Assembly (NCBI RefSeq): GCF_014334115.1
Contig: NZ_CP060494.1
Coordinates: 186,001 to 250,000, forward strand
Origin: Sphingosinithalassobacter sp. CS137
Lineage (GTDB): Bacteria > Pseudomonadota > Alphaproteobacteria > Sphingomonadales > Sphingomonadaceae
Direction of reading: 5' to 3'
Length of the DNA: 64,000 bases
The notes under the pieces are model-generated. The model made no database searches. It saw nothing but the letters and a program-made list of their open reading frames with translations, and had not been told where the DNA came from. Of this stretch, positions 1-64,000 are shown piece by piece (position 1 is the stretch's first letter; each line of letters starts with the position of its first letter). The position numbers and the translations under genes were made by a program.

Positions 1-643
1 TGCCGATCACGATGTTCGAGGCGGAGAGATTGCACAGCACCAGCGCACCGGCGAGCGCGGCGAGCGAGGAGGGCGGCGTGGGCGCCCAGAAATCCTCGCA
101 GATCTCCATATGGAAGACGAAATCCTCCAGATCCTGCGCGGCGAAGACCAGATCGGTGCCGAAGGGAGCGGTCTGCCCCGCGACCTCGATCTCGAGACCG
201 GCGAGGCCGATGCCCGAGGCGAACCAGCGCTTTTCGTAATATTCGCGGTAATTGGGCAGGAACTGCTTGGGGACGACGCCGAGGATGCGGCCGCGGTGGA
301 TCGCGAGCGCGCAATTGTAGAGCCGCCCGTTGCGGCGCAGCGCCGCGCCGACGCAGAGCACGGGGCGCAGATCGGCGCTCGCCTCGACCAGCCGGGCGAT
401 GCCGGCCTCGGTCGCGTCGATCAGCGCGTCCTGGAGATGGAGATCGTCGATCGCATAGGCGCTGATGTTGAGCTCGGGAAAGAGCAGCAGGTCGGCGCCA
501 TGGGCATCGCCGTGGCGGGCGGCCTCGATCGCGGCATCGGTGTTGGCGGCGGGATCGCCGACGGTCGCCAGCGGCGTGCACACGCCGGTGCGGATCATCC
601 CCTGGCGGTGAAGCGAATGGAAGGAGTGGGGTGGTTTAGTCAC
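1..643 (-). CDS. nadE: Glutamine-dependent NAD+ synthase, N-terminal part (cut by window edge)
   Basis: Final step of NAD synthesis: amidation of nicotinic acid adenine dinucleotide with ammonia released from glutamine. Only the first ~214 residues, the nitrilase-like glutaminase domain, are in the window; the synthetase domain lies beyond base 1. The glutaminase triad is visible: Glu in FPELNISAYAIDD, Lys in VVPKQFLPNY and Cys in MEICEDFW. The N-terminus (HSLHRQGMIRTGVCTP) fits the long bacterial form of about 680 residues. The start is a GTG whose bases overlap the TGA of pncC (GTGA), which implies translational coupling. An upstream pncC makes this a pyridine-nucleotide unit. The family call is firm; the C-terminal half is unseen. 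Confidence 0.93.
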   Translation of the reverse strand, partial: MTKPPHSFHSLHRQGMIRTGVCTPLATVGDPAANTDAAIEAARHGDAHGADLLLFPELNISAYAIDDLHLQDALIDATEAGIARLVEASADLRPVLCVGAALRRNGRLYNCALAIHRGRILGVVPKQFLPNYREYYEKRWFASGIGLAGLEIEVAGQTAPFGTDLVFAAQDLEDFVFHMEICEDFWAPTPPSSLAALAGALVLCNLSASNIVIG

Positions 644-1143
644 AGTGCCTCCGAGAACATCTCAAGGGCAACGCGCAAACACTCGATTCGTACCGCGCCG
701 CGGCCGATGTCGCCGAAATGCGCCTCGCGGTGGCGGGTTTCGCGGCCGATCGCGGCGCAGCCGAAATGGACGAGGCCGGGCTCGTCGTCGGGTCCGCCCG
801 CGCCCGCGAAGCCGGTGATCGAAACGGCGACGTCGGCGCGGCTGGCCTTCAGCGCGCCATCGGCCATGGCGAGCGCGACTTCGCGGCTGACCGCGCCGCA
901 GCCCTTCACCGTATCGCGCGCGATGTGGAGCAGCTCGCACTTGGCTTCGTCCGAATAGACGATGAAGCCGCGCTCGAACGCGTGGCTCGCGCCGACCACG
1001 TCGGTGAGCAGCGAGGCGAGCATGCCGCCGGTGCAGCTTTCCGCCGTCGCGAGCTTCTTGCGAAGGTCGCAGGCGGCGGAAAGGACCGCGCGCGCGGCGG
1101 TGTCGATTTCTGGGGGAAGGGCGGGGGAGAGGGTTTCGCTCAT
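640..1143 (-). CDS. pncC: Nicotinamide-nucleotide amidohydrolase (CinA C-terminal family)
   Basis: Deamidates NMN to nicotinate mononucleotide, recycling the NMN left by NAD-dependent DNA ligase into the NAD pathway. The 167-residue protein is a stand-alone CinA C-terminal domain. Visible motifs are AESCTGGMLASLLTDV near residue 35, a GAVSREVA segment, and the glycine-rich SITGFAGAGGPDDEP loop near residues 110-125. The length matches stand-alone PncC proteins. Its stop overlaps the nadE start by four bases, and the two enzymes act in the same cofactor pathway. It lacks the N-terminal molybdopterin-like domain of full CinA. The ATG at 1143 leaves a plausible N-terminus. Confidence 0.92.
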   Translation of the reverse strand: MSETLSPALPPEIDTAARAVLSAACDLRKKLATAESCTGGMLASLLTDVVGASHAFERGFIVYSDEAKCELLHIARDTVKGCGAVSREVALAMADGALKASRADVAVSITGFAGAGGPDDEPGLVHFGCAAIGRETRHREAHFGDIGRGAVRIECLRVALEMFSEAL

Positions 1144-1195
1144 GCCGCCGGTGGTACGCCCGGCGGCGCGGCGCTGCCAATCCCCCGCGAGACGA

Positions 1196-1933
1196 TCAGG
1201 CGAGCCTGGACGAATAGATCATCCGGCCCTGGCCGAGCATCGCGAATACATCGTCGCGCTGCGCCTCGGGCAGGGCGAAGCAGCCCTGGCTGCGGCCGAG
1301 CTTACCGTGGCGGGCGATCATCTCCGGATTGGCATACCACGCGCCGTGGATCACGATCGCGCGGTCGCGCGCCAGATCGTTGGTCGGATCAAGCCCGTCG
1401 AGCCGCTGCGAGCGATCATGCTGGCCGACATAATATTCGGACAGGAGATAGGCGCCCTCGCTGGTCGCGTTCGATCCCGGCACGTTCGAGAAACGCTGAA
1501 GGAAGCCGGTGTGCCCCGGGTCCGACCCGCTGCCGTGCGAGACGAGCACCGAATGCGATTCGCCGCTGCCCAGATTGATGACGTGGAACCGCGGCCGGTG
1601 CGACGGCGCAGTGAAATCGGCGATCGCGATCTTGTCGTGATTGGGGATGCGCATCGAATGCCGGTCGAGCGCGGCGATCGCTTCCTTGAAGATATTCGGA
1701 TCGACGCCGCGCGGCGCCTGCGGACGCGTGGCGACGGCGGCCGGAATCGGATCGGGCCGCACCGGCGGCTGCGGCACCGGTACCGCCGGCGCGCTGACGA
1801 TGCGCGCGGCACGCGGCGTGCACGAGGCGGCAAGCGCGCCCCCGCCGACCACCAGCGCCGATCGAAGAAGTGCGCGCCGACTGCGCGCGATGTCCAATGC
1901 GTTACTCACGTTACTAATTGCCCTTGGTATCAT
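1196..1933 (-). CDS. Murein L,D-transpeptidase catalytic-domain protein (YkuD_2 type), exported
   Basis: Likely a periplasmic peptidoglycan-modifying enzyme of 245 residues. The N-terminus has a twin-arginine-like SRRALLRS followed by a hydrophobic stretch and AASC, so it may be a Tat substrate and possibly a lipoprotein. A Pro-rich linker (about 45-75) precedes the catalytic domain. The YkuD_2 hallmarks are a His in AIVIHGAWYANPEM and the Cys of LGRSQGCFALPE near the C-terminus. It sits 52 bases upstream of pncC on the same strand and diverges from a second L,D-transpeptidase gene. The start at 1933 is preceded by a weak GGGA; an in-frame GTG lies nine codons in. Substrate is not inferable. 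Confidence 0.82.
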   Translation of the reverse strand: MIPRAISNVSNALDIARSRRALLRSALVVGGGALAASCTPRAARIVSAPAVPVPQPPVRPDPIPAAVATRPQAPRGVDPNIFKEAIAALDRHSMRIPNHDKIAIADFTAPSHRPRFHVINLGSGESHSVLVSHGSGSDPGHTGFLQRFSNVPGSNATSEGAYLLSEYYVGQHDRSQRLDGLDPTNDLARDRAIVIHGAWYANPEMIARHGKLGRSQGCFALPEAQRDDVFAMLGQGRMIYSSRLA

Positions 1934-2184
1934 TCCCGCTTGCTTCTCTTATACCAGAAGGACAGGTGAAATTGGGCTGAACCTGTGTCCCAATCGCAAC
2001 AATTCGGCGCGGACTCAGCGCGTTTCGCCGAGAATTGGTCGCGCCGAGCGGAACAACCTTCTCGCTGCACGAGGCCAAGCGGGCCGGGATTCGGACGGCA
2101 CCAATTGCGGATAACATCGTTAACGGAGTACGAACCCTTTGCGGAGCCGCCCCCGGCGGGCCGCGAACCGTTACGGAGACTGCA

Positions 2185-2946
2185 ATGCCCCGCGCCCTCG
2201 TGCGCTCTGCCCTGATCCTGGCGCTTGCCGCGATGCCCGCCGCGACGCCGGCGGCCGCACAGGCGGTCCAGGCGGTGTCCGATCGGATCGAGGCGCTGCG
2301 GCCCAATCGCTACGTCTGGTTCGATCAGGACCCGCGGCTCGTGCCGGCGCGGCTCGACGCGGGGGGCGAGGTCTCGATCGTCATCAGCATCCCGCAGCAG
2401 CGCGCCTATGTCTATCGCGGCGGGACGCTGATCGGCGCGGCGGCGGTTTCGACCGGCAAGCCGGGCAAGGAAACGCCGACGGGCGAATTCACCATCCTCC
2501 AGAAGAACCGGCATCACCGGTCGAACCTCTACAGCAACGCGCCGATGCCGTTCATGCAGCGGCTGACCTGGACCGGCATCGCATTGCACGGCGGGCATAA
2601 TCCGGGCCGGCCGGCGTCGCACGGCTGCATCCGCCTGCCGCACGCCTTTGCCGAGCGGCTGTTCGGCCTCACCGAGATGGGCGGGCTGGTGATCGTGACC
2701 GGCGAGGCGATCGACCATCCCGAGATGAACCTGTGGGCGCCCGCGCTGCGCCCCGACACGACTCGGCTGGGCGGCGAGGCATTCAATATCGTGACCGCGA
2801 GCGCCGAGCCCAATGTCGCGCCCGGTCTGCCGCTACGCGAAGGGGCGATGTTCCCCGTAACCGCGCCCGACGCCGACTTCGATTCGCCGCCGCCGCCGTT
2901 CACGCGCCGCGCGCCGGCGACCTATCCGGGATCCGGCACCAACTAG
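2185..2946 (+). CDS. L,D-transpeptidase family protein (YkuD domain)
   Basis: Probable periplasmic L,D-transpeptidase making 3-3 cross-links or anchoring proteins to peptidoglycan. It has a signal peptide (hydrophobic to about residue 25, ending AAAQA), then a YkuD domain starting VSIVISIPQQRAYVYRGG, with GKETPTGEF and the catalytic box IALHGGHNPGRPASHGCIRL containing the His and Cys. About 70 C-terminal residues are Pro/Thr-rich and carry no motif I recognise. I chose ATG 2185 because GGAG lies just before it and the signal peptide begins there, although the frame is open back to 2035. Mature length (~230) is normal for the family. Confidence 0.88.
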   Translation: MPRALVRSALILALAAMPAATPAAAQAVQAVSDRIEALRPNRYVWFDQDPRLVPARLDAGGEVSIVISIPQQRAYVYRGGTLIGAAAVSTGKPGKETPTGEFTILQKNRHHRSNLYSNAPMPFMQRLTWTGIALHGGHNPGRPASHGCIRLPHAFAERLFGLTEMGGLVIVTGEAIDHPEMNLWAPALRPDTTRLGGEAFNIVTASAEPNVAPGLPLREGAMFPVTAPDADFDSPPPPFTRRAPATYPGSGTN

Positions 2947-3106
2947 CCGCCGTCGACCGGGGAACGGGCGATGTGCCGCCGGCGGTGGTCCGCGACGAAG
3001 CAGCCATGGGGTCCCTGCCTGCGCAAGGGCGACGAGGAATTGGCGACAGAGTTTGCTCCATAACAGGGCGTGTGCGCCGCGCGCGGGATGCGCTAGAGCG
3101 GCGACC

Positions 3107-3739
3107 ATGACGGCAATGGATTTCGATGCGGCGCGCAGCGCGCTGGTGGCGGTGGGGCGCAGGCTGGACGCGCGCGGCTGGGCGCCGGCGACGTCGGGCA
3201 ATTATTCGGCTCGGCTGGACGACGGCAGCTTCGCCGTGACCGTTTCGGGACGGCACAAGGGCCGGCTGACCGAGGACGACATCATGCGCGTGGACACCGA
3301 GGGGCAGGCGATCGGGGCGGGAAAGCCGTCGGCCGAGACGGCGCTGCACCTCGCGCTCTATCGCAGCTTTCCCGATGCGAACGCCGTGCTGCACGGCCAT
3401 TCGCCGCAGGCGGTGGGGCTGAGCCGTGCGGTGCCCGACGCGAGCGAATGGGTGTTTCGCGGCCACGAGATGCTGAAGGCGTTTCCCGGGATCACCACCC
3501 ATGACGCACAAGTGCGGCTGCCGATCGTCGACAACAGCCAGGACATGCGCGATATCGAGGCTGCGGTCGGCCCGGCGCTGGTGGCGGAAGGCGTGGCGCC
3601 TGCCTATCTGATCCGCAGTCACGGCCTCTATGCCTGGGGCCGCGACCTGGACGAAGCCGAGCGCGTGCTGGAAGCGACCGAATGGCTGATCGCCGCCGAG
3701 CTTGCCGAGCGCGGCTTCAGGAACGGAATGAGCGAATGA
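3107..3739 (+). CDS. mtnB: Methylthioribulose-1-phosphate dehydratase
   Basis: Dehydrates 5-methylthioribulose-1-phosphate to the diketone intermediate of methionine salvage; a zinc class II aldolase-fold enzyme. Of 210 residues, the N-terminus (GWAPATSGNYSARL) is diagnostic of MtnB. Zinc ligands are the two His of LHGHSPQAVGL and the His of IRSHGLYAWG; the GHEMLKAFPGI segment is also typical. The reading frame is open from a TTG at 3053, but ATG 3107 gives the expected N-terminus; ATG 3116 is an alternative. It is the first gene of the run mtnB-mtnD-mtnC-mtnA, and its stop overlaps mtnD by four bases. Confidence 0.94.
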   Translation: MTAMDFDAARSALVAVGRRLDARGWAPATSGNYSARLDDGSFAVTVSGRHKGRLTEDDIMRVDTEGQAIGAGKPSAETALHLALYRSFPDANAVLHGHSPQAVGLSRAVPDASEWVFRGHEMLKAFPGITTHDAQVRLPIVDNSQDMRDIEAAVGPALVAEGVAPAYLIRSHGLYAWGRDLDEAERVLEATEWLIAAELAERGFRNGMSE

Positions 3740-4287
3740 CGCATCTGAGAATCTTCGATTCGAGCGACGGCGCGGCGCCGCGCATCGACACGCGCGATCC
3801 GCAGGCGATCGCCGAGGCGCTGGCGCCGCTGGGCGTGCGCTTCGAGCAATGGGGCACGCGCGCGCTGCCCGAGGACGCGAGCTCGGAGGCGGTGCTGGAG
3901 GCCTATGCCCCCGAAGTCGAGCGGCTGACGGCGGAGAAGGGCTATCGATCGGTCGACGTGATCCGGATGACTCCCGAGCATCCCGACCGCGCCGTGCTGC
4001 GCACGAAGTTCCTTTCCGAGCACCGCCATTCGGAGGACGAAGTGCGCTTCTTCGTCGAAGGCGAGGGACTGTTCACGCTGCGCGACGAGGACCGCGTCTA
4101 TGCCGTGCTGTGCGAGGAGGGCGACCTGATCTCGGTGCCGGCGGGGATGCGCCACTGGTTCGACATGGGGCCGAGCCCGCGCTTCACCGCGATTCGGATG
4201 TTCATCAGTCCCGACGGCTGGGTCGCCGATTTCACCGGCGACGCGATCGCGGACCGGTTTCCGCGCCACGAGCCGGCCAGCGCCTGA
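3736..4287 (+). CDS. mtnD: Acireductone dioxygenase
   Basis: Oxidises acireductone in methionine salvage, giving 2-keto-4-methylthiobutyrate and formate (iron form) or an off-pathway product (nickel form). The 183-residue cupin carries the metal motif HRHSEDEVRFF (two His and Glu), with the fourth ligand His in GMRHWFDMG. The C-terminus (FISPDGWVADFTGD) is typical of the bacterial enzyme. ATG 3736 overlaps the mtnB stop as ATGA; the frame is open further upstream to 3682, but that would run into mtnB. It is followed by 85 bases containing a hairpin before mtnC. Confidence 0.95.
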   Translation: MTHLRIFDSSDGAAPRIDTRDPQAIAEALAPLGVRFEQWGTRALPEDASSEAVLEAYAPEVERLTAEKGYRSVDVIRMTPEHPDRAVLRTKFLSEHRHSEDEVRFFVEGEGLFTLRDEDRVYAVLCEEGDLISVPAGMRHWFDMGPSPRFTAIRMFISPDGWVADFTGDAIADRFPRHEPASA

Positions 4288-4341
4288 GCGCGGGCACATC
4301 CAACCCGTCCGCCGCTTTCCGGCGACTCCATTCCCCAAGCC

Positions 4342-4363
4342 TCTCCCCCGGCGGGAGGGGAGA
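4342..4363 (+). repeat. Inverted repeat covering the mtnC ribosome-binding region
   Basis: The left arm TCTCCCC (4342-4348) and right arm GGGGAGA (4357-4363) form a 7-bp stem with an 8-base loop. The purine-rich tract that would serve as Shine-Dalgarno for mtnC (GGGAGGGGAG, 4353-4362) runs into the right arm, and ATG follows ten bases later. The pairing is directly visible; a role in restricting mtnC translation is inference. Confidence 0.55.
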
Positions 4364-4372
4364 CGAGCTTCG

Positions 4373-5014
4373 ATGAATCAGCAGCAGCAGCCGAACGCGA
4401 TCCTCCTCGACATCGAAGGGACGACGAGCAGCATCGCCTTCGTCGCCGATGTCCTGTTTCCCTATGCCGCACGGCATTTGCGCGACTATGTCGAGCGCAA
4501 TCCCGAACAGGTGGCGCCGATCCTGGCGCAGGTGCCGGGCGACGATCCGGTCGCCACGCTGCTCGGCTGGATCGAGGCCGACGCCAAGGAAACGCCGCTC
4601 AAGACGCTGCAGGGGCTGATCTGGGAGGCGGGCTATCGCGACGGCACGATCCGCGGCCACGTCTATCCCGACACCCCCGAGGCGCTGGCGCGCTGGGGAA
4701 GGGCGGGGGTGCCCGTCTATATCTATTCGTCGGGATCGGTGGCGGCGCAGAAGCTGCTGTTCGGCCATAGCGAGGCGGGCGACCTGACGCCGCGGATCGC
4801 GGGCTATTTCGACACCAACATCGGCCACAAGCGCGAGGCGGATTCCTATGCCGCGATCGCCCGCGCGCTGGCGCTGGAGCCGGCGACGATGCTGTTCGTT
4901 TCCGACATCGAGGCCGAAGTCGACGCGGCGCGGGCGGCGGGCATGCAGGCGCTGCTGATCGATCGCGACGGCGAGCGCGGCGACATCCGAACGCTGGCGG
5001 AGGTGCTGCCATGA
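4373..5014 (+). CDS. mtnC: Acireductone synthase (enolase-phosphatase E1)
   Basis: A bifunctional HAD-family enzyme that enolises then dephosphorylates 2,3-diketo-5-methylthiopentyl-1-phosphate to acireductone, feeding mtnD. The 213-residue protein opens with the HAD nucleophile motif in its E1-specific form, LLDIEGTTSSIAFV (residues ~11-24), continues with GHVYPDTPEAL and YSSGSVAAQKLLFG (motif II Ser), and ends with the acidic motif LFVSDIEAEVDAA. Its stop overlaps the mtnA start by four bases. The start is separated from mtnD by 85 bases with a hairpin that includes its Shine-Dalgarno, so it may be translated less tightly with mtnB-mtnD. Confidence 0.94.
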   Translation: MNQQQQPNAILLDIEGTTSSIAFVADVLFPYAARHLRDYVERNPEQVAPILAQVPGDDPVATLLGWIEADAKETPLKTLQGLIWEAGYRDGTIRGHVYPDTPEALARWGRAGVPVYIYSSGSVAAQKLLFGHSEAGDLTPRIAGYFDTNIGHKREADSYAAIARALALEPATMLFVSDIEAEVDAARAAGMQALLIDRDGERGDIRTLAEVLP

Positions 5015-6063
5015 TCCTGGACGGCAAGGCGACGCGATCGATCGCGCGCACCGAAGACGGCAAGGGCGTGCGCATCCTCGACCAGCGGCAGCTCCCCTGG
5101 GAAATCCGCTGGGTCGAGCTGCGCAGCATGGACGAGGCCGCGGTCGCGATCCGCGAGATGTGGACGCGCGGCGCGCCGATGGTGGGCGCGACGGCGGCCT
5201 ATGGCCTGGCGATGGCGCTCGCCGTGGATCCCAGCGACGAAGCGCTGCTGGCGGCGCGCGACACGCTGTTGCACACGCGGCCGACCGCAGTGAACCTGCG
5301 CTGGGCGCTCGACGCGGTCGGTACCGCGGTGGGCGATCTGCCGCCCGAGGAACGTGCCGAGGCCGCCTTCGCCCGTGCCGACGCGATCTGCGACGAGGAT
5401 GTCGAGCTGTGCCGCGCGATCGGCGCGAGCGGCCTCGAGCTGATCCGCGCGCTTCATGCGCAAAATCCCGGGCGGCCGGTGCAGATCCTGACTCATTGCA
5501 ACGCCGGATGGCTGGCGACGGTCGACTATGGCACGGCGACCGCGCCGATTTATCTGGCGCATGACGCGGGCATTCCGGTGCATGTGTGGGTCGACGAGAC
5601 GCGCCCGCGCAACCAGGGCGCGCTGCTGACCGCGTTCGAGCTGCGCAACCATGGCGTGCCGCACACGGTGGTCGCCGACAATGCCGGCGGGCTGCTGATG
5701 ATGCAGGGCAAGGTCGATGCAGTGATCGTCGGCACCGACCGAGTGACGGCCAACGGCGACGTGTGCAACAAGATCGGCACCTATCTGAAGGCGCTGGCGG
5801 CGCACGACAATGGCGTGCCCTTCTATGTCGCGCTGCCCTACACCACCTTCGATGCCGACCTGCCGAGCGGCGACGCCATCCCGATCGAGGAGCGCGCGGC
5901 CGAGGAACTGACCGAGGCGACCGGTCCCGATGCCGAGGGGCACGTGACGACGATCCGGCTGACTCAGTCGCCGGCAGCCAACCCCGCCTTCGATGTGACG
6001 CCCGCGCGGCTGGTGACCGGATACATCACCGAAAAGGGCGTGCTCGACCGCATCGGCGGCTGA
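5011..6063 (+). CDS. mtnA: S-methyl-5-thioribose-1-phosphate isomerase
   Basis: Isomerises methylthioribose-1-phosphate to methylthioribulose-1-phosphate, the substrate of MtnB. The 350-residue protein belongs to the eIF2B-related family. Visible signatures are TRGAPMVGATAAYG near residue 50, LTHCNAGWLAT with the catalytic Cys, WVDETRPRNQGA, and GTDRVTANGDVCNKIGTY with the catalytic Asp. ATG 5011 overlaps the mtnC stop. It ends the four-gene salvage run and is followed by a 12-bp hairpin. No mtnK or mtnP is in view, so the source of methylthioribose-1-phosphate must be encoded elsewhere. Confidence 0.95.
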   Translation: MILDGKATRSIARTEDGKGVRILDQRQLPWEIRWVELRSMDEAAVAIREMWTRGAPMVGATAAYGLAMALAVDPSDEALLAARDTLLHTRPTAVNLRWALDAVGTAVGDLPPEERAEAAFARADAICDEDVELCRAIGASGLELIRALHAQNPGRPVQILTHCNAGWLATVDYGTATAPIYLAHDAGIPVHVWVDETRPRNQGALLTAFELRNHGVPHTVVADNAGGLLMMQGKVDAVIVGTDRVTANGDVCNKIGTYLKALAAHDNGVPFYVALPYTTFDADLPSGDAIPIEERAAEELTEATGPDAEGHVTTIRLTQSPAANPAFDVTPARLVTGYITEKGVLDRIGG

Positions 6064-6073
6064 TACAATCGGA

Positions 6074-6105
6074 CGGAGTTGCGACACGCTTCGGTCGCAA
6101 TTCCG
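6074..6105 (+). terminator. Strong hairpin after mtnA, possible operon end
   Basis: Bases 6074-6085 pair with 6094-6105 (12 bp including one G-U) around the loop ACGCTTCG, starting ten bases after the mtnA stop. There is no T-run downstream, so it is not a textbook intrinsic terminator; it may stabilise the mRNA 3' end, terminate with help, or act as an operator. Pairing seen directly; role inferred. Confidence 0.45.
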
Positions 6106-6172
6106 CCGCGCTCGCGCGCCTTCTATATCCGGGCGCGCCCTTGTCCCGCTTGCCAGAAAGTCGTCGTCCCTC

Positions 6173-6970
6173 GTGAAGCTCCCCGCGATCCGCATCGACC
6201 GCGACGCATTGCGCGAAGGATTGCGCCGGCGCGGGCCGGGATTCGTGCTGGCGCTGCTGGTGGAGGGGCTGCTGGCGCTGCTGCTGCTGACGATCGTGCC
6301 GCAGATCACGCGCGACGAAGTGCCGGTGATGGAAGTGTTCAGCGTCGATCCGGGCAGCGAAGGCGCATCCGCGCCCGAACCCGAGCCGCAGCCCGAGAGC
6401 GCACCCGCCGAAGCCGCCGAGCAGGCGCCCGAGCCGCCGGTGCCCGAGCCGCAGGTCGATTCGGCGCCGACTCCGCTCGAGCGTCTCGCGCCCAACCCGG
6501 TGCCTTCACCGCCGCCGCTGATCCGGCTCGATCCCGATGCGATGGCTTCGGCCGACATCGCCCGGCCAAGCGCGGCCGCGCCGTCGCGTTCCGCACCGCG
6601 CGTCTCGGGCCCGCCCAACCCGGGGCCGCGCCCCGGCTGGGGGGACACTCCGCGTGCCGAGGGGAGCGGGCCGAACGGCGAGCCGCTCTATGCCGCCGCC
6701 TGGTATCGCGAGCCGTATGAAAGCGAGATGCGCGGCTATCTCCAGACCGTGCAGGGGCAGGGCTATGGCGTGATCGCGTGCCGGACCGTGCCCGAATATC
6801 GCGTCGAGGATTGCGTTCCGGTCACCGAATATCCCGAAGGATCGGGTTATCTGCGCGCGGTGCTGGCGATGGCCTGGCAGTTCCGCGTGCGGCCGCCGCG
6901 GCTGGGCGGGCAGCTGCGCTATGGCGAATGGGTGCGCATCCGCATCGAGCGGTCGGGACCGCCGCGCTAG
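6173..6970 (+). CDS. TonB-like inner-membrane protein, function unknown
   Basis: A 265-residue protein with TonB-like architecture. One N-terminal membrane helix (about residues 22-43, FVLALLVEGLLALLLLTIV) is followed by ~115 residues rich in Pro, Glu and Ala that could span the periplasm. The C-terminal ~90 residues contain GYLRAVLAMAWQFRVRPPRLG and end VRIRIERSG, resembling the RFRP segment and final strands of TonB C-terminal domains. Two cysteines (IACRTVPEY, VEDCVPV) could form a disulfide. The start is a GTG without a strong Shine-Dalgarno. No ExbB/ExbD adjoin; those lie 18 kb away with another TonB. Convergent with the aminotransferase, sharing four bases at the stops. Confidence 0.6.
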   Translation: MKLPAIRIDRDALREGLRRRGPGFVLALLVEGLLALLLLTIVPQITRDEVPVMEVFSVDPGSEGASAPEPEPQPESAPAEAAEQAPEPPVPEPQVDSAPTPLERLAPNPVPSPPPLIRLDPDAMASADIARPSAAAPSRSAPRVSGPPNPGPRPGWGDTPRAEGSGPNGEPLYAAAWYREPYESEMRGYLQTVQGQGYGVIACRTVPEYRVEDCVPVTEYPEGSGYLRAVLAMAWQFRVRPPRLGGQLRYGEWVRIRIERSGPPR

Positions 6971-8124
6971 CGGGCGAGCGCCGCGCGCGCGGCGGCGATG
7001 CGCTCGAGCGCCGTATCGAGAGTCGCGTCCTGCTTGGCGAAGCAGAAGCGGACGACGCTGGTGACGGGATCCTCGGCATAGAAGGCGGAGACGGGAATCG
7101 CCGCCACGCCCGCTTCGTCGAGCAGCCGATCGCAGAAGGCGACGTCGCCGCGGCCGATCCCGCTGGCGGCAAGATCGATCGACAGGAAATAGGTGGCGGC
7201 GCTGGGCAGGGTGGCGAAGCCGAGTTCGTGCAGCCCCGCCGCCAGCCGGTCGCGCGAGCGCCGGAAGCCGGCGGCGGTTTCGGCCACCCAGCCGTCCTGC
7301 GTCACCAGCCCCTCGGCGACGGCCCATTGCAGGTTGGGCGGCGTGGTGAAGGTGAGGAACTGGTGCGCCTTGCCGAGCGCGCGCGCGAGCTCGGGCGCGG
7401 CGCACATCCAGCCCACCTTCCAGCCGGTGAGCGCGAAGATCTTGCCCGCGCTGCCGATCTTCACCGTCCGCTCGCGCATGCCGGGAAAGCCGATCAGCGG
7501 CAGATGGCGCGCACCGTCGAAGGTGACATGCTCCCACACCTCGTCGCAGATCGCAGTGAGATCGTGCGCGACGCAGAAATCGGCGAGCAGCGCCAGCTCC
7601 TCGGCCGAGGCCATAGTGGCGGCGGGATTGAGCGGATTGTTGAGCAGCAGCAGCCGCGTCTTCGCCGTGACCGCCGCGTCGAGCGCGTCGCGCGTCACGC
7701 GCCAGTGCGGCGGCTCGAGCCGGACGAAGCGCGGCACGCCGCCGGCACGGAGGATCAGCGGGACATAGGCATCGTAGAGCGGCTGGAAGCACAGCACTTC
7801 GTCGCCCGGCTCGATCAGGGCGAGCAGCGATGCGGCGAGCGCTTCGGTGGCGCCCGAAGTGACGATCACTTCGTCGGGCGCGAGGTTCAGCCCCTGATGC
7901 CGGGCATAGTGATCGGCGACCGCCTGGCGCAGCTCGGGCAGCCCGGCCATCGGCGGATATTGATTGGACTTTTCGAGCAGCGCGCGTGCCGCCGCTTCGA
8001 GCACCGGCGCCGGGCCGGTGCCGTCGGCGAAGCCCTGGCCGAGATTGATCGCGCCGCGCGTGCGTGCGCGTGCCGACATGGCTTCGAAGATGGTCGTGCC
8101 CATGCGGGCGTAGAGCGGGTTCAT
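6967..8124 (-). CDS. PLP-dependent aminotransferase, class I/II (methionine/kynurenine type)
   Basis: Fold-type I aminotransferase of 385 residues. The N-terminus (INLGQGFADG, NQYPPMAGLPELRQAV) resembles bacterial methionine/kynurenine aminotransferases. The PLP lysine is in IGSAGKIFALTGWKVGW; NNPLNPAATM and the CDEVWEHVTF Asp are conserved cofactor contacts. ATG 8124 is the best start, since upstream codons are Arg/Pro-rich and lack homology. It converges on the TonB-like gene next to the methionine salvage run, so it may transaminate 2-keto-4-methylthiobutyrate to methionine, the one step otherwise missing here. That substrate is inferred from position and subfamily only. Confidence 0.85.
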   Translation of the reverse strand: MNPLYARMGTTIFEAMSARARTRGAINLGQGFADGTGPAPVLEAAARALLEKSNQYPPMAGLPELRQAVADHYARHQGLNLAPDEVIVTSGATEALAASLLALIEPGDEVLCFQPLYDAYVPLILRAGGVPRFVRLEPPHWRVTRDALDAAVTAKTRLLLLNNPLNPAATMASAEELALLADFCVAHDLTAICDEVWEHVTFDGARHLPLIGFPGMRERTVKIGSAGKIFALTGWKVGWMCAAPELARALGKAHQFLTFTTPPNLQWAVAEGLVTQDGWVAETAAGFRRSRDRLAAGLHELGFATLPSAATYFLSIDLAASGIGRGDVAFCDRLLDEAGVAAIPVSAFYAEDPVTSVVRFCFAKQDATLDTALERIAAARAALAR

Positions 8125-8267
8125 GGCGGCGCTTGTGCATTGCGAGGGCCAAGGGCGCAATGCGCGCGCGATGCGGCGGGAGCGGTCTTGCGAAGCCGGG
8201 CGGCGCGGGTCCATGGTGCAACCCGCGCTCCACCGGGTTCGTTGGTGGGGTTTCGAAACCGATCAGG

Positions 8268-8510
8268 ATGACGATGACCGATACGCCCCCCGTTCCGAAC
8301 GAAAACAAGTCCCCCTATCCGATCGAGGAGGCGCCGCACGCGGGCGGCGGCGAAGCGATCTCCGCTGCCAAGGACGCCAAGGAATCGCGCGCGCGCGGGC
8401 TTTCGGCGACGACGCTGGGCGTGGGTGCCGCCGTCGGCATCGGATCGGCCGCGATCGTCGCGGCGCTGCTCTATGCCCGCAGCGGCAGGAAGAACGGCGA
8501 AAAGAGCTAG
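8268..8510 (+). CDS. Small single-pass membrane protein, unknown
   Basis: An 80-residue protein with a polar, Pro- and Glu-containing N-terminal half, one Gly/Ala-rich hydrophobic helix (about 48-69, LGVGAAVGIGSAAIVAALLY) and a short basic tail (ARSGRKNGEKS). ATG 8268 and ATG 8274 are both possible starts; AGG precedes the first. It sits between the aminotransferase (opposite strand) and a tRNA gene. No family recognised. Coding is supported by amino-acid composition typical of membrane-anchored small proteins and by the abrupt change from the Arg-rich upstream frame. Confidence 0.55.
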   Translation: MTMTDTPPVPNENKSPYPIEEAPHAGGGEAISAAKDAKESRARGLSATTLGVGAAVGIGSAAIVAALLYARSGRKNGEKS

Positions 8511-8567
8511 GCCGCGCGGCGACGGGCGCGGCAGGGCCGATTCCAACGCATCGCCGGGAAGAAGAAA

Positions 8568-8644
8568 TGGCGCGCCCGGCAGGGTTCGAACCTGCGACCC
8601 CAAGCTTAGAAGGCTCGTGCTCTATCCAGCTGAGCTACGGGCGC
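8568..8644 (-). tRNA. tRNA-Arg (anticodon TCT)
   Basis: Read on the minus strand, the 77-base gene starts GCGCCCG and ends with its complement CGGGCGC, a discriminator G and an encoded CCA. The D arm (AGCTCAGCTGGATAGAGC), the anticodon arm with loop CTTCTAA (anticodon TCT) and the T arm with GGTTCGAACC are all visible. TCT reads AGA/AGG arginine codons, rare in this GC-rich genome. No intron or insertion element adjoins it. Confidence 0.96.
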
Positions 8645-8703
8645 GCGCGGGTCTTCGTTAGCGTGGATTGCCTAAGCACGGAACCGCGATCATAACGATC
8701 CGC

Positions 8704-9450
8704 ATGACCGAGGGGGACGGCAGACCGGTGCAGGTGCGCGCGCGCGAGATCGCGGGCGGCCATTTCCGCTATTTCGATTATGTGATGGTGGCGTTCGTCG
8801 TCATCCTGCTGCTGTCGAACGTGATCGGCGCGGGCAAGGTGGCGCAGATCTGGCTGCCGGGCGTGGGCTTCTGGCCGTTCGGCGCCGGGATCCTGTTCTT
8901 CCCCGTTTCCTATGTCATCGGCGACGTGCTGACCGAGGTCTATGGCTATGCCCGGGCGCGGCGCGTGATCTGGGCGGGATTCGCCGCCGTGCTGTTCATG
9001 GCGCTGATGAGCTGGATCGTCGTGATCCTTCCTCCCGCGCCCGACTGGGAGAATCAGGCCGCCTATGAAGCGATCTTCGGCCAGGTGCCGCGGATCGTGT
9101 TCGCATCGGTGATCGCTTTCTGGTGCGGCGAGTTCGTCAACAGCTTCGTGATGGCGAAGATGAAGCTGTGGACCAAGGGCCGGCATCTGTGGAGCCGCAC
9201 GATCGGATCGACGGTGGCGGGGCAGGGAGTCGACAGCTTGATCTTCTATCCGCTCGCCTTCTGGGGCGCGGACGGCTGGACCAACGAGCTGGTGCTGACG
9301 GTGCTGGTCACGCAATGGGTGTTGAAAGTGAGCTGGGAAGTGCTGCTGACGCCGGTCACCTATCTGGTGGTCGGCTTCCTCAAGCGGCGCGAAGGCGTCG
9401 ACGTCTATGACGAGGAAACGAACTTCACGCCCTTCGCCGTCCGCGTCTGA
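8704..9450 (+). CDS. yhhQ: Queuosine precursor transporter (YhhQ/VUT family)
   Basis: Inner-membrane transporter for queuine precursors (preQ0/preQ1) used in tRNA wobble modification. The 248-residue protein has about six membrane segments and the family signatures SNVIGAGKVAQIW, FPVSYVIGDVLTEVYGYARARRVIW and GSTVAGQGVDSLIFYPLAF. ATG 8704 gives a polar N-terminus before the first helix; a TTG at 8668 is also in frame. It is followed after two bases by a small membrane protein gene. Specificity is from family knowledge. Confidence 0.88.
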   Translation: MTEGDGRPVQVRAREIAGGHFRYFDYVMVAFVVILLLSNVIGAGKVAQIWLPGVGFWPFGAGILFFPVSYVIGDVLTEVYGYARARRVIWAGFAAVLFMALMSWIVVILPPAPDWENQAAYEAIFGQVPRIVFASVIAFWCGEFVNSFVMAKMKLWTKGRHLWSRTIGSTVAGQGVDSLIFYPLAFWGADGWTNELVLTVLVTQWVLKVSWEVLLTPVTYLVVGFLKRREGVDVYDEETNFTPFAVRV

Positions 9451-9452
9451 CC

Positions 9453-9770
9453 ATGAACATCTTTCAGGAAACGAAGCTGTGGCTCGTCGAGCATCTGCTG
9501 CTCGCGAAAGATGCACTGCACATCTACGTCGGGCTGATTCTCTTCTTCGGCGTTGCGCTGGTCTTTCGCTGGCGGATCGGCGGCTGGAAGCCGTGGGCGG
9601 TCGTGCTCGTCGCGGCGCTGGCGGGCGAGGCGTGGGACATCGTCGATACGGCGCGCGCGGGCATCCCGCAGCTGCCGTGGGAGAATCTGAAGGACATCTG
9701 GAACACGCTGTTCTGGCCGATCGCGATTACCGCGCTGGCGCGGTGGACGCGGGTGTTCGAGCGCGAAGGC

Positions 9771-9788
<18 letters not shown>
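9453..9788 (+). CDS. Small integral membrane protein, unknown
   Basis: A 111-residue protein with hydrophobic segments around residues 23-40 ([17 protein letters not shown]), 45-60 ([17 protein letters not shown]) and 83-95 ([15 protein letters not shown]), consistent with two or three membrane passes. It begins two bases after the yhhQ stop and is probably co-transcribed with it. Its 3' end overlaps purQ, on the other strand, by 18 bases. No family recognised; a link to queuosine metabolism would be guesswork. Confidence 0.7.
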
Positions 9789-10432
<644 letters not shown>

Positions 10433-10436
<4 letters not shown>

Positions 10437-10663
10437 AGCTTTTCGACCCGATAATTCTCGATCACCGTATTGGCGAGGAGCTTGCGGCACATGGCGTCGA
10501 TATCCGCGTCGCTGGTGCTGTCGGCGACGTCCATCTCGAACAGCTTGCCGGCGCGCACGTCGTCGACCCCGGCGAAGCCGAGCGAATCGAGCGCGTGCTG
10601 GATGGCCTTGCCCTGCGGGTCGAGCACGCCGTTCTTGAGCGTCACGATGATGCGGAGTTTCAT
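10433..10663 (-). CDS. purS: Phosphoribosylformylglycinamidine synthase subunit PurS
   Basis: Small bridging subunit holding PurQ on the small form of PurL. The 76-residue sequence [18 protein letters not shown] with [10 protein letters not shown] and the [10 protein letters not shown] strand is characteristic. The start is placed at ATG 10663, in line with family length; twelve more codons upstream are open but Arg/Gly-rich. It overlaps purQ by four bases. Upstream on the same strand lies a secretion-type gene pair and only then purC, so the purine genes here are split. Confidence 0.94.
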
Positions 10664-10704
10664 GCCCCGCCCTATGGCCCCGCCGCGCGCCGCCCGCAAG
10701 GGGA

Positions 10705-12108
10705 TCAGAAGTAGCGCGCCACTCCGATGCGGAAGCGCAGCCGATCGTTGGCGAAATAGGGGAGCGAGGAATCGGTGCGGGTGTAGCTGGCGCTGAGCTG
10801 GGGCGAGAAGCCGAGCAGCCGGATCTTGCGATTGCCCAATGTGGCGCGCGCGGTGTAGCGCCAGTCCTCGCGCGGATCGGGCGAGAAGAAGGCCATCGGC
10901 GCATCATATTCGGCGCGGCTGACCGTGCCCGACAGGCCGAAGCTGATGCCATGCGCCAGTTCGCCGCCGACGCCGGCGATCACGCCGAGTTCGGTGCTCG
11001 AATAGGTCTCCGCACCCAGCGAATCGCGCCGTCCGAACACGCCTCCGGACACGACGATCGCGCGCGCGACCGCACGCTCATAGGTGGCATAGGCGCCGAT
11101 CTGCCAGCCGCTATAGGCATCGTCGAAGCGGGCCTCGGTGTGCCGCGCGTCGAGCTGGAGGCCGATCTGTTCGCGGTTGCTGAGCCGGGCCTGGAAGCCG
11201 GTCTTCACGCCCGCCTGACGGCTGACGAGATCGCCGCCGTACCAGCGCTGGGCGCCGACCGCCTGCACCGAAACGCTGGCGGCGGAGGAGAGACGGAATT
11301 CGGGGCCGGCGGCGAGCTGGACGAGATAATCGTCGTAGGATTCGCCCGAAAAATTGGTGCCGCTGCTGTCGAGATCGACGAGCATCAGCGTGCCCTCGGC
11401 GACCGGCAGGCGCAGCCCGGCGGATATGACCGCGCTCTGGCCGGTGCCCGAACGGGCGCGCGCCTCGTCGTCGAGCGTGAGCGGGATCGGCGTGTCGCCG
11501 AAGAGGATGTTGATCCGCTCTGCATCGGTGGCGTTGTTGATGTTGCTGTCGGGCACGAGCGCGAAATCGACGTCGAAGCGCCAGCCGCGCTGCTGGCGGA
11601 TCACGTCGCGTACCGCGCGGATCGTGCGGGCGACGTCGGGCGGCAGATCCTGGTCCTGCGCGGCGATGCGGAACTGGCGGTCGGCGCTCGCGGTCTTGCC
11701 CATCGCCAGCATGGCGCGGGCGAGCTCGAGCCGCACGCGGGTCTGGCTCGGGTCGTCGGCCAGGATCGCGCGATACTGTTCGGCGGCGGCGGCGTGATCG
11801 CCTGCGGCGGATGCGGCGATTCCAGTGAGGAAGCGCGTTTCGAGCCGCAGCGCCGGGACATGGGCGAGCGCCTGGAGCATCGGCCGCGCCTCTTCGGTGC
11901 GGCCCGCCAGGACGAGCCGCTGTGCCTCGGCGAGAAGTTGAGCGGGCGTGAGCCGCGCGACGCAGGTGGACGCGGCGCACTGGTCGATCAGCGCCTGCGA
12001 CTGCGCCTGCCCATGGGCCTGCGACTGCGACTGCGCCTTGGCGGGCAGGGCGGCGGCGAGCGGCGCCACCAGCAGCAGCGCCGCCCCGGCGAGCCGGGGG
12101 AGACGCAT
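10705..12108 (-). CDS. Surface lipoprotein assembly modifier (Slam)-like outer-membrane protein
   Basis: Probable outer-membrane translocator that exports a partner lipoprotein to the cell surface (type XI secretion). The 467-residue protein has a signal peptide (to about residue 25, PAKAQ), a short Gln/Ser-rich stretch, then helical TPR-like repeats (about 50-165: [39 protein letters not shown]). From about residue 175 ([20 protein letters not shown]) the sequence has alternating barrel strands and ends with aromatic Phe (RIGVARYF), as outer-membrane barrels do. This TPR-plus-barrel layout is that of Slam/DUF560 proteins. ATG 12108 overlaps the stop of the upstream lipoprotein gene (TGATG), so the two are coupled. 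Confidence 0.82.
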
Positions 12109-13403
12109 CAGCGCTTGCCCGTGAACGCACCCAATATGTCGACGCGCTGATCGGGGATGCCGCCGACGACGCGGAAGCCGCCGCCGATTTCCTCGCCATT
12201 GGGGCCGAAGAAGGCGCCGTCGATGCTCGATCCGGCGACGTTCACGCTGATCTCGCGCGCGCCGTTCGCAAAGGTGAAGCCGGCCGGCGCGGTGAAGACG
12301 AAATTTCCGCCATCGGCGAACGAGCCGATGAACCCGCCGGTGCCGGCGAGATCGATCCGCGCGGTGCCGCTGCCGGTGAAGCTGCTGCCGGCCGTGACGA
12401 AAGCGGTCTGCGGCCCGGTTTCATGGTCGTAATACGGATCGAGGACGATACCGGCCAGCGAGAGCGTGAGGTTGCCCGTGGCGAAGTTCACGCTGACGTT
12501 CGAGCGACCCGAGAGCCACTGGAAATAGGTGGGGAGAACGGCGCCCATGTCGCCGTCGAAAGTGGGGTTATAGACCATCGTCGCGAGCATGTTGCCGCTG
12601 TAGCTGCCGCTGCCGCTGGTCGGGACGGCGCCATTGCTGGTCTGCACGCCATAGGCGAAGGCGCCGCGCTCGAGATGCCAGCGCGTCTGCTTGATCGTGG
12701 TGCCGCCGACCGTGACTTCCTCGAACCCCAGCGCATTGCGGACATAGCCGGCCAGGCTGACATAGCGGGTATTGGTGCCCGGCTTTTCGTAGAAGAGCGT
12801 CGTCGAGGTGTAGCTCGAGCCGACCTCGCCGTTCGGCGCGGTGTCGTTGTCGCCCGGATCGACGAAGCCGGTGCCGCTCCAGCTATAGGGTGCGCGTGGA
12901 TCGCCGTCGCCGGCCTGGAGATACTGGACGTCGGGGTTCGCGGCCGCGCCGGCGGGAAGTCCGTTCAGATTGGGGACGCCCCACTGCGGCTGCTGCGCTC
13001 CGCCGAAGTTGGTGCGTGCCGCCGGATCCTGGAAGCGGGTGCCGGCCGCGGCGCCGCTCTTGGGATCGTTGATCGTGAGGGTGAAGATCGCCGAGCGCGG
13101 ATCATAGGCGACCGCGATCTCGCTGTTGCGGACGGTGCTCGCCTCGCCCGAATAGATCTGGCCCTGCTGATCGCAGCAGTTTCGCGAATCGGTGGTATAT
13201 TCATAGACCTGGACGCCGCCGATGCCGGTGTAGCTGCGCGCCTCGACGGGGTTCACGAACTGGCTGTAGCTGTCCGTGGGAGCAGGGGTGCCACCGCCCG
13301 AGGGCGGGGCGACGCTGCCGACCGTCTGCGGCGACGTGTCGCCGCCACAGGCCGCGAGCGTGAGCCCGCCGGCGAGGACGACATAGTTCCGGATCGAGCG
13401 CAT
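12108..13403 (-). CDS. TbpB-like lipoprotein, probable Slam substrate
   Basis: A 431-residue exported lipoprotein: signal peptide with lipobox LTLAACGGD (Cys near residue 19), then a Gly/Pro/Thr-rich spacer. The rest is Gly-, Ser- and Thr-rich beta-type sequence. The C-terminal ~100 residues form a recognisable transferrin-binding-protein-B-type barrel end, with repeated GTARIDLAGTGGFIGSFADG strands and the signature GAFFGPNGEEIGGGFRVVG. An NCCDQQG double cysteine lies near residue 76. The stop overlaps the start of the Slam-like gene. Whether it binds transferrin, heme or something else cannot be told; free-living sphingomonads have no obvious transferrin source. Confidence 0.78.
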   Translation of the reverse strand: MRSIRNYVVLAGGLTLAACGGDTSPQTVGSVAPPSGGGTPAPTDSYSQFVNPVEARSYTGIGGVQVYEYTTDSRNCCDQQGQIYSGEASTVRNSEIAVAYDPRSAIFTLTINDPKSGAAAGTRFQDPAARTNFGGAQQPQWGVPNLNGLPAGAAANPDVQYLQAGDGDPRAPYSWSGTGFVDPGDNDTAPNGEVGSSYTSTTLFYEKPGTNTRYVSLAGYVRNALGFEEVTVGGTTIKQTRWHLERGAFAYGVQTSNGAVPTSGSGSYSGNMLATMVYNPTFDGDMGAVLPTYFQWLSGRSNVSVNFATGNLTLSLAGIVLDPYYDHETGPQTAFVTAGSSFTGSGTARIDLAGTGGFIGSFADGGNFVFTAPAGFTFANGAREISVNVAGSSIDGAFFGPNGEEIGGGFRVVGGIPDQRVDILGAFTGKR

Positions 13404-13451
13404 CGCGAAGTTCCTCTGCTGCGTATCGCCGCAGAACTACCGGTGCGATGG

Positions 13452-13467
13452 TTAAGAAGCCTTTTAA
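13452..13467 (-). promoter_or_regulatory. AT-rich imperfect palindrome upstream of the TbpB-like gene
   Basis: Sixteen bases starting TTAAGAAG and ending CCTTTTAA form a dyad with six of eight positions matching, in otherwise very GC-rich sequence and 49 bases before the lipoprotein ATG. It could be an operator or promoter core. It resembles a CtrA-type TTAA-N7-TTAA site, but the spacing is eight, not seven. No regulator assigned. Confidence 0.3.
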
Positions 13468-13522
13468 GCGGGCCGCGCCGCGCTGCCTTTCGGACGATAT
13501 CGGACGCCGGAGCGGGGCCGGC

Positions 13523-14302
13523 TCAGCGGCCCCGGCGCTTGCGGTGCGATTCGAGGTCGAGCACTGCCGAATCCGCGCCCTCCGGCAGCAGCCCGAGCCG
13601 GCGGGCGACTTCCTGATAGGCTTCGACTTCGCCGCCGAGATCGCGGCGGAACCGATCCTTGTCGAGCTTTTCGTTGGTCGCCATGTCCCACAGGCGACAG
13701 CCGTCGGGGCTGATTTCGTCGGCGAGGATCACGCGCGGATAGTCATTGTCCCAGATGCGGCCGAATTCGAGCTTGAAGTCGACCAGACGGATGCCGATGC
13801 CGGCGAACAGGCCCGAGAGGAAATCATTCACCCGGATCGCCATGTCGGCGATGTCGTGCAATTCCTCCTGCGCCGCCCAGCCGAAGGCGAGGATATGCTC
13901 GTCGGTCACCATCGGATCGTTGAGCGCATCGTCCTTGTAATAATATTCGATGATCGTGCGCGGCAGCTGCGACCCTTCCTCGATGCCGAGGCGGGTGGCG
14001 AGGCTGCCGGCGACGACATTGCGCACCACGACTTCGATCGGGATGATCTCGACCTGGCGAATGAGCTGCTCGCGCATGTTGAGACGGCGGATGAAGTGAG
14101 TCGGAATGCCGATCCCGCCCAGCAGCGTGAAGACATGCTCGCTGATGCGATTGTTGAGCACGCCCTTGCCGTTGATCGTGCCCTTCTTCTGCGCGTTGAA
14201 CGCAGTGGCATCGTCCTTGAAATACTGGATCAGCGTGCCCGGTTCGGGACCCTCGTACAGGATCTTGGCCTTGCCTTCGTAAATCTGGCGGCGGCGCGGC
14301 AT
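13523..14302 (-). CDS. purC: Phosphoribosylaminoimidazole-succinocarboxamide synthase
   Basis: Joins aspartate to CAIR with ATP to give SAICAR in purine synthesis. The 259-residue protein has the family start ([16 protein letters not shown]), the nucleotide-loop region [22 protein letters not shown], the [14 protein letters not shown] motif and [12 protein letters not shown] near the C-terminus. Length is normal. It is read toward the TbpB-like/Slam pair and then purS-purQ. Bases 13514-13533 form a 7-bp GC hairpin with the purC stop in its loop, which may mark a partial transcript end before the lipoprotein gene. Confidence 0.95.
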
Positions 14303-14430
14303 GCGACGGGTCCCCTGAAATGCGCTGCCCCGGCGGCGCGGGTCACGCGCTCGTGCCGGGGCGAAGGCTTGCGGCTATAGCCAAAGGACCGGCGGGGCGC
14401 AATCAGCCGCCGTGCAGAAAGCGGGGCGGT

Positions 14431-15339
14431 CTATCGCTCGTCGTCGTCCTCGTCGCGGGCGAACCAGCGCTGGATGAGATTGCGATCGTCGCCGGAGTCG
14501 CGATCCTGCACCGGCACGGCGTTGGGCACCGGATCCTCGCCCTCGGTGCGCGGACGGCTGGTGCTGTGGATCACCAGCCGCAGCAGGAACACGATGACGA
14601 TCATCAGCACCAGCCATGGGCCGATCCCGGCCAGCAGCTGAACCACGCCCGCCACCGATTTCTCGAGCGTCTCGCCGGCGTTGCGGAAGCTGGCGTCGGG
14701 AGTCGAGCCGAGCGGCGTCAGCGCATTGCTCGATTCATAGGTGATGAGCACCGGAGCGGTCGCGTAGGATTCGGTACGGCCGTCCTGAACCTCGGAAATC
14801 GTCGCCAGCGCCGCCCGGATGCGATCGGCGCGGGCGGCGGCCTCCGGCCCCGGGCGCTGCTCGGCCTCTTCGAGCGCCTGTTGCAGCCGATCGGTCAACG
14901 ACGCGGTGCGCCGCGCGGTCAATTCGCCGCCTGCGATTTCGGTATCGACGAGCTGCCCGTCGGCGCTTGCCACCGCTTCGGTGACGGCATCGCCAAAGGC
15001 GCGGGCGATCGCCGGATCGATCTTGACCGTGAGCACCGCGGTGACTCTGCTCGCATCCTTGACGCGATAGCGCACCGCAAGCACGCGACAGCGCTGCTCG
15101 CCCAGCCGGTCGCAGGCGTCGGCATTGCTTTCCAGAACGGGCTTCACGCGATCGCCGGGCAGGCGGAAGGCATAGCGATAATCGAAGGGGCTGCCGGTGG
15201 CCGCAAAGGCGGCCGCAGCCTCGCGCGACGCGAAATCGGGCGCCGCCGTCTCGGTTTCGTCTCGATCTCCGCCGATCGGATCGCATCCGCCGAGCAACAT
15301 CAGCGCAGCAAGTGCCGCAAACCTTGCCTCGATTCGCAT
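14431..15339 (-). CDS. DUF4349-like lipoprotein with C-terminal membrane anchor
   Basis: A 302-residue envelope protein. The signal peptide ends at LMLLGGC (lipobox Cys near 19). The middle contains a beta-rich part (VLAVRYRVKDASRVTAVLTVKI) and a helical, probably coiled-coil part (about 145-190, DRLQQALEEAEQRPGPEAAARADRI shortened in the family). A hydrophobic helix follows (about 240-262, LLAGIGPWLVLMIVIVFLLRL), then an acidic tail ending DEDDDER. This order matches DUF4349 proteins as I know them. Function is unknown. It diverges from parC over a 176-base gap. Confidence 0.65.
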   Translation of the reverse strand: MRIEARFAALAALMLLGGCDPIGGDRDETETAAPDFASREAAAAFAATGSPFDYRYAFRLPGDRVKPVLESNADACDRLGEQRCRVLAVRYRVKDASRVTAVLTVKIDPAIARAFGDAVTEAVASADGQLVDTEIAGGELTARRTASLTDRLQQALEEAEQRPGPEAAARADRIRAALATISEVQDGRTESYATAPVLITYESSNALTPLGSTPDASFRNAGETLEKSVAGVVQLLAGIGPWLVLMIVIVFLLRLVIHSTSRPRTEGEDPVPNAVPVQDRDSGDDRNLIQRWFARDEDDDER

Positions 15340-15515
15340 CGAGCCCTCCCTGTCCAGGCTGCCGAATAGCGAAGATTTGGTTAATTCCCAACTCCGGCAC
15401 GCCTCGACTGTTCCGTTTCGGGAACGATTGTGACTTGCGTATTGCGGCCGCCCCGGCGGCCCGCCGAGTGCCTTCGCGGTTGCAGCCGCACGGGGTGCCC
15501 CGCTATCGCCGCGCG

Positions 15516-17756
15516 ATGGCCCTCGATCTCGTTCCTCCCGAACCCACGGACGTCCCCTTCGACAGCGCGCTTTCCGAGCGTTACCTCGTCTATGCGCTGT
15601 CGACGATCACCGCGCGGTCGCTGCCGGACGTGCGCGACGGGCTGAAGCCCGTCCATCGCCGCCTGCTGTGGGCGATGCGGCTGCTGCGGCTCGATCCGGC
15701 GAGCGGATACAAGAAGTGCGCGCGCGTGGTCGGCGACGTGATCGGCAAATATCATCCGCACGGCGACGCATCGGTCTATGACGCGATGGTCCGGCTCGCG
15801 CAGACCTTCGCGCTGCGCTACCCGCTGGTCGACGGGCAGGGGAATTTCGGCAACATCGACGGCGATAACGCCGCCGCCTATCGCTACACCGAGGCACGGC
15901 TGACCCAGGTCGCGATCGACCTGATGGAAGGGCTGGACGAGGACGCCGCCGACTTCCGCCCGACCTATAACGGCGAGGAACAGGAGCCCGAGCTGTTTCC
16001 CGGGCCGTTCCCCAATCTGCTGGCGAACGGCGCGCAGGGGATCGCGGTGGGCATGGCGACCTCGGTCCCGCCGCACAACGCCGCCGAGCTGCTGAGCGCG
16101 GCGATCGCGCTGATCGACACTCCGCATGCCGACGATGGCGTGGTGCTCGAACATGTGAAGGGCCCGGATTTCCCGACCGGCGGGATCGTCGCCGATTCGC
16201 CCGCGGCGATCGCCGAGGCCTATGCCAGCGGCCGCGGATCGTTCCGCGTGCGGGCGAAATGGCATCAGGAGGATCTGGGCCGCGGCACCTGGGTCACGGT
16301 GGTCACCGAGATCCCCTACGGCGTCTCCAAGGGCAAGCTGATCGAGGCCATCGCCGCGCTGATCAACGACAAGAAGCTGCCGATCCTGGCCGATGTGCGC
16401 GACGAGAGCGCCAAGGACATCCGCATCGTGCTCGAGCCGCGCAGCCGCACCGTCGATCCGGGCACGCTGATGGACGGGCTGTTCCGCCTTTCCGAGCTCG
16501 AGACGCGGGTGCCGCTCAACCTCAATGTGCTCGACAAGAACCACACGCCGCGGGTGATGGGCCTGCGCGAGGCGCTCGCCGCATGGGTCGAGCATCAGTT
16601 CGTCGTGCTGCGCCGGCGTTCCGAGCATCGGCTGGCGAAGATCGGCGATCGGATCGAGCTGCTCGACGGCTATCTGATCGCGTTCCTCAATCTCGACCGA
16701 GTGATCGAGATCATCCGTACCGAGGACGAGCCCAAGCCGGTGATGATCGCCGAGTTCGCGCTGACCGACCGGCAGGCCGAGGCGATCCTCAACATGCGGC
16801 TGCGCAGCCTTCGGCGGCTCGAGGAGATGGAACTGCGCCGGGAGCGCGAGGGGCTGGAGAAGGAAAAGGGCGAGCTGGAACAGCTGCTCGGTTCCGAGGC
16901 GCGGCAGCGCACGCGGCTGAAGCGCGATTTCGGCAAGATGCGCGAACGCTACGGCCTCGAGACCGAGCTCGGCCGCCGGCGCACCGTGGTCGAGGAAGCG
17001 GCGCCCGCGCGCGACATTCCGCTCGAAGCGATGATCGAGCGTGAGCCGATCACGGTGATCCTCTCGCAGCGCGGCTGGATCCGCGCGATGAGGGGGCATG
17101 TGGAGCTTTCCGCCGCCGAGACGCTGAAGTTCAAGGAAGGCGACGGGCCGCTGTTCGCCTTTCATGCGCAGACGACCGATAAGCTGCTGCTCGCCGCCGA
17201 CACTGGCCGGTTCTATACGCTGGCAGCGGACAAGCTGCCGGGTGGGCGCGGCTTCGGCGAGCCGGTGCGGCTGATGATCGACCTGGAAGGCGAGCGGAAC
17301 ATCGTCGGGCTCTTGCCGGCAAGCGCGGCCGAGCGGCTGCTGGTGGCGGCGAGCGACGGACGCGGGTTCGTCGTGAAGACCGGCGACGTGCTCGCCGAAA
17401 CGCGCAAGGGCAAGCAGGTGGTCACGCCGCGGGCGGGCGCGGCGCTTCAGGTCGTGCGGCCGCTGGCGCCGGAGGACGATGCGGTCGCCGTGATCGGCGA
17501 CAACCGCAAGCTGCTGGTCTTCCCGCTGTCCGAAGTCGCCGAACTGGCGCGCGGGCAGGGTGTGCAGCTCCAGCGCTATCGCGAAGGCGGGCTGGCCGAC
17601 GTCACGGCTTTTCGCATGGAAGACGGGCTGCGCTGGCGGATGGGCGGCGAGCAGGGACGCATTCGCACCGAGACCGATCTGACGCCGTGGCGCGCGGCGC
17701 GTGGCGCTGCCGGGAGAATGCCGCCGCAGGGTTTCCCGAGGGACAATCGGTTCTGA
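15516..17756 (+). CDS. parC: DNA topoisomerase IV subunit A
   Basis: Breakage-reunion subunit of topoisomerase IV, which decatenates chromosomes with ParE. The 746-residue protein starts MALDLVPPEPTDVPFDSALS and carries SLPDVRDGLKPVHRRLLWAM, the quinolone-determining KYHPHGDASVYDAMVR and the active-site Tyr in YRYTEARLT (about residue 124). The ParC-type C-terminal domain has degenerate GyrA-box-like repeats and ends GRMPPQGFPRDNRF. The frame is open upstream to 15312, but ATG 15516 starts the homology. At the position equal to E. coli Ser80 it has Ala, and at Glu84 it has Asp. Confidence 0.94.
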   Translation: MALDLVPPEPTDVPFDSALSERYLVYALSTITARSLPDVRDGLKPVHRRLLWAMRLLRLDPASGYKKCARVVGDVIGKYHPHGDASVYDAMVRLAQTFALRYPLVDGQGNFGNIDGDNAAAYRYTEARLTQVAIDLMEGLDEDAADFRPTYNGEEQEPELFPGPFPNLLANGAQGIAVGMATSVPPHNAAELLSAAIALIDTPHADDGVVLEHVKGPDFPTGGIVADSPAAIAEAYASGRGSFRVRAKWHQEDLGRGTWVTVVTEIPYGVSKGKLIEAIAALINDKKLPILADVRDESAKDIRIVLEPRSRTVDPGTLMDGLFRLSELETRVPLNLNVLDKNHTPRVMGLREALAAWVEHQFVVLRRRSEHRLAKIGDRIELLDGYLIAFLNLDRVIEIIRTEDEPKPVMIAEFALTDRQAEAILNMRLRSLRRLEEMELRREREGLEKEKGELEQLLGSEARQRTRLKRDFGKMRERYGLETELGRRRTVVEEAAPARDIPLEAMIEREPITVILSQRGWIRAMRGHVELSAAETLKFKEGDGPLFAFHAQTTDKLLLAADTGRFYTLAADKLPGGRGFGEPVRLMIDLEGERNIVGLLPASAAERLLVAASDGRGFVVKTGDVLAETRKGKQVVTPRAGAALQVVRPLAPEDDAVAVIGDNRKLLVFPLSEVAELARGQGVQLQRYREGGLADVTAFRMEDGLRWRMGGEQGRIRTETDLTPWRAARGAAGRMPPQGFPRDNRF

Positions 17757-17768
17757 GACGATAGGGTT

Positions 17769-17787
17769 CTCGCCTCGCCGAGTTTTT
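17769..17787 (+). terminator. Weak intrinsic terminator candidate after parC
   Basis: CTCG at 17769-17772 pairs with CGAG at 17779-17782 around a six-base loop, followed by five T. It lies 12 bases after the parC stop and before the GGDEF-EAL gene. The stem is short, so termination may be inefficient. Confidence 0.35.
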
Positions 17788-17830
17788 GCTTGCTTCAGCA
17801 GCTCTTAACCAATGTCCGGTAGCGCCATCG

Positions 17831-19546
17831 ATGATGGTGTCCCGAAAAGCACGCCTTGCGACTTCTCGATCCGTGCCGGACACTCCGGCTGCGGAGGCGC
17901 CGCCGTTCGGTCCGCAGGCGAGCTCGATCGTGCTCGATTTGCTGCCCGTTCCGGCAGCGCTCGTCGATCTGAACGGGGATCGTTTCGCGTTCGAGGCCGT
18001 GAACCGGCCGTTCCGGATGGCCGGTCTCGGCACCGTGGCGGCGGAATCGCCGGTGATCCGGCTGCTCGGCTCGCGCATTCGAGGCTTTCTTGAATCGGAC
18101 GAGACTCATCTCGAATTCGCCTGGCAGTTCGGCGACGAAGTCGACTGCCGCTATTTCCGGGTGATGTTCGCGCGGCGCGCGGGCAGGCGGTCCGCCCTGC
18201 GGTGCCTGGTGACGCTGGTGGATCAGACCGCCGAGCTGCGGACCGAGCACAGTTTGCGCCGCGAGATGATGACCGACAGCCTGACAGGACTGCCGAATCG
18301 CGCGGGCTTCAGCGACATGCTGGAGAATGCCGTCGGGGCGGATGCGATCGAAGGCTATGCTGTGCTCGCAGTCAACCTCGACCGGTTCAGCCGAGTCAAT
18401 GCCTGCATGGGCGCGCTGGCGGGCGACGAGCTGCTGATCTCGCTCGCGCGGCGGCTGAAGGGTGCGCTGCGCGGCCGCGACGTGCTGGCGCGGATGGGCG
18501 GCGACGAATTCGGCATCCTGCTGACGCTCGACGACGGGCCGGGGGACGCGCTGCACGTCGCCAAGCGCATCCATGCCGCGCTGGCGAATCCGTTCCGGCT
18601 TTCCGATTTCGAGATCCGAGTGGAATGTTCGATCGGCGTGGCGCTGGGATCGCACGACATCGAGGACCCCGAGGATCTGATCCGGCACGCGCAGTTCGCC
18701 GTGAAGCGATCCAAGAAGAGCGGGCGCACCGAAATTTATCAGGCCCGCACGTTCGACATTGCGCGCGAACAATTCGGGATGGAAACCGAGCTGCGCCGTG
18801 CGATCGACAGCGGCAAGCTGACGCTGAGCTTCCAGCCGATCTGCGATCTGGCCAGCGGCCGGATCGTCTCGTTCGAGGCGCTGGCGCGCTGGACGAACGA
18901 GCAGGGCGTACGGCTTTCACCCAGCGAGTTCATCCCGGTAGCGGAGGAATCGGGGCTGATCGTTCCGCTCGGTCGCTGGGCGATGGAGGAAGCCGCGCGG
19001 ACGCTGGCCGAATGGGACGCGACGGCGGGAGGCGATTGCGGCGTGAAGGTGGCGGTGAACCTGTCGGCGATCCAGCTGCAGCGCGACCAGATCGCGCCGA
19101 TGGTGAAGGCGGCGCTCGACACGCACGGCGTGTCGGGCACGCGGCTGACGCTCGAGCTGACCGAAAGCGCGATCGTCACCGATCCCGATCGAATCGCGCA
19201 GACGATGAAGGCGTTGAAGGATCTCGGCACCACGCTGGCGATGGATGATTTCGGCACCGGCTATTCGAACCTCGCCTATCTCCAGCGGCTGCCGATCGAC
19301 CTGCTCAAGATCGACCGCAGCTTCGTTTCCGGAATGCTCGCCGACCGCGACAAGGTGGCGATCGTCCGCGCGATCCTGAGCCTGGCACATGCGCTGGGGA
19401 TGGAGACCACCGCCGAGGGGATCGAGACCAACGAACTGGGACAGACGCTGGCGGCGCTGGGCTGCAACTATGGGCAGGGCTTTCTCTATGCCCGGCCGCT
19501 CGAAGCCGGTGACGCCTATGCGTTGCTTCAGGAACGCAACGCCTGA
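17831..19546 (+). CDS. Bifunctional GGDEF-EAL cyclic-di-GMP protein with PAS-like N-terminus
   Basis: Predicted to make and/or degrade cyclic di-GMP. Domains in order: a PAS-like sensor (about 30-135, LDLLPVPAALVDLNGDRFAF to LRCLVTLVDQT), a GGDEF domain with intact GGDEF at about 223-227, preceded by RGRD exactly five residues before it (an inhibitory I-site), and an EAL domain with EALARW, ELTES, DDFGTGYSNLAYL, LKIDRSFV, AEGIET and QGFLYARP all present. Both catalytic centres look complete. The start is uncertain; I chose ATG 17831. TTAACC lies about 20 bases upstream. The 3' end overlaps cca on the other strand by 19 bases. Confidence 0.9.
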   Translation: MMVSRKARLATSRSVPDTPAAEAPPFGPQASSIVLDLLPVPAALVDLNGDRFAFEAVNRPFRMAGLGTVAAESPVIRLLGSRIRGFLESDETHLEFAWQFGDEVDCRYFRVMFARRAGRRSALRCLVTLVDQTAELRTEHSLRREMMTDSLTGLPNRAGFSDMLENAVGADAIEGYAVLAVNLDRFSRVNACMGALAGDELLISLARRLKGALRGRDVLARMGGDEFGILLTLDDGPGDALHVAKRIHAALANPFRLSDFEIRVECSIGVALGSHDIEDPEDLIRHAQFAVKRSKKSGRTEIYQARTFDIAREQFGMETELRRAIDSGKLTLSFQPICDLASGRIVSFEALARWTNEQGVRLSPSEFIPVAEESGLIVPLGRWAMEEAARTLAEWDATAGGDCGVKVAVNLSAIQLQRDQIAPMVKAALDTHGVSGTRLTLELTESAIVTDPDRIAQTMKALKDLGTTLAMDDFGTGYSNLAYLQRLPIDLLKIDRSFVSGMLADRDKVAIVRAILSLAHALGMETTAEGIETNELGQTLAALGCNYGQGFLYARPLEAGDAYALLQERNA

Positions 19547-20739
19547 GCCACTTCCGCGTCGGCGATTTCGCTGACACGCGCTGCGTCCGGGAACCCCTCG
19601 TCGATCCAGCGATCCTCCACCCGGCGCAGCGTGCGCGCGACGTCGGGCCCCTTGCTCAATCCGCGCGCGATGAGCGCGCCGCCGGTAAGCGGCAAGCGGG
19701 GAACCTCCCAGTGCGACAGGTGCCGCGCTGCGATCACCGCATCCGTCGGCTCGGCGACGTGCACCAGCATCCGGTCAATCGCTCCCTCGCGACCGAGGAG
19801 ATAGGCGGCCCGATAGGGCGACTCCATGAGATCGGGGACGACCGCGCTTGTAAGCCGGTTTCGATGTGCCTTCGACAGCTTGAGCCGCGTGGCGATGCCC
19901 TCCGCCAGTTTCGGATCGTCCGGCAGCAGCGCCGCAAGCCGGCGGATCGGATCGGGAGATATCTCCGCGGCGGCCTCGGAGTCGGCACAGCGTTCGAGCC
20001 GTGCGACGCCAGCCGCAGTGATTTCCGGCAGCACCGGCCGAAAAATGCCGTGTTCGATCATCAGCGACACCACGCGCACCGCGTCCCGCGCCACCAGCAG
20101 CTTCAGCAGCTCTTCGGCGATCCGTTCGCGGCTGAGCGCCATCAGGTCGTTCGCGCGCGCCGCGCAGGCAGCGAGCCCCTCGGGATCGGGCGCGTCGCCG
20201 AAGCGGGCGAGAAACCGGAAGAAGCGCAGGATACGCAGATGATCCTCCGCAATCCGGCGATAGGGATCGCCGATGAACCGCACGCGCCGCGCATCGAGAT
20301 CGGCGAGCCCGTCGAAATAGTCGAAGATCGTGCCGCTCGCCGGATCGGCATAAAGCGCGTTCATCGTGAAGTCGCGCCGTGCGGCATCCTCTTCCCACGC
20401 ATCGGTGAACGCGACGGTGGCGTGGCGGCCGTCGGTCGCGACATCGCGGCGCAGCGTGGTCACTTCGACGGGACCGCTTTCCAGCACCGCAGTGATGGTG
20501 CCGTGCGCGAGCCCGGTCGGAACCGCGCGAATCCCCGCCGCCTTCAGCAGCGCGAGCACCTGTTCGGGCGCGTGCCGTGTCGCGATGTCGATGTCGTGGA
20601 CCGGCAGGCGCAGGAGCGTGTCGCGGACCGCACCGCCGACCAGCCGCGCCCTGTCGTCGCGCGCACCGAGCACTTCCGCCAGCCGGTCGAGCCCCGGGCG
20701 GTGCCGCCATTCGCCATCGGGAAGCGTTATGCGGTCCAT
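19528..20739 (-). CDS. cca: CCA tRNA nucleotidyltransferase / poly(A) polymerase family
   Basis: Adds or repairs the 3' CCA of tRNAs (class II nucleotidyltransferase family). In 403 residues, the head has RLVGGAVRDTLLRLPVHDIDIAT with the GG and catalytic DxD, RRDFTMNALYADPA follows, and GDPYRRIAEDHLRILRFFRFLARF is the RNA-binding RRD/ExxR region. The start is ATG 20739; the frame stays open far upstream only as a shadow of the next gene. It overlaps the Nudix gene by 13 bases, forming a run DUF1285-nudL-cca. Family members can also act as poly(A) polymerases, so the exact specificity is from size and context. Confidence 0.9.
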   Translation of the reverse strand: MDRITLPDGEWRHRPGLDRLAEVLGARDDRARLVGGAVRDTLLRLPVHDIDIATRHAPEQVLALLKAAGIRAVPTGLAHGTITAVLESGPVEVTTLRRDVATDGRHATVAFTDAWEEDAARRDFTMNALYADPASGTIFDYFDGLADLDARRVRFIGDPYRRIAEDHLRILRFFRFLARFGDAPDPEGLAACAARANDLMALSRERIAEELLKLLVARDAVRVVSLMIEHGIFRPVLPEITAAGVARLERCADSEAAAEISPDPIRRLAALLPDDPKLAEGIATRLKLSKAHRNRLTSAVVPDLMESPYRAAYLLGREGAIDRMLVHVAEPTDAVIAARHLSHWEVPRLPLTGGALIARGLSKGPDVARTLRRVEDRWIDEGFPDAARVSEIADAEVAQALRS

Positions 20740-21320
20740 CGCAGCCGCCGCGAGAGATTGACGACCATCGCCGCGGTCGCGCCCCAGATCCGGCGGCCTT
20801 CCCAGTGAATCTCGAAATACCAGCGCTCGCGACCCTGCCATTCGAGCGAGCCTTCCTTGTGATTGGCTTCGTCGAGCAGGAAGGAGAGCGGAACTTCGAA
20901 GACCTCCGCCACTTCGGCCTCGTGCGGGGTGAGATCCAGTCCGGGCGGCACGACCGAAAGCACCGGTGTGACTTCGAAGCCAGTGACGGTGCGATAGCGA
21001 TCGGCAGTGCCGATCACTTCGACTCGGTTCGGATCGAGGCCGATCTCCTCCTGCGCCTCGCGCAGCGCGGCGGCGATCGCATCCTCGTCGGCATCGATCC
21101 GGCCGCCGGGAAAGGCGACCTGGCCGGCATGGGTGCGCAGAGTCTCGGTGCGGCGCGTGAGAATCACGCCCGGCTGGGGCCCGTCGGTGACGGCGACGAG
21201 CACCGCCGCCGGATAGGCGGCGACGGCCGGGTCCTCGTCGCGAAAGTCGCCGGTCAGCAGCACGGGATGGTCGCGGTCGGCGGCGGCGAGCGCGACGCGC
21301 AGGCGATCGGCGAGCTTCAT
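20727..21320 (-). CDS. nudL: CoA pyrophosphatase, Nudix family
   Basis: Nudix hydrolase probably cleaving coenzyme A or oxidised CoA to phosphopantetheine and 3',5'-ADP. The 197-residue protein contains the complete Nudix box GGRIDADEDAIAAALREAQE followed by EIGL, preceded by the CoA-hydrolase-type LRTHAGQVAFPGG (the conserved RxHxGQVAFPGG element). The end is rich in aromatic residues (RRIWGATAAMVVNLSRRL), also typical. ATG 21320 overlaps the DUF1285 stop by four bases; the 3' end overlaps cca. Substrate is from family knowledge. Confidence 0.87.
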   Translation of the reverse strand: MKLADRLRVALAAADRDHPVLLTGDFRDEDPAVAAYPAAVLVAVTDGPQPGVILTRRTETLRTHAGQVAFPGGRIDADEDAIAAALREAQEEIGLDPNRVEVIGTADRYRTVTGFEVTPVLSVVPPGLDLTPHEAEVAEVFEVPLSFLLDEANHKEGSLEWQGRERWYFEIHWEGRRIWGATAAMVVNLSRRLRWTA

Positions 21321-21880
21321 GCGGGCTCCAGCGGGAAGAAGGCGCCATTGCTCCACACGCCCGGCGGCTCGCTGCCGTTCGCGAGGGCGATCTCGGCGAG
21401 TTCGTAATAGACCGGGCGGGCGATCAGCGCCTCCAGCCCGCGGCGGACGTGGAGATAGGGGCGGGGGCCATCGTCGCGCGCCTCGAAGCGCAGCGCATTG
21501 TCCGCGCCGGCAGCGACGACGTCGCCGGTGTTGAGCCGAAAGGCGAGCTTCATCGCCGCGCCGGCGCCTTCGCGCTTCAGCTCGACCGCAGTGAAGGCGG
21601 CATCCTCCACTTCGATGTCGAGCTTTTCGACCGGCGTGACCAGGACATGGCGCCCGTCGGGCTCGCGGCGGAGGATGGTGGAGAACAGCCGGACCATCGC
21701 CGGGCGGCCGATCGGCGATCCCTGATGATACCAGGTGCCGTCGCGGCCGATCCGCATCTCGCTGTCGCCGCAATGGTCCGGGTTCCACTGCTCGACGGGC
21801 GGCAGCTTGTTCTCCTCCGCAAGACGGGCGATGTCGGCGAGCGAGAGGTTGGCGAAGTCGGGCGGGGTCGGTGCGGGCAT
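21317..21880 (-). CDS. DUF1285 family protein
   Basis: A 187-residue cytosolic-looking protein matching the DUF1285 family: PPVEQWNPDHCGDSEMRIGRDGTWYHQGSPIGR near residues 28-60, LFSTILRREPDG, and VTPVEKLDIEVEDAAF. No enzymatic function is established. It starts the run DUF1285-nudL-cca, with an ATGA overlap into nudL. An upstream extension is open to 21976, but ATG 21880 gives the usual family N-terminus. Confidence 0.82.
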   Translation of the reverse strand: MPAPTPPDFANLSLADIARLAEENKLPPVEQWNPDHCGDSEMRIGRDGTWYHQGSPIGRPAMVRLFSTILRREPDGRHVLVTPVEKLDIEVEDAAFTAVELKREGAGAAMKLAFRLNTGDVVAAGADNALRFEARDDGPRPYLHVRRGLEALIARPVYYELAEIALANGSEPPGVWSNGAFFPLEPA

Positions 21881-21933
21881 GGCACGCAGGTAGGCGCGCG
21901 CGCGCGGAAGCGCAAAGCCTGTCAGAAAGTCTG

Positions 21934-22446
21934 TCAGACGGTCTGCAGGATGCGGGGGCCCAGCAGGCCGGGGCACTCGGGCACGGCGGCGCCGCGCGCG
22001 AGCAGCCGGTGCGGCTCGAACGGGCCGGGGAGGCGCCAGGCGCCGGTGCGCTCGGCCGAGAAGCCGAAAAAGCGGCCGTAATATTCGGGATCGCCGATCA
22101 GCATCTGCGGATCGGCGGCGGTGCGGTCGGCCGCAGCGAGCATCGCGCGCATCAGCGCGCGGCCGATGCCTTCCTGCTGCAGCGCGGGTTCGACCGCGAC
22201 GGGGCCGACCATCACCAGCGGCAAGCGCGCGCCCGAATCGCAGGCGAGCGCCACCGGCCAGCTTTGCAGCGTGCCCGCCAGCGTCCCGTCGGCGAGCCGC
22301 GCGGCGAAGCTGAGCGGAGCGAGCCAGTCCATCCCCTCGCGGATGCGGTAGGCGGTGCGGCCGTGCCGGTCGCGGCCGAACGCGCGATCCAGCAGCGCCT
22401 CTACGGCGGCGGGTGCGACGGTTTCGAGCGGCACGAGATCGAGCAA
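21934..22446 (-). CDS. GNAT family N-acetyltransferase (YhbS-like)
   Basis: Acetyl-CoA-dependent N-acetyltransferase of unknown substrate. The acetyl-CoA loop is VAVEPALQQEGIGRALMRAML (about residues 88-108), and the YhbS-type ending has LIGDPEYYGRFFGFSAE. I place the start at a TTG (22446) because AAAGGAAAG lies just before it and the preceding codons are basic and low-complexity; an ATG at 22542 is in frame but would reach into the leader of the divergent GST gene. That gives 170 residues, normal for YhbS. Confidence 0.78.
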   Translation of the reverse strand: MLDLVPLETVAPAAVEALLDRAFGRDRHGRTAYRIREGMDWLAPLSFAARLADGTLAGTLQSWPVALACDSGARLPLVMVGPVAVEPALQQEGIGRALMRAMLAAADRTAADPQMLIGDPEYYGRFFGFSAERTGAWRLPGPFEPHRLLARGAAVPECPGLLGPRILQTV

Positions 22447-22543
22447 CGCGGCTTTCCTTTCGCTGCGCCCCGGTGGACGTGCGGGGCCGCGCGCTTTAGC
22501 CTTGATGCAATATGACGCAAGGCTGAATCGGAGCAGGCCCACG

Positions 22544-23176
22544 ATGAAACTCTATGACGCCGAATGGGCGCCCAGCCCCCGCCGGGTCCGCATCTTTCTG
22601 GCCGAAAAGGGAATCGAGGTGCCCCGCGAGACGATCGACCTGCGCAGCGGCGAGCAATTGCGCGATTCCTATCTCGAGATCAACCCGCGCGGCGCGGTGC
22701 CGGCGCTCGAGCTCGACGACGGGCAGGTGCTGTGCGAATCGAGTGCGATCTGCCGCTATTTCGAAGCGGTGCAGCCCGAGCCGCCGCTGTTCGGCACGAC
22801 CCCGGTCGAGATCGGCCGGATCGAAAGCTGGACCCGGCGGATCGAAGGCGACGGCTATGCAGCGGTCGCCTATGTCTTCCGCAACACGCTGCCCGCGCTC
22901 GAGGGCCGCGCGATCGTGGGCAATTTCGGCATGGTGCCGCAGATCCCCGAACTCGCGACCCGCGGAACGATCATGTGGACCGGCTTTCTGGAGGCATTCG
23001 ACCAGCAGCTCGCGGATCGCGAATGGGTGACCGGCGAGCGCTTCACTTTTGCCGACATCACTGCGCTGGTGACGCTCGATTTCGCCAAGGCAGTGAAACT
23101 GCAGGTGCCCGAACGCCATGCCAATGTGCTGCGCTGGCACGCGGCGGCATCGGCGCGGCCGAGCGCCGCGGCCTGA
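22544..23176 (+). CDS. Glutathione S-transferase family protein
   Basis: A 210-residue GST. The thioredoxin-like N-terminal domain begins MKLYDAEWAPSPRRVRIFLA, with the glutathione-binding NPRGAVPALELDDGQ and ESSAICRYFE segments (Ser-Ser at about 66). A helical C-terminal domain follows (WTRRIEGDG, FTFADITALVTLDFAKAV). SPRRV in place of a Ser/Cys-x-x-active-site pattern is seen in several bacterial GSTs. GGAG precedes ATG 22544. Reaction unknown. It is followed by folB 68 bases later on the same strand. Confidence 0.87.
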   Translation: MKLYDAEWAPSPRRVRIFLAEKGIEVPRETIDLRSGEQLRDSYLEINPRGAVPALELDDGQVLCESSAICRYFEAVQPEPPLFGTTPVEIGRIESWTRRIEGDGYAAVAYVFRNTLPALEGRAIVGNFGMVPQIPELATRGTIMWTGFLEAFDQQLADREWVTGERFTFADITALVTLDFAKAVKLQVPERHANVLRWHAAASARPSAAA

Positions 23177-23244
23177 GCGGCGGGCTTTCGCCGACGGACA
23201 CTTCTGCTAAGGGCGCGGGCGAACCTCGCGCGAAAGGCCCGCGA

Positions 23245-23616
23245 TTGCCCGACCTACTCCAGCTCCAGGTCCATGATCTGGAAGTCCGCGTCCTGACCGG
23301 CGTCTATTCCGAAGAGACGCACCTGCCGCAGCCGCTGCGCATCTCGATCACCGCCGATCTCGACATGCCCGAGCGCTTCGCGCCGGACACGCCGCTCAGC
23401 GCCTCGAAAAGCTATCTCGACCTGAAGCACGCGGCCACCACCGCGCTGCCGAAAGACGTGCATTTCACGCTGATCGAAGGCGTCGCCGAGCATATCGCCG
23501 AGACGCTGTTCGCAGGCGACGCGCGCGTCCGCCGCGTGGAAATCCGCATCGTGAAGCTGGCGATCGCCGAACAGGGCGAATCGATCGGGATCACGATGGT
23601 GCGTCACCGGCGCTGA
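23245..23616 (+). CDS. folB: Dihydroneopterin aldolase
   Basis: Cleaves dihydroneopterin to 6-hydroxymethyl-dihydropterin in folate synthesis. The 123-residue protein has the family start LQLQVHDLEVRVLTGVYSEE (with the conserved Glu), SKSYLDLKHAATTAL, TLIEGVAEHIAETLF, and the catalytic Lys in RIVKLAIAEQGESIGI. A TTG start at 23245 with upstream AAAGG gives the right length; no ATG is available there. Its stop lies inside a dyad shared with the convergent gene. Confidence 0.84.
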   Translation: MPDLLQLQVHDLEVRVLTGVYSEETHLPQPLRISITADLDMPERFAPDTPLSASKSYLDLKHAATTALPKDVHFTLIEGVAEHIAETLFAGDARVRRVEIRIVKLAIAEQGESIGITMVRHRR

Positions 23617-23636
23617 GGCCGGAGCTCAGCCTCGGC
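23612..23636. terminator. Dyad spanning both stop codons of convergent genes
   Basis: Bases 23612-23619 (GCTGAGGC) pair with 23629-23636 (GCCTCGGC), 8 bp with one G-U, around a nine-base loop. The folB stop lies in the left arm and the stop of the opposing gene in the loop. It could act as a two-way terminator, though no T-run follows on either strand. Confidence 0.35.
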
Positions 23637-24462
23637 AGGGGCCGAGGTCGCGCAGCACCAGCCGATAATCCTCGCGCGCGACCCGCGCCGTCATGGGCGA
23701 TTCGGCGGCGATCGCCGATTCGGGCAATTCGGGCGGCAGACCACAGGCGAGCCGATACCAGAGGAAGGTGTCGCGCTGCGGCGGACCGGCCGAATCATCG
23801 ACGATCTCGCCGAGCGAGACCGCCCAGCGCGGCGCCTGATTGGGCCGGCGGAGGATCTGGAGCGAGATCGGATCGTCGTTCGCCGTCCGCAGGAAGATCT
23901 GGGTTTCGCCTTCGCCCGGCAGCGTCCCGGGAACGTGGAAGGCATTGCCGATCCCGATGATTTCGGGAGGCGCGTCCGGAGAAACCGCCTCGCGCGCGAT
24001 CGAGCGGACCATGGCGTCGAGCGGGGGGCTCCACGGGCGCTGGCCGTCGAGGCCGGTGAGCTGGAGCTGATCGGGACGTCCGGAAACGGGACGCGCGAAC
24101 ACCAACACGCGCTCGCGCCGCAGCCGGGGCGGACGGCCGCGGAAATCGAGCGGTACATCAACGAGATAGCCGATTCGCGCCGGCAGACCCGTGGTGCCGC
24201 GGATCAGCGCGTTCACATCGGCGGTGACATAATAGCGCACTCGGCCGGGCGGCACGTCGGCCGCTTCCGCGCCGCGGATCGTGGCCGTGCTGCGGACCGT
24301 CGCGTCGACGATCAGCGGGGCGCCGAGCACCTGGCCGGCGATCTCGCCATAGCCGGGAAGCGCTGGAGAATCCGCCGCGATTTGCGCGGGTTGGGCACTC
24401 GCAGCCACGGGTGCCGTAGCGGCAAACGCAGCAGAAAAGAGGAGGCTCGGGATACGGATCAT
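23626..24462 (-). CDS. Exported protein of unknown function
   Basis: A 278-residue protein with a cleavable signal peptide (MIRIPSLLFSAAFAATAPVA, ending ASAQP). The mature part mixes short strands and Pro-rich loops: PLIVDATVRSTATIRGAE, RVRYYVTADVNALIRGTTGL, RERVLVFARPV and DTFLWYRLACGLPPELPES. Two cysteines (near LACGLP and at the end, LGPCRG) may pair. No family recognised. It converges on folB and diverges from tonB across 233 bases. The ATG at 24462 fits the signal peptide; the upstream open frame is a shadow. Confidence 0.68.
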   Translation of the reverse strand: MIRIPSLLFSAAFAATAPVAASAQPAQIAADSPALPGYGEIAGQVLGAPLIVDATVRSTATIRGAEAADVPPGRVRYYVTADVNALIRGTTGLPARIGYLVDVPLDFRGRPPRLRRERVLVFARPVSGRPDQLQLTGLDGQRPWSPPLDAMVRSIAREAVSPDAPPEIIGIGNAFHVPGTLPGEGETQIFLRTANDDPISLQILRRPNQAPRWAVSLGEIVDDSAGPPQRDTFLWYRLACGLPPELPESAIAAESPMTARVAREDYRLVLRDLGPCRG

Positions 24463-24695
24463 GGTTTCTGGCGTTACGCGATCACAACGCCTGGATACAG
24501 AAATAAATCTGCCACCCGCCGACGTTACGTGTGCTGCGTCCGACAAAGCGTTTGCGTCCCTCGGGTCGCCACGATAGAAACTCGCGCTCTGCCGCCGGAC
24601 GCAGGAGTGCGATCGGCAGGTGGGTTCACGCGTGGGTTGCAATAACCCGGGCTACCGGGACCCGCATGACGGGGATAGAGGAGTGACGTCGCCGA

Positions 24696-25376
24696 ATGGC
24701 TTACGCTGACCGGAACACAAGTGGCAGCAGGATCGTCGCGATCGTAATGGTCGCGCTGATCGTGGCTGGCCTCGGATATGCCTTCGTCACCGGCCTGGCT
24801 TATCAGTATGTCAAGAAGATCCAGGAGGACCTGGAGACGTTTGACATCGAGGAGCCGCCGCCGCCGCCGGAGGAGGTTCCGCCTCCGCCGCCGCCGCCGG
24901 ACACGCCTGTGCCGCCGCCGCCCACCACCGTGGTCGTTCCCAAGACGATCGTGCAGGTGCCGTCGCCGCCGCCCCCCGTCCGCACGGACTTCAACATTCC
25001 GCCGGCCCAGCCGACGATACCGCCCGCGCCGCCGGCTCCGCCCGCGCCGCCGCCTCCGCCGCCGCCTCCCCCGCCTCCGCCGCGGGTGGCCCAGCGCGCG
25101 GAACTGCGCAGCGGCTCGATTTCGAACGACGATTATCCGTCGGCCGCGCAGCGCGCCGGGGACGAGGGTGCCACCACGGTCCGGTACACCATCGGTACGG
25201 ATGGTCGCGTCAGCTCCTGTTCGGTGGTCAATTCGAGCGGCTCTTCGACACTCGATTCGACGACCTGCTCGTTGCTCCAGCGCCGCTTCCGTTTCCGGCC
25301 CGCAGAGGATCAGAACGGAAACCGGATCGCCGAAACGCGTACCCAGACGGTGCGCTGGGAACTGCAACGTCGGTAA
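24696..25376 (+). CDS. tonB: Energy transducer TonB
   Basis: Spans the periplasm and couples the ExbB-ExbD proton motor to TonB-dependent outer-membrane receptors. The 226-residue protein has one membrane helix (about 13-33, IVAIVMVALIVAGLGYAFVTG), a very Pro-rich region (about 49-130, with runs of eight or more prolines), then a compact C-terminal domain with RYTIGTDGRVSSCSVVNSSG, FRFRPA and a final TVRWEL strand. Two Cys in the C-terminal domain (SSCSVV, TTCSLL) may form a disulfide. It opens the run tonB-exbB-exbD-exbD. GAGGAGTGACG precedes ATG 24696. Confidence 0.93.
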   Translation: MAYADRNTSGSRIVAIVMVALIVAGLGYAFVTGLAYQYVKKIQEDLETFDIEEPPPPPEEVPPPPPPPDTPVPPPPTTVVVPKTIVQVPSPPPPVRTDFNIPPAQPTIPPAPPAPPAPPPPPPPPPPPPRVAQRAELRSGSISNDDYPSAAQRAGDEGATTVRYTIGTDGRVSSCSVVNSSGSSTLDSTTCSLLQRRFRFRPAEDQNGNRIAETRTQTVRWELQRR

Positions 25377-25457
25377 CTGAGTGGCCGGCGCGCCACAGCG
25401 TGGCCCGCCGGAGAGTGCAACGACCAAGCGCTTACATATCAGAGGAAAGAAGAGAAC

Positions 25458-26246
25458 ATGCTCACGACAATTCTCGCCGCAGGCGTCGCGGCCGCTCCGG
25501 CCGGCGAAAACCCCTATGGTCTGGGCCCCGCGCTTCGCGAGGGCGGGATCATCGCTCAGTCGACTTTCGGCATCCTGGTGCTGATGCTGTTCGTCTCGCT
25601 CTACATCTTCTTCACGAAGCTGTTCGAGCAGCAGAAGATCATCAACCAGTCCAAGCGCGTCCGTAAGAGCTTCTGGGCATCGAACAGCCTGCGCGAAGGC
25701 GCGGCCAAGCTCGACAAGAACTCGGCCTATCGCCAGATCGTCGACGACGGCATCCAGGCGCAGGAGCAGTATCCGCAGCTGAAGGATCCGGTGGAAGCCC
25801 ACGACTGGCTGCACGGCTCGCTCGCCCGTTCGGAAGCGTCGATCAACTCGGACCTCAACGGCGGCCTGGCGTTCCTCGCCACGACCGGCGCGACGGCGCC
25901 GTTCATCGGGCTGTTCGGTACCGTGGTCGGCATCTATCGCGCGCTGATCAAGATCGGCGCGGCCGGCCAGGCCTCGATCGACGCAGTCGCGGGTCCGGTG
26001 GGCGAGGCGCTCATCATGACCGCGCTCGGCCTCGTCGTCGCGGTTCCGGCTGTGCTGGCGTACAACTTCCTGCAGCGCCGCAACAAGGCGATCGCGGAAG
26101 ACCTGAACGCCTTCTCGAACGACGTGCTGGGGTACATGGCCTCCGAAGGCCGCGTGCGTCCGGAAGTGGCCGTTCGCGGCGGCGCCAAGCCGGCCACGAA
26201 GAGCGCGACGGCCGGCCAGGCCGGCGGCGTGCAGACCCGCGCGTAA
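25458..26246 (+). CDS. exbB: ExbB/TolQ family proton-channel protein
   Basis: Inner-membrane pentameric stator energising TonB. The 262-residue protein has membrane segments at about 35-57 (TFGILVLMLFVSLYIFFTKLF), 135-160 (TTGATAPFIGLFGTVVGIYRA) and 178-203 (EALIMTALGLVVAVPAVLAYN), with the family hallmark GLFGTVVGI. The short periplasmic N-terminus carries no extra domain. AGAGGAAAG precedes ATG 25458. It is followed by two strong hairpins before the first exbD. Confidence 0.93.
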   Translation: MLTTILAAGVAAAPAGENPYGLGPALREGGIIAQSTFGILVLMLFVSLYIFFTKLFEQQKIINQSKRVRKSFWASNSLREGAAKLDKNSAYRQIVDDGIQAQEQYPQLKDPVEAHDWLHGSLARSEASINSDLNGGLAFLATTGATAPFIGLFGTVVGIYRALIKIGAAGQASIDAVAGPVGEALIMTALGLVVAVPAVLAYNFLQRRNKAIAEDLNAFSNDVLGYMASEGRVRPEVAVRGGAKPATKSATAGQAGGVQTRA

Positions 26247-26260
26247 GCCGACGTGAATAC

Positions 26261-26307
26261 GGGGCCGCGCGGTCGCGTGGCCCCGACGCTGCCGGAAGTC
26301 CCGGCAG
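26261..26307 (+). repeat. Two tandem hairpins between exbB and exbD
   Basis: Hairpin one pairs 26261-26270 with 26275-26284 (10 bp, one G-U, loop GGTC). Hairpin two pairs CTGCCGG (26289-26295) with CCGGCAG (26301-26307) around AAGTC. No T-run follows. They start 14 bases after the exbB stop and end about 30 before the exbD ATG. Such structures can protect an upstream mRNA segment or slow read-through; here that would favour ExbB over ExbD. Role inferred. Confidence 0.5.
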
Positions 26308-26337
26308 TTCAAGGATTGAAGGATAGGATAGCGCGCA

Positions 26338-26814
26338 ATGGCGATGAGCGTTGGCGGCGGCGACGATAACGCCCCCTTGTCGGACATCAACACCACGCCC
26401 CTAGTGGACGTGATGCTGGTGCTTCTGATCATCTTTCTGATCGCGGTTCCGGTCGTGATCCAGACGGTCGAGGTGAACCTGCCGCAAGTGGAGTTCGAGC
26501 CGACGACCACCAAGCCTGAGAATGTGTCGCTCTCCGTCCGCGGCAACGCCGAGGGTTGCGAAGTGTTCTGGGGCCTTACCCCGGTGACCAGCGGCGAACT
26601 GCTCGAGCGTGGCGTCGAGAAGCTCGAAACCGAGATCGAGCGTCAGGGCGGCGTCAATGCGCCGGGCTTGGAGCTTCCCGAAGTGCATATCCGCGGCGAT
26701 GTGAACACGCCCTACCGCTGCATCGGCGGCACCATCTTCACCATGCAGCAGGCGGGCTTCGCGCGCGTCGGCTTCATTTCGGAGCCGGCGCCGGGCGGCG
26801 CCCCCGCGCTCTGA
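26338..26814 (+). CDS. exbD: ExbD/TolR family protein (first copy)
   Basis: Proton-motor partner of ExbB. The 158-residue protein has a short cytoplasmic N-terminus (DINTTPLVD), one membrane helix (about 21-42) containing the functional Asp in PLVDVMLVLLIIFLI, and a periplasmic domain. Its periplasmic domain has two cysteines (EGCEVF, YRCIGG) and a sequence quite unlike the second copy, ending in a Pro/Gly-rich tail. AGGATAGG lies upstream. It is 29 bases from the second ExbD gene. Two ExbD copies suggest a heteromeric motor. Confidence 0.9.
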   Translation: MAMSVGGGDDNAPLSDINTTPLVDVMLVLLIIFLIAVPVVIQTVEVNLPQVEFEPTTTKPENVSLSVRGNAEGCEVFWGLTPVTSGELLERGVEKLETEIERQGGVNAPGLELPEVHIRGDVNTPYRCIGGTIFTMQQAGFARVGFISEPAPGGAPAL

Positions 26815-26843
26815 TCCGCGGCGTATCGAAGGAGTAAAGCCTT

Positions 26844-27272
26844 ATGGCAATGAGCGCTGGCCGCGATGACGGCGAACCGATGATGGAGATGAACACGACG
26901 CCGTTGATCGACGTCATGCTCGTTCTCCTCATCATGTTCATCATCACCATCCCGATCCAGACCCATGCGGTGAAGGTCGATCTGCCGCAGGACAGCGGCC
27001 AGAACACCCCGCCGCCCGTCGAGCCGGATCAGAACAAGCTCTATATCGACCCGCAGGGCCGGTATTTCTGGAACAGCGTGCAGATCGACGACGTCACGCT
27101 GCGCCTCTATCTCGACCGCACGGTCCAGATGAGCCCGGAGCCGGAGCTGCACTTCCAGCCCGATCCGCAGGCGCGCTACGAGGCGGTCGACCAGGCGCTT
27201 GCGATCATCAAGCGCGCGAACGTGAACAAGCTCGGCTTCGTGGGCAACGAGCAGTATCGCGGCGCGTTCTGA
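26844..27272 (+). CDS. exbD2: ExbD/TolR family protein (second copy)
   Basis: A 142-residue ExbD with the same plan: MEMNTTPLIDVMLVLLIMFI at about 13-32, including the proton-carrying Asp, a short hydrophobic helix, and a periplasmic domain with KLYIDPQGRYFWNS and ALAIIKRANVNKLGFVGNEQ. It lacks the cysteines of the first copy. Last gene before a clear intrinsic terminator, so tonB-exbB-exbD-exbD2 is probably one transcript. AAGGAG precedes the ATG. Confidence 0.92.
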   Translation: MAMSAGRDDGEPMMEMNTTPLIDVMLVLLIMFIITIPIQTHAVKVDLPQDSGQNTPPPVEPDQNKLYIDPQGRYFWNSVQIDDVTLRLYLDRTVQMSPEPELHFQPDPQARYEAVDQALAIIKRANVNKLGFVGNEQYRGAF

Positions 27273-27314
27273 CGCAGTGCACGATCGTTCGGACCTTCGG
27301 GTTCGGACCAAGGA

Positions 27315-27343
27315 GAGGCGGTCTTAGGGCCGCCTCTTTTTTT
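27315..27343 (+). terminator. Rho-independent terminator after the tonB-exb cluster
   Basis: GAGGCGG (27315-27321) pairs with CCGCCTC (27330-27336), loop of eight, followed by seven T (27337-27343). It lies 42 bases after the exbD2 stop and is the clearest intrinsic terminator in the window. Confidence 0.9.
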
Positions 27344-27362
27344 GTGCCCGCGCGCCGTCAGC

Positions 27363-27390
27363 TTGCGTATGTGCAACTAAATTGTAACAT
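27363..27390 (+). promoter_or_regulatory. Possible promoter for the TPR protein gene
   Basis: TTGCGT (27363-27368) and TAACAT (27385-27390), 16 bases apart, lie in an AT-rich patch directly after the terminator and 38 bases before the ATG at 27429. The fit to a sigma-70 promoter is moderate; the position between terminator and gene supports it. Confidence 0.4.
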
Positions 27391-27428
27391 GGGAGTCATC
27401 GAAGAGTAACACGACACAGGAGAGTATC

Positions 27429-27800
27429 ATGCGCCTTCGCGTCCTTTGCCTCGCAGCCGCCGCGCCGCTCGCTTTCGCAGCGATGCCGGTCCAGGCCCAG
27501 CAGATGCACGCCAGCGCCGATGCCGCAGCCGAGACCATCCTCGGCGGCGAATATGACGCCGCGGAATCGGCGCTGCTGACGCAGCTGCGCGCAAACCCGG
27601 ACCATCCGCCGCTGCTGATCAACCTTGCCGCCGTCTATGGCCAGACAGGCCGTGCCGACGAGGCGCGGGCGCTCTACACGCGCGTTCTCGACGCCGACGA
27701 GATCTGGATGGAGCTTTCGAACGGCCGGATCGTCCGCTCGCACGCGCTGGCCCGTGCGGGGCTCGACCGACTCGATTCGGCGCAGTTCGCCCGGCGTTGA
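27429..27800 (+). CDS. Exported tetratricopeptide-repeat protein
   Basis: A 123-residue periplasmic protein: signal peptide (to about residue 24, AMPVQAQQ), then one to two TPR-like helical hairpins (AAETILGGEYDAAESALLTQ, PPLLINLAAVYGQTGRADEA, RALYTRVLDADEIW). AGGAGAG precedes ATG 27429. It stands alone between the tonB cluster terminator and a ~300-base non-coding stretch. No partner can be inferred. Confidence 0.78.
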   Translation: MRLRVLCLAAAAPLAFAAMPVQAQQMHASADAAAETILGGEYDAAESALLTQLRANPDHPPLLINLAAVYGQTGRADEARALYTRVLDADEIWMELSNGRIVRSHALARAGLDRLDSAQFARR

Positions 27801-28096
27801 GCGGGGCGGGCAGGCCGCGTCCCACAAGGAGAGGTGGCGCGCCGGAATCCGGGCTGCGGCAACCGCCCCGGCGGAGCGAGTCCGGCGCGACTAGCTCAGA
27901 AGGTCGGTGCAGCCGAGGCGTTGTCATCGGGCCGCCGAGAGGGCGCCCGAGCGAAGCGGGCGCAGGGGGAGAGGCTTCGGCGCCTCCGGTGTGCGCGGAT
28001 CGCCCGCTGCGCGAATCTGGAGGGCCTGGAACTGCCCGGTTGACGGCTGCGCAGCGCCGCCAGAGGCCTTGGTCGAACCCTCGGGCGGCGTCGGGG
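27801..28096. other. Non-coding stretch with GC hairpins
   Basis: This is the longest gap without a convincing gene. It holds GCGCCCG (27944-27950) paired with CGGGCGC (27958-27964) around AGCGAAG, and shortly after it GAGGC paired with GCCTC around TTCGGC. Open frames across it are GC-skewed shadows. It separates a plus-strand gene from the minus-strand dcd, so the hairpins may help end both transcripts. Confidence 0.5.
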
Positions 28097-28651
28097 CTAG
28101 AGCCGCGGCAGCGTCACGCCGCGCTGACCCATATATTTCCCCGCGCGATCGGCATAGCTCGTCTCGCACGGCTCGCTGCCCTGCAGGAACAGGAACTGGC
28201 ACGCGCCTTCGTTGGCATAGATGCGGGCCGGAAGCGGCGTGGTGTTCGAGAATTCGAGCGTCACATGGCCCTCCCACTCGGGCTCGAGCGGAGTGACGTT
28301 CACGATGATGCCGCAGCGCGCATAGGTGGACTTGCCGAGGCAGATCACCAGCACGTCGCGCGGCACCCGGAAATATTCGACCGTCCGCGCCAGCGCGAAG
28401 CTGTTGGGCGGGATCACGCACACGTCGGTCTTGCGATCGACGAAGCTGTTCGCGGCGAAATCCTTGGGATCGACCACCGCGCTGTCGACATTGGTGAAGA
28501 TCTTGAACTCGTCGGCGACGCGGGCGTCATAGCCGTAGGAGCTGAGGCCGTAGCTGATGCAGCCCTCGCGCCGCTGCGCCTCGACGAACGGCTCGATCAT
28601 GCCGCGCGTCTGCGCCTGTTCGCGGATCCAGCGGTCGGAAAGAATGGCCAT
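28097..28651 (-). CDS. dcd: dCTP deaminase
   Basis: Converts dCTP to dUTP for thymidylate synthesis. In 184 residues it has [27 protein letters not shown], the [20 protein letters not shown] core with the catalytic Glu, and the trimer-forming C-terminus [25 protein letters not shown]. Length and both ends match the proteobacterial mono-functional enzyme. Followed after 41 bases on the opposite reading side of the run by cdd, so two pyrimidine deaminases are adjacent. Confidence 0.95.
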
Positions 28652-28692
28652 GGGTCGATCTATCGGGCGGGGTTCGGATCGGTCAACGGCGA

Positions 28693-29142
28693 TCAGCCGA
28701 TTCCGAGATCGGCGGGGCCGAAGGCGTGGGGCAGCAGATCGGACAGCCGGTGCGTCTCGAGCGTGTTGCCGTCGCCCGAAGCGCAGTGGATCGCAAGATC
28801 GCCGGTCCCCAGCTGCGCGGCTTCGTTGAGGATCTGGCGGCAGCGGCCGCAGGGGCGGACCGGGGCGTCGCCGGCGAGCCCGGCATCGGTGATCGCGCCG
28901 CCGACCACGCCGATCGCCACCACGTCGCGCAGCCGGCCCTGCGCATTGGCGGTGGCCAGTGCCACCGTCTCGGCGCAGAGCGAGAGGCCATAGCTGGCGT
29001 TTTCGAAATTCGTGCCGGTAACCACCGACCCGTCGGCCAGCAGCACGGCCGCGCCGACCGCAAATCGGGAATAGGGGGCGTGTGCGTGCGACGCCGCCAG
29101 CCGTGCGGCGTCGATCAGGGCTTCGGGAGTCACGTCGCTCAT
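28693..29142 (-). CDS. cdd: Cytidine deaminase
   Basis: Zinc enzyme deaminating cytidine and deoxycytidine in pyrimidine salvage. The 149-residue protein is the homotetrameric short form. The zinc-binding motif LCAETVALA has the ligand Cys and catalytic Glu, and PCGRCRQIL supplies two more Cys. [14 protein letters not shown] and [13 protein letters not shown] are typical. Its ATG lies within four bases of the GH25 stop (ATGA), so the two are coupled on the minus strand, upstream of dcd. Confidence 0.93.
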
Positions 29143-29834
29143 GGCGCCAGTACGTTCCAGTTCACAGGTTCATGCATTCCGTCGATCCGGCGGAAGCTGC
29201 TCGTCTGCCACAGCGTCCAGGGCCTGGCGAGGTAATTGGGCGGTGCGAGGGGCTGAATTGCCCAAAGCGGCCGCCGGACGGCCTCGCTGACCCGATAGGC
29301 GCGTTCGAAGTCGTGCGGGATCTTGAGGATCGCGCGCCGGCCGAGATGGCCTTCGACGCCGGCGAGCAGGATGCGCACTTCGTTCACCAGCACCGCGCGA
29401 TCGGGTCGCGCCGGGCAATCGGGCTGGAAATCGAGCTCGACCGCCGGCGGCAGCTGTTCGGGCGTCGGGCGAACGGTGGTGACGAAATTGCGCACCTGAT
29501 CGGCGGCGAGCCGGCACATCGAGAAGACGTGGATCGCGCCGCGCGGGATGCCGGCTTCGTACATGCCGCGCCAATATTCGGCGAAGCGCGTGTCGCGGCG
29601 CTCGGCGCCCAGCGTGGCGCGGGCATAGGCGAAGCGCACGCCGTGCGCGCGCAGCGTGAACCAGTCGATCCGCCCATGCGATTCGCGCACGTCGATTCCC
29701 TGCACCGGATATTGTGCGAAGGGCGGGCGCCAGGTGACCGCCGCCAGCGCGGCGACGAGCGCGATCAGCGCGAGCGCCAGCGTGATCCCCGCCAGTATTC
29801 GCAACCGCCGGGCAAGGATGCGCGGCGGAACCAC
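29139..29834 (-). CDS. GH25-like muramidase, membrane-anchored
   Basis: A 231-residue protein with one N-terminal hydrophobic helix (about 12-34) and a GH25 lysozyme-fold domain: [18 protein letters not shown] (first catalytic-region Asp), [30 protein letters not shown] and [15 protein letters not shown]25 enzymes cleave the glycan backbone of peptidoglycan. Where Gram-negative relatives usually have a D-x-E pair, this protein reads [11 protein letters not shown], i.e. E-x-D, so activity may be altered or lost. It is coupled to cdd by a four-base overlap and follows UPF0262 after four bases. Confidence 0.8.
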
Positions 29835-29838
29835 CGTC

Positions 29839-30321
29839 TCAGCCCTTGATGTGGAGGACGCAGATCAGCGTGAAGAGGCGCCGGGCAGTGTCGAAATCGA
29901 TCTCGATCTTGCCCTCCAGCCGTTCCTTCAGCAGCTCCGCGGCATCGTTGTGGACGCCCCGGCGCGCCATGTCGATCGTTTCGATCTGTTGCGGCGTGGC
30001 GTTGCGGATCGCCTGATAATAGCTGTCGCAGATCGCGAAATAGTCTCGGATCGGGCGCTTGAAGCGGGCAAGGCCGATGACGAGCGTTTCGAGATGGCTT
30101 TCGTCCTCGCGCATGATGTCGATCGCGAGCCGGCCCTCCTCGACGCGCAGGTTGATCCGGTAGGGCCCGGCGTAGCCGTCGGCATGCTCGCGCTGGGGCG
30201 CGAAATGATTGCCTTCCAGCAGATCGAAGATCGCGATTCGCCGTTCCTGCTCGATATCGGCCGAGCGCCACAGGATGGTGCGCTCGTCGAGCTTGACGTC
30301 GATGATGCGGGGATCGGCCAT
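29839..30321 (-). CDS. UPF0262 family protein
   Basis: A 160-residue cytosolic protein of the alphaproteobacterial UPF0262 family. Typical segments are RIIDVKLDERTILWRSADIE, the mid-region GPYRINLRVEEGRLAIDI, FKRPIRDYFAICDSYYQAIR and the ending ARRLFTLICVLHIKG. No function is established. The ATG at 30321 gives family length. It diverges from dnaB across 82 bases and leads the minus-strand run UPF0262-GH25-cdd. Confidence 0.87.
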   Translation of the reverse strand: MADPRIIDVKLDERTILWRSADIEQERRIAIFDLLEGNHFAPQREHADGYAGPYRINLRVEEGRLAIDIMREDESHLETLVIGLARFKRPIRDYFAICDSYYQAIRNATPQQIETIDMARRGVHNDAAELLKERLEGKIEIDFDTARRLFTLICVLHIKG

Positions 30322-30403
30322 TGCGCCGCACCTATCGGGGCAATCACCGTTTTCCACAAGGCGTGGCGATTGATGAAGCGGCGCGGATCGGCGAAGAGGG
30401 CGG

Positions 30404-31897
30404 ATGGCCCAGCCGATCCCCCTTACTCCGCACAACGACGACGAGAGCGTGCAGCTGCCTCAGAACATCGAGGCCGAGGCTGCGCTGCTCGGCGCGATGA
30501 TGATCGACAATCGCGTCGCCGAAGACGTGATGCAGCGGCTTGCGCCCGAGCATTTCTTCGAGCCGCTGCACGGCCGCATCTATGAGAAGATCGCCGATGC
30601 GGTGGGCAACAACCGGGTCGCCAATCCGGTGACGCTGAAGCCGCTGTTCGCCGAGGATTCGGCGATGAAGGAACTGGGCGGCACTGCCTATCTGGCGCAG
30701 CTGACCGCCAATCCGGCGGCGCTGATCGGCGCGCGCGCCTTTGCCGACCAGATCTATGACCTGGCGATGCTGCGCGCGCTGGTGACGGTGGGGCGCGACA
30801 TGGTGGAGGGGGCGCTCGACACCAGCCAGGAGATCGACCCTTCGGGCCAGATCGAGAAGGCCGAGCTGCGGCTGTACGAGGTTGCCGAAAAGGGCGAGAG
30901 CGAAGGCGGAGTGAAGAGCTTCACGCGCGCCGCGGCCATGGCGGTGCGCCAGGCCGAGCGGGCGATGAATTCGGGCGGCGGCGTTTCGGGCGTGACCACC
31001 GGCCTTACCGACTTCAACGCGATGACCGGCGGCCTCAACCGATCGGACCTCATCATCCTGGCCGGACGGCCGGGCATGGGAAAGACCTCGCTCGCCACCA
31101 ACATGGCGTTCAACGCGGCGATGCGCTGGGCCGACGACATGGAAATGGGGATCGACGAGAGCAAGACGATCGGCTCGCCGGTCGCCTTCTTCAGCCTGGA
31201 AATGTCGGCCGATCAGCTCGCCCTGCGCATTCTGGCCGAACAATCGGAGATTTCGTCGGAGAAGCTGCGCGCGGGCAATATCTCGACCAACGAATTCACC
31301 AAATTCGCGCGCGCGGCCGCGAATCTCGAGCGGCTGCCGCTGTTCATCGACGATACGCCGGGCCTCACCATCGCGGCGCTGCGCACGCGCGCGCGGCGGC
31401 TGAAGCGCCAGCACAAGATCGGCATGGTGGTGGTCGACTATCTCCAGCTGCTGCAGGGCAGCGCCCGCAGCGCCGGCGACGGGCGCGTGCAGGAAATCTC
31501 GGAGATCAGCCGCGGCCTCAAGACGCTGGCCAAGGAGCTCGACGTGCCGGTGCTGGCGCTTTCGCAGCTCAGCCGCGCGGTCGAGCAGCGCGAGGACAAG
31601 AGGCCGCAGCTGTCGGACCTGCGCGAATCGGGATCGATCGAGCAGGACGCCGACATCGTGCTGTTCGTCTATCGCGACGAATATTATCACGATTTCAAGG
31701 CGCCGCCGCAGCCGAACGAGCACTCCACCGCCGACGAGATGGAGAAATACCAGATCTGGTTCGAGCACCAGCAGAAGGTGGCGAACAAGGCGACGGTGAT
31801 CATCGCCAAGCAGCGCCACGGCGCCACTGGCAGCGTCGACCTGCGCTTCCAGCGCGAGTTCACCAAGTTCAGCGACCTGGCGCGCGACGCGTTCTGA
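30404..31897 (+). CDS. dnaB: Replicative DNA helicase
   Basis: Hexameric helicase that unwinds DNA ahead of the replication fork and loads primase. In 497 residues, the N-terminal domain (LPQNIEAEAALLGAMMIDNR) is followed by a linker and a RecA-like motor with Walker A LAGRPGMGKTS (about 221-231), FFSLEMSADQL, Walker B MVVVDYLQLLQ, and LRESGSIEQDADIVLFVYRD. An insert of about 20 residues sits after the Walker A helix (RWADDMEMGIDESKTIGSP). No intein. Its 3' end converges with a small unknown gene six bases away. Confidence 0.95.
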   Translation: MAQPIPLTPHNDDESVQLPQNIEAEAALLGAMMIDNRVAEDVMQRLAPEHFFEPLHGRIYEKIADAVGNNRVANPVTLKPLFAEDSAMKELGGTAYLAQLTANPAALIGARAFADQIYDLAMLRALVTVGRDMVEGALDTSQEIDPSGQIEKAELRLYEVAEKGESEGGVKSFTRAAAMAVRQAERAMNSGGGVSGVTTGLTDFNAMTGGLNRSDLIILAGRPGMGKTSLATNMAFNAAMRWADDMEMGIDESKTIGSPVAFFSLEMSADQLALRILAEQSEISSEKLRAGNISTNEFTKFARAAANLERLPLFIDDTPGLTIAALRTRARRLKRQHKIGMVVVDYLQLLQGSARSAGDGRVQEISEISRGLKTLAKELDVPVLALSQLSRAVEQREDKRPQLSDLRESGSIEQDADIVLFVYRDEYYHDFKAPPQPNEHSTADEMEKYQIWFEHQQKVANKATVIIAKQRHGATGSVDLRFQREFTKFSDLARDAF

Positions 31898-31903
31898 CGC
31901 GGA

Positions 31904-32233
31904 TCAGGCGCGGGGCGCGAGCGCCGATTCCATTTCGCCCGCAGTGCCGATCCGGCCATGGGCGCAGGGGTTGCCCGGCTGCGGAAAGATCGCATCGAGC
32001 CGCTCCTTGAGCAGTTCGGCGAAACCCGCGCGGTCGTGGACGCGGCGCGAAACGAGGATGTCGGCGCGGATCGCCTGCTTCACGCGCTCCATCGCCGCAT
32101 CGTCGAGCACGCCTGCGGCGACCAGTTCGGCACAGAGCTGGACCAGGCCGACCGAGGTCGCCTGCGCCCGCAGGCCGATATAGTCGAGATTTTCGTGCAG
32201 CTCGGCTGCTTCGGCATGAGTCTTCCGGTCCAT
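31904..32233 (-). CDS. Small protein of unknown function
   Basis: A 109-residue soluble-looking protein, mostly helical and charged (AAELHENLDYIGLRAQATSV, AMERVKQAIRADILVSRRVH, FAELLKERLDAIF), with a short Pro/Gly-rich tail containing one Cys. It follows cysH on the minus strand after 107 bases, and converges with dnaB. No family recognised; the helical, leucine-spaced sequence looks genuinely coding. Confidence 0.6.
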   Translation of the reverse strand: MDRKTHAEAAELHENLDYIGLRAQATSVGLVQLCAELVAAGVLDDAAMERVKQAIRADILVSRRVHDRAGFAELLKERLDAIFPQPGNPCAHGRIGTAGEMESALAPRA

Positions 32234-32340
32234 CCTCTCGCTCCTGTCGTTGGCGCCGACGAACGACGTCGGCTCGAAGGACAGGCTAGGATTCGGAACG
32301 GGGCAGCGTCAATGCGGGCAAGCCCCAGGGGCCGGCGCGA

Positions 32341-33120
32341 TTAGAAGGCAGGCTGATCCGGGTCGCCGTCGGCAACCGGAGTGTGGATGCCGCACTCGGT
32401 CTTGTCCCAGCCGCGCCAGCGGCCGGCGCGCGGATCTTCGCCCGGCTTCACCTTGCTGGTGCACGGCTGGCAGCCGATCGAGGGGAAGCCCTGTTCGACC
32501 AGCGGGTGGCGGGGCAGATCGTGGCGCTCGAAATAGGCGTCGAGATCTGCGCGCGTCCAGCTTGCCAGCGGATTGAGCTTGAGCCGCCCGGCCGCGCTCG
32601 CGGTATCCAGCTCGAACCGGGGCAGCGCGGCGCGCGTGCTCGCCTGGAAGGCCTTGCGCCCGGTGATGCTGGCGTCGAACCCCGCCAGCGCGGCTTCGAG
32701 CGGTAGCACCTTGCGGATTTCGCAGCAGCCGTCCGGATCATAGGACCAGCGCAGCCCGGTCTCGTCCTTCTTCGCCAGCAAGTCGGCGTCCGGCTGGAGA
32801 ATCCGCAGATCCCGGAGCCGCAGGAACTCGGCCAGCCGGTCGCGATAGGCGATCGTCTCTGGGAAATGCTTGCCGGTATCGAGAAACAGTACCGGAACCG
32901 AGCGATCGACCGAAGCGACGAGATGGAGCAACGCGGCGGATTCGGCGCCGAAGGAGGATACCACCGCGACATCGCCGAGCATCGCTTCGCCGAGCACGAC
33001 GCGGAGCATCTCGTCGGTGTCGCGGCCGCGGAACAGATTGTTCAGCCGCACCGCCTCGCTCTCGGTGAAGCGCGGCCGCGGATCGATGCGGTCGACAAGG
33101 CGGCGTGCGGCCTCAGCCAT
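32341..33120 (-). CDS. cysH: Adenylyl-sulfate reductase (assimilatory, Fe-S type)
   Basis: Reduces activated sulfate (APS) to sulfite using thioredoxin. The 259-residue protein has the nucleotide-binding VVSSFGAESAALLHL (about 50-65) and LDTGKHFPET. The four cysteines of the [4Fe-4S] APS-reductase type are visible: DGCCEIRKV and FPSIGCQPCTSKV. The catalytic Cys is in KTECGIHTP near the end. The CC/CxxC pair argues for APS rather than PAPS as substrate. It overlaps the DUF934 gene by eight bases and ends the sulfur operon. Confidence 0.93.
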   Translation of the reverse strand: MAEAARRLVDRIDPRPRFTESEAVRLNNLFRGRDTDEMLRVVLGEAMLGDVAVVSSFGAESAALLHLVASVDRSVPVLFLDTGKHFPETIAYRDRLAEFLRLRDLRILQPDADLLAKKDETGLRWSYDPDGCCEIRKVLPLEAALAGFDASITGRKAFQASTRAALPRFELDTASAAGRLKLNPLASWTRADLDAYFERHDLPRHPLVEQGFPSIGCQPCTSKVKPGEDPRAGRWRGWDKTECGIHTPVADGDPDQPAF

Positions 33121-33568
33121 GGCGGAGCTTCCATACCGGCACGCGCCCGCCGGCGGCTGGCTGATAGACATGATCGTAGCGCGCCAGCGCCGTATCGAGC
33201 ACTCCCGCGTCGATCGGCGCGTCCGGGGCGAAACTGTCGAACCCGCAGCGGCGCATGAACGGGATCTGGTCGACCAGCACGTCGCCGGCGGCGCGCAGTT
33301 CGCCGGTGTAGCCCGCTTCGCGCAAAAGGCGCCCGGCGGAATAGCCGCGCCCGTCACGGAAGGTGGGGAAGCTCACTTCGACGAGCGCCAGCCGATCGAG
33401 GAAGGGGAGCAGCGCGCGGGCATCCTCGCCCGTCTCGAGCCGCACCGCCGTGGCGTTCGACTGATCGAGAAACGAGTCGAGCGTCACCGCAGGTTCCTCA
33501 TGCGGCGCATCGTCGCGGAAGCGCAGCTGCGGCTGCGCGCCGCTGCCATTGGCGAAATTCTCAGCCAT
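33113..33568 (-). CDS. DUF934 protein of sulfur assimilation
   Basis: A 151-residue protein of the family that regularly accompanies cysH and cysI in proteobacteria; its biochemical role is not established. Recognisable parts are LVEVSFPTFRDGRGYSAGRL (about 62-82), GELRAAGDVLVDQIPFMRRC and DTALARYDHVYQPA. The start overlaps the Rid-family gene by eight bases and the end overlaps cysH by eight, so all three are translated as a tightly packed unit. Confidence 0.88.
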   Translation of the reverse strand: MAENFANGSGAQPQLRFRDDAPHEEPAVTLDSFLDQSNATAVRLETGEDARALLPFLDRLALVEVSFPTFRDGRGYSAGRLLREAGYTGELRAAGDVLVDQIPFMRRCGFDSFAPDAPIDAGVLDTALARYDHVYQPAAGGRVPVWKLRHG

Positions 33569-33959
33569 GGTTCGGCACCCGCGCGATCACCTTGATTTCG
33601 AAGCGGAAGCCCGCGAGCCAGGTGACGCCCACCGCGGTCCAGTTGAGGTCCGGCACGTCGCCGAGCAGGCGCTGCTTCACCTTCATCACCGCTTCGAACT
33701 GCGATTCGGGATCGACATGGAAGGTCGTCACGTCGACGATGTCGGCAAAGCCGCAGCCCGCCGCGGCGAGGACGCCGCGCAGGTTTTCGAACGCGCGTTC
33801 GATCTGCGCCTCGATCTCCTCCACCGGCGACCCGTCCGCCTGCGCGCCGACCTGGCCCGAGACGAACAGAAAGTCGCCCGAACGGATCGCTGCGCGATAG
33901 CCGTGCATTTCGTACAGCGCGTGCGGATTTTCCGGGGTAATGGCGGACTTGTCAGCCAT
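33561..33959 (-). CDS. Rid (YjgF/YER057c) family protein lacking the catalytic arginine
   Basis: A 132-residue member of the Rid superfamily: AIRSGDFLFVSGQVGAQADG, IERAFENLRGVLAAAGCGFAD and VTTFHVDPESQF are standard. RidA proper deaminates reactive enamines using an Arg in the segment P-x-R-x-A-V; here the equivalent reads LNWTAVGV, with Trp in that place, so RidA-type activity is unlikely. It lies between the sulfite reductase and DUF934 genes, overlapping both by eight bases, which ties it to the sulfur operon. Function unknown. Confidence 0.8.
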   Translation of the reverse strand: MADKSAITPENPHALYEMHGYRAAIRSGDFLFVSGQVGAQADGSPVEEIEAQIERAFENLRGVLAAAGCGFADIVDVTTFHVDPESQFEAVMKVKQRLLGDVPDLNWTAVGVTWLAGFRFEIKVIARVPNHG

Positions 33960-35583
33960 AAAGCGCCTCCTTGAACGGCTCCATGCCGAGCCGGCGATAG
34001 GTGTCGACGAAGCGCTCGCCACCTTCGCGCCGGGCGAGATAGACATCGGTGACTTTCTCGACCGCGTCGACGATGCCGTCCTCGTCGAAGCCGGGGCCGG
34101 TGATCTTCGCGAGGCTGACGTCCTCCGCGCCCGATCCGCCCAGCAGCAGCTGGTAATTCTCGGTGCCTTTGCGGTCGACGCCGAGGATGCCGATGTGGCC
34201 CGCGTGATGATGGCCGCAGGCGTTGATGCAGCCGCTGATCTTGAGCTTGAGCTCGCCCAGCTCGCGCTGGCGGCCGAGATCGGCGAAGCGGCCCGCGATC
34301 TTCTGCGCGACCGGAATCGAGCGCGCATTGGCGAGGCTGCAATAATCGAGCCCGGGGCAGGCGATGATGTCGCTGATGAGATCGAGGTTCGCCTCGGCGA
34401 GTCCGGCCTCGGCCAGCGCCTGCCAGACGGCGGGCAGATCGGCCTTGCGGACGTGCGGCAGGACGATGTTCTGTGCGTGCGTCACGCGCAGCTCGTCGAA
34501 GCTGTAGCGCTCGGCGAGATCGGCCATGAGGTCCATCTGCGCCGAGGATGCGTCGCCGGGGATGCCGCCGGCGGGCTTCAGGCTGATCGTCACCACCGAA
34601 TAGCCGGGCGCCTTGTGCGCATGGACGTTCTGATCGACCCAAAGGGCGAAATCGGGATCGGTGCGGTCGATCGCGTCGCTCAGCCCCGTTTCGAACGCGG
34701 GATCGGCGAAGAAGGCGGCGATGCGATCGAACTCGGCCTGTGGCGGATCGATGCCGAGCGCCTTGATCGCGGCGAATTCCTCTTCGACCTGGCGGGCATA
34801 TTCCTCCGCACCGATCTCGTGGACGAGGATCTTGATCCGCGCCTTGTAGATATTGTCGCGCCGGCCGTAGCGATTGTACACGCGCAGGCACGCCTCGAGG
34901 TAGGATACGAAATCAGCGAACGGCACGAAGTCCTTGATTTCGGGCGCGATCATCGGGGTGCGGCCCATGCCGCCGCCGACGAAGACCTTTGCGCCGAGCG
35001 CGCCGTCGCGCTCGACGATCTGGATGCCGATGTCGTGCAGCCGCATCGCCGCGCGATCGGTGTCGCTGGCGATCACCGCGATCTTGAACTTGCGAGGCAG
35101 ATAGCTGAATTCCGGGTGGAAAGTGCTCCACTGACGGAGCAGCTCCGCCCAGGGGCGCGGGTCGGTCACTTCGTCCGCGGCGGCGCCGGCGAACTGATCC
35201 GAACTGATGTTGCGGATGCAATTGCCGCTCGTCTGGATCGCGTGCATCTCGACGGTCGCCAGATCGGCGAGGATGTCGGCGGCGTCCTCCAGCTTGATCC
35301 AGTTGTACTGGATGTTCTGACGCGTGGTGAAATGGCCGTAGTCGCGATCATACTTGCGCGCGATATGCGCGAGCATCCGCATCTGGCGGCTGTCGAGCGT
35401 TCCATAGGGCACCGCGACGCGCAGCATATAGGCGTGGAGCTGGAGATAGAGGCCGTTCATCAGCCGCAGCGGCTTGAACTGATCCTCGGTCAGCGCGCCC
35501 GACAGGCGGCGCTCGCACTGGTCGCGGAATTCCGCGACGCGCGCGTCGACGATCGACTGGTCGTACTGGTCGTATTTGTACAT
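33952..35583 (-). CDS. cysI: Siroheme sulfite (nitrite/sulfite-type) reductase
   Basis: Six-electron reduction of sulfite to sulfide. In 543 residues it has the duplicated ferredoxin-type siroheme fold: RKYDRDYGHFTTRQNIQYNW, NCIRNISSDQ, then the [4Fe-4S]/siroheme ligands in ACPGLDYCSLA and SGCINACGHHHAGHIG (C-x5-C and C-x3-C). No flavoprotein (cysJ) gene adjoins, so electrons may come from a ferredoxin or separate reductase. The operon neighbours cobA, DUF934 and cysH fix sulfite rather than nitrite as likely substrate. AGGAAA precedes the ATG, which follows a long palindrome. Confidence 0.92.
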   Translation of the reverse strand: MYKYDQYDQSIVDARVAEFRDQCERRLSGALTEDQFKPLRLMNGLYLQLHAYMLRVAVPYGTLDSRQMRMLAHIARKYDRDYGHFTTRQNIQYNWIKLEDAADILADLATVEMHAIQTSGNCIRNISSDQFAGAAADEVTDPRPWAELLRQWSTFHPEFSYLPRKFKIAVIASDTDRAAMRLHDIGIQIVERDGALGAKVFVGGGMGRTPMIAPEIKDFVPFADFVSYLEACLRVYNRYGRRDNIYKARIKILVHEIGAEEYARQVEEEFAAIKALGIDPPQAEFDRIAAFFADPAFETGLSDAIDRTDPDFALWVDQNVHAHKAPGYSVVTISLKPAGGIPGDASSAQMDLMADLAERYSFDELRVTHAQNIVLPHVRKADLPAVWQALAEAGLAEANLDLISDIIACPGLDYCSLANARSIPVAQKIAGRFADLGRQRELGELKLKISGCINACGHHHAGHIGILGVDRKGTENYQLLLGGSGAEDVSLAKITGPGFDEDGIVDAVEKVTDVYLARREGGERFVDTYRRLGMEPFKEALYG

Positions 35584-35596
35584 CGCGTTTCCTAAA

Positions 35597-35622
35597 TCCT
35601 CCCCGAGCTAGCTCGGGGAGGA
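35597..35622. repeat. 26-bp perfect palindrome between DUF2849 and cysI
   Basis: Starting TCCTCCCCGAGC and mirrored about a central TA, all 13 base pairs match; one mismatch out, two more pairs follow. It lies 14 bases before the cysI ATG side and 14 after the DUF2849 stop. In RNA it would form a very stable hairpin without a T-run. I saw no second exact copy in this window; similar GC palindromes are common intergenic repeats in alphaproteobacteria. Confidence 0.75.
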
Positions 35623-35636
35623 ATTGAAGAGAGCCC

Positions 35637-35933
35637 TCATATCACCCAGCTCCCCGCATTCGGGTCGGCGGGCTTGAGCGTCAGGTCGGGGCGGACGGTG
35701 GGGCCGAGCGCGCGGACGCGATCCTTGATGTGCGCGGGGCGGGGGCCTTCGGGGGTCGCTACTGCGTCGATCACATAGGGGACGTTGACGCGCCGCGCGC
35801 CTTCCTCGGCCCGCGCGATCGCCTCGCCTTCCTCGCCGACGTCGGTCGCATCCTCGACATGGCGCGACCAGCCGGCGCCGGTCCACCAGACGACGTCGCC
35901 CGTCCTGAGATCGTTTCCGGTCAACAGCTTCAT
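35637..35933 (-). CDS. DUF2849 protein
   Basis: A 98-residue protein of the DUF2849 family, found in alphaproteobacteria next to sulfite reductase genes. It starts MKLLTGNDLRTGDVVWWTGA, with GWSRHVEDATDVGEE, and ends ADPNAGSWVI. The compact beta-type sequence suggests a small SH3-like or accessory protein; function not established. ATG overlaps the cobA stop (ATGA). It is separated from cysI by 53 bases holding the palindrome. Confidence 0.85.
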   Translation of the reverse strand: MKLLTGNDLRTGDVVWWTGAGWSRHVEDATDVGEEGEAIARAEEGARRVNVPYVIDAVATPEGPRPAHIKDRVRALGPTVRPDLTLKPADPNAGSWVI

Positions 35934-36718
35934 GCCAGTGCCTCCGCAGCCCGTGCCCAGCGGGCGAGCTTGTCCTGCGCGTCCGACAGCGCGACCACCT
36001 CGCCGACGACGATGATCGCGGGGCTCGCCACTGCCTCGCGCTCGACCATCGGGCCGAGATCGGCGAGCAGCGTGCGCATCGCCCGGCTGCCGTCGAGCGT
36101 GCCGCGTTCGAGCACCGCGACCGGCATGTCGGGCGCGACACCGTCGGCCATCAGCTTTTCCGAAATCGCCGACGCAGTCGCGACGCCCATGTAGATGACG
36201 AGCGTGCGGCCCTTTCCGGCGAGCCCGGACCAGTCCTGATCGGTCAGACCCTTGCACTGGCCGGCGACGAAGCTGACCGCGCTCGACCAGTCGCGATGGG
36301 TGAGCGGCAGCATCGCCTCGGCGGCGCAGCCGAGCGCGGCCGAGACGCCGGGGATCACTTCGACCGGAAGGCCGGCGGCGCGCACCGCCTCGACTTCCTC
36401 GCCGCCGCGGCCGAAGATGAACGGATCGCCGCCCTTCAGCCGAACGACGACGCTCCCCGTCTTCACATGCGCGACGATCAGCGCGTTGATCCCGTCCTGC
36501 GGCACGCTGTGGCGCGAGCGGCGCTTGGCGACCGAAATGCGCTGCGCGGCGGCGGGCGCGAGATCGAGGACGCGCGGATCGACCAGCCCGTCGTGGACGA
36601 CCACGTCGGCGGTGCGCAGCGCCTCAACCGCGCGGACGGTGAGCAGCCCGGGATCGCCGGGGCCGGCACCGACGAGGATCACGCGGCCGCGTGCGGAGGG
36701 ATCGAGCAAGGTGGCCAT
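35930..36718 (-). CDS. cobA: Uroporphyrinogen-III C-methyltransferase
   Basis: Methylates uroporphyrinogen III twice with SAM to precorrin-2, the precursor of siroheme needed by the sulfite reductase downstream. In 262 residues it shows ILVGAGPGDPGLLTVRAVEA, VVHDGLVDPRVL, VRLKGGDPFIFGRGGEE, VIPGVSAALG and LPLTHRDWSSAVSFV. It lacks the oxidase/chelatase domain of CysG, so ferrochelation must be done elsewhere. ATG 36718 is preferred; ATG 36730 is also in frame. First gene of the sulfur run. Confidence 0.93.
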   Translation of the reverse strand: MATLLDPSARGRVILVGAGPGDPGLLTVRAVEALRTADVVVHDGLVDPRVLDLAPAAAQRISVAKRRSRHSVPQDGINALIVAHVKTGSVVVRLKGGDPFIFGRGGEEVEAVRAAGLPVEVIPGVSAALGCAAEAMLPLTHRDWSSAVSFVAGQCKGLTDQDWSGLAGKGRTLVIYMGVATASAISEKLMADGVAPDMPVAVLERGTLDGSRAMRTLLADLGPMVEREAVASPAIIVVGEVVALSDAQDKLARWARAAEALA

Positions 36719-36802
36719 GACACCGAACATCGGCGCACGGCGCTTTCGCCGCAATCGAGCGTTGCTTGGGCCGGGGGTAGCTGCGCTTTCGCCAGCGCCG
36801 CC

Positions 36803-37942
36803 TCAGCCGAGCCCCTTGTTCGGATTGATGAGATATTTCTCGCCGGTAGCCTTGCGATCATAGGCGGCGAGAACCTCGGGCCGCAGCGCCTCCTCGAGCG
36901 AAATCTCGGCGGTGTAGCTGCTCGCGAAGGTGGTGGTGAGCTCGTCGGCGACGCGGCGACGCAGCCGGGCGGCGGTCTCGGCATCGAGCTTCATCAGGAA
37001 CCAGGTGAGCAGCCAGCCGCTCACGCTCCACGCCATGCCGACGCGGCGGCTGATGATCGTCGGCGCGAAATCGAGGCTGCCGTAGATATAGACCTGCTTG
37101 AGCCGCGGCGATCCGTAGCGGCTGTATTCGGTCATCTGCGCCTGCAGCGCCGTTTCCATCGCGACCAGGATCTGGCTGGCGAGCTTGCCGCCGCCCACCG
37201 CGTCGAAGGCGAGCGTGGCGCCGGTTTGCGCGACTGCCTCGGCCAGTCGATCGCGGAAATCGGGCTTGCTGCTGTCGACGATGTGCGGCGTGCCGATCTC
37301 GCGCAGGATGTCGCGCTGCGCATCGCTGCGGACGATATTCACCAGCGGCACGCCGTCGGCGAGGCAGATGCGTGCGAGCATGCGGCCGAGGTTCGACGCG
37401 GCGGCGGTGTGAACGAGTGCACCGTGCCCCTCGCGCCGCATCGTTTCGACCATCGAGAGCGCGGTGAGCGGATTGACATAGGCCGAGGCGCCCTGTGCCG
37501 CGGTCGCGCCTTCGGGAAGGACGAGACAATCGGAGGCGCGCGCCGCGACGTACTGCGAATAGCTGCGGCCCGAAAGGAGCGCGACGGTGCGGCCGAGCAG
37601 CTGCTGCGCGTTCGCGCCGGCGCGGACGATCGTTCCGGCGCCTTCGTTCCCGGCGGGCATCGGCTTGTCGAGCCGCGCGGCCATCGGCGCGAAGGCGCCC
37701 TCGGCCACCGGCAGGGTGAGCGTGGGGCCGTTTTCGTCACGACCCGGCACCGCGCGCGAGGAATCGGCGGTGCCGACCAGCAGGCCGAGATCGGACGGAT
37801 TGATCGGCGCCGCTTCCATCCGCACGACGACCTCGTCGGGGCCGGGCTCGGCGATCGTCTCGCGCGCCAGCGACAGGAGCATCGTTCCGTCCGAACGCGC
37901 CTCGCTGCGCAGCGCAAGGCCGGTGAGGGGTTCGTGAGTCAT
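36803..37942 (-). CDS. MDR-family NAD(P)H-dependent oxidoreductase (zinc-independent)
   Basis: A 379-residue medium-chain dehydrogenase/reductase. It has the N-terminal catalytic fold (EVVVRMEAAPINPSDLGLLV, PAGNEGAGTIVRAGANAQQL) and a Rossmann domain (LVHTAAASNLGRMLARICLA, LAFDAVGGGKLASQIL). No structural-zinc cysteine cluster is present, as in quinone oxidoreductases and enoyl reductases of this superfamily. The substrate is not inferable. It follows astD after 27 bases on the same strand and may be co-transcribed with it. Confidence 0.8.
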   Translation of the reverse strand: MTHEPLTGLALRSEARSDGTMLLSLARETIAEPGPDEVVVRMEAAPINPSDLGLLVGTADSSRAVPGRDENGPTLTLPVAEGAFAPMAARLDKPMPAGNEGAGTIVRAGANAQQLLGRTVALLSGRSYSQYVAARASDCLVLPEGATAAQGASAYVNPLTALSMVETMRREGHGALVHTAAASNLGRMLARICLADGVPLVNIVRSDAQRDILREIGTPHIVDSSKPDFRDRLAEAVAQTGATLAFDAVGGGKLASQILVAMETALQAQMTEYSRYGSPRLKQVYIYGSLDFAPTIISRRVGMAWSVSGWLLTWFLMKLDAETAARLRRRVADELTTTFASSYTAEISLEEALRPEVLAAYDRKATGEKYLINPNKGLG

Positions 37943-37969
37943 GGCTTCTCTCCCATTGTCGCGTCCTGT

Positions 37970-39385
37970 TCAGGCGTCGCGCAGGCCCAGTCCGATCGCT
38001 GCGCGGGCCTGATCGGCTTCGCTGGAGACGACCGGATAGGCGCAATAATCCGCCGCATAATAGGCGCTGGGCCGGTGATTGCCCGACCAGCCGATGCCGC
38101 CGAAAGGGGCCGCCGAGCTGGCGCCGTTGGTGGGCTTGTTCCAGTTGACGATGCCGGCCCGGATATTCGCCCAGAACTGGTCGTAGAGCTTGGGATCCTG
38201 GCTGACGAGGCTGGCCGAAAGGCCATAACGGGTGTTGTTCGCCTCGGCGATCGCCGCTTCGAAACTGTCGGTGCGGAACACCTGGAGGATCGGGCCGAAC
38301 AGCTCGACATCGGGCTTGTCGTTCGCGTCGGTCATGTCGATCAGGCCCGGCGTGAGGAACGGGCGGCCTTCGATCGGGCGCTCCATGTGCCGCAGCGGGC
38401 GGCCGCCGCGCGTGGAGAGCGCGAGAAAGCTCTCGGTGAGCATGTCGGCGGTGTCATTGTCGATCACCGGTCCCATGAAGGGGGCGGGATCGGCATGCGG
38501 CTCGGCGATGATGAGGCGGCCGATCAGCTTGTTGAGCTCGGTCATCAGCGGATCGAACAGCGTCTGGTCGACGATCAGCCGCCGCGCGGCGGTGCAGCGC
38601 TGGCCGGCGGTGGTGAAGGCCGACTGGATGACCAGCACCGCGGCCGAATAGAGATCGGGCGTGCCCCAGACCACGATTGGATTGTTGCCGCCCATTTCGA
38701 GCGCGAGGATCTTTTCGGGGCGAGTCGCGAACTGGCGGTTGAGCGCGATGCCGGTGTTCGCCGAACCGGTGAACAGCAGCCCGTCGATATCGGGATGGGC
38801 GGCGAGCGCCTTGCCTTCCTCCGCCCCGCCGACGAGCAGGCGCACGCAGCCGTCCGGAATTCCCGACGCATGAAAGCAATCGACCAGGAACGCACCGGTC
38901 GCCGGCGTCTTTTCCGACGGCTTGAACACCACGGCGTTGCCGGCGAGCAGCGCGGGAACGATGTGGCCGTTCGGCAGGTGCGCCGGGAAATTATACGGCC
39001 CCAGCACGGCCAGCACGCCGTGCGGCTTATGGCGCAGCGCGAGACGCGTGTTCATCGGCGCGTCGATCCGGCGCTGGCCGGTGCGCTCCGAATAGGCGGC
39101 GACCGAGATGTCGACCTTGGCGATGACGCTTTCGACTTCGGTACGCGCTTCCCACAGCGGCTTGCCGGTTTCGCGCGCGATCAGATCGGTGAAGGCGTCG
39201 CTCTTCTGCCGCACGACATTGGCGAAGCGGCGCAGCGCCTCGATACGATAGGCGAGCGGGCGCGCGGCCCAATCGGCCCAGCTCGCGCGAGCGATCGTCA
39301 CTTCCGCGTCTGCGTCGCCTGCGCGCTGCTTCCACAGCACGGCGCCAGTCGCGGGTTCGGTGGAGATATATTCCTGTCCGGCCAT
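37970..39385 (-). CDS. astD: Succinylglutamate-semialdehyde dehydrogenase
   Basis: NAD-dependent aldehyde dehydrogenase of the arginine succinyltransferase pathway. In 471 residues, the ends and core match AstD: YNFPAHLPNGHIVPALLAGN, LFTGSANTGIALNRQFA, LEMGGNNPIVVW with the general-base Glu, and AFTTAGQRCTAARRL with the nucleophile Cys. The start is ATG 39385. No astA, astB or astE is in view; a related aldehyde dehydrogenase specificity is possible. Neighbours are selO upstream and the MDR gene downstream. Confidence 0.88.
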   Translation of the reverse strand: MAGQEYISTEPATGAVLWKQRAGDADAEVTIARASWADWAARPLAYRIEALRRFANVVRQKSDAFTDLIARETGKPLWEARTEVESVIAKVDISVAAYSERTGQRRIDAPMNTRLALRHKPHGVLAVLGPYNFPAHLPNGHIVPALLAGNAVVFKPSEKTPATGAFLVDCFHASGIPDGCVRLLVGGAEEGKALAAHPDIDGLLFTGSANTGIALNRQFATRPEKILALEMGGNNPIVVWGTPDLYSAAVLVIQSAFTTAGQRCTAARRLIVDQTLFDPLMTELNKLIGRLIIAEPHADPAPFMGPVIDNDTADMLTESFLALSTRGGRPLRHMERPIEGRPFLTPGLIDMTDANDKPDVELFGPILQVFRTDSFEAAIAEANNTRYGLSASLVSQDPKLYDQFWANIRAGIVNWNKPTNGASSAAPFGGIGWSGNHRPSAYYAADYCAYPVVSSEADQARAAIGLGLRDA

Positions 39386-39467
39386 TCTGTTCTGGTGTGG
39401 GTGCCCCGGGGTCAGCTGCTCTTGCCCGAAAAAGCTGCGCGACGCCACACCCCCTGACGCTCCCGGC

Positions 39468-40841
39468 CTAACGCAACGCAGCGCCCATTCTGCGGACGGC
39501 AGCGACCTTGGCGTGGAAAGGCGCCCAGTCGTCGTCACGATCGATCGCGGACCAGATCGCCTCGACCTCGTCGATCAGCATCGAGCAGGGTTCCGCATCG
39601 GACCAATAGGGGTGATCGCGAGGCTTGCGGGCGGTGTATTCCGCCAGCGCGGCGCGCAGGGGCGCGAAGGGCTCTGGATAGCTGTCCGGCAGCCTGCCTG
39701 CGAATGCATCGAAGAAGAAGCGGTCGATCGGCGCCTGCGTCTCGTGCAGCGCGGCTTCGAGCGCTTCGATCAGCGCGGTGTCGGCGGCGGAATCGCGCGG
39801 CTCCACGCCGAGCCTCCAGAGCATCGCGCGACGTATCGCCTCCTGATAGCGTGGGCCGAAGCGTTCCAGCACCTCGATCAGCGGCGGTGCCTCGCTCACC
39901 GTCCGCAGCGCGACGGCGAGCTGCATCGCGTCCCAGTGAATCGCCTCGGGCTGGCGCGCGAAAGCGTAGAGGCCCGCGTGATCGAAATAGGCGGCGGTGA
40001 AGCCGGGCTCCCAGCTCGGGGCGAAGCGCCACGGGCCATAGTCGAAGCTCTCGCCGGTGATGTTGATGTTGTCGCTGTTGAGAACGCCATGGACGAAGCC
40101 GGCCGCCATGTAACGCGCCGCCAGCTCGGCGGTGCGCGACACGACATGGTCGAGCAGCCGTACTGCGCCGTCGGTGCCCGGCTCCTCCCCATAGAGATGG
40201 CGCAGGACATAGGCGATCAGCCGCTCCATCGCCTCGCCGTCGCGATGATAGGCCAGCCGCTGGAAGGTGCCGATGCGGATATGGCTGTGGCTCAGGCGCA
40301 CGAGCACCGCCGAGCGGGTGGGGGAGGGCTCGTCGCCGCGATGCAGCGCTTCGCCGGTTTCGATCAGCGAGAAGGAGTTGGAGGTCTCGACACCGAGCGC
40401 CTCGAGCATTTCGGTGGCGAGCACTTCGCGGACCCCGCCCTTCAGCGTCAGCCGCCCGTCGCCGAATCGGCTGTGCGGCGTCTGGCCCGATCCCTTGGTG
40501 CCCAGATCGAGCAGTCGGCCGTGCCCGTCGCGAAGCTGGGCGAAAAGAAAGCCGCGCCCGTCGCCGATTTCGGGATTGTACACGCGGAACTGATGGCCGT
40601 GATAGCGGAGCGCCAGCGGCTCGCGCAGAGTGTCCGGCAGCGGCTCGAACCGGCCGAAATGCGCGACCCAGCGTGCATCGCTCAGCTCTCCGAGCCCCAC
40701 CGCCGGCGACCAGCGATCGTTGCGGAAGCGCAGGAGGGTCTTGGGAAACGCCGCCGCTTCGACGCGATCGTAGAAGGGCTCGCCCAATTCGAGGATCGCC
40801 GCTTCGGGCGTGTAGCTGAACGCTTGCGGGGAAAAGGCCAT
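39468..40841 (-). CDS. selO: SelO/YdiU family protein adenylyltransferase (pseudokinase)
   Basis: Transfers AMP from ATP to protein Ser/Thr/Tyr residues; family members are linked to redox stress. In 457 residues, the hallmarks are LRYHGHQFRVYNPEIGDGRG, GTKGSGQTPHSRFGDGRLTL, and HGVLNSDNINITGESFDYGPW (the catalytic-loop and DFG-equivalent). Bacterial SelO often lacks the C-terminal selenocysteine/cysteine of the eukaryotic form, and this one ends AAVRRMGAALR without it. Its ATG is only 18 bases from the ATG of the divergent hydrolase. Confidence 0.9.
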   Translation of the reverse strand: MAFSPQAFSYTPEAAILELGEPFYDRVEAAAFPKTLLRFRNDRWSPAVGLGELSDARWVAHFGRFEPLPDTLREPLALRYHGHQFRVYNPEIGDGRGFLFAQLRDGHGRLLDLGTKGSGQTPHSRFGDGRLTLKGGVREVLATEMLEALGVETSNSFSLIETGEALHRGDEPSPTRSAVLVRLSHSHIRIGTFQRLAYHRDGEAMERLIAYVLRHLYGEEPGTDGAVRLLDHVVSRTAELAARYMAAGFVHGVLNSDNINITGESFDYGPWRFAPSWEPGFTAAYFDHAGLYAFARQPEAIHWDAMQLAVALRTVSEAPPLIEVLERFGPRYQEAIRRAMLWRLGVEPRDSAADTALIEALEAALHETQAPIDRFFFDAFAGRLPDSYPEPFAPLRAALAEYTARKPRDHPYWSDAEPCSMLIDEVEAIWSAIDRDDDWAPFHAKVAAVRRMGAALR

Positions 40842-40859
40842 GCAGCGATATGGGGGGCG

Positions 40860-41741
40860 ATGTCCGATCGACGCAACCTGACCGCCTGGGCGGATGGCTA
40901 TTGGTGGTCCAACGACGGACTGCGGCTCCACTATCGCGACTATCCGGGCCGCGACGACCGGCCGCCGATCCTGTGTATCCCCGGGCTGACGCGCAACGCG
41001 CGCGACTATGAAGCGCTGGCGCAGCGGCACGCGGGCGAATGGCGCGTGATCGTGGTCGAACTGCGCGGGCGCGGGGAGAGCGCCTATGCCAAGGATCCGA
41101 TGACCTATGTGCCGCTCACCTATCTTCAGGATCTGGAGGCGCTGATCGCCGAGCTGAAGCTCACCCGGTTCGTGGCCATCGGCACGTCGCTTGGGGGCAT
41201 CCTGTCGATGCTGCTGGCGTCGACGCATCCCGAGCGGATCGCGGGCGCGGCGCTGAACGATGTGGGCCCCGAGCTCGACCCGGCGGGGCTCGCGCGGATC
41301 CGCACCTATGTCGGCAAGCCGATGTGGCATGCCACCTGGGTGCATGCGGCGCGCTCGGTCGCCGAGGCGAATGGCGACGTCTATCCGCACTATGGCATCG
41401 AAGACTGGCTGCGGATGGCCAAGCAGCTCTACCGGCTGACTCCGGCCGGGCGGATCGTGCTCGACTATGACATGAAGATCGCCGAGCCGTTCCGGCTGCC
41501 GGGGAGCGAGGCGGGGCCGGACATGTGGCGCGCCTATGACGCGCTGGAGGGCAAGCCGCTGCTGCTGGTGCGCGGCGGCCGCTCCGATATCCTGTCCGCG
41601 AGCGTCGCCGAGCGCATGGTCGATCGGCTGCCGGGAGCCGAGCTGGTGACGGTGCCCGAGGTCGGCCATGCGCCGACGCTCGAGGAGCAGGAAGCGGCGG
41701 CGGGAATCGACCGGCTGCTGGCGAAGGTGATGGCGGCATAG
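40860..41741 (+). CDS. Alpha/beta hydrolase
   Basis: A 293-residue alpha/beta-fold hydrolase. The oxyanion region is LCIPGLTRNARDYEALA, the nucleophile elbow is AIGTSLGGILSML (Ser near 121), the acid is probably in RGGRSDILSASV, and the catalytic His is in VPEVGHAPTLEEQE. No signal peptide. Substrate not inferable; relatives include esterases and epoxide-type hydrolases. ATG 40860 follows GGGGGGCG; the divergent selO starts 18 bases away, so the two promoters must lie inside or across the coding starts. Confidence 0.86.
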   Translation: MSDRRNLTAWADGYWWSNDGLRLHYRDYPGRDDRPPILCIPGLTRNARDYEALAQRHAGEWRVIVVELRGRGESAYAKDPMTYVPLTYLQDLEALIAELKLTRFVAIGTSLGGILSMLLASTHPERIAGAALNDVGPELDPAGLARIRTYVGKPMWHATWVHAARSVAEANGDVYPHYGIEDWLRMAKQLYRLTPAGRIVLDYDMKIAEPFRLPGSEAGPDMWRAYDALEGKPLLLVRGGRSDILSASVAERMVDRLPGAELVTVPEVGHAPTLEEQEAAAGIDRLLAKVMAA

Positions 41742-41797
41742 CCGCCGGCCGGTCGAGGGAACTTCCGTCGCCGCCTGTGCCGCGCTAAGCGCCCGCC

Positions 41798-42928
41798 ATG
41801 GCGATCCACATCCTTCACTTGCATTCCACTTTCGATCCGGGCGGCAAGGAGTTGCGCGCGGTGCGGCTGATGAACGCGTTCGGCGACCGTGCCCGGCACA
41901 CGATCGTTTCGGCAGTGCCCGAGGCGCTGGGTGCGCGCGACTATATCGCCAAGGATATCAACTACGAGATCGCGCAGAATCCGCCGCCGCTCAGCGGCAA
42001 GCCCTCGATCAAACGCTATGAGGCGATCGCCGGATTTCTGAGGCGGTTCGATCTGGTGCTGACCTACAACTGGGGCGCGATCGACGGAGTGATGGCGGCG
42101 CGCGTCTCCGGCGGCGCGCTGCCGCCGATCGTCCATCACGAGGACGGGTTCAACGAGGACGAGGCACGCGGACTGAACCCGGTGCGCAACATGTATCGCC
42201 GGATCGCCTTGCCCGCCGCGAATGCGCTGGTGGTGCCCTCCGAAATGCTCGAGCTGATCGCGCTCGGCACGTGGAAGCAGCCGCGCGAGCGCGTGAAGCG
42301 GATCGCGAACGGCATCCCGGTCGCGCGCTATGCCGGCAAGCCCGATCCGCGCGTGCTTCCCGGATTCACGAAAAAGCCGAACGAAGTGGTCGTCGGCACG
42401 ATCGCGGGCCTGCGCAGCGTGAAGAACCTGCCGCTGCTCGTCCGTGCGGTTGCCGGCGTGACGGCACGGGTGCGGCTGGTGATCGCCGGCGAAGGGCCGG
42501 AACGGCAGGCGATCCTCGACGCCGCCGAGGCCAATGCGCTGGAAGACAAGCTGCTGCTGCCCGGCTTCGTCTCCGAGCCGCATCGCTATGTCGGGCTGTT
42601 CGACATCTTCGCCCTGTCGTCCAAGAGCGAGCAGGCGCCGATTTCGGTGATGGAAGCGATGGCGGCGGGCCTGCCGGTCGCGTCGACGCCGGTCGGCGAT
42701 ATTTCACGGATGGTGGCTCCGGAAAACAGGCAGTACATCAGCCCCGACTGGGCCGAAGTGAACCTGCGCGATTGCATCCAGATGCTCGTCAAACATCCCG
42801 AGGAACGCGCGCGGGTGGGCGAGGCGAACCGTGTGCGCGCCCGTGCGTTGTTCGACGAGAGCGTAATGATCGCCGAATATGGAGCGCTGTATAGCGCCGC
42901 GCTCGGCCGGCCGGGGGCGCTCGGCTAA
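41798..42928 (+). CDS. Glycosyltransferase family 4
   Basis: A 376-residue GT-B glycosyltransferase: an N-terminal acceptor domain (ILHLHSTFDPGGKELRAVRL) and a C-terminal nucleotide-sugar domain with GTIAGLRSVKNLPLLVRAVA, LVIAGEGPERQAILDAAEAN, LLLPGFVSEPHRYVGLFDIF and the EQAPISVMEAMAAGLPVAST signature (E-x7-E). Probably works in the cytosol on cell-surface glycans or glycolipids. Acceptor and donor cannot be read from sequence. No other polysaccharide genes adjoin. Confidence 0.87.
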   Translation: MAIHILHLHSTFDPGGKELRAVRLMNAFGDRARHTIVSAVPEALGARDYIAKDINYEIAQNPPPLSGKPSIKRYEAIAGFLRRFDLVLTYNWGAIDGVMAARVSGGALPPIVHHEDGFNEDEARGLNPVRNMYRRIALPAANALVVPSEMLELIALGTWKQPRERVKRIANGIPVARYAGKPDPRVLPGFTKKPNEVVVGTIAGLRSVKNLPLLVRAVAGVTARVRLVIAGEGPERQAILDAAEANALEDKLLLPGFVSEPHRYVGLFDIFALSSKSEQAPISVMEAMAAGLPVASTPVGDISRMVAPENRQYISPDWAEVNLRDCIQMLVKHPEERARVGEANRVRARALFDESVMIAEYGALYSAALGRPGALG

Positions 42929-42996
42929 GGCGAAACCGCTCGCCTCTCAAGAGGCATGCGGCTAGCACAGGCGAAATCGATTGCTGGAGGAAGTGT

Positions 42997-44400
42997 TTGT
43001 TCAAGGGTCTGAAGCCGATCAGCTACGGTGGCCGCGAAGTGTGGCCGCTGGTCGAAGGCGGCAAGGGCGTATCCGCCACCAACCATGCCAGCGCGGGCGC
43101 CTGGGCCGCGGCGGGCGGGATCGGCACGGTGAGCGCCGTCAACGCCGACAGCTACGACGCCGAGGGCAAGATCATCCCCCAGGTCTATCGTGCGCTCACG
43201 CGGCGCGAGCGGCATGAGGAACTGATCCAATATGCGATCGAAGGCGCGGTCCAGCAGGTGCAGCGCGCCTGGGACATCGCCGGCGGCAAGGGCGCGATCA
43301 ACATCAACGTGCTGTGGGAAATGGGCGGCGCGCAGCGCGTGCTTCACGGCGTGCTCGAGCGGACGCGCGGGCTGGTCGCGGGTGTGACCTGCGGCGCGGG
43401 GATGCCGTACAAGCTCTCCGAGATCGCGACTCAGTATAACGTCAGCTATCTGCCGATCGTCAGCTCGGGCCGCGCGTTCCGCGCCCTCTGGAAGCGCGCC
43501 TATTCCAAAGCGCAGGAACTGCTCGGCGCAGTGGTGTACGAGGATCCGTGGCTGGCCGGCGGGCATAACGGGCTTTCGAACGCCGAAGACCCGTTGCAGC
43601 CGCAGGATCCCTATCCGCGCGTGAAAGCGCTGCGCGAGGTGATGCGCGAAGGCGGTATCTCGGACGAAGTGCCGATCGTGATGGCGGGCGGCGTCTGGTA
43701 TCTGCGCGACTGGAACGACTGGATCGACAATCCCGAGCTGGGGCAGATCGCCTTCCAGTTCGGTACCCGCCCGCTGCTGACGCAGGAAAGCCCGATCCCC
43801 GAAGCATGGAAGGCGCGGCTGATGACGCTCGACGAGGGCGACGTGCTGCTCCACCGTTTCTCGCCGACCGGCTTCTATTCGAGCGCGGTGCGCAACCCGT
43901 TCCTGCGCAGCCTGGAGGCGCGCAGCGAACGCCAGATCCCCTATTCGACCGAAAGCGCGGGCGATCACACCTTCCAGCTCGACGTGGGCGTGAAGGGCAG
44001 GAATTTCTGGGTGACGCGCAACGATCTGCTGCGCGCGCGCGAATGGTTCGGCCTCGGCTATACTTCGGCGCTCAAGACGCCCGACAACACGCTCGTATTC
44101 GTCGCCGAGGACGAGAAGGCAGTGATCCGCAAGGATCAGGCCGATTGCATGGGCTGCCTCAGCCAGTGCCAGTTCTCGAGCTGGGCGGACACCGAGACGA
44201 ATTCGACCGGCCGGCTCGCCGATCCGCGCAGCTTCTGCATCCAGAAGACGCTGCAGGACATCGCCCATGGCGGCGATCCCGAGGAGAATCTGATGTTCGC
44301 GGGCCATGCGGCGTTCAATTTCAAGAAGGACCCCTTCTATTCGAACGGGTTCGTGCCGACCGTGAAGCAACTGGTCGACCGCATCCTTACCGGCGATTGA
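42997..44400 (+). CDS. Nitronate monooxygenase-family flavoprotein with C-terminal Cys cluster
   Basis: A 467-residue FMN TIM-barrel protein of the nitronate monooxygenase/enoyl-reductase family: GIGTVSAVNADSY, LVAGVTCGAGMPYKLSE, LAGGHNGLSNAED (the AGGHxG motif), IVMAGGVW and QFGTRPLLTQESP. The C-terminal part, beyond a typical NMO length (~350), carries QADCMGCLSQCQFSSW and later a Cys in FCIQKT, which could ligate an Fe-S cluster. The start is TTG 42997 with GGAGG six bases upstream; no ATG fits. Reaction unknown; an NAD(P)H-dependent reductase is as likely as a nitronate oxidase. Confidence 0.83.
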   Translation: MFKGLKPISYGGREVWPLVEGGKGVSATNHASAGAWAAAGGIGTVSAVNADSYDAEGKIIPQVYRALTRRERHEELIQYAIEGAVQQVQRAWDIAGGKGAININVLWEMGGAQRVLHGVLERTRGLVAGVTCGAGMPYKLSEIATQYNVSYLPIVSSGRAFRALWKRAYSKAQELLGAVVYEDPWLAGGHNGLSNAEDPLQPQDPYPRVKALREVMREGGISDEVPIVMAGGVWYLRDWNDWIDNPELGQIAFQFGTRPLLTQESPIPEAWKARLMTLDEGDVLLHRFSPTGFYSSAVRNPFLRSLEARSERQIPYSTESAGDHTFQLDVGVKGRNFWVTRNDLLRAREWFGLGYTSALKTPDNTLVFVAEDEKAVIRKDQADCMGCLSQCQFSSWADTETNSTGRLADPRSFCIQKTLQDIAHGGDPEENLMFAGHAAFNFKKDPFYSNGFVPTVKQLVDRILTGD

Positions 44401-44406
44401 TCCGGG

Positions 44407-44429
44407 GGCGCCGGCGGCAGGCCGGCGCC
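44407..44429. terminator. GC hairpin between convergent genes
   Basis: GGCGCCGGC (44407-44415) pairs perfectly with GCCGGCGCC (44421-44429) around GGCAG, in the 31-base gap between the nitronate monooxygenase-family and hydroxyacid dehydrogenase stops. No T-run on either strand. A shared terminator is likely from position, not from a textbook pattern. Confidence 0.5.
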
Positions 44430-44431
44430 GA

Positions 44432-45430
44432 CTAGAGCCAGCCTTCGAGAACCTGATCCGGCGGGCGGTGCCCGTCGGCCCAGACGCGGATGTTGGCGAT
44501 CACCTTCGCCCCCATGTCCTCGCGCCCCTCGAAGGTGGCGGAGCCGAGATGGGGGAGGAGTACGACGTTGGGCAGCGCGATCAGCCGCGAGTCGACCGCA
44601 GGTTCGCCGACATAGACGTCGAGCCCCGCGCCCGCGATGCGGCGGCTTTCAAGCGCCGTCACCAGCGCCTCGGGATCGACGATCTCGCCACGCGCGGTGT
44701 TGACCAGCCAGCCCTCGGGACCGAGCAGATCGAGCCGGCGCGCGTCGATCAGCCCTTCGGTTTCCGCAGTGTGCGGCGTGTGGATCGTCAGGATGTCGAC
44801 CGTGCGGAGCATCGAGTCGAGATCGTCGTGGAAGGTCGCGCCGAGCTGCGCCTCGAGCGTTCCGGGCATCCGGCGGCGGTTGTGATAATGGACCTGGAGA
44901 CCGAAGGCGCGGGCGCGCTGGGCGACCGCCTCGCCGATCCGCCCCATGCCGAGGATGCCGAGCCGCTTGCCGCCGATCCGGTGGCCGCGCATCGCCGTGG
45001 GGGCCCAGCCGGCCCATTCGCCCGAGCGCACCAGCGCATCGCCTTCGACCAGCCGGCGCGGCACGGCGAGGATCAGCGCCAGCGTCATGTCTGCAGTGTC
45101 CTCGGTGAGCACGCCGGGCGTGTTCGAGACGAGGATGCCGCGGGCGCGCGCGGCGGCGAGATCGATATGATCGACTCCGGCGCCATAGTTGGCGATCAGC
45201 CGCAGTCGTTCTCCGGCGCCTTCGATCAGGCCCGCGTCGATGACGTCGGTGACGGTGGGGACCAGCACGTCGGTATCGGCCATGGCGGCGGCGAGCTGCG
45301 CGCGCGAGAGCGGCGAATCGTCGCTGCGCGGCACCGCGTCGAACAGCTCGGCCATGCGCGCCTCCACCGCTTCGGGCAGCCGCCGAGTCACGGCAACTTT
45401 CGGGCGGGAGGGGCGCGCTGTCTGTACCAT
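44432..45430 (-). CDS. D-isomer-specific 2-hydroxyacid dehydrogenase (glyoxylate/hydroxypyruvate type)
   Basis: NAD(P)H-dependent reduction of a 2-oxoacid such as glyoxylate or hydroxypyruvate. In 332 residues: LIANYGAGVDHIDLAAARAR, VSNTPGVLTEDTADMTLALI, the Rossmann motif GKRLGILGMGRIGEAVAQRA, HTPHTAETEGLIDARRLDLL, VNTARGEIVD with the catalytic Arg, and the His in VLLPHLGSATFEGRE. All catalytic residues (Arg, Glu, His) are present. ATG 45430 is chosen; the frame upstream is a shadow of the divergent SH3 gene. True substrate uncertain. Confidence 0.88.
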   Translation of the reverse strand: MVQTARPSRPKVAVTRRLPEAVEARMAELFDAVPRSDDSPLSRAQLAAAMADTDVLVPTVTDVIDAGLIEGAGERLRLIANYGAGVDHIDLAAARARGILVSNTPGVLTEDTADMTLALILAVPRRLVEGDALVRSGEWAGWAPTAMRGHRIGGKRLGILGMGRIGEAVAQRARAFGLQVHYHNRRRMPGTLEAQLGATFHDDLDSMLRTVDILTIHTPHTAETEGLIDARRLDLLGPEGWLVNTARGEIVDPEALVTALESRRIAGAGLDVYVGEPAVDSRLIALPNVVLLPHLGSATFEGREDMGAKVIANIRVWADGHRPPDQVLEGWL

Positions 45431-45526
45431 GATGAGCGGCTTGGCGGGACGAGCCGAAGCAGTCAACGGTTGAAGCCCGCCGCTCCGACACGGTAGACGC
45501 GTGGCGAAGGCACGCGAGGGGGTGGC

Positions 45527-46015
45527 ATGCGGATCTCGGGTTGGCTCACGTTCGGTGCCGTCGTGCTGGGACTGGCCGCGGTTTCCTACGACGAGGCGCA
45601 GGCGCAGCGCAGCCCGCCCTATTATGCGTCGATCTCCGCCAGCCGGGCGCGGATGCGCACCGGGCCGGGGCGCAACTATCCGGCGATCTGGCTCTATGTG
45701 CGCGAGGACCTGCCGATCCGTGTCGTCGACATCTATGGCGACTGGCGCAAGATCGAGGATCCGGACGGCACCCAAGGCTGGATGCAGGTCAATCTGCTGA
45801 GCGACACGCGCACCGCGATGGTGGTGGGCGCGACGGTGGAAATGCGCGCGGCCGCGCGTGAGAATGCCCGCATCAACTGGCGCGCGCAGGCGGGCGTGGT
45901 CGGCCGGATCAGCAAATGCGGGCGCGGCTGGTGCTGGTTCGACGTGCGCGGGCGCGGCGGCTATGTCGAGCAGACGCGGCTGTGGGGAGTCGATCCGGGC
46001 GAGGACGTTCCCTGA
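45527..46015 (+). CDS. Exported SH3-domain protein
   Basis: A 162-residue periplasmic protein: signal peptide (about 1-26, ending EAQAQ), then two bacterial SH3-like units. The first runs YYASISASRARMRTGPGRNY to IEDPDGTQGWMQVNLL; the second from RTAMVVGATVEMRAAARENA to FDVRGRGGYVEQTRLWG. Such domains bind peptidoglycan or proteins in the envelope. The conserved RxGPGxxYP of SH3_4-type repeats is clear in the first copy only. Divergent from the hydroxyacid dehydrogenase; convergent with the DUF1993 gene. Confidence 0.83.
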   Translation: MRISGWLTFGAVVLGLAAVSYDEAQAQRSPPYYASISASRARMRTGPGRNYPAIWLYVREDLPIRVVDIYGDWRKIEDPDGTQGWMQVNLLSDTRTAMVVGATVEMRAAARENARINWRAQAGVVGRISKCGRGWCWFDVRGRGGYVEQTRLWGVDPGEDVP

Positions 46016-46060
46016 CGCCGCTCAGAAGCCGGTCCGGAACGGCGCCATGAACCGTTGGCG

Positions 46061-46624
46061 TCAGCCTCCGGGCGCCGTCCCCGGACGCAGGCACGGCAGG
46101 GCATAGGCTACATAATCCACCTTGCCGAGCGGCGCGCCGTGGTGCCGCAGGACGGCATAGGCCGCGTTGAGGTGGAAATAGAATTGCGGCAGCGCCCAGT
46201 CGCGGACATAGGCCTCGCCGCTTTCGAAATCGAAGATCATCCCCATCGGCAGATCGAGCGCGACCGCGCGCTGTGCGCCCGCATCCATCGCCCCGTGATC
46301 CATCGCGCCCATCATCGTCAGCGTTTCCGCGATCCGCGCCTGCGCGGCGGCGAATGTGCCCGCCGTCTCGCCGGCGGCGGCGCCTTCGTTGCGGATCGCG
46401 ACGGCCGAGTCCGCGACCGGATGGCCCGCGAGCCGATAGCAGGGCTCGAGCGCCTGGAAACAGGCGAAGCGGACCTGCGACGCCAGCGGGAACATGTCGG
46501 GCGCTAGCCGCAGCCCCATCAGCGCATCGGCATCGTCCGCCTCCTCACAGGCCTTGTCGAGCCAGGCAGACAGGCAGCGTAGCGATTGGGCACATCCGGT
46601 GAGCAGGAGCGAGCTCGGCGTCAT
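46061..46624 (-). CDS. DUF1993 family protein
   Basis: A 187-residue protein of the DUF1993 family, distantly related to the DinB-like four-helix fold. Characteristic pieces are RLAPDMFPLASQVRFACFQA near residue 40, FDFESGEAYVRDWALPQFYF and the ending HLNAAYAVLRHHGAPLGKVD. No enzymatic activity is known. Several residues could bind metal (His in MDHGAMDAG), but this is not established. It stands between the SH3 gene and a thiolase. Confidence 0.8.
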   Translation of the reverse strand: MTPSSLLLTGCAQSLRCLSAWLDKACEEADDADALMGLRLAPDMFPLASQVRFACFQALEPCYRLAGHPVADSAVAIRNEGAAAGETAGTFAAAQARIAETLTMMGAMDHGAMDAGAQRAVALDLPMGMIFDFESGEAYVRDWALPQFYFHLNAAYAVLRHHGAPLGKVDYVAYALPCLRPGTAPGG

Positions 46625-46705
46625 TCCCGCTTCATAGCAGCGGCTATGGCGGTGCCTAGGGCATGTTCGCTTCAGGCGACAGTGGCACCGCCCCGGCCAG
46701 GCGCC

Positions 46706-47893
46706 TCAGCGCAGCATTTCCACTGCCATGGCCGTCGCTTCGCCGCCGCCGATGCAGAGCGAGGCCAGGCCGCGCTTCTGGCCGGCGCCCTCGAGTGCCG
46801 ACAGCAGGGTGGTGAGCACCCGCGCGCCGCTGGCGCCGATCGGATGGCCGAGCGCACAGGCGCCGCCATGGATGTTGAGCACGTCGTGCGGGATCGAAAG
46901 ATCGCGCATCGCGATCATCGCAACAGCGGCGAAGGCCTCGTTGACTTCGAACAGATCGACGTCGCCGATCTCCCACCCCGCCTTTTCGAGCGCCTTGCGC
47001 ATCGCGAACACCGGCGCGGTGGTGAAGCGCGCGGGCGCATGGGCGTGCGCGGCATGCGCGACGACGCGGGCGACCGGATCGAGCCCGTATTTCTCGGCGA
47101 TGCTAGCGCGAGTCAGCACCAGTGCTGCGGCGCCGTCGGAGATCGAGGAGGCGTTGGCGGCCGTGATCGTGCCATCCTTGGAAAAGGCCGGCTTGAGCGT
47201 GGGAATCCGCGCAACGTCGCCGCGCGAGGGCTGTTCGTCGAGGCTCACGGTGGTGCTGCCCTTGCGGCCCTGCACCTCGACGGGAACGATCTCGCGATCG
47301 AACGCGCCCGATTTCTGCGCCTGTTGCGCGCGGGTGAGCGATTCGATCGCATAATCGTCCTGCGCCTCGCGCGTGAACTGATATTCGCGCGCCGTTTCCT
47401 CGGCGAAGGCGCCCATCAGCTTGCCGGGCTCATAGGCGTCCTCGAGCCCGTCGAGATACATGTGGTCCTTCAGCACGTCGTGGCCGATCCGGGCCCCGCC
47501 GCGGTGGCGCATCGAGAGATAGGGGGCGTTGGTCATGCTCTCCATGCCGCCCGCGATCACGATGTCGGCCGAACCCGCACCAAGCGTATCGGCGGCCATG
47601 ATCGCCGCCTGCATCCCCGATCCGCACATCTTGTTGACCGTCGTGCCTTCGATATGATCGGGCAGGCCGGCGCGGATCGCCGCCTGGCGGGCAGGGGCCT
47701 GGCCGAGGCCGGCGGGCAGCACGCAGCCCATGTAGATCCGGTCCACCGCCTCGCCCTTCAGACCCGCGCGCTCGACCGCCGCGCCAACCGCCGTCGCGCC
47801 GAGATCGGTGGCGCTGGCGCCGGTGAGGCAGCCCTGAAAGCTGCCCATGGGCGTGCGGGCATAGGAAGCGATGACGACGGGATCGGTGGACAT
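46706..47893 (-). CDS. Acetyl-CoA C-acyltransferase (thiolase)
   Basis: Thiolase of 395 residues acting in fatty-acid oxidation or acetoacetyl-CoA formation. The acyl-Cys is in TVNKMCGSGMQAAIMA (about 88), the His in GGACALGHPIGASGAR, the second Cys in LASLCIGGGEATAMAV, and NEAFAAVAM is conserved. GAGSADIVIAGGMESMTNAP is also diagnostic. A biosynthetic (PhbA/AtoB-like) enzyme fits the sequence best, but the degradative role cannot be excluded. No other beta-oxidation gene is nearby. ATG 47893 has GAAGGAG upstream. Confidence 0.9.
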   Translation of the reverse strand: MSTDPVVIASYARTPMGSFQGCLTGASATDLGATAVGAAVERAGLKGEAVDRIYMGCVLPAGLGQAPARQAAIRAGLPDHIEGTTVNKMCGSGMQAAIMAADTLGAGSADIVIAGGMESMTNAPYLSMRHRGGARIGHDVLKDHMYLDGLEDAYEPGKLMGAFAEETAREYQFTREAQDDYAIESLTRAQQAQKSGAFDREIVPVEVQGRKGSTTVSLDEQPSRGDVARIPTLKPAFSKDGTITAANASSISDGAAALVLTRASIAEKYGLDPVARVVAHAAHAHAPARFTTAPVFAMRKALEKAGWEIGDVDLFEVNEAFAAVAMIAMRDLSIPHDVLNIHGGACALGHPIGASGARVLTTLLSALEGAGQKRGLASLCIGGGEATAMAVEMLR

Positions 47894-47989
47894 GTTTGCT
47901 CCTTCGCGGGTTTGCACGCGATCTAGGGACGTCGGGGCCGGTTTGCAAAAGCCGCTCGGCGCCCGCATGAACGATGCGAAAGGGTTCCG

Positions 47990-48250
47990 ATGCCGCTCGT
48001 CGAAATACTCAAATGGTTTGCCTCGATCAGCGGAATGATCGCCGCTTTCATGGTGTCGCTCGACCTCGGCCGCCGAGTCATCGGCTTCGGCTTTCTGTTG
48101 TTCGTCGCCTCCAGCATTGCCTGGATCGCCGGTGCGCTCCTTTCGGACGATCCGCCGCTGCTCTCGCAGAATCTGGTGCTGTTCGCGATCAACATCTTCG
48201 GAGTCTATCGCTATCTGATCCGCAAGAAGCCGCCGCACGCCGATGGATGA
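47990..48250 (+). CDS. Small three-helix membrane protein, unknown
   Basis: An 86-residue hydrophobic protein with segments around 8-26 (KWFASISGMIAAFMVSLDL), 30-50 (VIGFGFLLFVASSIAWIAGAL) and 57-74 (LLSQNLVLFAINIFGVYRYL), ending in a basic tail (RKKPPHADG). Its stop overlaps the start of the prepilin peptidase gene by eight bases, so it is probably co-translated with it. No family recognised; the layout recalls short PnuC/YgjV-like membrane proteins. Confidence 0.68.
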   Translation: MPLVEILKWFASISGMIAAFMVSLDLGRRVIGFGFLLFVASSIAWIAGALLSDDPPLLSQNLVLFAINIFGVYRYLIRKKPPHADG

Positions 48251-49058
48251 GGCAATTGCCTGGCCGCTTCTGCTCGGCGTGCTGGGGCTGGTGTTCGGCA
48301 GTTTCATCGCGACGGTGGCGATCCGCTGGCCCCAAGGGCGTTCGGCGCTTTCCGGACGATCGATGTGCGACGCGTGCGGCGCGACGCTGAAGGCGCACGA
48401 GCTGGTGCCGGTGGCGAGCTATCTGGTGCAGCGCGGGCGCTGTCGCAGCTGCGGCGCCGCAATCGCGCCCGGTCATCTGATCGTCGAGCTTGCCGGCGGC
48501 GCGATCGGCATCGCCGCGGGGCTGCTCGCGCCCGGATGGGAAGGAGCGGCGGGGGCGCTCTTCGGCTGGCTGCTGCTCGCGCTGGGGACGATCGACCTCG
48601 CCGCCTTCTGGCTTCCGAACGAGCTCACCGGCGCGCTTGCGCTTGGCGGAGTCGCCACCGGACTGCTGCACCTGCCTCCGCATGGACCGCCGCTCGATGC
48701 CCGGCTGCTCGGCGGCGCCGCGGGCTATGCGTCGCTCCAGATCGTCCGGCTCGCCTATCGCGCGCTGCGGCGGCGCGAAGGGCTGGGGGGAGGCGACCCG
48801 AAGCTGTTCGGCGCGATCGGGTTGTGGCTCGGCTGGCAGGCGCTGGCGCCGGTATTGCTGATCGCGTGCCTGATCGGTCTGGCCGCGGTGCTTGCGTTTC
48901 GGCTCGGCGGGCGCAGGATGCGTTCGACCGATCGGGTGCCGCTGGGCGTGCTGCTGGCGATTTCGGCGTGGACGTTTTGGGTCGGCACGACGCTGGACTA
49001 TGCAACAAGGCCCGCAGGGCCGGTGATCCTGCTGGTCCCACAGGGGGAAGTGCGATGA
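48243..49058 (+). CDS. pilD: Prepilin peptidase
   Basis: Membrane aspartyl protease cleaving (and usually N-methylating) type IV pilin-like precursors. In 271 residues: the leading helix with VFGSFIATVAIRWP, the paired zinc cysteines CDACGATL and CRSCGAAI, then membrane helices with the two catalytic Asp in LGTIDLAAFWLPNELTG and EGLGGGDPKLFGAIG. The N-methylation domain between is present. No pilus or secretion genes adjoin, so its substrates are elsewhere. ATG 48243 overlaps the upstream gene, and its stop overlaps the aldehyde dehydrogenase start. Confidence 0.9.
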   Translation: MDEAIAWPLLLGVLGLVFGSFIATVAIRWPQGRSALSGRSMCDACGATLKAHELVPVASYLVQRGRCRSCGAAIAPGHLIVELAGGAIGIAAGLLAPGWEGAAGALFGWLLLALGTIDLAAFWLPNELTGALALGGVATGLLHLPPHGPPLDARLLGGAAGYASLQIVRLAYRALRRREGLGGGDPKLFGAIGLWLGWQALAPVLLIACLIGLAAVLAFRLGGRRMRSTDRVPLGVLLAISAWTFWVGTTLDYATRPAGPVILLVPQGEVR

Positions 49059-50464
49059 AGGACATTCTCGAGCGGCAGCGCGCCGCCTTCGATGCGGAGC
49101 TGCCGGTAACGCTGGAGGTCCGCAAGGATCGGCTCGCGCGGGCGATCGCGATGGTGCGCGACAATGCCGGGCGCTTCTGCGAGGCGCTGTCGGAGGATTT
49201 CGGCCATCGCAGCCGCGAGCAATCGATGATCACCGACATCGCCGCCTCGGTGGCGCCGCTGGCGCATGCGCGCAAGCATCTGGAGAAATGGGCGAAGCGC
49301 GACAAGAAGCCGGTGCTCTTCCCGCTCGGCCTGTTCGGCGCCAGGGCATGGGTGGAATATCAGCCCAAGGGCGTGGTCGGGGTGATCGCGCCGTGGAATT
49401 TTCCCGTCAATCTGGTGATGAGCCCGCTCGCCGGAGTGTTGGCGGCGGGCAATCGGGCGATGGTCAAGACGTCCGAATTCACGCCGGTCGTCGCGGCATT
49501 GTTCGAGGAGCTGCGCCCGAGCTATTTCGCCGACGAGGAACTGGCGTTCGTGAGCGGCGGCCCCGAGGTGGGCAAGGCGTTCGCCGAGCTGCCGTTCGAT
49601 CATCTGCTCTTCACCGGCGCGACCGGCATCGGCCGCCACATCCTGCACGCAGCGGCCGACAATCTGACGCCGGTGACGCTCGAACTGGGCGGCAAGTCGC
49701 CGGTGCTGCTCGGCCGCTCGGCCGATGTCGACAAGGCGACCGAGCGAGTCGTGACCGGCAAGATGATGAACGCCGGGCAGATCTGCCTCGCGCCCGACTA
49801 CATGCTGGTGCCGGCAGAGCGCGAGGCCGCGGTAGTGGAGGGACTGAAATCGGCCGCCGCGCGGCAATATCCGACGCTGCTGGCGAACCCGGATTATACC
49901 GCGATCATCAACGATCGCCATTTCGAGCGGCTGAGCGGCTGGATCGACGACGCGCGGGCGAAAGGCGCCGAGATCGTTACGGTCAACCCCGGCAACGAAG
50001 ACTTCGCCGCCTCCAACGCGCGCAAGATGCCGCTCACCATCATCCGCAACGCGACCGACGAGATGACGGTGATGCAGGAGGAACTGTTCGGCCCGGTGCT
50101 GCCGGTGCGGACCTATGAGCATGTCGACGGGGCGATCGGCGAAGTGAACCGTCGCGATCGGCCGCTTGCGCTCTATTACTTCGGAAGCGATTCGGACGAG
50201 GAGCGGCGCGTGCTCGATCGCACGATTTCCGGCGGAGTGACGCTCAACGACGTGATCTTCCACGTCAGCCAGGAGGAGCTGCCGTTCGGCGGGATCGGCC
50301 CGTCAGGCATGGGCGCCTATCACGGCGAGGCGGGCTTTCGCACGTTCAGCCACGCGCGCAGCCTCTACCGCCAGCCGAAGGTGGACGTCGCGAAGCTGGC
50401 GGGAATGAAGCCGCCCTATGGCAAGGCGACGCAGGCGACGATCAAGCGCCAGATGAAGGGCTGA
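49055..50464 (+). CDS. Coniferyl-aldehyde dehydrogenase-like aldehyde dehydrogenase
   Basis: NAD(P)-dependent aldehyde dehydrogenase of 469 residues in the class-3-like group. APWNFPVNLVMSPLAGVLAA, LLFTGATGIGRHILHAAADN, LELGGKSPVLLGR (general-base Glu) and MMNAGQICLAPDYMLVPAER (nucleophile Cys) are visible. NAGQICLAPDY is typical of coniferyl-aldehyde dehydrogenases (CalB). A C-terminal stretch (PFGGIGPSGMGAYHGEAGFR) is standard. Possible role: aromatic or fatty aldehyde oxidation. Its ATG overlaps the pilD stop (ATGA). Confidence 0.88.
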   Translation: MKDILERQRAAFDAELPVTLEVRKDRLARAIAMVRDNAGRFCEALSEDFGHRSREQSMITDIAASVAPLAHARKHLEKWAKRDKKPVLFPLGLFGARAWVEYQPKGVVGVIAPWNFPVNLVMSPLAGVLAAGNRAMVKTSEFTPVVAALFEELRPSYFADEELAFVSGGPEVGKAFAELPFDHLLFTGATGIGRHILHAAADNLTPVTLELGGKSPVLLGRSADVDKATERVVTGKMMNAGQICLAPDYMLVPAEREAAVVEGLKSAAARQYPTLLANPDYTAIINDRHFERLSGWIDDARAKGAEIVTVNPGNEDFAASNARKMPLTIIRNATDEMTVMQEELFGPVLPVRTYEHVDGAIGEVNRRDRPLALYYFGSDSDEERRVLDRTISGGVTLNDVIFHVSQEELPFGGIGPSGMGAYHGEAGFRTFSHARSLYRQPKVDVAKLAGMKPPYGKATQATIKRQMKG

Positions 50465-50503
50465 GAGCGGAAGCGGCGTGCGGACACAGCACGGGCCGAG
50501 CGC

Positions 50504-50531
50504 AAAAAAATGGGCGACCCGAGGGCCGCCC
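50504..50531 (-). terminator. Intrinsic terminator for the DUF1989/YcgG operon (minus strand)
   Basis: GGGCG (50512-50516) pairs with CGCCC (50527-50531), and after one mismatch CC with GG, giving a strong hairpin. On the minus strand it is followed by a run of T opposite the seven A at 50504-50510. It lies 107 bases past the DUF1989 stop and may also end the aldehyde dehydrogenase transcript on the plus strand (only three T there). Confidence 0.7.
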
Positions 50532-50637
50532 TTTGAAAAGTTTAGGAGAGGATGCCTGAAAGGCACGGCTCTTGTGCACTGCAGCACGCGATGTTGCAAG
50601 TGCGAAGAAATGCCGGTGCCGTTGCATTTTTTGCAAC

Positions 50638-51225
50638 TCAAGGATCGGGCGCGGGTTCGATGCGGTAGTGAATCGGCTTGAAGCTGCCGCCGTTCGAATC
50701 GGGCGCCGAACAGGCAGTGAGGCCGATCACCAGATCCATCGCGGCGCGCAGCTTGATGTGATCGCCCGCCTTGCTGAGCGGCGGCAATACGCGCAATCGC
50801 CCGGTCTCGCCGTCGACGGGGACGTTCATGAAGCAGTTGAACGCGACCGGGATACGATCGCGGGCGACGCCATAGGGCTCCAGCGCCTCGGCTAGATTGC
50901 CGAAGCAGCCGCGGTGCGGCGGCTGGTCCGGATAGAAGTGGTGGAACGTATCGACCGAGCAGGGGGTCAGCAGGAAATCGTGCATGCCGACCGTGTCCTC
51001 GACGATGTCGAGGAGCACGTTCGAGCGGTTCGAATAGAGGCTGTGGCCGGTGGTGAGGCGGATCGTCTCGGCATAGTCGAGGGTGCGCCCGGACGAGATC
51101 ACTTCGTCCATGTCGTCGGCGTTGAACGCGAGGAGATCGGCGACCTGTTCGCCCTTCGGATCGATCACCACCAGCGTTTCGCCGCGCGCGAGCCGGAACG
51201 CAGTGCCGCTCCGCACCGCAATCAC
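50638..51225 (-). CDS. DUF1989 (urea carboxylase-associated) family protein
   Basis: A 195-residue protein of the DUF1989 family. Known relatives are subunits of carboxyguanidine deiminase and genes beside urea carboxylase. Typical parts: AFRLARGETLVVIDPKGEQV, DLLAFNADDMDEVISSGRTL, TTGHSLYSNRSNVLLDIVED, VGMHDFLLTPCSVDTFHHFY, and the C-terminal SAPDSNGGSFKPIHYRIEP. Several conserved Cys and His (PCSVD, TACSAPD) could bind metal. The start is taken as GTG 51225, overlapping the YcgG stop (GTGA); an ATG at 51273 is an alternative. Substrate unknown. Confidence 0.8.
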   Translation of the reverse strand: MIAVRSGTAFRLARGETLVVIDPKGEQVADLLAFNADDMDEVISSGRTLDYAETIRLTTGHSLYSNRSNVLLDIVEDTVGMHDFLLTPCSVDTFHHFYPDQPPHRGCFGNLAEALEPYGVARDRIPVAFNCFMNVPVDGETGRLRVLPPLSKAGDHIKLRAAMDLVIGLTACSAPDSNGGSFKPIHYRIEPAPDP

Positions 51226-51920
51226 TTGAGTGTCGATGACGTGTCTCCCGCATAATGAAAGGGGCAGGACCATTCCGATCCGACCTGGCGGCCGCTGTAC
51301 TGGCGCGCCTCGCTCAGCTCGCCGTGCCGCGCGAGCATCGGATTGCGCGAGCCGGCAAGTGCCTCGTCACGCACCAGGATCTTTTCGCGCATGCCTTCAT
51401 ATTTGCCTTCGGCGCGCAGCGTTTCGAACTGGTCATGCAGGTTGAAGACCATCGCCGGACGATCGAACCGGCGGGCAGGGCGGCTGGCATTCGGGTGCAG
51501 ACCGACGATGAAGAAGGCCTCGCCGCCGAAGCTCAGCGAGAAATGCGGATTCTCCGGATCTGCGCTCACGCGGGGGTCATATTTCTGGCCGCGCCAGACG
51601 TCTTTGTCCGACAGCGACTGGACGCGTTTCCACAGCGCGGTCTCGAACGCAGCTTCATCCAAGTTGCCGGGGCCTTCGAAGATGACCGCGAAGCTGCGGA
51701 ACAGCGTCCTGTCGCGCGCATATTCCTGCGCGAAGTGAAGCAGCCGGTCATGGATGCGGACATCGTCCCAAGCGCTGTCGATCCGGTTGCAGGCGAGCAC
51801 TTCAAGCGTGCCGCGCGCAAGTGCCGCCTTGGCGCCCACGCAGGGAAAGTCCGCCGCCCGAACATGCTCGAACAACATCGTCTGCAGTCGATCCTGCGCT
51901 TCGTGCTTCCAGGGATACAT
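51222..51920 (-). CDS. YqcI/YcgG family heme-dependent N-oxygenase (GntA/DcsA-like)
   Basis: A 232-residue protein of the YcgG family. Characterised relatives N-hydroxylate guanidino groups with heme and O2 (DcsA on arginine in D-cycloserine synthesis, GntA in guanitoxin synthesis). Visible signatures: YPWKHEAQDRLQTMLFEHV, PCVGAKAALARGTLEVL, FFIVGLHPNASRPARRFDRP, MVFNLHDQFETLRAEGKYEG and NPMLARHGELSEARQYSGRQ. His and Cys residues that could contact heme are in LHPNASR and ADFPCVGAK. It is coupled to the DUF1989 gene and divergent from marR. The exact substrate is not known here. Confidence 0.82.
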   Translation of the reverse strand: MYPWKHEAQDRLQTMLFEHVRAADFPCVGAKAALARGTLEVLACNRIDSAWDDVRIHDRLLHFAQEYARDRTLFRSFAVIFEGPGNLDEAAFETALWKRVQSLSDKDVWRGQKYDPRVSADPENPHFSLSFGGEAFFIVGLHPNASRPARRFDRPAMVFNLHDQFETLRAEGKYEGMREKILVRDEALAGSRNPMLARHGELSEARQYSGRQVGSEWSCPFHYAGDTSSTLK

Positions 51921-52019
51921 GGGGTTGCTCGCGGCTAATGGTCTGTTTTTGTTCGGTCTCTACCGTGCCTCTACTACGTGCGAGCAGGGCTCCGGGTTCC
52001 CGCCCGCAACCGGGCTGTT

Positions 52020-52032
52020 GTGCGTTGCGCAC
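52020..52032. promoter_or_regulatory. Short palindrome upstream of marR
   Basis: GTGCG and CGCAC flank TTG at 52020-52032, 22 bases before the marR ATG and about 100 from the divergent YcgG ATG. A MarR-family operator at such a position would allow autoregulation and control of the divergent pair. No sequence match to a known operator is claimed. Confidence 0.25.
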
Positions 52033-52054
52033 CGCTCGGCGTAGCAAGGAAGCC

Positions 52055-52510
52055 ATGGCCGACACGCTGAAGCTCGACGCGTTTCTTCCCTATCGCCTGT
52101 CGATCGCGTCGAACCGCGTGTCGAACGCGATCGCCACCACCTATCAGGCGCTGTTCGGGCTGCGTATTCCCGAATGGCGGCTCGTGGCGGTGCTCGCCGA
52201 GGGCGGCGCGATGACGCAACAGGCGCTCGGCGCCCGGACGCATATGGACAAGGTGACGGTGAGCCGGGCCGCGATCGCGCTGGGCGACCGGGGGCTCGTG
52301 ACGCGCGCGCCCAACCCGGCCGACCAGCGCTCGCACCTGCTGACGCTCAGCGAGGCCGGCTGGCAGCTCTATCGCGAGATCGCGCCCAAGGCGCTCGAGC
52401 TGGAACGGCAGATCTTCGAGGCGTTCAGCGCCGAGGAGCTTGGACGGTTGCGCCAGATGCTCGAGCGGCTGGAGGCCGCTGCGGCAGCGGTGGAGCCCGA
52501 CCGGGGTTGA
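52055..52510 (+). CDS. MarR family transcriptional regulator
   Basis: A 151-residue winged-helix regulator. [20 protein letters not shown] is the dimerisation helix; [20 protein letters not shown] and [20 protein letters not shown] form the recognition region, and [20 protein letters not shown] is the beta wing with the conserved DxRS. AAGGA precedes ATG 52055. It diverges from the YcgG/DUF1989 pair and leads into malate synthase G after 76 bases, so either side could be its target. Ligand unknown. Confidence 0.88.
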
Positions 52511-52586
52511 TCGGCGGAGCCTCGCTGGCGTAAGCGCGTTCCGCCCTCCCCAGGCCGAAAAGATGCAAAGCCGAACAGGAGGACCC

Positions 52587-54689
52587 ATGCCCGCAACTGT
52601 CGATCGCGCCACCCTGAAGGTCGCCAGGCCGCTCGCCGAGTTCATCGAAGGGCAGGTGCTGCCCGGCCTCGACTTCGGCGCCGAGGACTTCTGGAACGGC
52701 GTTGCGGCGATCTTCGAGCGCTTCGTGCCCGAGAACCGCGCGCTGCTCGCCACGCGCGACGCGCTGCAGGCGAAGATCGATGGCTGGAGCGCGCAGGACC
52801 CGCAGCGCGCGGCCGATCCGAAGGCGCAGGAGGCGTTCCTGCGCGAGATCGGCTATCTGGTGCCCGAGCCCGAGCCGTTCGCCATCGGCACGAAGAATGT
52901 CGATGCCGAGATCGCCACGATGGCGGGTCCGCAGCTCGTCGTCCCCGTGCTCAACGCGCGCTTCGTGCTCAACGCCGCCAATGCGCGCTGGGGAAGCCTG
53001 TACGACGCCTTCTACGGCACCGATGCGCTTCCCGGCACGGCGAAGCCGGGCGGCTATGACCCCGGGCGCGGCGCGCAGGTGATCGCCCGCGCCAAGGCGT
53101 TCCTCGACGAGGCGGTGCCGCTCAAGGGCATGTCCTGGAGCGATTTCCGCAGCGGCGACCTGCCGCTTGCCGATCCGGGCCAATTCGTGGGGCAGCGCGG
53201 AGAATCGCTGCTGTTCCGGCACAACGGCTTGAACATCGAAGTGACGATCGATCGCGACCATCCGATCGGCAAGGACGATCCGGCGGGCATCGCCGACGTG
53301 CTGCTTGAAGCGGCGATCACCACCATCGTCGATCTCGAGGATTCGGTCGCGGCGGTCGATGCCGAGGACAAGGCGGCCGCCTATGCCAACTGGCTGGGGC
53401 TGATGCGCGGCGATCTGGAGGAGACGTTCGAGAAGGGCGGACGCAGCGTGACGCGGCGGCTCGCCGAGGACCGGACCTACGCCCGGCCCGACGGAACCGA
53501 ATTCACGCTTCCCGGCCGCTCGCTGCTGTTCGTGCGCAACGTCGGCCATTTGATGACGACGCCGGCCGTGACGCTTGCCGATGGTGGCGAGGCGCCCGAG
53601 GGTATTCTCGACGCGATCGTCACCAGCCTGATCGGCCTCTACGATCTTCGAGGCCTCGGCAAGCTGCGCAACAGCCGCACGGGCAGCATCTATATCGTGA
53701 AGCCGAAGATGCACGGACCCGAAGAGGCGGGGTTCACCAATCGGCTGTTCGATGCGGTCGAGGATCTGCTGGGGCTCGAACGCCACACGGTGAAAGTGGG
53801 CGTGATGGACGAGGAGCGGCGCACCTCGGCCAATCTCGCCGCGTGCATCCATGCGGTGAAGGATCGCATCGTCTTCATCAACACCGGCTTCCTCGACCGC
53901 ACCGGCGACGAGATCCACACCAGCATGCGTGCGGGCCCGATGATCCCGAAGGGCGAGATGAAGTCCTCGACCTGGATCCAGGCCTATGAGGACCGCAACG
54001 TGCGGATCGGCCTGGCCTGCGGGCTTTCGGGCAAGGCGCAGATCGGCAAGGGCATGTGGGCCGCGCCCGATCGTATGGCCGACATGATGGACGCCAAGAT
54101 CGGCCACCCCAGATCGGGCGCGAATACCGCCTGGGTGCCGAGCCCGACCGCGGCGACGCTGCATGCGCTGCATTATCATCAGGTCGACGTGTTCGAGCGG
54201 CAGAAGCATATCGCGGGCGAGGCGGTGCCGGGGCTGGAGCCGCTGCTCACCGTTCCGCTGGCGCTGGGGCGCAACTGGACGCCGGAGGAAGTGGCACGCG
54301 AGCTCGACAACAATGCGCAGGGCATCCTCGGCTATGTCGTCCGCTGGATCGATCAGGGCGTCGGCTGTTCGAAGGTGCCCGACATCAACGACATCGGGCT
54401 GATGGAAGACCGCGCAACGCTGCGCATCTCCTCGCAGCACATGGCGAACTGGCTGCTGCACGGCGTGGCCACCGCCGAGGATGTCGAGGCGGCGCTTCGG
54501 CGCATGGCCGCGAAAGTCGATGCTCAGAATTCGGGCGATCCCGCCTATCGTCCGATGGCCGGACACGAGGACGAAAGCCTGGCGTTCCAGGCCGCGCGGG
54601 CGCTGGTGTTCGAGGGCGTGGCGCAGCCGAACGGCTATACCGAGCCGCTGCTCCACAAGTTCCGCGCGCGGCTGAAGGCGGAGGGCTGA
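52587..54689 (+). CDS. glcB: Malate synthase G
   Basis: Condenses glyoxylate with acetyl-CoA to malate, in glycolate/glyoxylate use. The 700-residue protein is the large monomeric G form. It has [20 protein letters not shown], the [20 protein letters not shown] segment with the catalytic acid, [19 protein letters not shown], the [20 protein letters not shown] and [24 protein letters not shown] stretches, and a C-terminal cap ([20 protein letters not shown]). ATG 52587 follows AGGAGG. No isocitrate lyase gene is in view. Neighbour marR could regulate it. Confidence 0.94.
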
Positions 54690-54699
54690 CGCCCCGTGG

Positions 54700-55704
54700 T
54701 CAGTATTTATCGCGGCGGGGCTTGTGCTGGCGCTTGCTGGGCAGCGTGTCTGCCATGGTGGCGCCGCGCTGGCCCCGCGGACGCGGCGGGCCGGTGGTCG
54801 AATCGGCGCTGGTCTGCCGTTCGGCCTCGGCATTGATCTCGGCGCCGATCAGCACCGCATAGGCCGAGACATAGAGCCACATCAGCAACACGACGACGGC
54901 GCCGAGCGCGCCATAGGTGGCGTTGTAATTGGCGAAATTGGCAGTGTAGACGCCGAGCAGCAGCGTGGCGAGCAGCCACAGCACCGTCGCGGCGACCGAA
55001 CCGATCGACAGCCACTGCCAGCGGGCGTCGGCGCGATCGGGGCCGTAGCGGTACATCGCCGCGAAGCCCGCGCTCGCGATCGCCGCCGCCAGCAGCCAGG
55101 TGACGATCTGGACCGCCAGCACGCCGGCACCGCCGAGCGAGCCGACCGCGCCGCGCAGATAGCCGAGCGCGCCGGCGGAAAAGAGGCCGACAAGCGCGGC
55201 GAGGATCGCGCCCACCGTGATCGCGGCGGCGGTAAGCGTCGTCTTGATGATGTTGCGGCCTTCCTCTTCCTCATAGATCACGTTGAGCGCCTGCATCACG
55301 GCCTTGGAGGCGCGCGTCGCGCCATAGATCGACACCAGCAGCGCGATCGCGAGACCGAGCCCCGCTTCCGACGAGGCGGTGCTGGTGACGCTGAGCAACT
55401 GATCCTGGATCAGCCCCGCGGCATCCGCGGGAACCGCTTCGATGATCGTTTCCATATGGCGGGCGACAGCCGCGGGATCGGCGAACAGGCCATAGGTCAT
55501 GACGATCGCGCCGAGCAGCGGAACGAAGGAGAGAAAAGCGTAGAACGCCACGCCCGCGGCCATCAGCGAGAGATTGTGATAGCCGTTCATCGAATAGACG
55601 CGCGACAGGACGGACTTCCACGCCCGCCAGGGATGTTCCCACGGATGCCGGGACTCGGATCCGGGGTGCGTCGCGGGGGGCGGAGCGGTGGTGTCGGTCA
55701 TCAT
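54700..55704 (-). CDS. YihY/BrkB family inner-membrane protein
   Basis: A 334-residue membrane protein with about six helices: VAFYAFLSFVPLLGAIVMTY, ASSEAGLGLAIALLVSIYGA, AAAITVGAILAALVGLFSAG, VLAVQIVTWLLAAAIASAGF, SVAATVLWLLATLLLGVYTA and LGAVVVLLMWLYVSAYAVLI. ASKAVMQALNVIYEEEEGRN is the conserved loop. A polar N-terminus and a basic C-terminal tail (KRQHKPRRDKY) flank them. Family members have been linked to serum resistance and called ribonuclease BN in error; the real role is unclear. Converges with glcB across ten bases. Confidence 0.9.
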   Translation of the reverse strand: MMTDTTAPPPATHPGSESRHPWEHPWRAWKSVLSRVYSMNGYHNLSLMAAGVAFYAFLSFVPLLGAIVMTYGLFADPAAVARHMETIIEAVPADAAGLIQDQLLSVTSTASSEAGLGLAIALLVSIYGATRASKAVMQALNVIYEEEEGRNIIKTTLTAAAITVGAILAALVGLFSAGALGYLRGAVGSLGGAGVLAVQIVTWLLAAAIASAGFAAMYRYGPDRADARWQWLSIGSVAATVLWLLATLLLGVYTANFANYNATYGALGAVVVLLMWLYVSAYAVLIGAEINAEAERQTSADSTTGPPRPRGQRGATMADTLPSKRQHKPRRDKY

Positions 55705-55879
55705 GCGTCCCTGATTAGCGTCACGCCGGTCAACGCGGCCTGATGCGGAAGGGATGCATCCTGCTGTCGATACGAAGGATTTCTTGCCGCACCGTAGCTG
55801 CCGGGGGGAGCCAAACGCGACTTTGGTCGTTACGGAGGCGAGAGGGCCGGAACCAAAGCGCGGCTCCTGGAGGAGGCGC

Positions 55880-58054
55880 GTGCGTCACGGCGTGAGAGCG
55901 GTTTGGGTTGCGGCGATTGCGAGTGCGGCGGTTCTTCCGGGAGCCGCCTGGGCTCAGGATGCGGCGGGGCAGGAAGCAGAAGCGGGCGCGCCCGGCGAGG
56001 TCGCGCCTGAATCGCCGCAGGATGCCGAGCCGATCATCCCCGAATCCGAATTCGAGGAAGCGCTGCCCGAGATCAGCGGCGATCTCTACGCGCCGCTCGA
56101 GCCGATCGATCGTTTCGAAGTGGTCGAGGACACGCAGGTCGTGGAGCCGACCGAATCCGCCGACGCGATGGATCGGACGCTGGAAGGCGAGATCGGCACC
56201 TTGCCGGCCGTGGCCGACGAAGCGCCCGAATTCGCCGAGCCGCTGACGCCTCTGGCCGAATTCGAAGTCGATCCGCGCGAAATCGAAGGCGTCGATCCCG
56301 CCGAGGAAGTCGAGGTCCGCTATGCGACCGTCGTGGAGGGACTCGAGCAGGTCGGTTTGCTCGATCGTTTCGAGGATCTTTCGGCGCTGGAGGAAGGCGA
56401 CGGCGAGGCGGCAAACGCCGCGATGGTAGCCGCACGGGCGCGCGAGGACGAGAATCTCGCGACCCGATTGCTGCAGGCGGAAGGCTATTACGACGGCACC
56501 GCGACCGCATCGGTCGTCCAGGACCCCGAGCAGCCGAGCCGGCTGCGCGTGCGGCTGAACGTCGAACCCGGCCCGCTCTATCGGCTGGGTTCGGTCCGTA
56601 TCGACAGTGCCCCCACCGAACCGCCGGGACTGATCGACGAGGCGCTGCCGCTCGAAGCAGGCGATCCGATCGACGCGGTTCGCGTAAAGGCGGCGGAGGC
56701 GAACGTCAGCCTGCGATTGCCGCAGCAGGGCTATCCGTTCATCGAACTGCTCGAGCGCGACATCCTGCTCGACGGCGAGACTCACACCGGCGCCTATACC
56801 CTTCCGGTCAATCTGGGGCCGCGTGTCTCGTTCAACGGGATCTCGACCGAGCCGGCCTCCGAGGAATCCGAGCTGGCGTTCGGGGCCGAGCACGTGCGGA
56901 CGCTGGCGCGATTCGAGCGCGGCGAACTGTACGACAGCCGCAAGGTGGACGATCTTCGCGAGGCGCTGATCGCGACGGGGCTGTTCTCGACCGTCTCGGT
57001 CGAGGCGCAGCGGACCGGCGAGGAAGCGCCGAACGGGACCGAATATGTCCATCTGCTCGTCCGGCAGGATGCCGGGCCGCCGCGCACGCTCGCGGCCGAG
57101 GCCGGGTACAACACCGGGCAGGGCCTGCGGGTGGAGGGGAGCTGGACGCACCGCAACCTCTTCCCGCCCGAAGGCGCGCTGATCGCAGGCGGAGTGGCGG
57201 GCACGCAGGAACAGGGGCTTTCGCTGGTTTTTCGCCGCTCGAACGCGGGGCGGCGCGATCGCACGGTTTCGCTGCGGCTCGAGGCCAATCACAGCGACTA
57301 TGAGGCATTCGAAAGCTACACCGGCACCTTCGCCGGCCGGATCGCGTTCGAATCGACGCCGATCTGGCAGAAGCGCTGGACCTATTATTACGGCTTCGAG
57401 ATCGTCGGGACCAACGAGGACCGGTATAATTTCGATCTCGGCCGGCGCGATCGCGGAACGTGGCTGATCGGTGCGCTGCCCGCCTTCGTCGGCTTCGATA
57501 CGTCGGACGACCTTCTGAACCCCACGCGCGGCTTTCGCATCAAGCTGAACGTGAGCCCCGAAACCTCGGTGCGCGGGGCGGCGCGGCCCTATGCCCGGGT
57601 GCTGCTGGAGGGCACCGCCTATTATCCGGTGAGCGACGATCTGGTGATCGCCGGCCGTGCGCGGGTCGGCACTATTCCGGGGATCGATCGCAACGACCTG
57701 CCGCCCTCGCGCCGCATGTACGCCGGCGGCGGCGGATCGGTGCGCGGCTTCGGCTATCAGGAGCTTGGCCCGCTCGCGCCCGACGGGCGACCGATCGGCG
57801 GGCGCAGCCTCAACGAATTCTCGCTCGAGGCGCGCTATCGCTTCGGCAATTTCGGGATCGTGCCGTTCATCGACGCGGGGCAGGTCTATGAGACCATCTA
57901 CCCCCAGGGGCAGGATCTGCGCTTCGGCGTGGGCATCGGCGGGCGGTTCTACACCAATTTCGGTCCGCTGCGCGTCGATGTGGCGACACCGCTGAACCGC
58001 CGCGAAGGCGAGCCGAAGGTCGCCCTCTATATCTCGATCGGGCAGGCCTTCTGA
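55880..58054 (+). CDS. tamA: TamA, BamA/TamA-family outer-membrane assembly protein
   Basis: Outer-membrane part of the translocation and assembly module, working with TamB. The start is GTG 55880 with GGAGG six bases upstream, giving VRHGVRAVWVAAIASAAVLP, a signal peptide ending AAWAQ. A very acidic, Pro-rich spacer of about 120 residues follows (roughly 37 Asp/Glu against three basic), which is unusual. POTRA domains run from about 147 (ATVVEGLEQVGLLDRF; RLLQAEGYYDGTATASVVQD) to ~370, then a 16-strand barrel with TLAAEAGYNTGQGLRVEGSW, the VRGF motif in GGGGSVRGFGYQEL, and a final strand ending GQAF. 724 residues. Confidence 0.9.
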   Translation: MRHGVRAVWVAAIASAAVLPGAAWAQDAAGQEAEAGAPGEVAPESPQDAEPIIPESEFEEALPEISGDLYAPLEPIDRFEVVEDTQVVEPTESADAMDRTLEGEIGTLPAVADEAPEFAEPLTPLAEFEVDPREIEGVDPAEEVEVRYATVVEGLEQVGLLDRFEDLSALEEGDGEAANAAMVAARAREDENLATRLLQAEGYYDGTATASVVQDPEQPSRLRVRLNVEPGPLYRLGSVRIDSAPTEPPGLIDEALPLEAGDPIDAVRVKAAEANVSLRLPQQGYPFIELLERDILLDGETHTGAYTLPVNLGPRVSFNGISTEPASEESELAFGAEHVRTLARFERGELYDSRKVDDLREALIATGLFSTVSVEAQRTGEEAPNGTEYVHLLVRQDAGPPRTLAAEAGYNTGQGLRVEGSWTHRNLFPPEGALIAGGVAGTQEQGLSLVFRRSNAGRRDRTVSLRLEANHSDYEAFESYTGTFAGRIAFESTPIWQKRWTYYYGFEIVGTNEDRYNFDLGRRDRGTWLIGALPAFVGFDTSDDLLNPTRGFRIKLNVSPETSVRGAARPYARVLLEGTAYYPVSDDLVIAGRARVGTIPGIDRNDLPPSRRMYAGGGGSVRGFGYQELGPLAPDGRPIGGRSLNEFSLEARYRFGNFGIVPFIDAGQVYETIYPQGQDLRFGVGIGGRFYTNFGPLRVDVATPLNRREGEPKVALYISIGQAF

Positions 58055-61000
58055 TGACCGACACCCAAGTTCATGATGCACCCGAGCGAGCCCCCGACGA
58101 CACCGCGGGCGAGGAGCATGATGTCGACAAGCGTCCGCTCTGGCAGCGGGTGGCGAAGTGGATCGGCATCGTCGCCGGCGGCGTGGTCGTGCTGGTCGGT
58201 GCGCTGCTGCTGCTGGTCAACACGCCGTTCGGGCGCCAGTTCGTCGCCGATCGGCTCAGCAATCTGACGCTCGCATCGGGTCTCAACATCAAGATCGGGC
58301 GGATCGACGGGTCGATCTACGGCGAGATGGTGCTGCATAATGTGGCGGTGCAGGATCCCGAGGGGACGTTCGCCAGCGCCGAGCGGATCACGCTCGACTG
58401 GCAGCCGTTCGCGCTGCTTTCCAATCATCTCGATATCGACCGGCTCACCAGTCCGGAAATCCGGCTCGAGCGGCTGCCCGAACTGATCCCGAGCGAGGAG
58501 CCGCGCGATCCGGATGCGCCGCTGCTGCCGAACATCGACATCGACATCGATGCGCTTTCGATCGGTCGGCTGATCGTGGGCGAGGCAGTGACCGGCAGGC
58601 GGCATGTCGCCCGGCTGGAGGGAAGCGCGCATATCGACGATGGCCGGGCGCAGATCCGCGCCGAGGGCGCCACGCTCGCCGCGCCCGGGATGGCCGGCGG
58701 AGACCGGCTGGCGCTGATCCTCGACGCTGTGCCCGAAGCGAATCAGCTCGATCTCGACGTGCAGCTGGATGCTCCCGCCGAAGGGCTCGTCGCGGGCCTC
58801 GCCGGGATCGATCAGCCGCTCGAACTCTCCGTCCGGGGAGACGGAAGCTGGGAGGCGTGGGCAGGGCGGCTTGCCAGCACGCTGGGCGGCCAACGCTTCG
58901 CCATGCTGAACCTCGCGGCGCAGGATGGCACCTTCCGTATCGGCGGGGCAGTGCGCCCCGGGCTGGTGCTGGAAGGCGCGGTCGAGCGGCTGACTGCGCC
59001 GCAGGTGAACGTCGCGATCGTCGCGGCGATCGACGAAATGATCGCGGATACACGCGTGCAGCTGCGATCGGATGCGCTGTCGCTGGCGGCGGCGGGGAAG
59101 ATCAACCTCGATCGCAGCCGGTTCGAGGACTTCCGGGTGGACGGCCTGCTGCTGACCCCCGGCGCGATCGCGCCCAATCTGGTCGGCCAGTCGGTGCGCG
59201 CCACGGTGGCGCTCGACGGCGCGTTCGGCACGCCCGTGGTCGACTACAAGCTGCAGGCAGGGGCGCTGGGATTTGGCGATACGGTCGTGCGGCAACTCTA
59301 TGCCGAGGGTCAGGCGCGGGTGGATGCCGAGCGCATCCTGATCCCGGTACGGGCGCGGGCGGGGCGGATCACCGGGCTCGACGCCGTGGCGGGAGGGCCG
59401 ATCGCCGACGTGGCGCTGCAGGGCGATATCGCCATCACCGGCGACCAGATCCTGTCCGACAATCTGCGCATCCTTTCCGACCGGGTAAACGCGACCGCGA
59501 TCGTCGCCGCCGACATCAGCGAAGGCCGCTATACCGGCGCGCTGAAGGGCAGGATCAACGACTATCAGATCGACGGCATCGGCGTGGTGAGCGTCACCAC
59601 CGACGCCGAGCTGTATGCGGCTCCCGGCGGCGGCTGGGGCATCCGCGGCCAGATCGCGGGACGTTCGCAGCGGATCTACAGCGACGGCATCCGCAATTTC
59701 CTGGGCGGAAACGCAGTCGCGTCGCTGCGGCTCGGCTTCGATCCCGAAGGCGTCATCACCTTCGACCAGCTGCGGCTGCGGGCACCCGAATTCCGCATCA
59801 CCTCGGGCTCCGGGCGCTATGCGCCGGGCGGCGCGCTGCTGCTGAATGCCGATGCCTATTCGGAGCAATATGGTCCGCTCGCCGCGCGGGTGACGGGTTC
59901 GCTGGCGCAGCCGGAGGTGCTGCTGCGCGCGCCGCGGCCGGGGCTCGGCGTCGGTCTGGCCGGGCTCACCGCGCGGGTGCGCGGCAACGGCGGCGCCTAT
60001 GCCGTCGAGGCGAGCGGCGAGACCGATTACGGCCCGTTCAACGCCGATGTACTGGTGCGGACCGGCGACACGCTGGCGATCGACGTGCGCAGCGCGCGCT
60101 TCGCCGGCATGGACATCGACGGGCAGATCCGTCAGACGCCCGCCGGTCCGTTCGCCGGAACGCTGCGCTTCGCCGGATCGGGCGTGCAGGGTCGGGCCGA
60201 GCTTGCTTCCCAGAGCGGCGTGCAGCGTGCGGCGATCACCGCGCGGGCGAACAACGCGCGCATTCCGGGCGTCGCCAATCTGCGCGTCGGGCGCGCGATC
60301 ATCGATGCGACGGTGCTGCTTACCGAGACGCCGCAAGTGTCCGGGGATGCGCAGATTGCCAACCTTTCGACCGGACAGCTGACGATCGAGGCGGCGCGGG
60401 TGCGCGTGAACTACGAAGGCGGCAGCGGAACCGCGCAGTTGGTGGCGCGCGGCGCGACCGGCGTGCCGTTCAGCATCGCGGCCAACGCCCGGCTCGCTCC
60501 CGACCAGTGGCTGGTCGCACTGCGCGGATCGGCAAGCGGCGTGGCGTTCCGCACCGACGATCCCGCGCGTATCCTGCTGACCGACGACAGCTATCGGCTG
60601 CAACCCACGCGGCTCGTCTTCGATCAAGGATCGGCCCGGATCGCCGGCCGTTACGGCAATGGACTGGTGCTCCAGGCACGGCTCGACGAACTCGATCTGT
60701 CGGTCGTCAACGGCTTCGTGCCCGGTCTGGGCATCGGCGGTACGGCGACCGGGAGCCTCGACTTCGCGCAGCCGGACCCGGCGACGTTCCCTCGCGCCGA
60801 TGCGCGGCTCGAGATCGACGACTTCACGCGCTCGAGCCTGTCGACCGTATCCGAAGCGGTGGACATCACCTTCGTCGGCAAGCTGCTTCCCGACGGCGGC
60901 GATGCGCGCGCGCTGATCAAGCGCGGCACCACGACGGTGGGGCGCGTGATCGCGACGCTACGGCCGCTGCCGCCGGGCGCCGGCCCGTGGCGCGAGCGGC

Positions 61001-62316
61001 TGATGGCGGCGCCGCTATCGGGCGGCATCCGCTACAACGGGCCCGCGGGCGTGCTGTTCTCGCTCGCCGGACTGCCGGACCAGACGCTGCGCGGACCGAT
61101 CGGAGTCGCGGCCAATTTCTCGGGCCGGGTGCGCGCGCCCGAACTCGCCGGCGTCGTGCGCGCGAACAATCTCACCTACGAGAACGAGACCTATGGCACG
61201 CGGCTGACGAACATGCGGCTCGAGGGCCGGTTCACCGACGACCAGCTGGTGCTGAACGAGCTGCGGGCACGTGCGGGCGAAGGCAGCGTGACGGCCAACG
61301 GGCGGATCAGCCTTGCCGCCGACGAAGGTTTCCCGCTGCGGGTGCGCGCCGAGTTCGAGAACGCCACGCTGGCGCGGAGCGACGCGCTGGCCGCCGAAGC
61401 GAACGGCTGGGTCGAAGTGACGAACAACGCCGACTTCGCATTGGTTCGCGGCGAACTGACGATCCCCGAAGCCAGGTACCGGATCATCCGCCAGGGTTCA
61501 GCAGAGGTCGCCGAGCTGGAAGGCGTGCGGCGGCGGAACGGCGGCGATGCCGACCAGGCATATGCGAGGAACGAACGCCAGCCGGTGCCCGAGCACGAGA
61601 TCCGGCTCAACCTCGTCGTTAACGCGGATAATCGGTTGTTCGTCTCCGGCATGGGTCTGGAATCCGAATGGGGCGCCCGGATCACCGTCGAAGGCACGGC
61701 CACGAACCCGAACATCGGCGGCTATGCGCAAGTGGTGCAGGGCACCTACTCCTTCGCCGGGCGGCGCTTCGAGCTGAATGAGAACACCAGCCGTGTCGAC
61801 TTCGTCGGCGATCGGCTCGCCAATCCGACGCTGAACATTTCGGCGAGCACGACGGCGGAGGGGATCACGGCGATCATCCGGGTGACCGGTACGGCGCAGC
61901 AGCCGGACGTCGCCTTCACTTCATCGCCGACCCTGCCGCAGGACGAAGTGCTGGCGCGGCTGTTGTTCGGAAGTTCGGTGACGAACCTGTCGGCCACCGA
62001 AGCGATCCAGCTCGCCGCGGCGCTCAATTCGCTGCGCGGGACCGGCGGCGGGCTCAACCCGCTGGGCGAGCTGCGTCAGGCGGCGGGGATCGATCGGCTG
62101 CGAATCCTGGGCGCGGACGAAGTGAGCGGTCGCGGAACGGCACTGGCGGCGGGCCAGTATCTGACCGACGACATCTATGTCGAGATCATCACCGACGCGC
62201 GCGGCTTCACCGCTACGCAGCTCGAAATCGCGCTCACCCGCGCGCTGAGCCTGCTTTCGCAGACCGGCTCGTTCGGAGGGTCGAGCGTCAGCCTCCGCTA
62301 TTCGAAGGATTACTGA
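58054..62316 (+). CDS. tamB: TamB, translocation and assembly module inner-membrane subunit
   Basis: Periplasm-spanning partner of TamA, also implicated in phospholipid transport. The 1420-residue protein has a cytoplasmic N-terminus, one membrane helix (about 37-58, IGIVAGGVVVLVGALLLLVN), a very long beta-helix of repeated strands, and the C-terminal DUF490 domain with VVQGTYSFAGRRFELNENTS, STTAEGITAIIRVTGTAQQP, VAFTSSPTLPQDEVLARLLF and the ending QTGSFGGSSVSLRYSKDY. Length is typical of alphaproteobacterial TamB. ATG 58054 overlaps the tamA stop (TGATG). Confidence 0.94.
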   Translation: MTDTQVHDAPERAPDDTAGEEHDVDKRPLWQRVAKWIGIVAGGVVVLVGALLLLVNTPFGRQFVADRLSNLTLASGLNIKIGRIDGSIYGEMVLHNVAVQDPEGTFASAERITLDWQPFALLSNHLDIDRLTSPEIRLERLPELIPSEEPRDPDAPLLPNIDIDIDALSIGRLIVGEAVTGRRHVARLEGSAHIDDGRAQIRAEGATLAAPGMAGGDRLALILDAVPEANQLDLDVQLDAPAEGLVAGLAGIDQPLELSVRGDGSWEAWAGRLASTLGGQRFAMLNLAAQDGTFRIGGAVRPGLVLEGAVERLTAPQVNVAIVAAIDEMIADTRVQLRSDALSLAAAGKINLDRSRFEDFRVDGLLLTPGAIAPNLVGQSVRATVALDGAFGTPVVDYKLQAGALGFGDTVVRQLYAEGQARVDAERILIPVRARAGRITGLDAVAGGPIADVALQGDIAITGDQILSDNLRILSDRVNATAIVAADISEGRYTGALKGRINDYQIDGIGVVSVTTDAELYAAPGGGWGIRGQIAGRSQRIYSDGIRNFLGGNAVASLRLGFDPEGVITFDQLRLRAPEFRITSGSGRYAPGGALLLNADAYSEQYGPLAARVTGSLAQPEVLLRAPRPGLGVGLAGLTARVRGNGGAYAVEASGETDYGPFNADVLVRTGDTLAIDVRSARFAGMDIDGQIRQTPAGPFAGTLRFAGSGVQGRAELASQSGVQRAAITARANNARIPGVANLRVGRAIIDATVLLTETPQVSGDAQIANLSTGQLTIEAARVRVNYEGGSGTAQLVARGATGVPFSIAANARLAPDQWLVALRGSASGVAFRTDDPARILLTDDSYRLQPTRLVFDQGSARIAGRYGNGLVLQARLDELDLSVVNGFVPGLGIGGTATGSLDFAQPDPATFPRADARLEIDDFTRSSLSTVSEAVDITFVGKLLPDGGDARALIKRGTTTVGRVIATLRPLPPGAGPWRERLMAAPLSGGIRYNGPAGVLFSLAGLPDQTLRGPIGVAANFSGRVRAPELAGVVRANNLTYENETYGTRLTNMRLEGRFTDDQLVLNELRARAGEGSVTANGRISLAADEGFPLRVRAEFENATLARSDALAAEANGWVEVTNNADFALVRGELTIPEARYRIIRQGSAEVAELEGVRRRNGGDADQAYARNERQPVPEHEIRLNLVVNADNRLFVSGMGLESEWGARITVEGTATNPNIGGYAQVVQGTYSFAGRRFELNENTSRVDFVGDRLANPTLNISASTTAEGITAIIRVTGTAQQPDVAFTSSPTLPQDEVLARLLFGSSVTNLSATEAIQLAAALNSLRGTGGGLNPLGELRQAAGIDRLRILGADEVSGRGTALAAGQYLTDDIYVEIITDARGFTATQLEIALTRALSLLSQTGSFGGSSVSLRYSKDY

Positions 62317-62371
62317 TCGATCCGTTGCGATCTGCGACCGAAACTGGAATAGTCGTTCGCGGAGAGGGCGC

Positions 62372-63883
<1,512 letters not shown>

Positions 63884-63913
63884 ACCCTCGGGCTGCCGGG
63901 CCGTTGTTCCGGC

Positions 63914-64000
63914 ATGCGCAGCACGCCCGATTTCGAGCAGGCGCGCGCGACGATGGTCGATCGTCAGATCGCCGCGCGCGGTATCCGCGACGAACGCCTC
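63914..64000 (+). CDS. pcm: Protein-L-isoaspartate O-methyltransferase, N-terminal fragment (cut by window edge)
   Basis: Repairs isoaspartyl residues with SAM in damaged proteins. Only 29 codons are in the window, starting MRSTPDFEQARATMVDRQIA and continuing ARGIRDERL, which matches the conserved Pcm N-terminus (MVxxQIxxRGIxDxxVL). It starts 30 bases after the flavin monooxygenase stop. Identification rests on this short motif; the catalytic SAM-binding region is beyond the edge. Confidence 0.72.
   Translation, partial: MRSTPDFEQARATMVDRQIAARGIRDERL

Follow-up and report, generated by a model that had tools for sequence, protein, structure and literature searches.

Do a lipoprotein gene and an outer-membrane protein gene that share a single base in Sphingosinithalassobacter sp. 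CS137 make up a secretion system, and what would such a system carry? The preliminary description of the window (the whole stretch of 64,000 nucleotides that was analysed) had proposed a Slam translocator paired with a TbpB-like lipoprotein in this sphingomonad, a proposal that profiles, fold and strict pairing in relatives support. By sequence, fold and genomic pairing the locus is a type XI secretion pair, a system type already known. Very probably the two genes form a type XI secretion system (T11SS) of Slam and surface-lipoprotein cargo, with export, surface location, the role of the TPR region and ligand binding inferred. The reading is built on observed gene anatomy, membership of both families, a predicted single-lobe fold, pairing in relatives and the usual genomic place. 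The features are as follows.

9771..10436, minus strand: downstream flank, presumably purQ
10433..10663, minus strand: downstream flank, presumably purS
10705..12108, minus strand: outer-membrane translocator of 467 aa, a Slam / SlipAM (DUF560) protein
10708..11583, minus strand: Slam C-terminal barrel domain (PF04575), residues 176-467, Phe at the end
11629..11934, minus strand: TPR region at the N-terminus of Slam, roughly residues 59-160
12106..12110, minus strand: TGATG, one base common to the cargo stop and the Slam start
12108..13403, minus strand: cargo, precursor of a presumed surface lipoprotein, a single-lobe handle-barrel protein of 431 aa
12111..12626, minus strand: TbpB-type beta barrel at the cargo C-terminus (residues 260-431), presumably the domain that targets it to Slam
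12639..13271, minus strand: handle domain at roughly residues 45-255, the putative site of ligand binding
13347..13403, minus strand: signal peptide and lipobox (LAAC) with Cys19, the predicted acylation site
13523..14302, minus strand: upstream flank, which from its sequence we take to be purC (SAICAR synthase)

Both ORFs lie where they had been placed, the lipoprotein with its lipobox ahead of the second ORF. The junction is the TGATG that had been reported, with the stop TGA at 12110-12108 and the start ATG at 12108-12106, and this one-base overlap suggests translational coupling. Among the 31 loci of the genus in which both genes could be read, 17 have an overlap or a start no more than 4 nt from the stop, and in the other 14 the nearest downstream start is 15-37 nt away. 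A scan of 9700-14500 for promoters and terminators gave no promoter-like site, and three terminator-like sites against 2.3 expected.

The downstream protein is a TPR-plus-barrel protein ending in Phe, as described. PF04575 scores 98.6 bits against a cut-off of 22 (E 6e-28) and covers profile positions 1-288 of 288. In the TPR region, PF14559 passes its cut-off (32 bits against 25, E 1.6e-7), while the Slam-specific PF24575 (TPR_Slam; E 5.4e-7) reaches 30.4 bits, under its cut-off of 35.2, and PF13432 likewise stays under its own. A signal peptide and a C-terminal aromatic (RYF) are both present, read by eye from the sequence. At least 686 homologues were found at E<=1e-3 among some 8000 candidates scored, and NCBI names a 98% relative from Sphingosinithalassobacter sp. 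LHW66-3 'surface lipoprotein assembly modifier'. A sequence search for a solved Slam structure found none; among the matches listed (60 of 71, profile A2) only positions 4-173, the TPR part, were covered.

The cargo carries the lipobox LTLAAC at residues 14-19, again by eye, and Cys19 is invariant in 66 aligned rows. The TbpB-type signature that had been noticed, GAFFGPNGEEIGGGF, occupies residues 396-410 inside the C-terminal barrel region, and PF01298 (TbpB_B_D) matches residues 260-431 at 31.4 bits, above its cut-off of 26 (E 3e-7); both profiles named in the preliminary description thus score above cut-off. It had also proposed structure prediction, which on the cargo side gives a model (pLDDT 88.6) of one lobe, with a handle N-terminal to an eight-stranded TbpB-type barrel. 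The model aligns with individual handle-barrel lobes from TbpB, HpuA, haemophilin (HphA) and fHbp; the handle limits are our own reading of its strands and of these alignments. Foldseek recovered the same families, with full TbpB superposing poorly (rmsd about 22), and single-sequence searches against solved structures gave weak matches. The statement that the N-terminal three quarters look unlike TbpB holds for the extent of the Pfam match but not for the fold, since the modelled handle resembles that of a TbpB lobe. At least 563 cargo homologues were found at E<=1e-3 among some 8000 candidates, like the Slam count far more than chance would give, and NCBI labels relatives 'transferrin-binding protein-like solute binding protein'. 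The NCBIfam equivalog slam_lipo (NF041636) scores 24 bits against a cut-off of 80, so the cargo is not that named equivalog, though it belongs to the wider fold family. TbpB proper was ruled out: the cargo is single-lobed, and a TonB-dependent receptor neighbour is absent (no Plug-domain match in the window).

Could chance alone have brought an unrelated lipoprotein gene next to that of some ordinary TPR porin? The TPR part by itself does match many TPR proteins, but the Pfam scores, the fold and the pairing in all 32 carriers of the genus make this extremely improbable, and an unrelated TPR porin was rejected on that evidence. PF04575 matches once and PF01298 twice in the source genome, a single contig of 3.19 Mb. 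Across 201 genomes of the same genus, PF04575 is found in 64 at E<=1e-3 (63 exceed the Pfam cut-off) and PF01298 in 90. Cargo of the window type is present in 32 of the 201, every one with Slam, and in none of the 137 Slam-less genomes (Fisher 1.3e-19); this count follows from 33 genomes at E<=1e-3 after dropping the Slam-less G014, a weak partial match (20.8 bits, residues 4-65). The cargo lies directly upstream of Slam in all 32, judged for G196 from a contig-end fragment, as the assembly splits its cargo and one end fragment adjoins Slam. The same strand carries both genes in these genomes, and the cargo stops 477-577 nt short of the SlipAM domain, a distance that roughly equals the front part of Slam. 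The cargo of G107 (L127) was missed by tblastn at the site, yet the other two readings of the same genome show it. Slam itself falls into two groups among 29 loci scored with the profile of the window Slam (L004-L032, one per genome, a subset of all PF04575 matches): 16 are of the window type, at 625-815 bits, and the other 13 are distant, at 26-177 bits. At family level 45 of 249 genomes matched the cargo; 28 of these, in 14 genera, scored more than 120 bits and were taken for neighbourhood reading; Slam adjoins in 27 of them, in 13 genera.

Several observations run counter to the T11SS reading. TPR_Slam and slam_lipo score under their cut-offs, the latter by far, Slam distances also track those of the flanking pur genes, and a second handle-barrel family occurs in genomes with no Slam detected. 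Five of the 32 Slam genomes that lack window-type cargo have no barrel-protein match (G031, G050, G081, G091, G159; the PF04575 matches in G050 and G159 are weak). One of them, G091, has a window-type Slam at the purine site without detectable cargo alongside. In that genome (L162, G091:C1:2095500-2101500) Slam lies between purC and purS, cargo was not detected in the 200-base gap, and the genome as a whole has no PF01298 match.

Under the T11SS reading, the lipoprotein would carry a type II signal peptide when made and, once acylated, be brought to the outer membrane. There Slam, whose TPR domain precedes its beta barrel, would recognise the C-terminal barrel of the cargo and pass the chain across the membrane. 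The cargo would stay lipid-anchored at the surface with its handle outward, binding some ligand. Could the lipoprotein instead be periplasmic or released in soluble form, with the Slam-like protein doing another job? T11SS can secrete soluble TbpBBD proteins too, according to passages of PMC8406197, and handle-barrel lipoproteins occur in genomes with no detectable Slam. The invariant Cys19 and the 32/32 pairing speak against such an arrangement, which we regard as very improbable.

A second handle-barrel lipoprotein of the source genome lies outside the window (L002:904-1896, G000:C1:2918167-2919156). It has a linker of proline-threonine (PT) repeats and one lobe, adjoins pth, and has no Slam alongside. 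This orphan family is present in 40 genomes of the genus, and Slam is undetected in 18 of them. The count takes matches of at least 237 bits, the best below being 56.6 bits; at E<=1e-3 the figure is 148 of 201, many of the lower rows matching the N-terminal lipobox and PT part only. In G026 the orphan gene is in two frame pieces. Since the family occurs in Slam-less genomes, the handle-barrel fold by itself neither predicts nor proves Slam export, a warning that a barrel alone is weak evidence of it. A tentative and rather unlikely extension would give sphingomonads two handle-barrel classes, one locked to Slam at an optional purine place and one, linked to pth and bearing PT repeats, that surfaces by another, undescribed route. 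As the latter class also occurs in Slam-less genomes, the TbpB-type lobe would then predate type XI secretion or extend beyond it. In the open-access literature, to which the search extended, no paper on a Slam-independent surface lipoprotein was found.

What, then, does the place among purine genes mean? In 23 of the 32 carriers of the genus the pair is flanked by purC on one side and purS on the other; purC is upstream in 26 and purS downstream in 26, at least one of them flanks the pair in 29, and neither does in three, within the stretches fetched. Gaps of more than 1 kb separate cargo from purC in G119, G140 and G072, and Slam from purS in G119, G082, G196 and G165. Further genes may share the site in six carrier loci with such gaps (L106, L111, L113, L114, L119, L131). 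At family level, purC is also seen at 17 of 28 loci, in 8 of 14 genera (flanks of 1500 bases). Elsewhere the site is empty: in 22 of 25 Slam-less genomes purS follows 67-437 nt past purC, and then purQ, while in the other three (G184, G027, G133) purS falls outside the fetched stretch. These 25 are a non-random sample of the 137, 17 chosen for the orphan family and eight picked from a listing. G109 carries Slam elsewhere and its purine site is empty. Among 26 of the 32 Slam genomes without window-type cargo, those with both places listed, Slam is within 10 kb of purC only in G091. Over 22 genomes Slam distances track those of purQ (r 0.64) and purC (r 0.53), and cargo distances do so less (0.35 and 0.34). 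The correlation between cargo and Slam is therefore in part shared descent. The simplest reading would be an old insertion that was inherited and frequently lost, and whose cargo changes fast. Because presence and absence vary naturally at one site, function is approachable by comparing near relatives.

A functional explanation of the site would make the pair part of the purine cluster: it would be co-expressed with the pur genes, and what its cargo captures would be related to purines (a nucleoside, a nucleotide or extracellular DNA). The placement in the genus and in the family accords with this, as do passages of Grossman et al. 2025 (PMC12282271) that count purine metabolism among the pathways near cluster 1 T11SS genes. 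Yet purC, purS and purQ stand together without the pair in those 22 Slam-less genomes, three carriers have neither gene alongside and some lie more than 1 kb from one, no purine-binding feature was seen in the cargo, and a single old insertion with vertical descent gives an equal picture, so that a shared function is very unlikely. The site may feed the published signal and would then offer a positional explanation for part of the link between T11SS genes and purine metabolism.

A better candidate, though still a doubtful one, is a cargo that works in the manner of TbpB, HpuA and the haemophilins, capturing iron, haem or some other metal for delivery to a TonB-dependent receptor whose gene lies elsewhere; this is compatible with the T11SS reading. 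The predicted fold equals the single lobe of HpuA and HphA, and the genome has 32 Plug-domain matches. None of these 32 is in the window, however, the nearest being about 90 kb off; the flanking genes are purine genes, and no cargo His is conserved above 80%, although His243 is still the majority residue of its column.

How does the pair compare with known systems? Passages of PMC12282271 (2025) give only seven experimentally verified T11SS proteins, all of animal-associated cluster 1, and ten published cargo architectures. That paper was the only open-access one found to join TbpB, Slam and Sphingomonas; none was found in the same scope to join 'surface lipoprotein assembly modifier' with Sphingomonas, or SlipAM with purine. 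Like Neisseria Slam1 and Slam2 with TbpB, LbpB, HpuA and fHbp, the locus combines a DUF560 translocator with a lipobox-bearing handle-barrel cargo. TbpB and LbpB are two-lobed, whereas the window cargo has one lobe; HpuA and fHbp are single-lobed, and slam2 adjoins hpuA (passages of PMC5449769). Unlike in Neisseria, the window holds no gene for a TonB-dependent receptor and the usual place is among purine genes. The subcluster 1B cargo (haemophilin/HphA) is nearly all predicted to be soluble (PMC8406197), while the window cargo is a lipoprotein. Passages of PMC12282271 also describe a predicted, phylogenetically restricted cargo architecture with TbpBBD domains, the 'Sphingomonas surface protein', in which proline-threonine repeats go together with two or three pairs of handle and barrel. 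From this the window cargo differs in its one lobe and lack of a PT repeat; the orphan lipoprotein has the repeat, but a single lobe and no Slam alongside. Also close is DUF560 subcluster 1C, a subgroup of cluster 1 that, according to passages of PMC8406197, consists largely of Sphingomonadaceae isolated from the environment and has yet to see a member characterised; those passages mention neither the purine site nor the window cargo. The taxonomy of the Slam relatives fits this subcluster, of which the window Slam is a candidate member. With a single Slam and a single adjoining cargo the system is compact, and it comes from bacteria that are described as mostly environmental.
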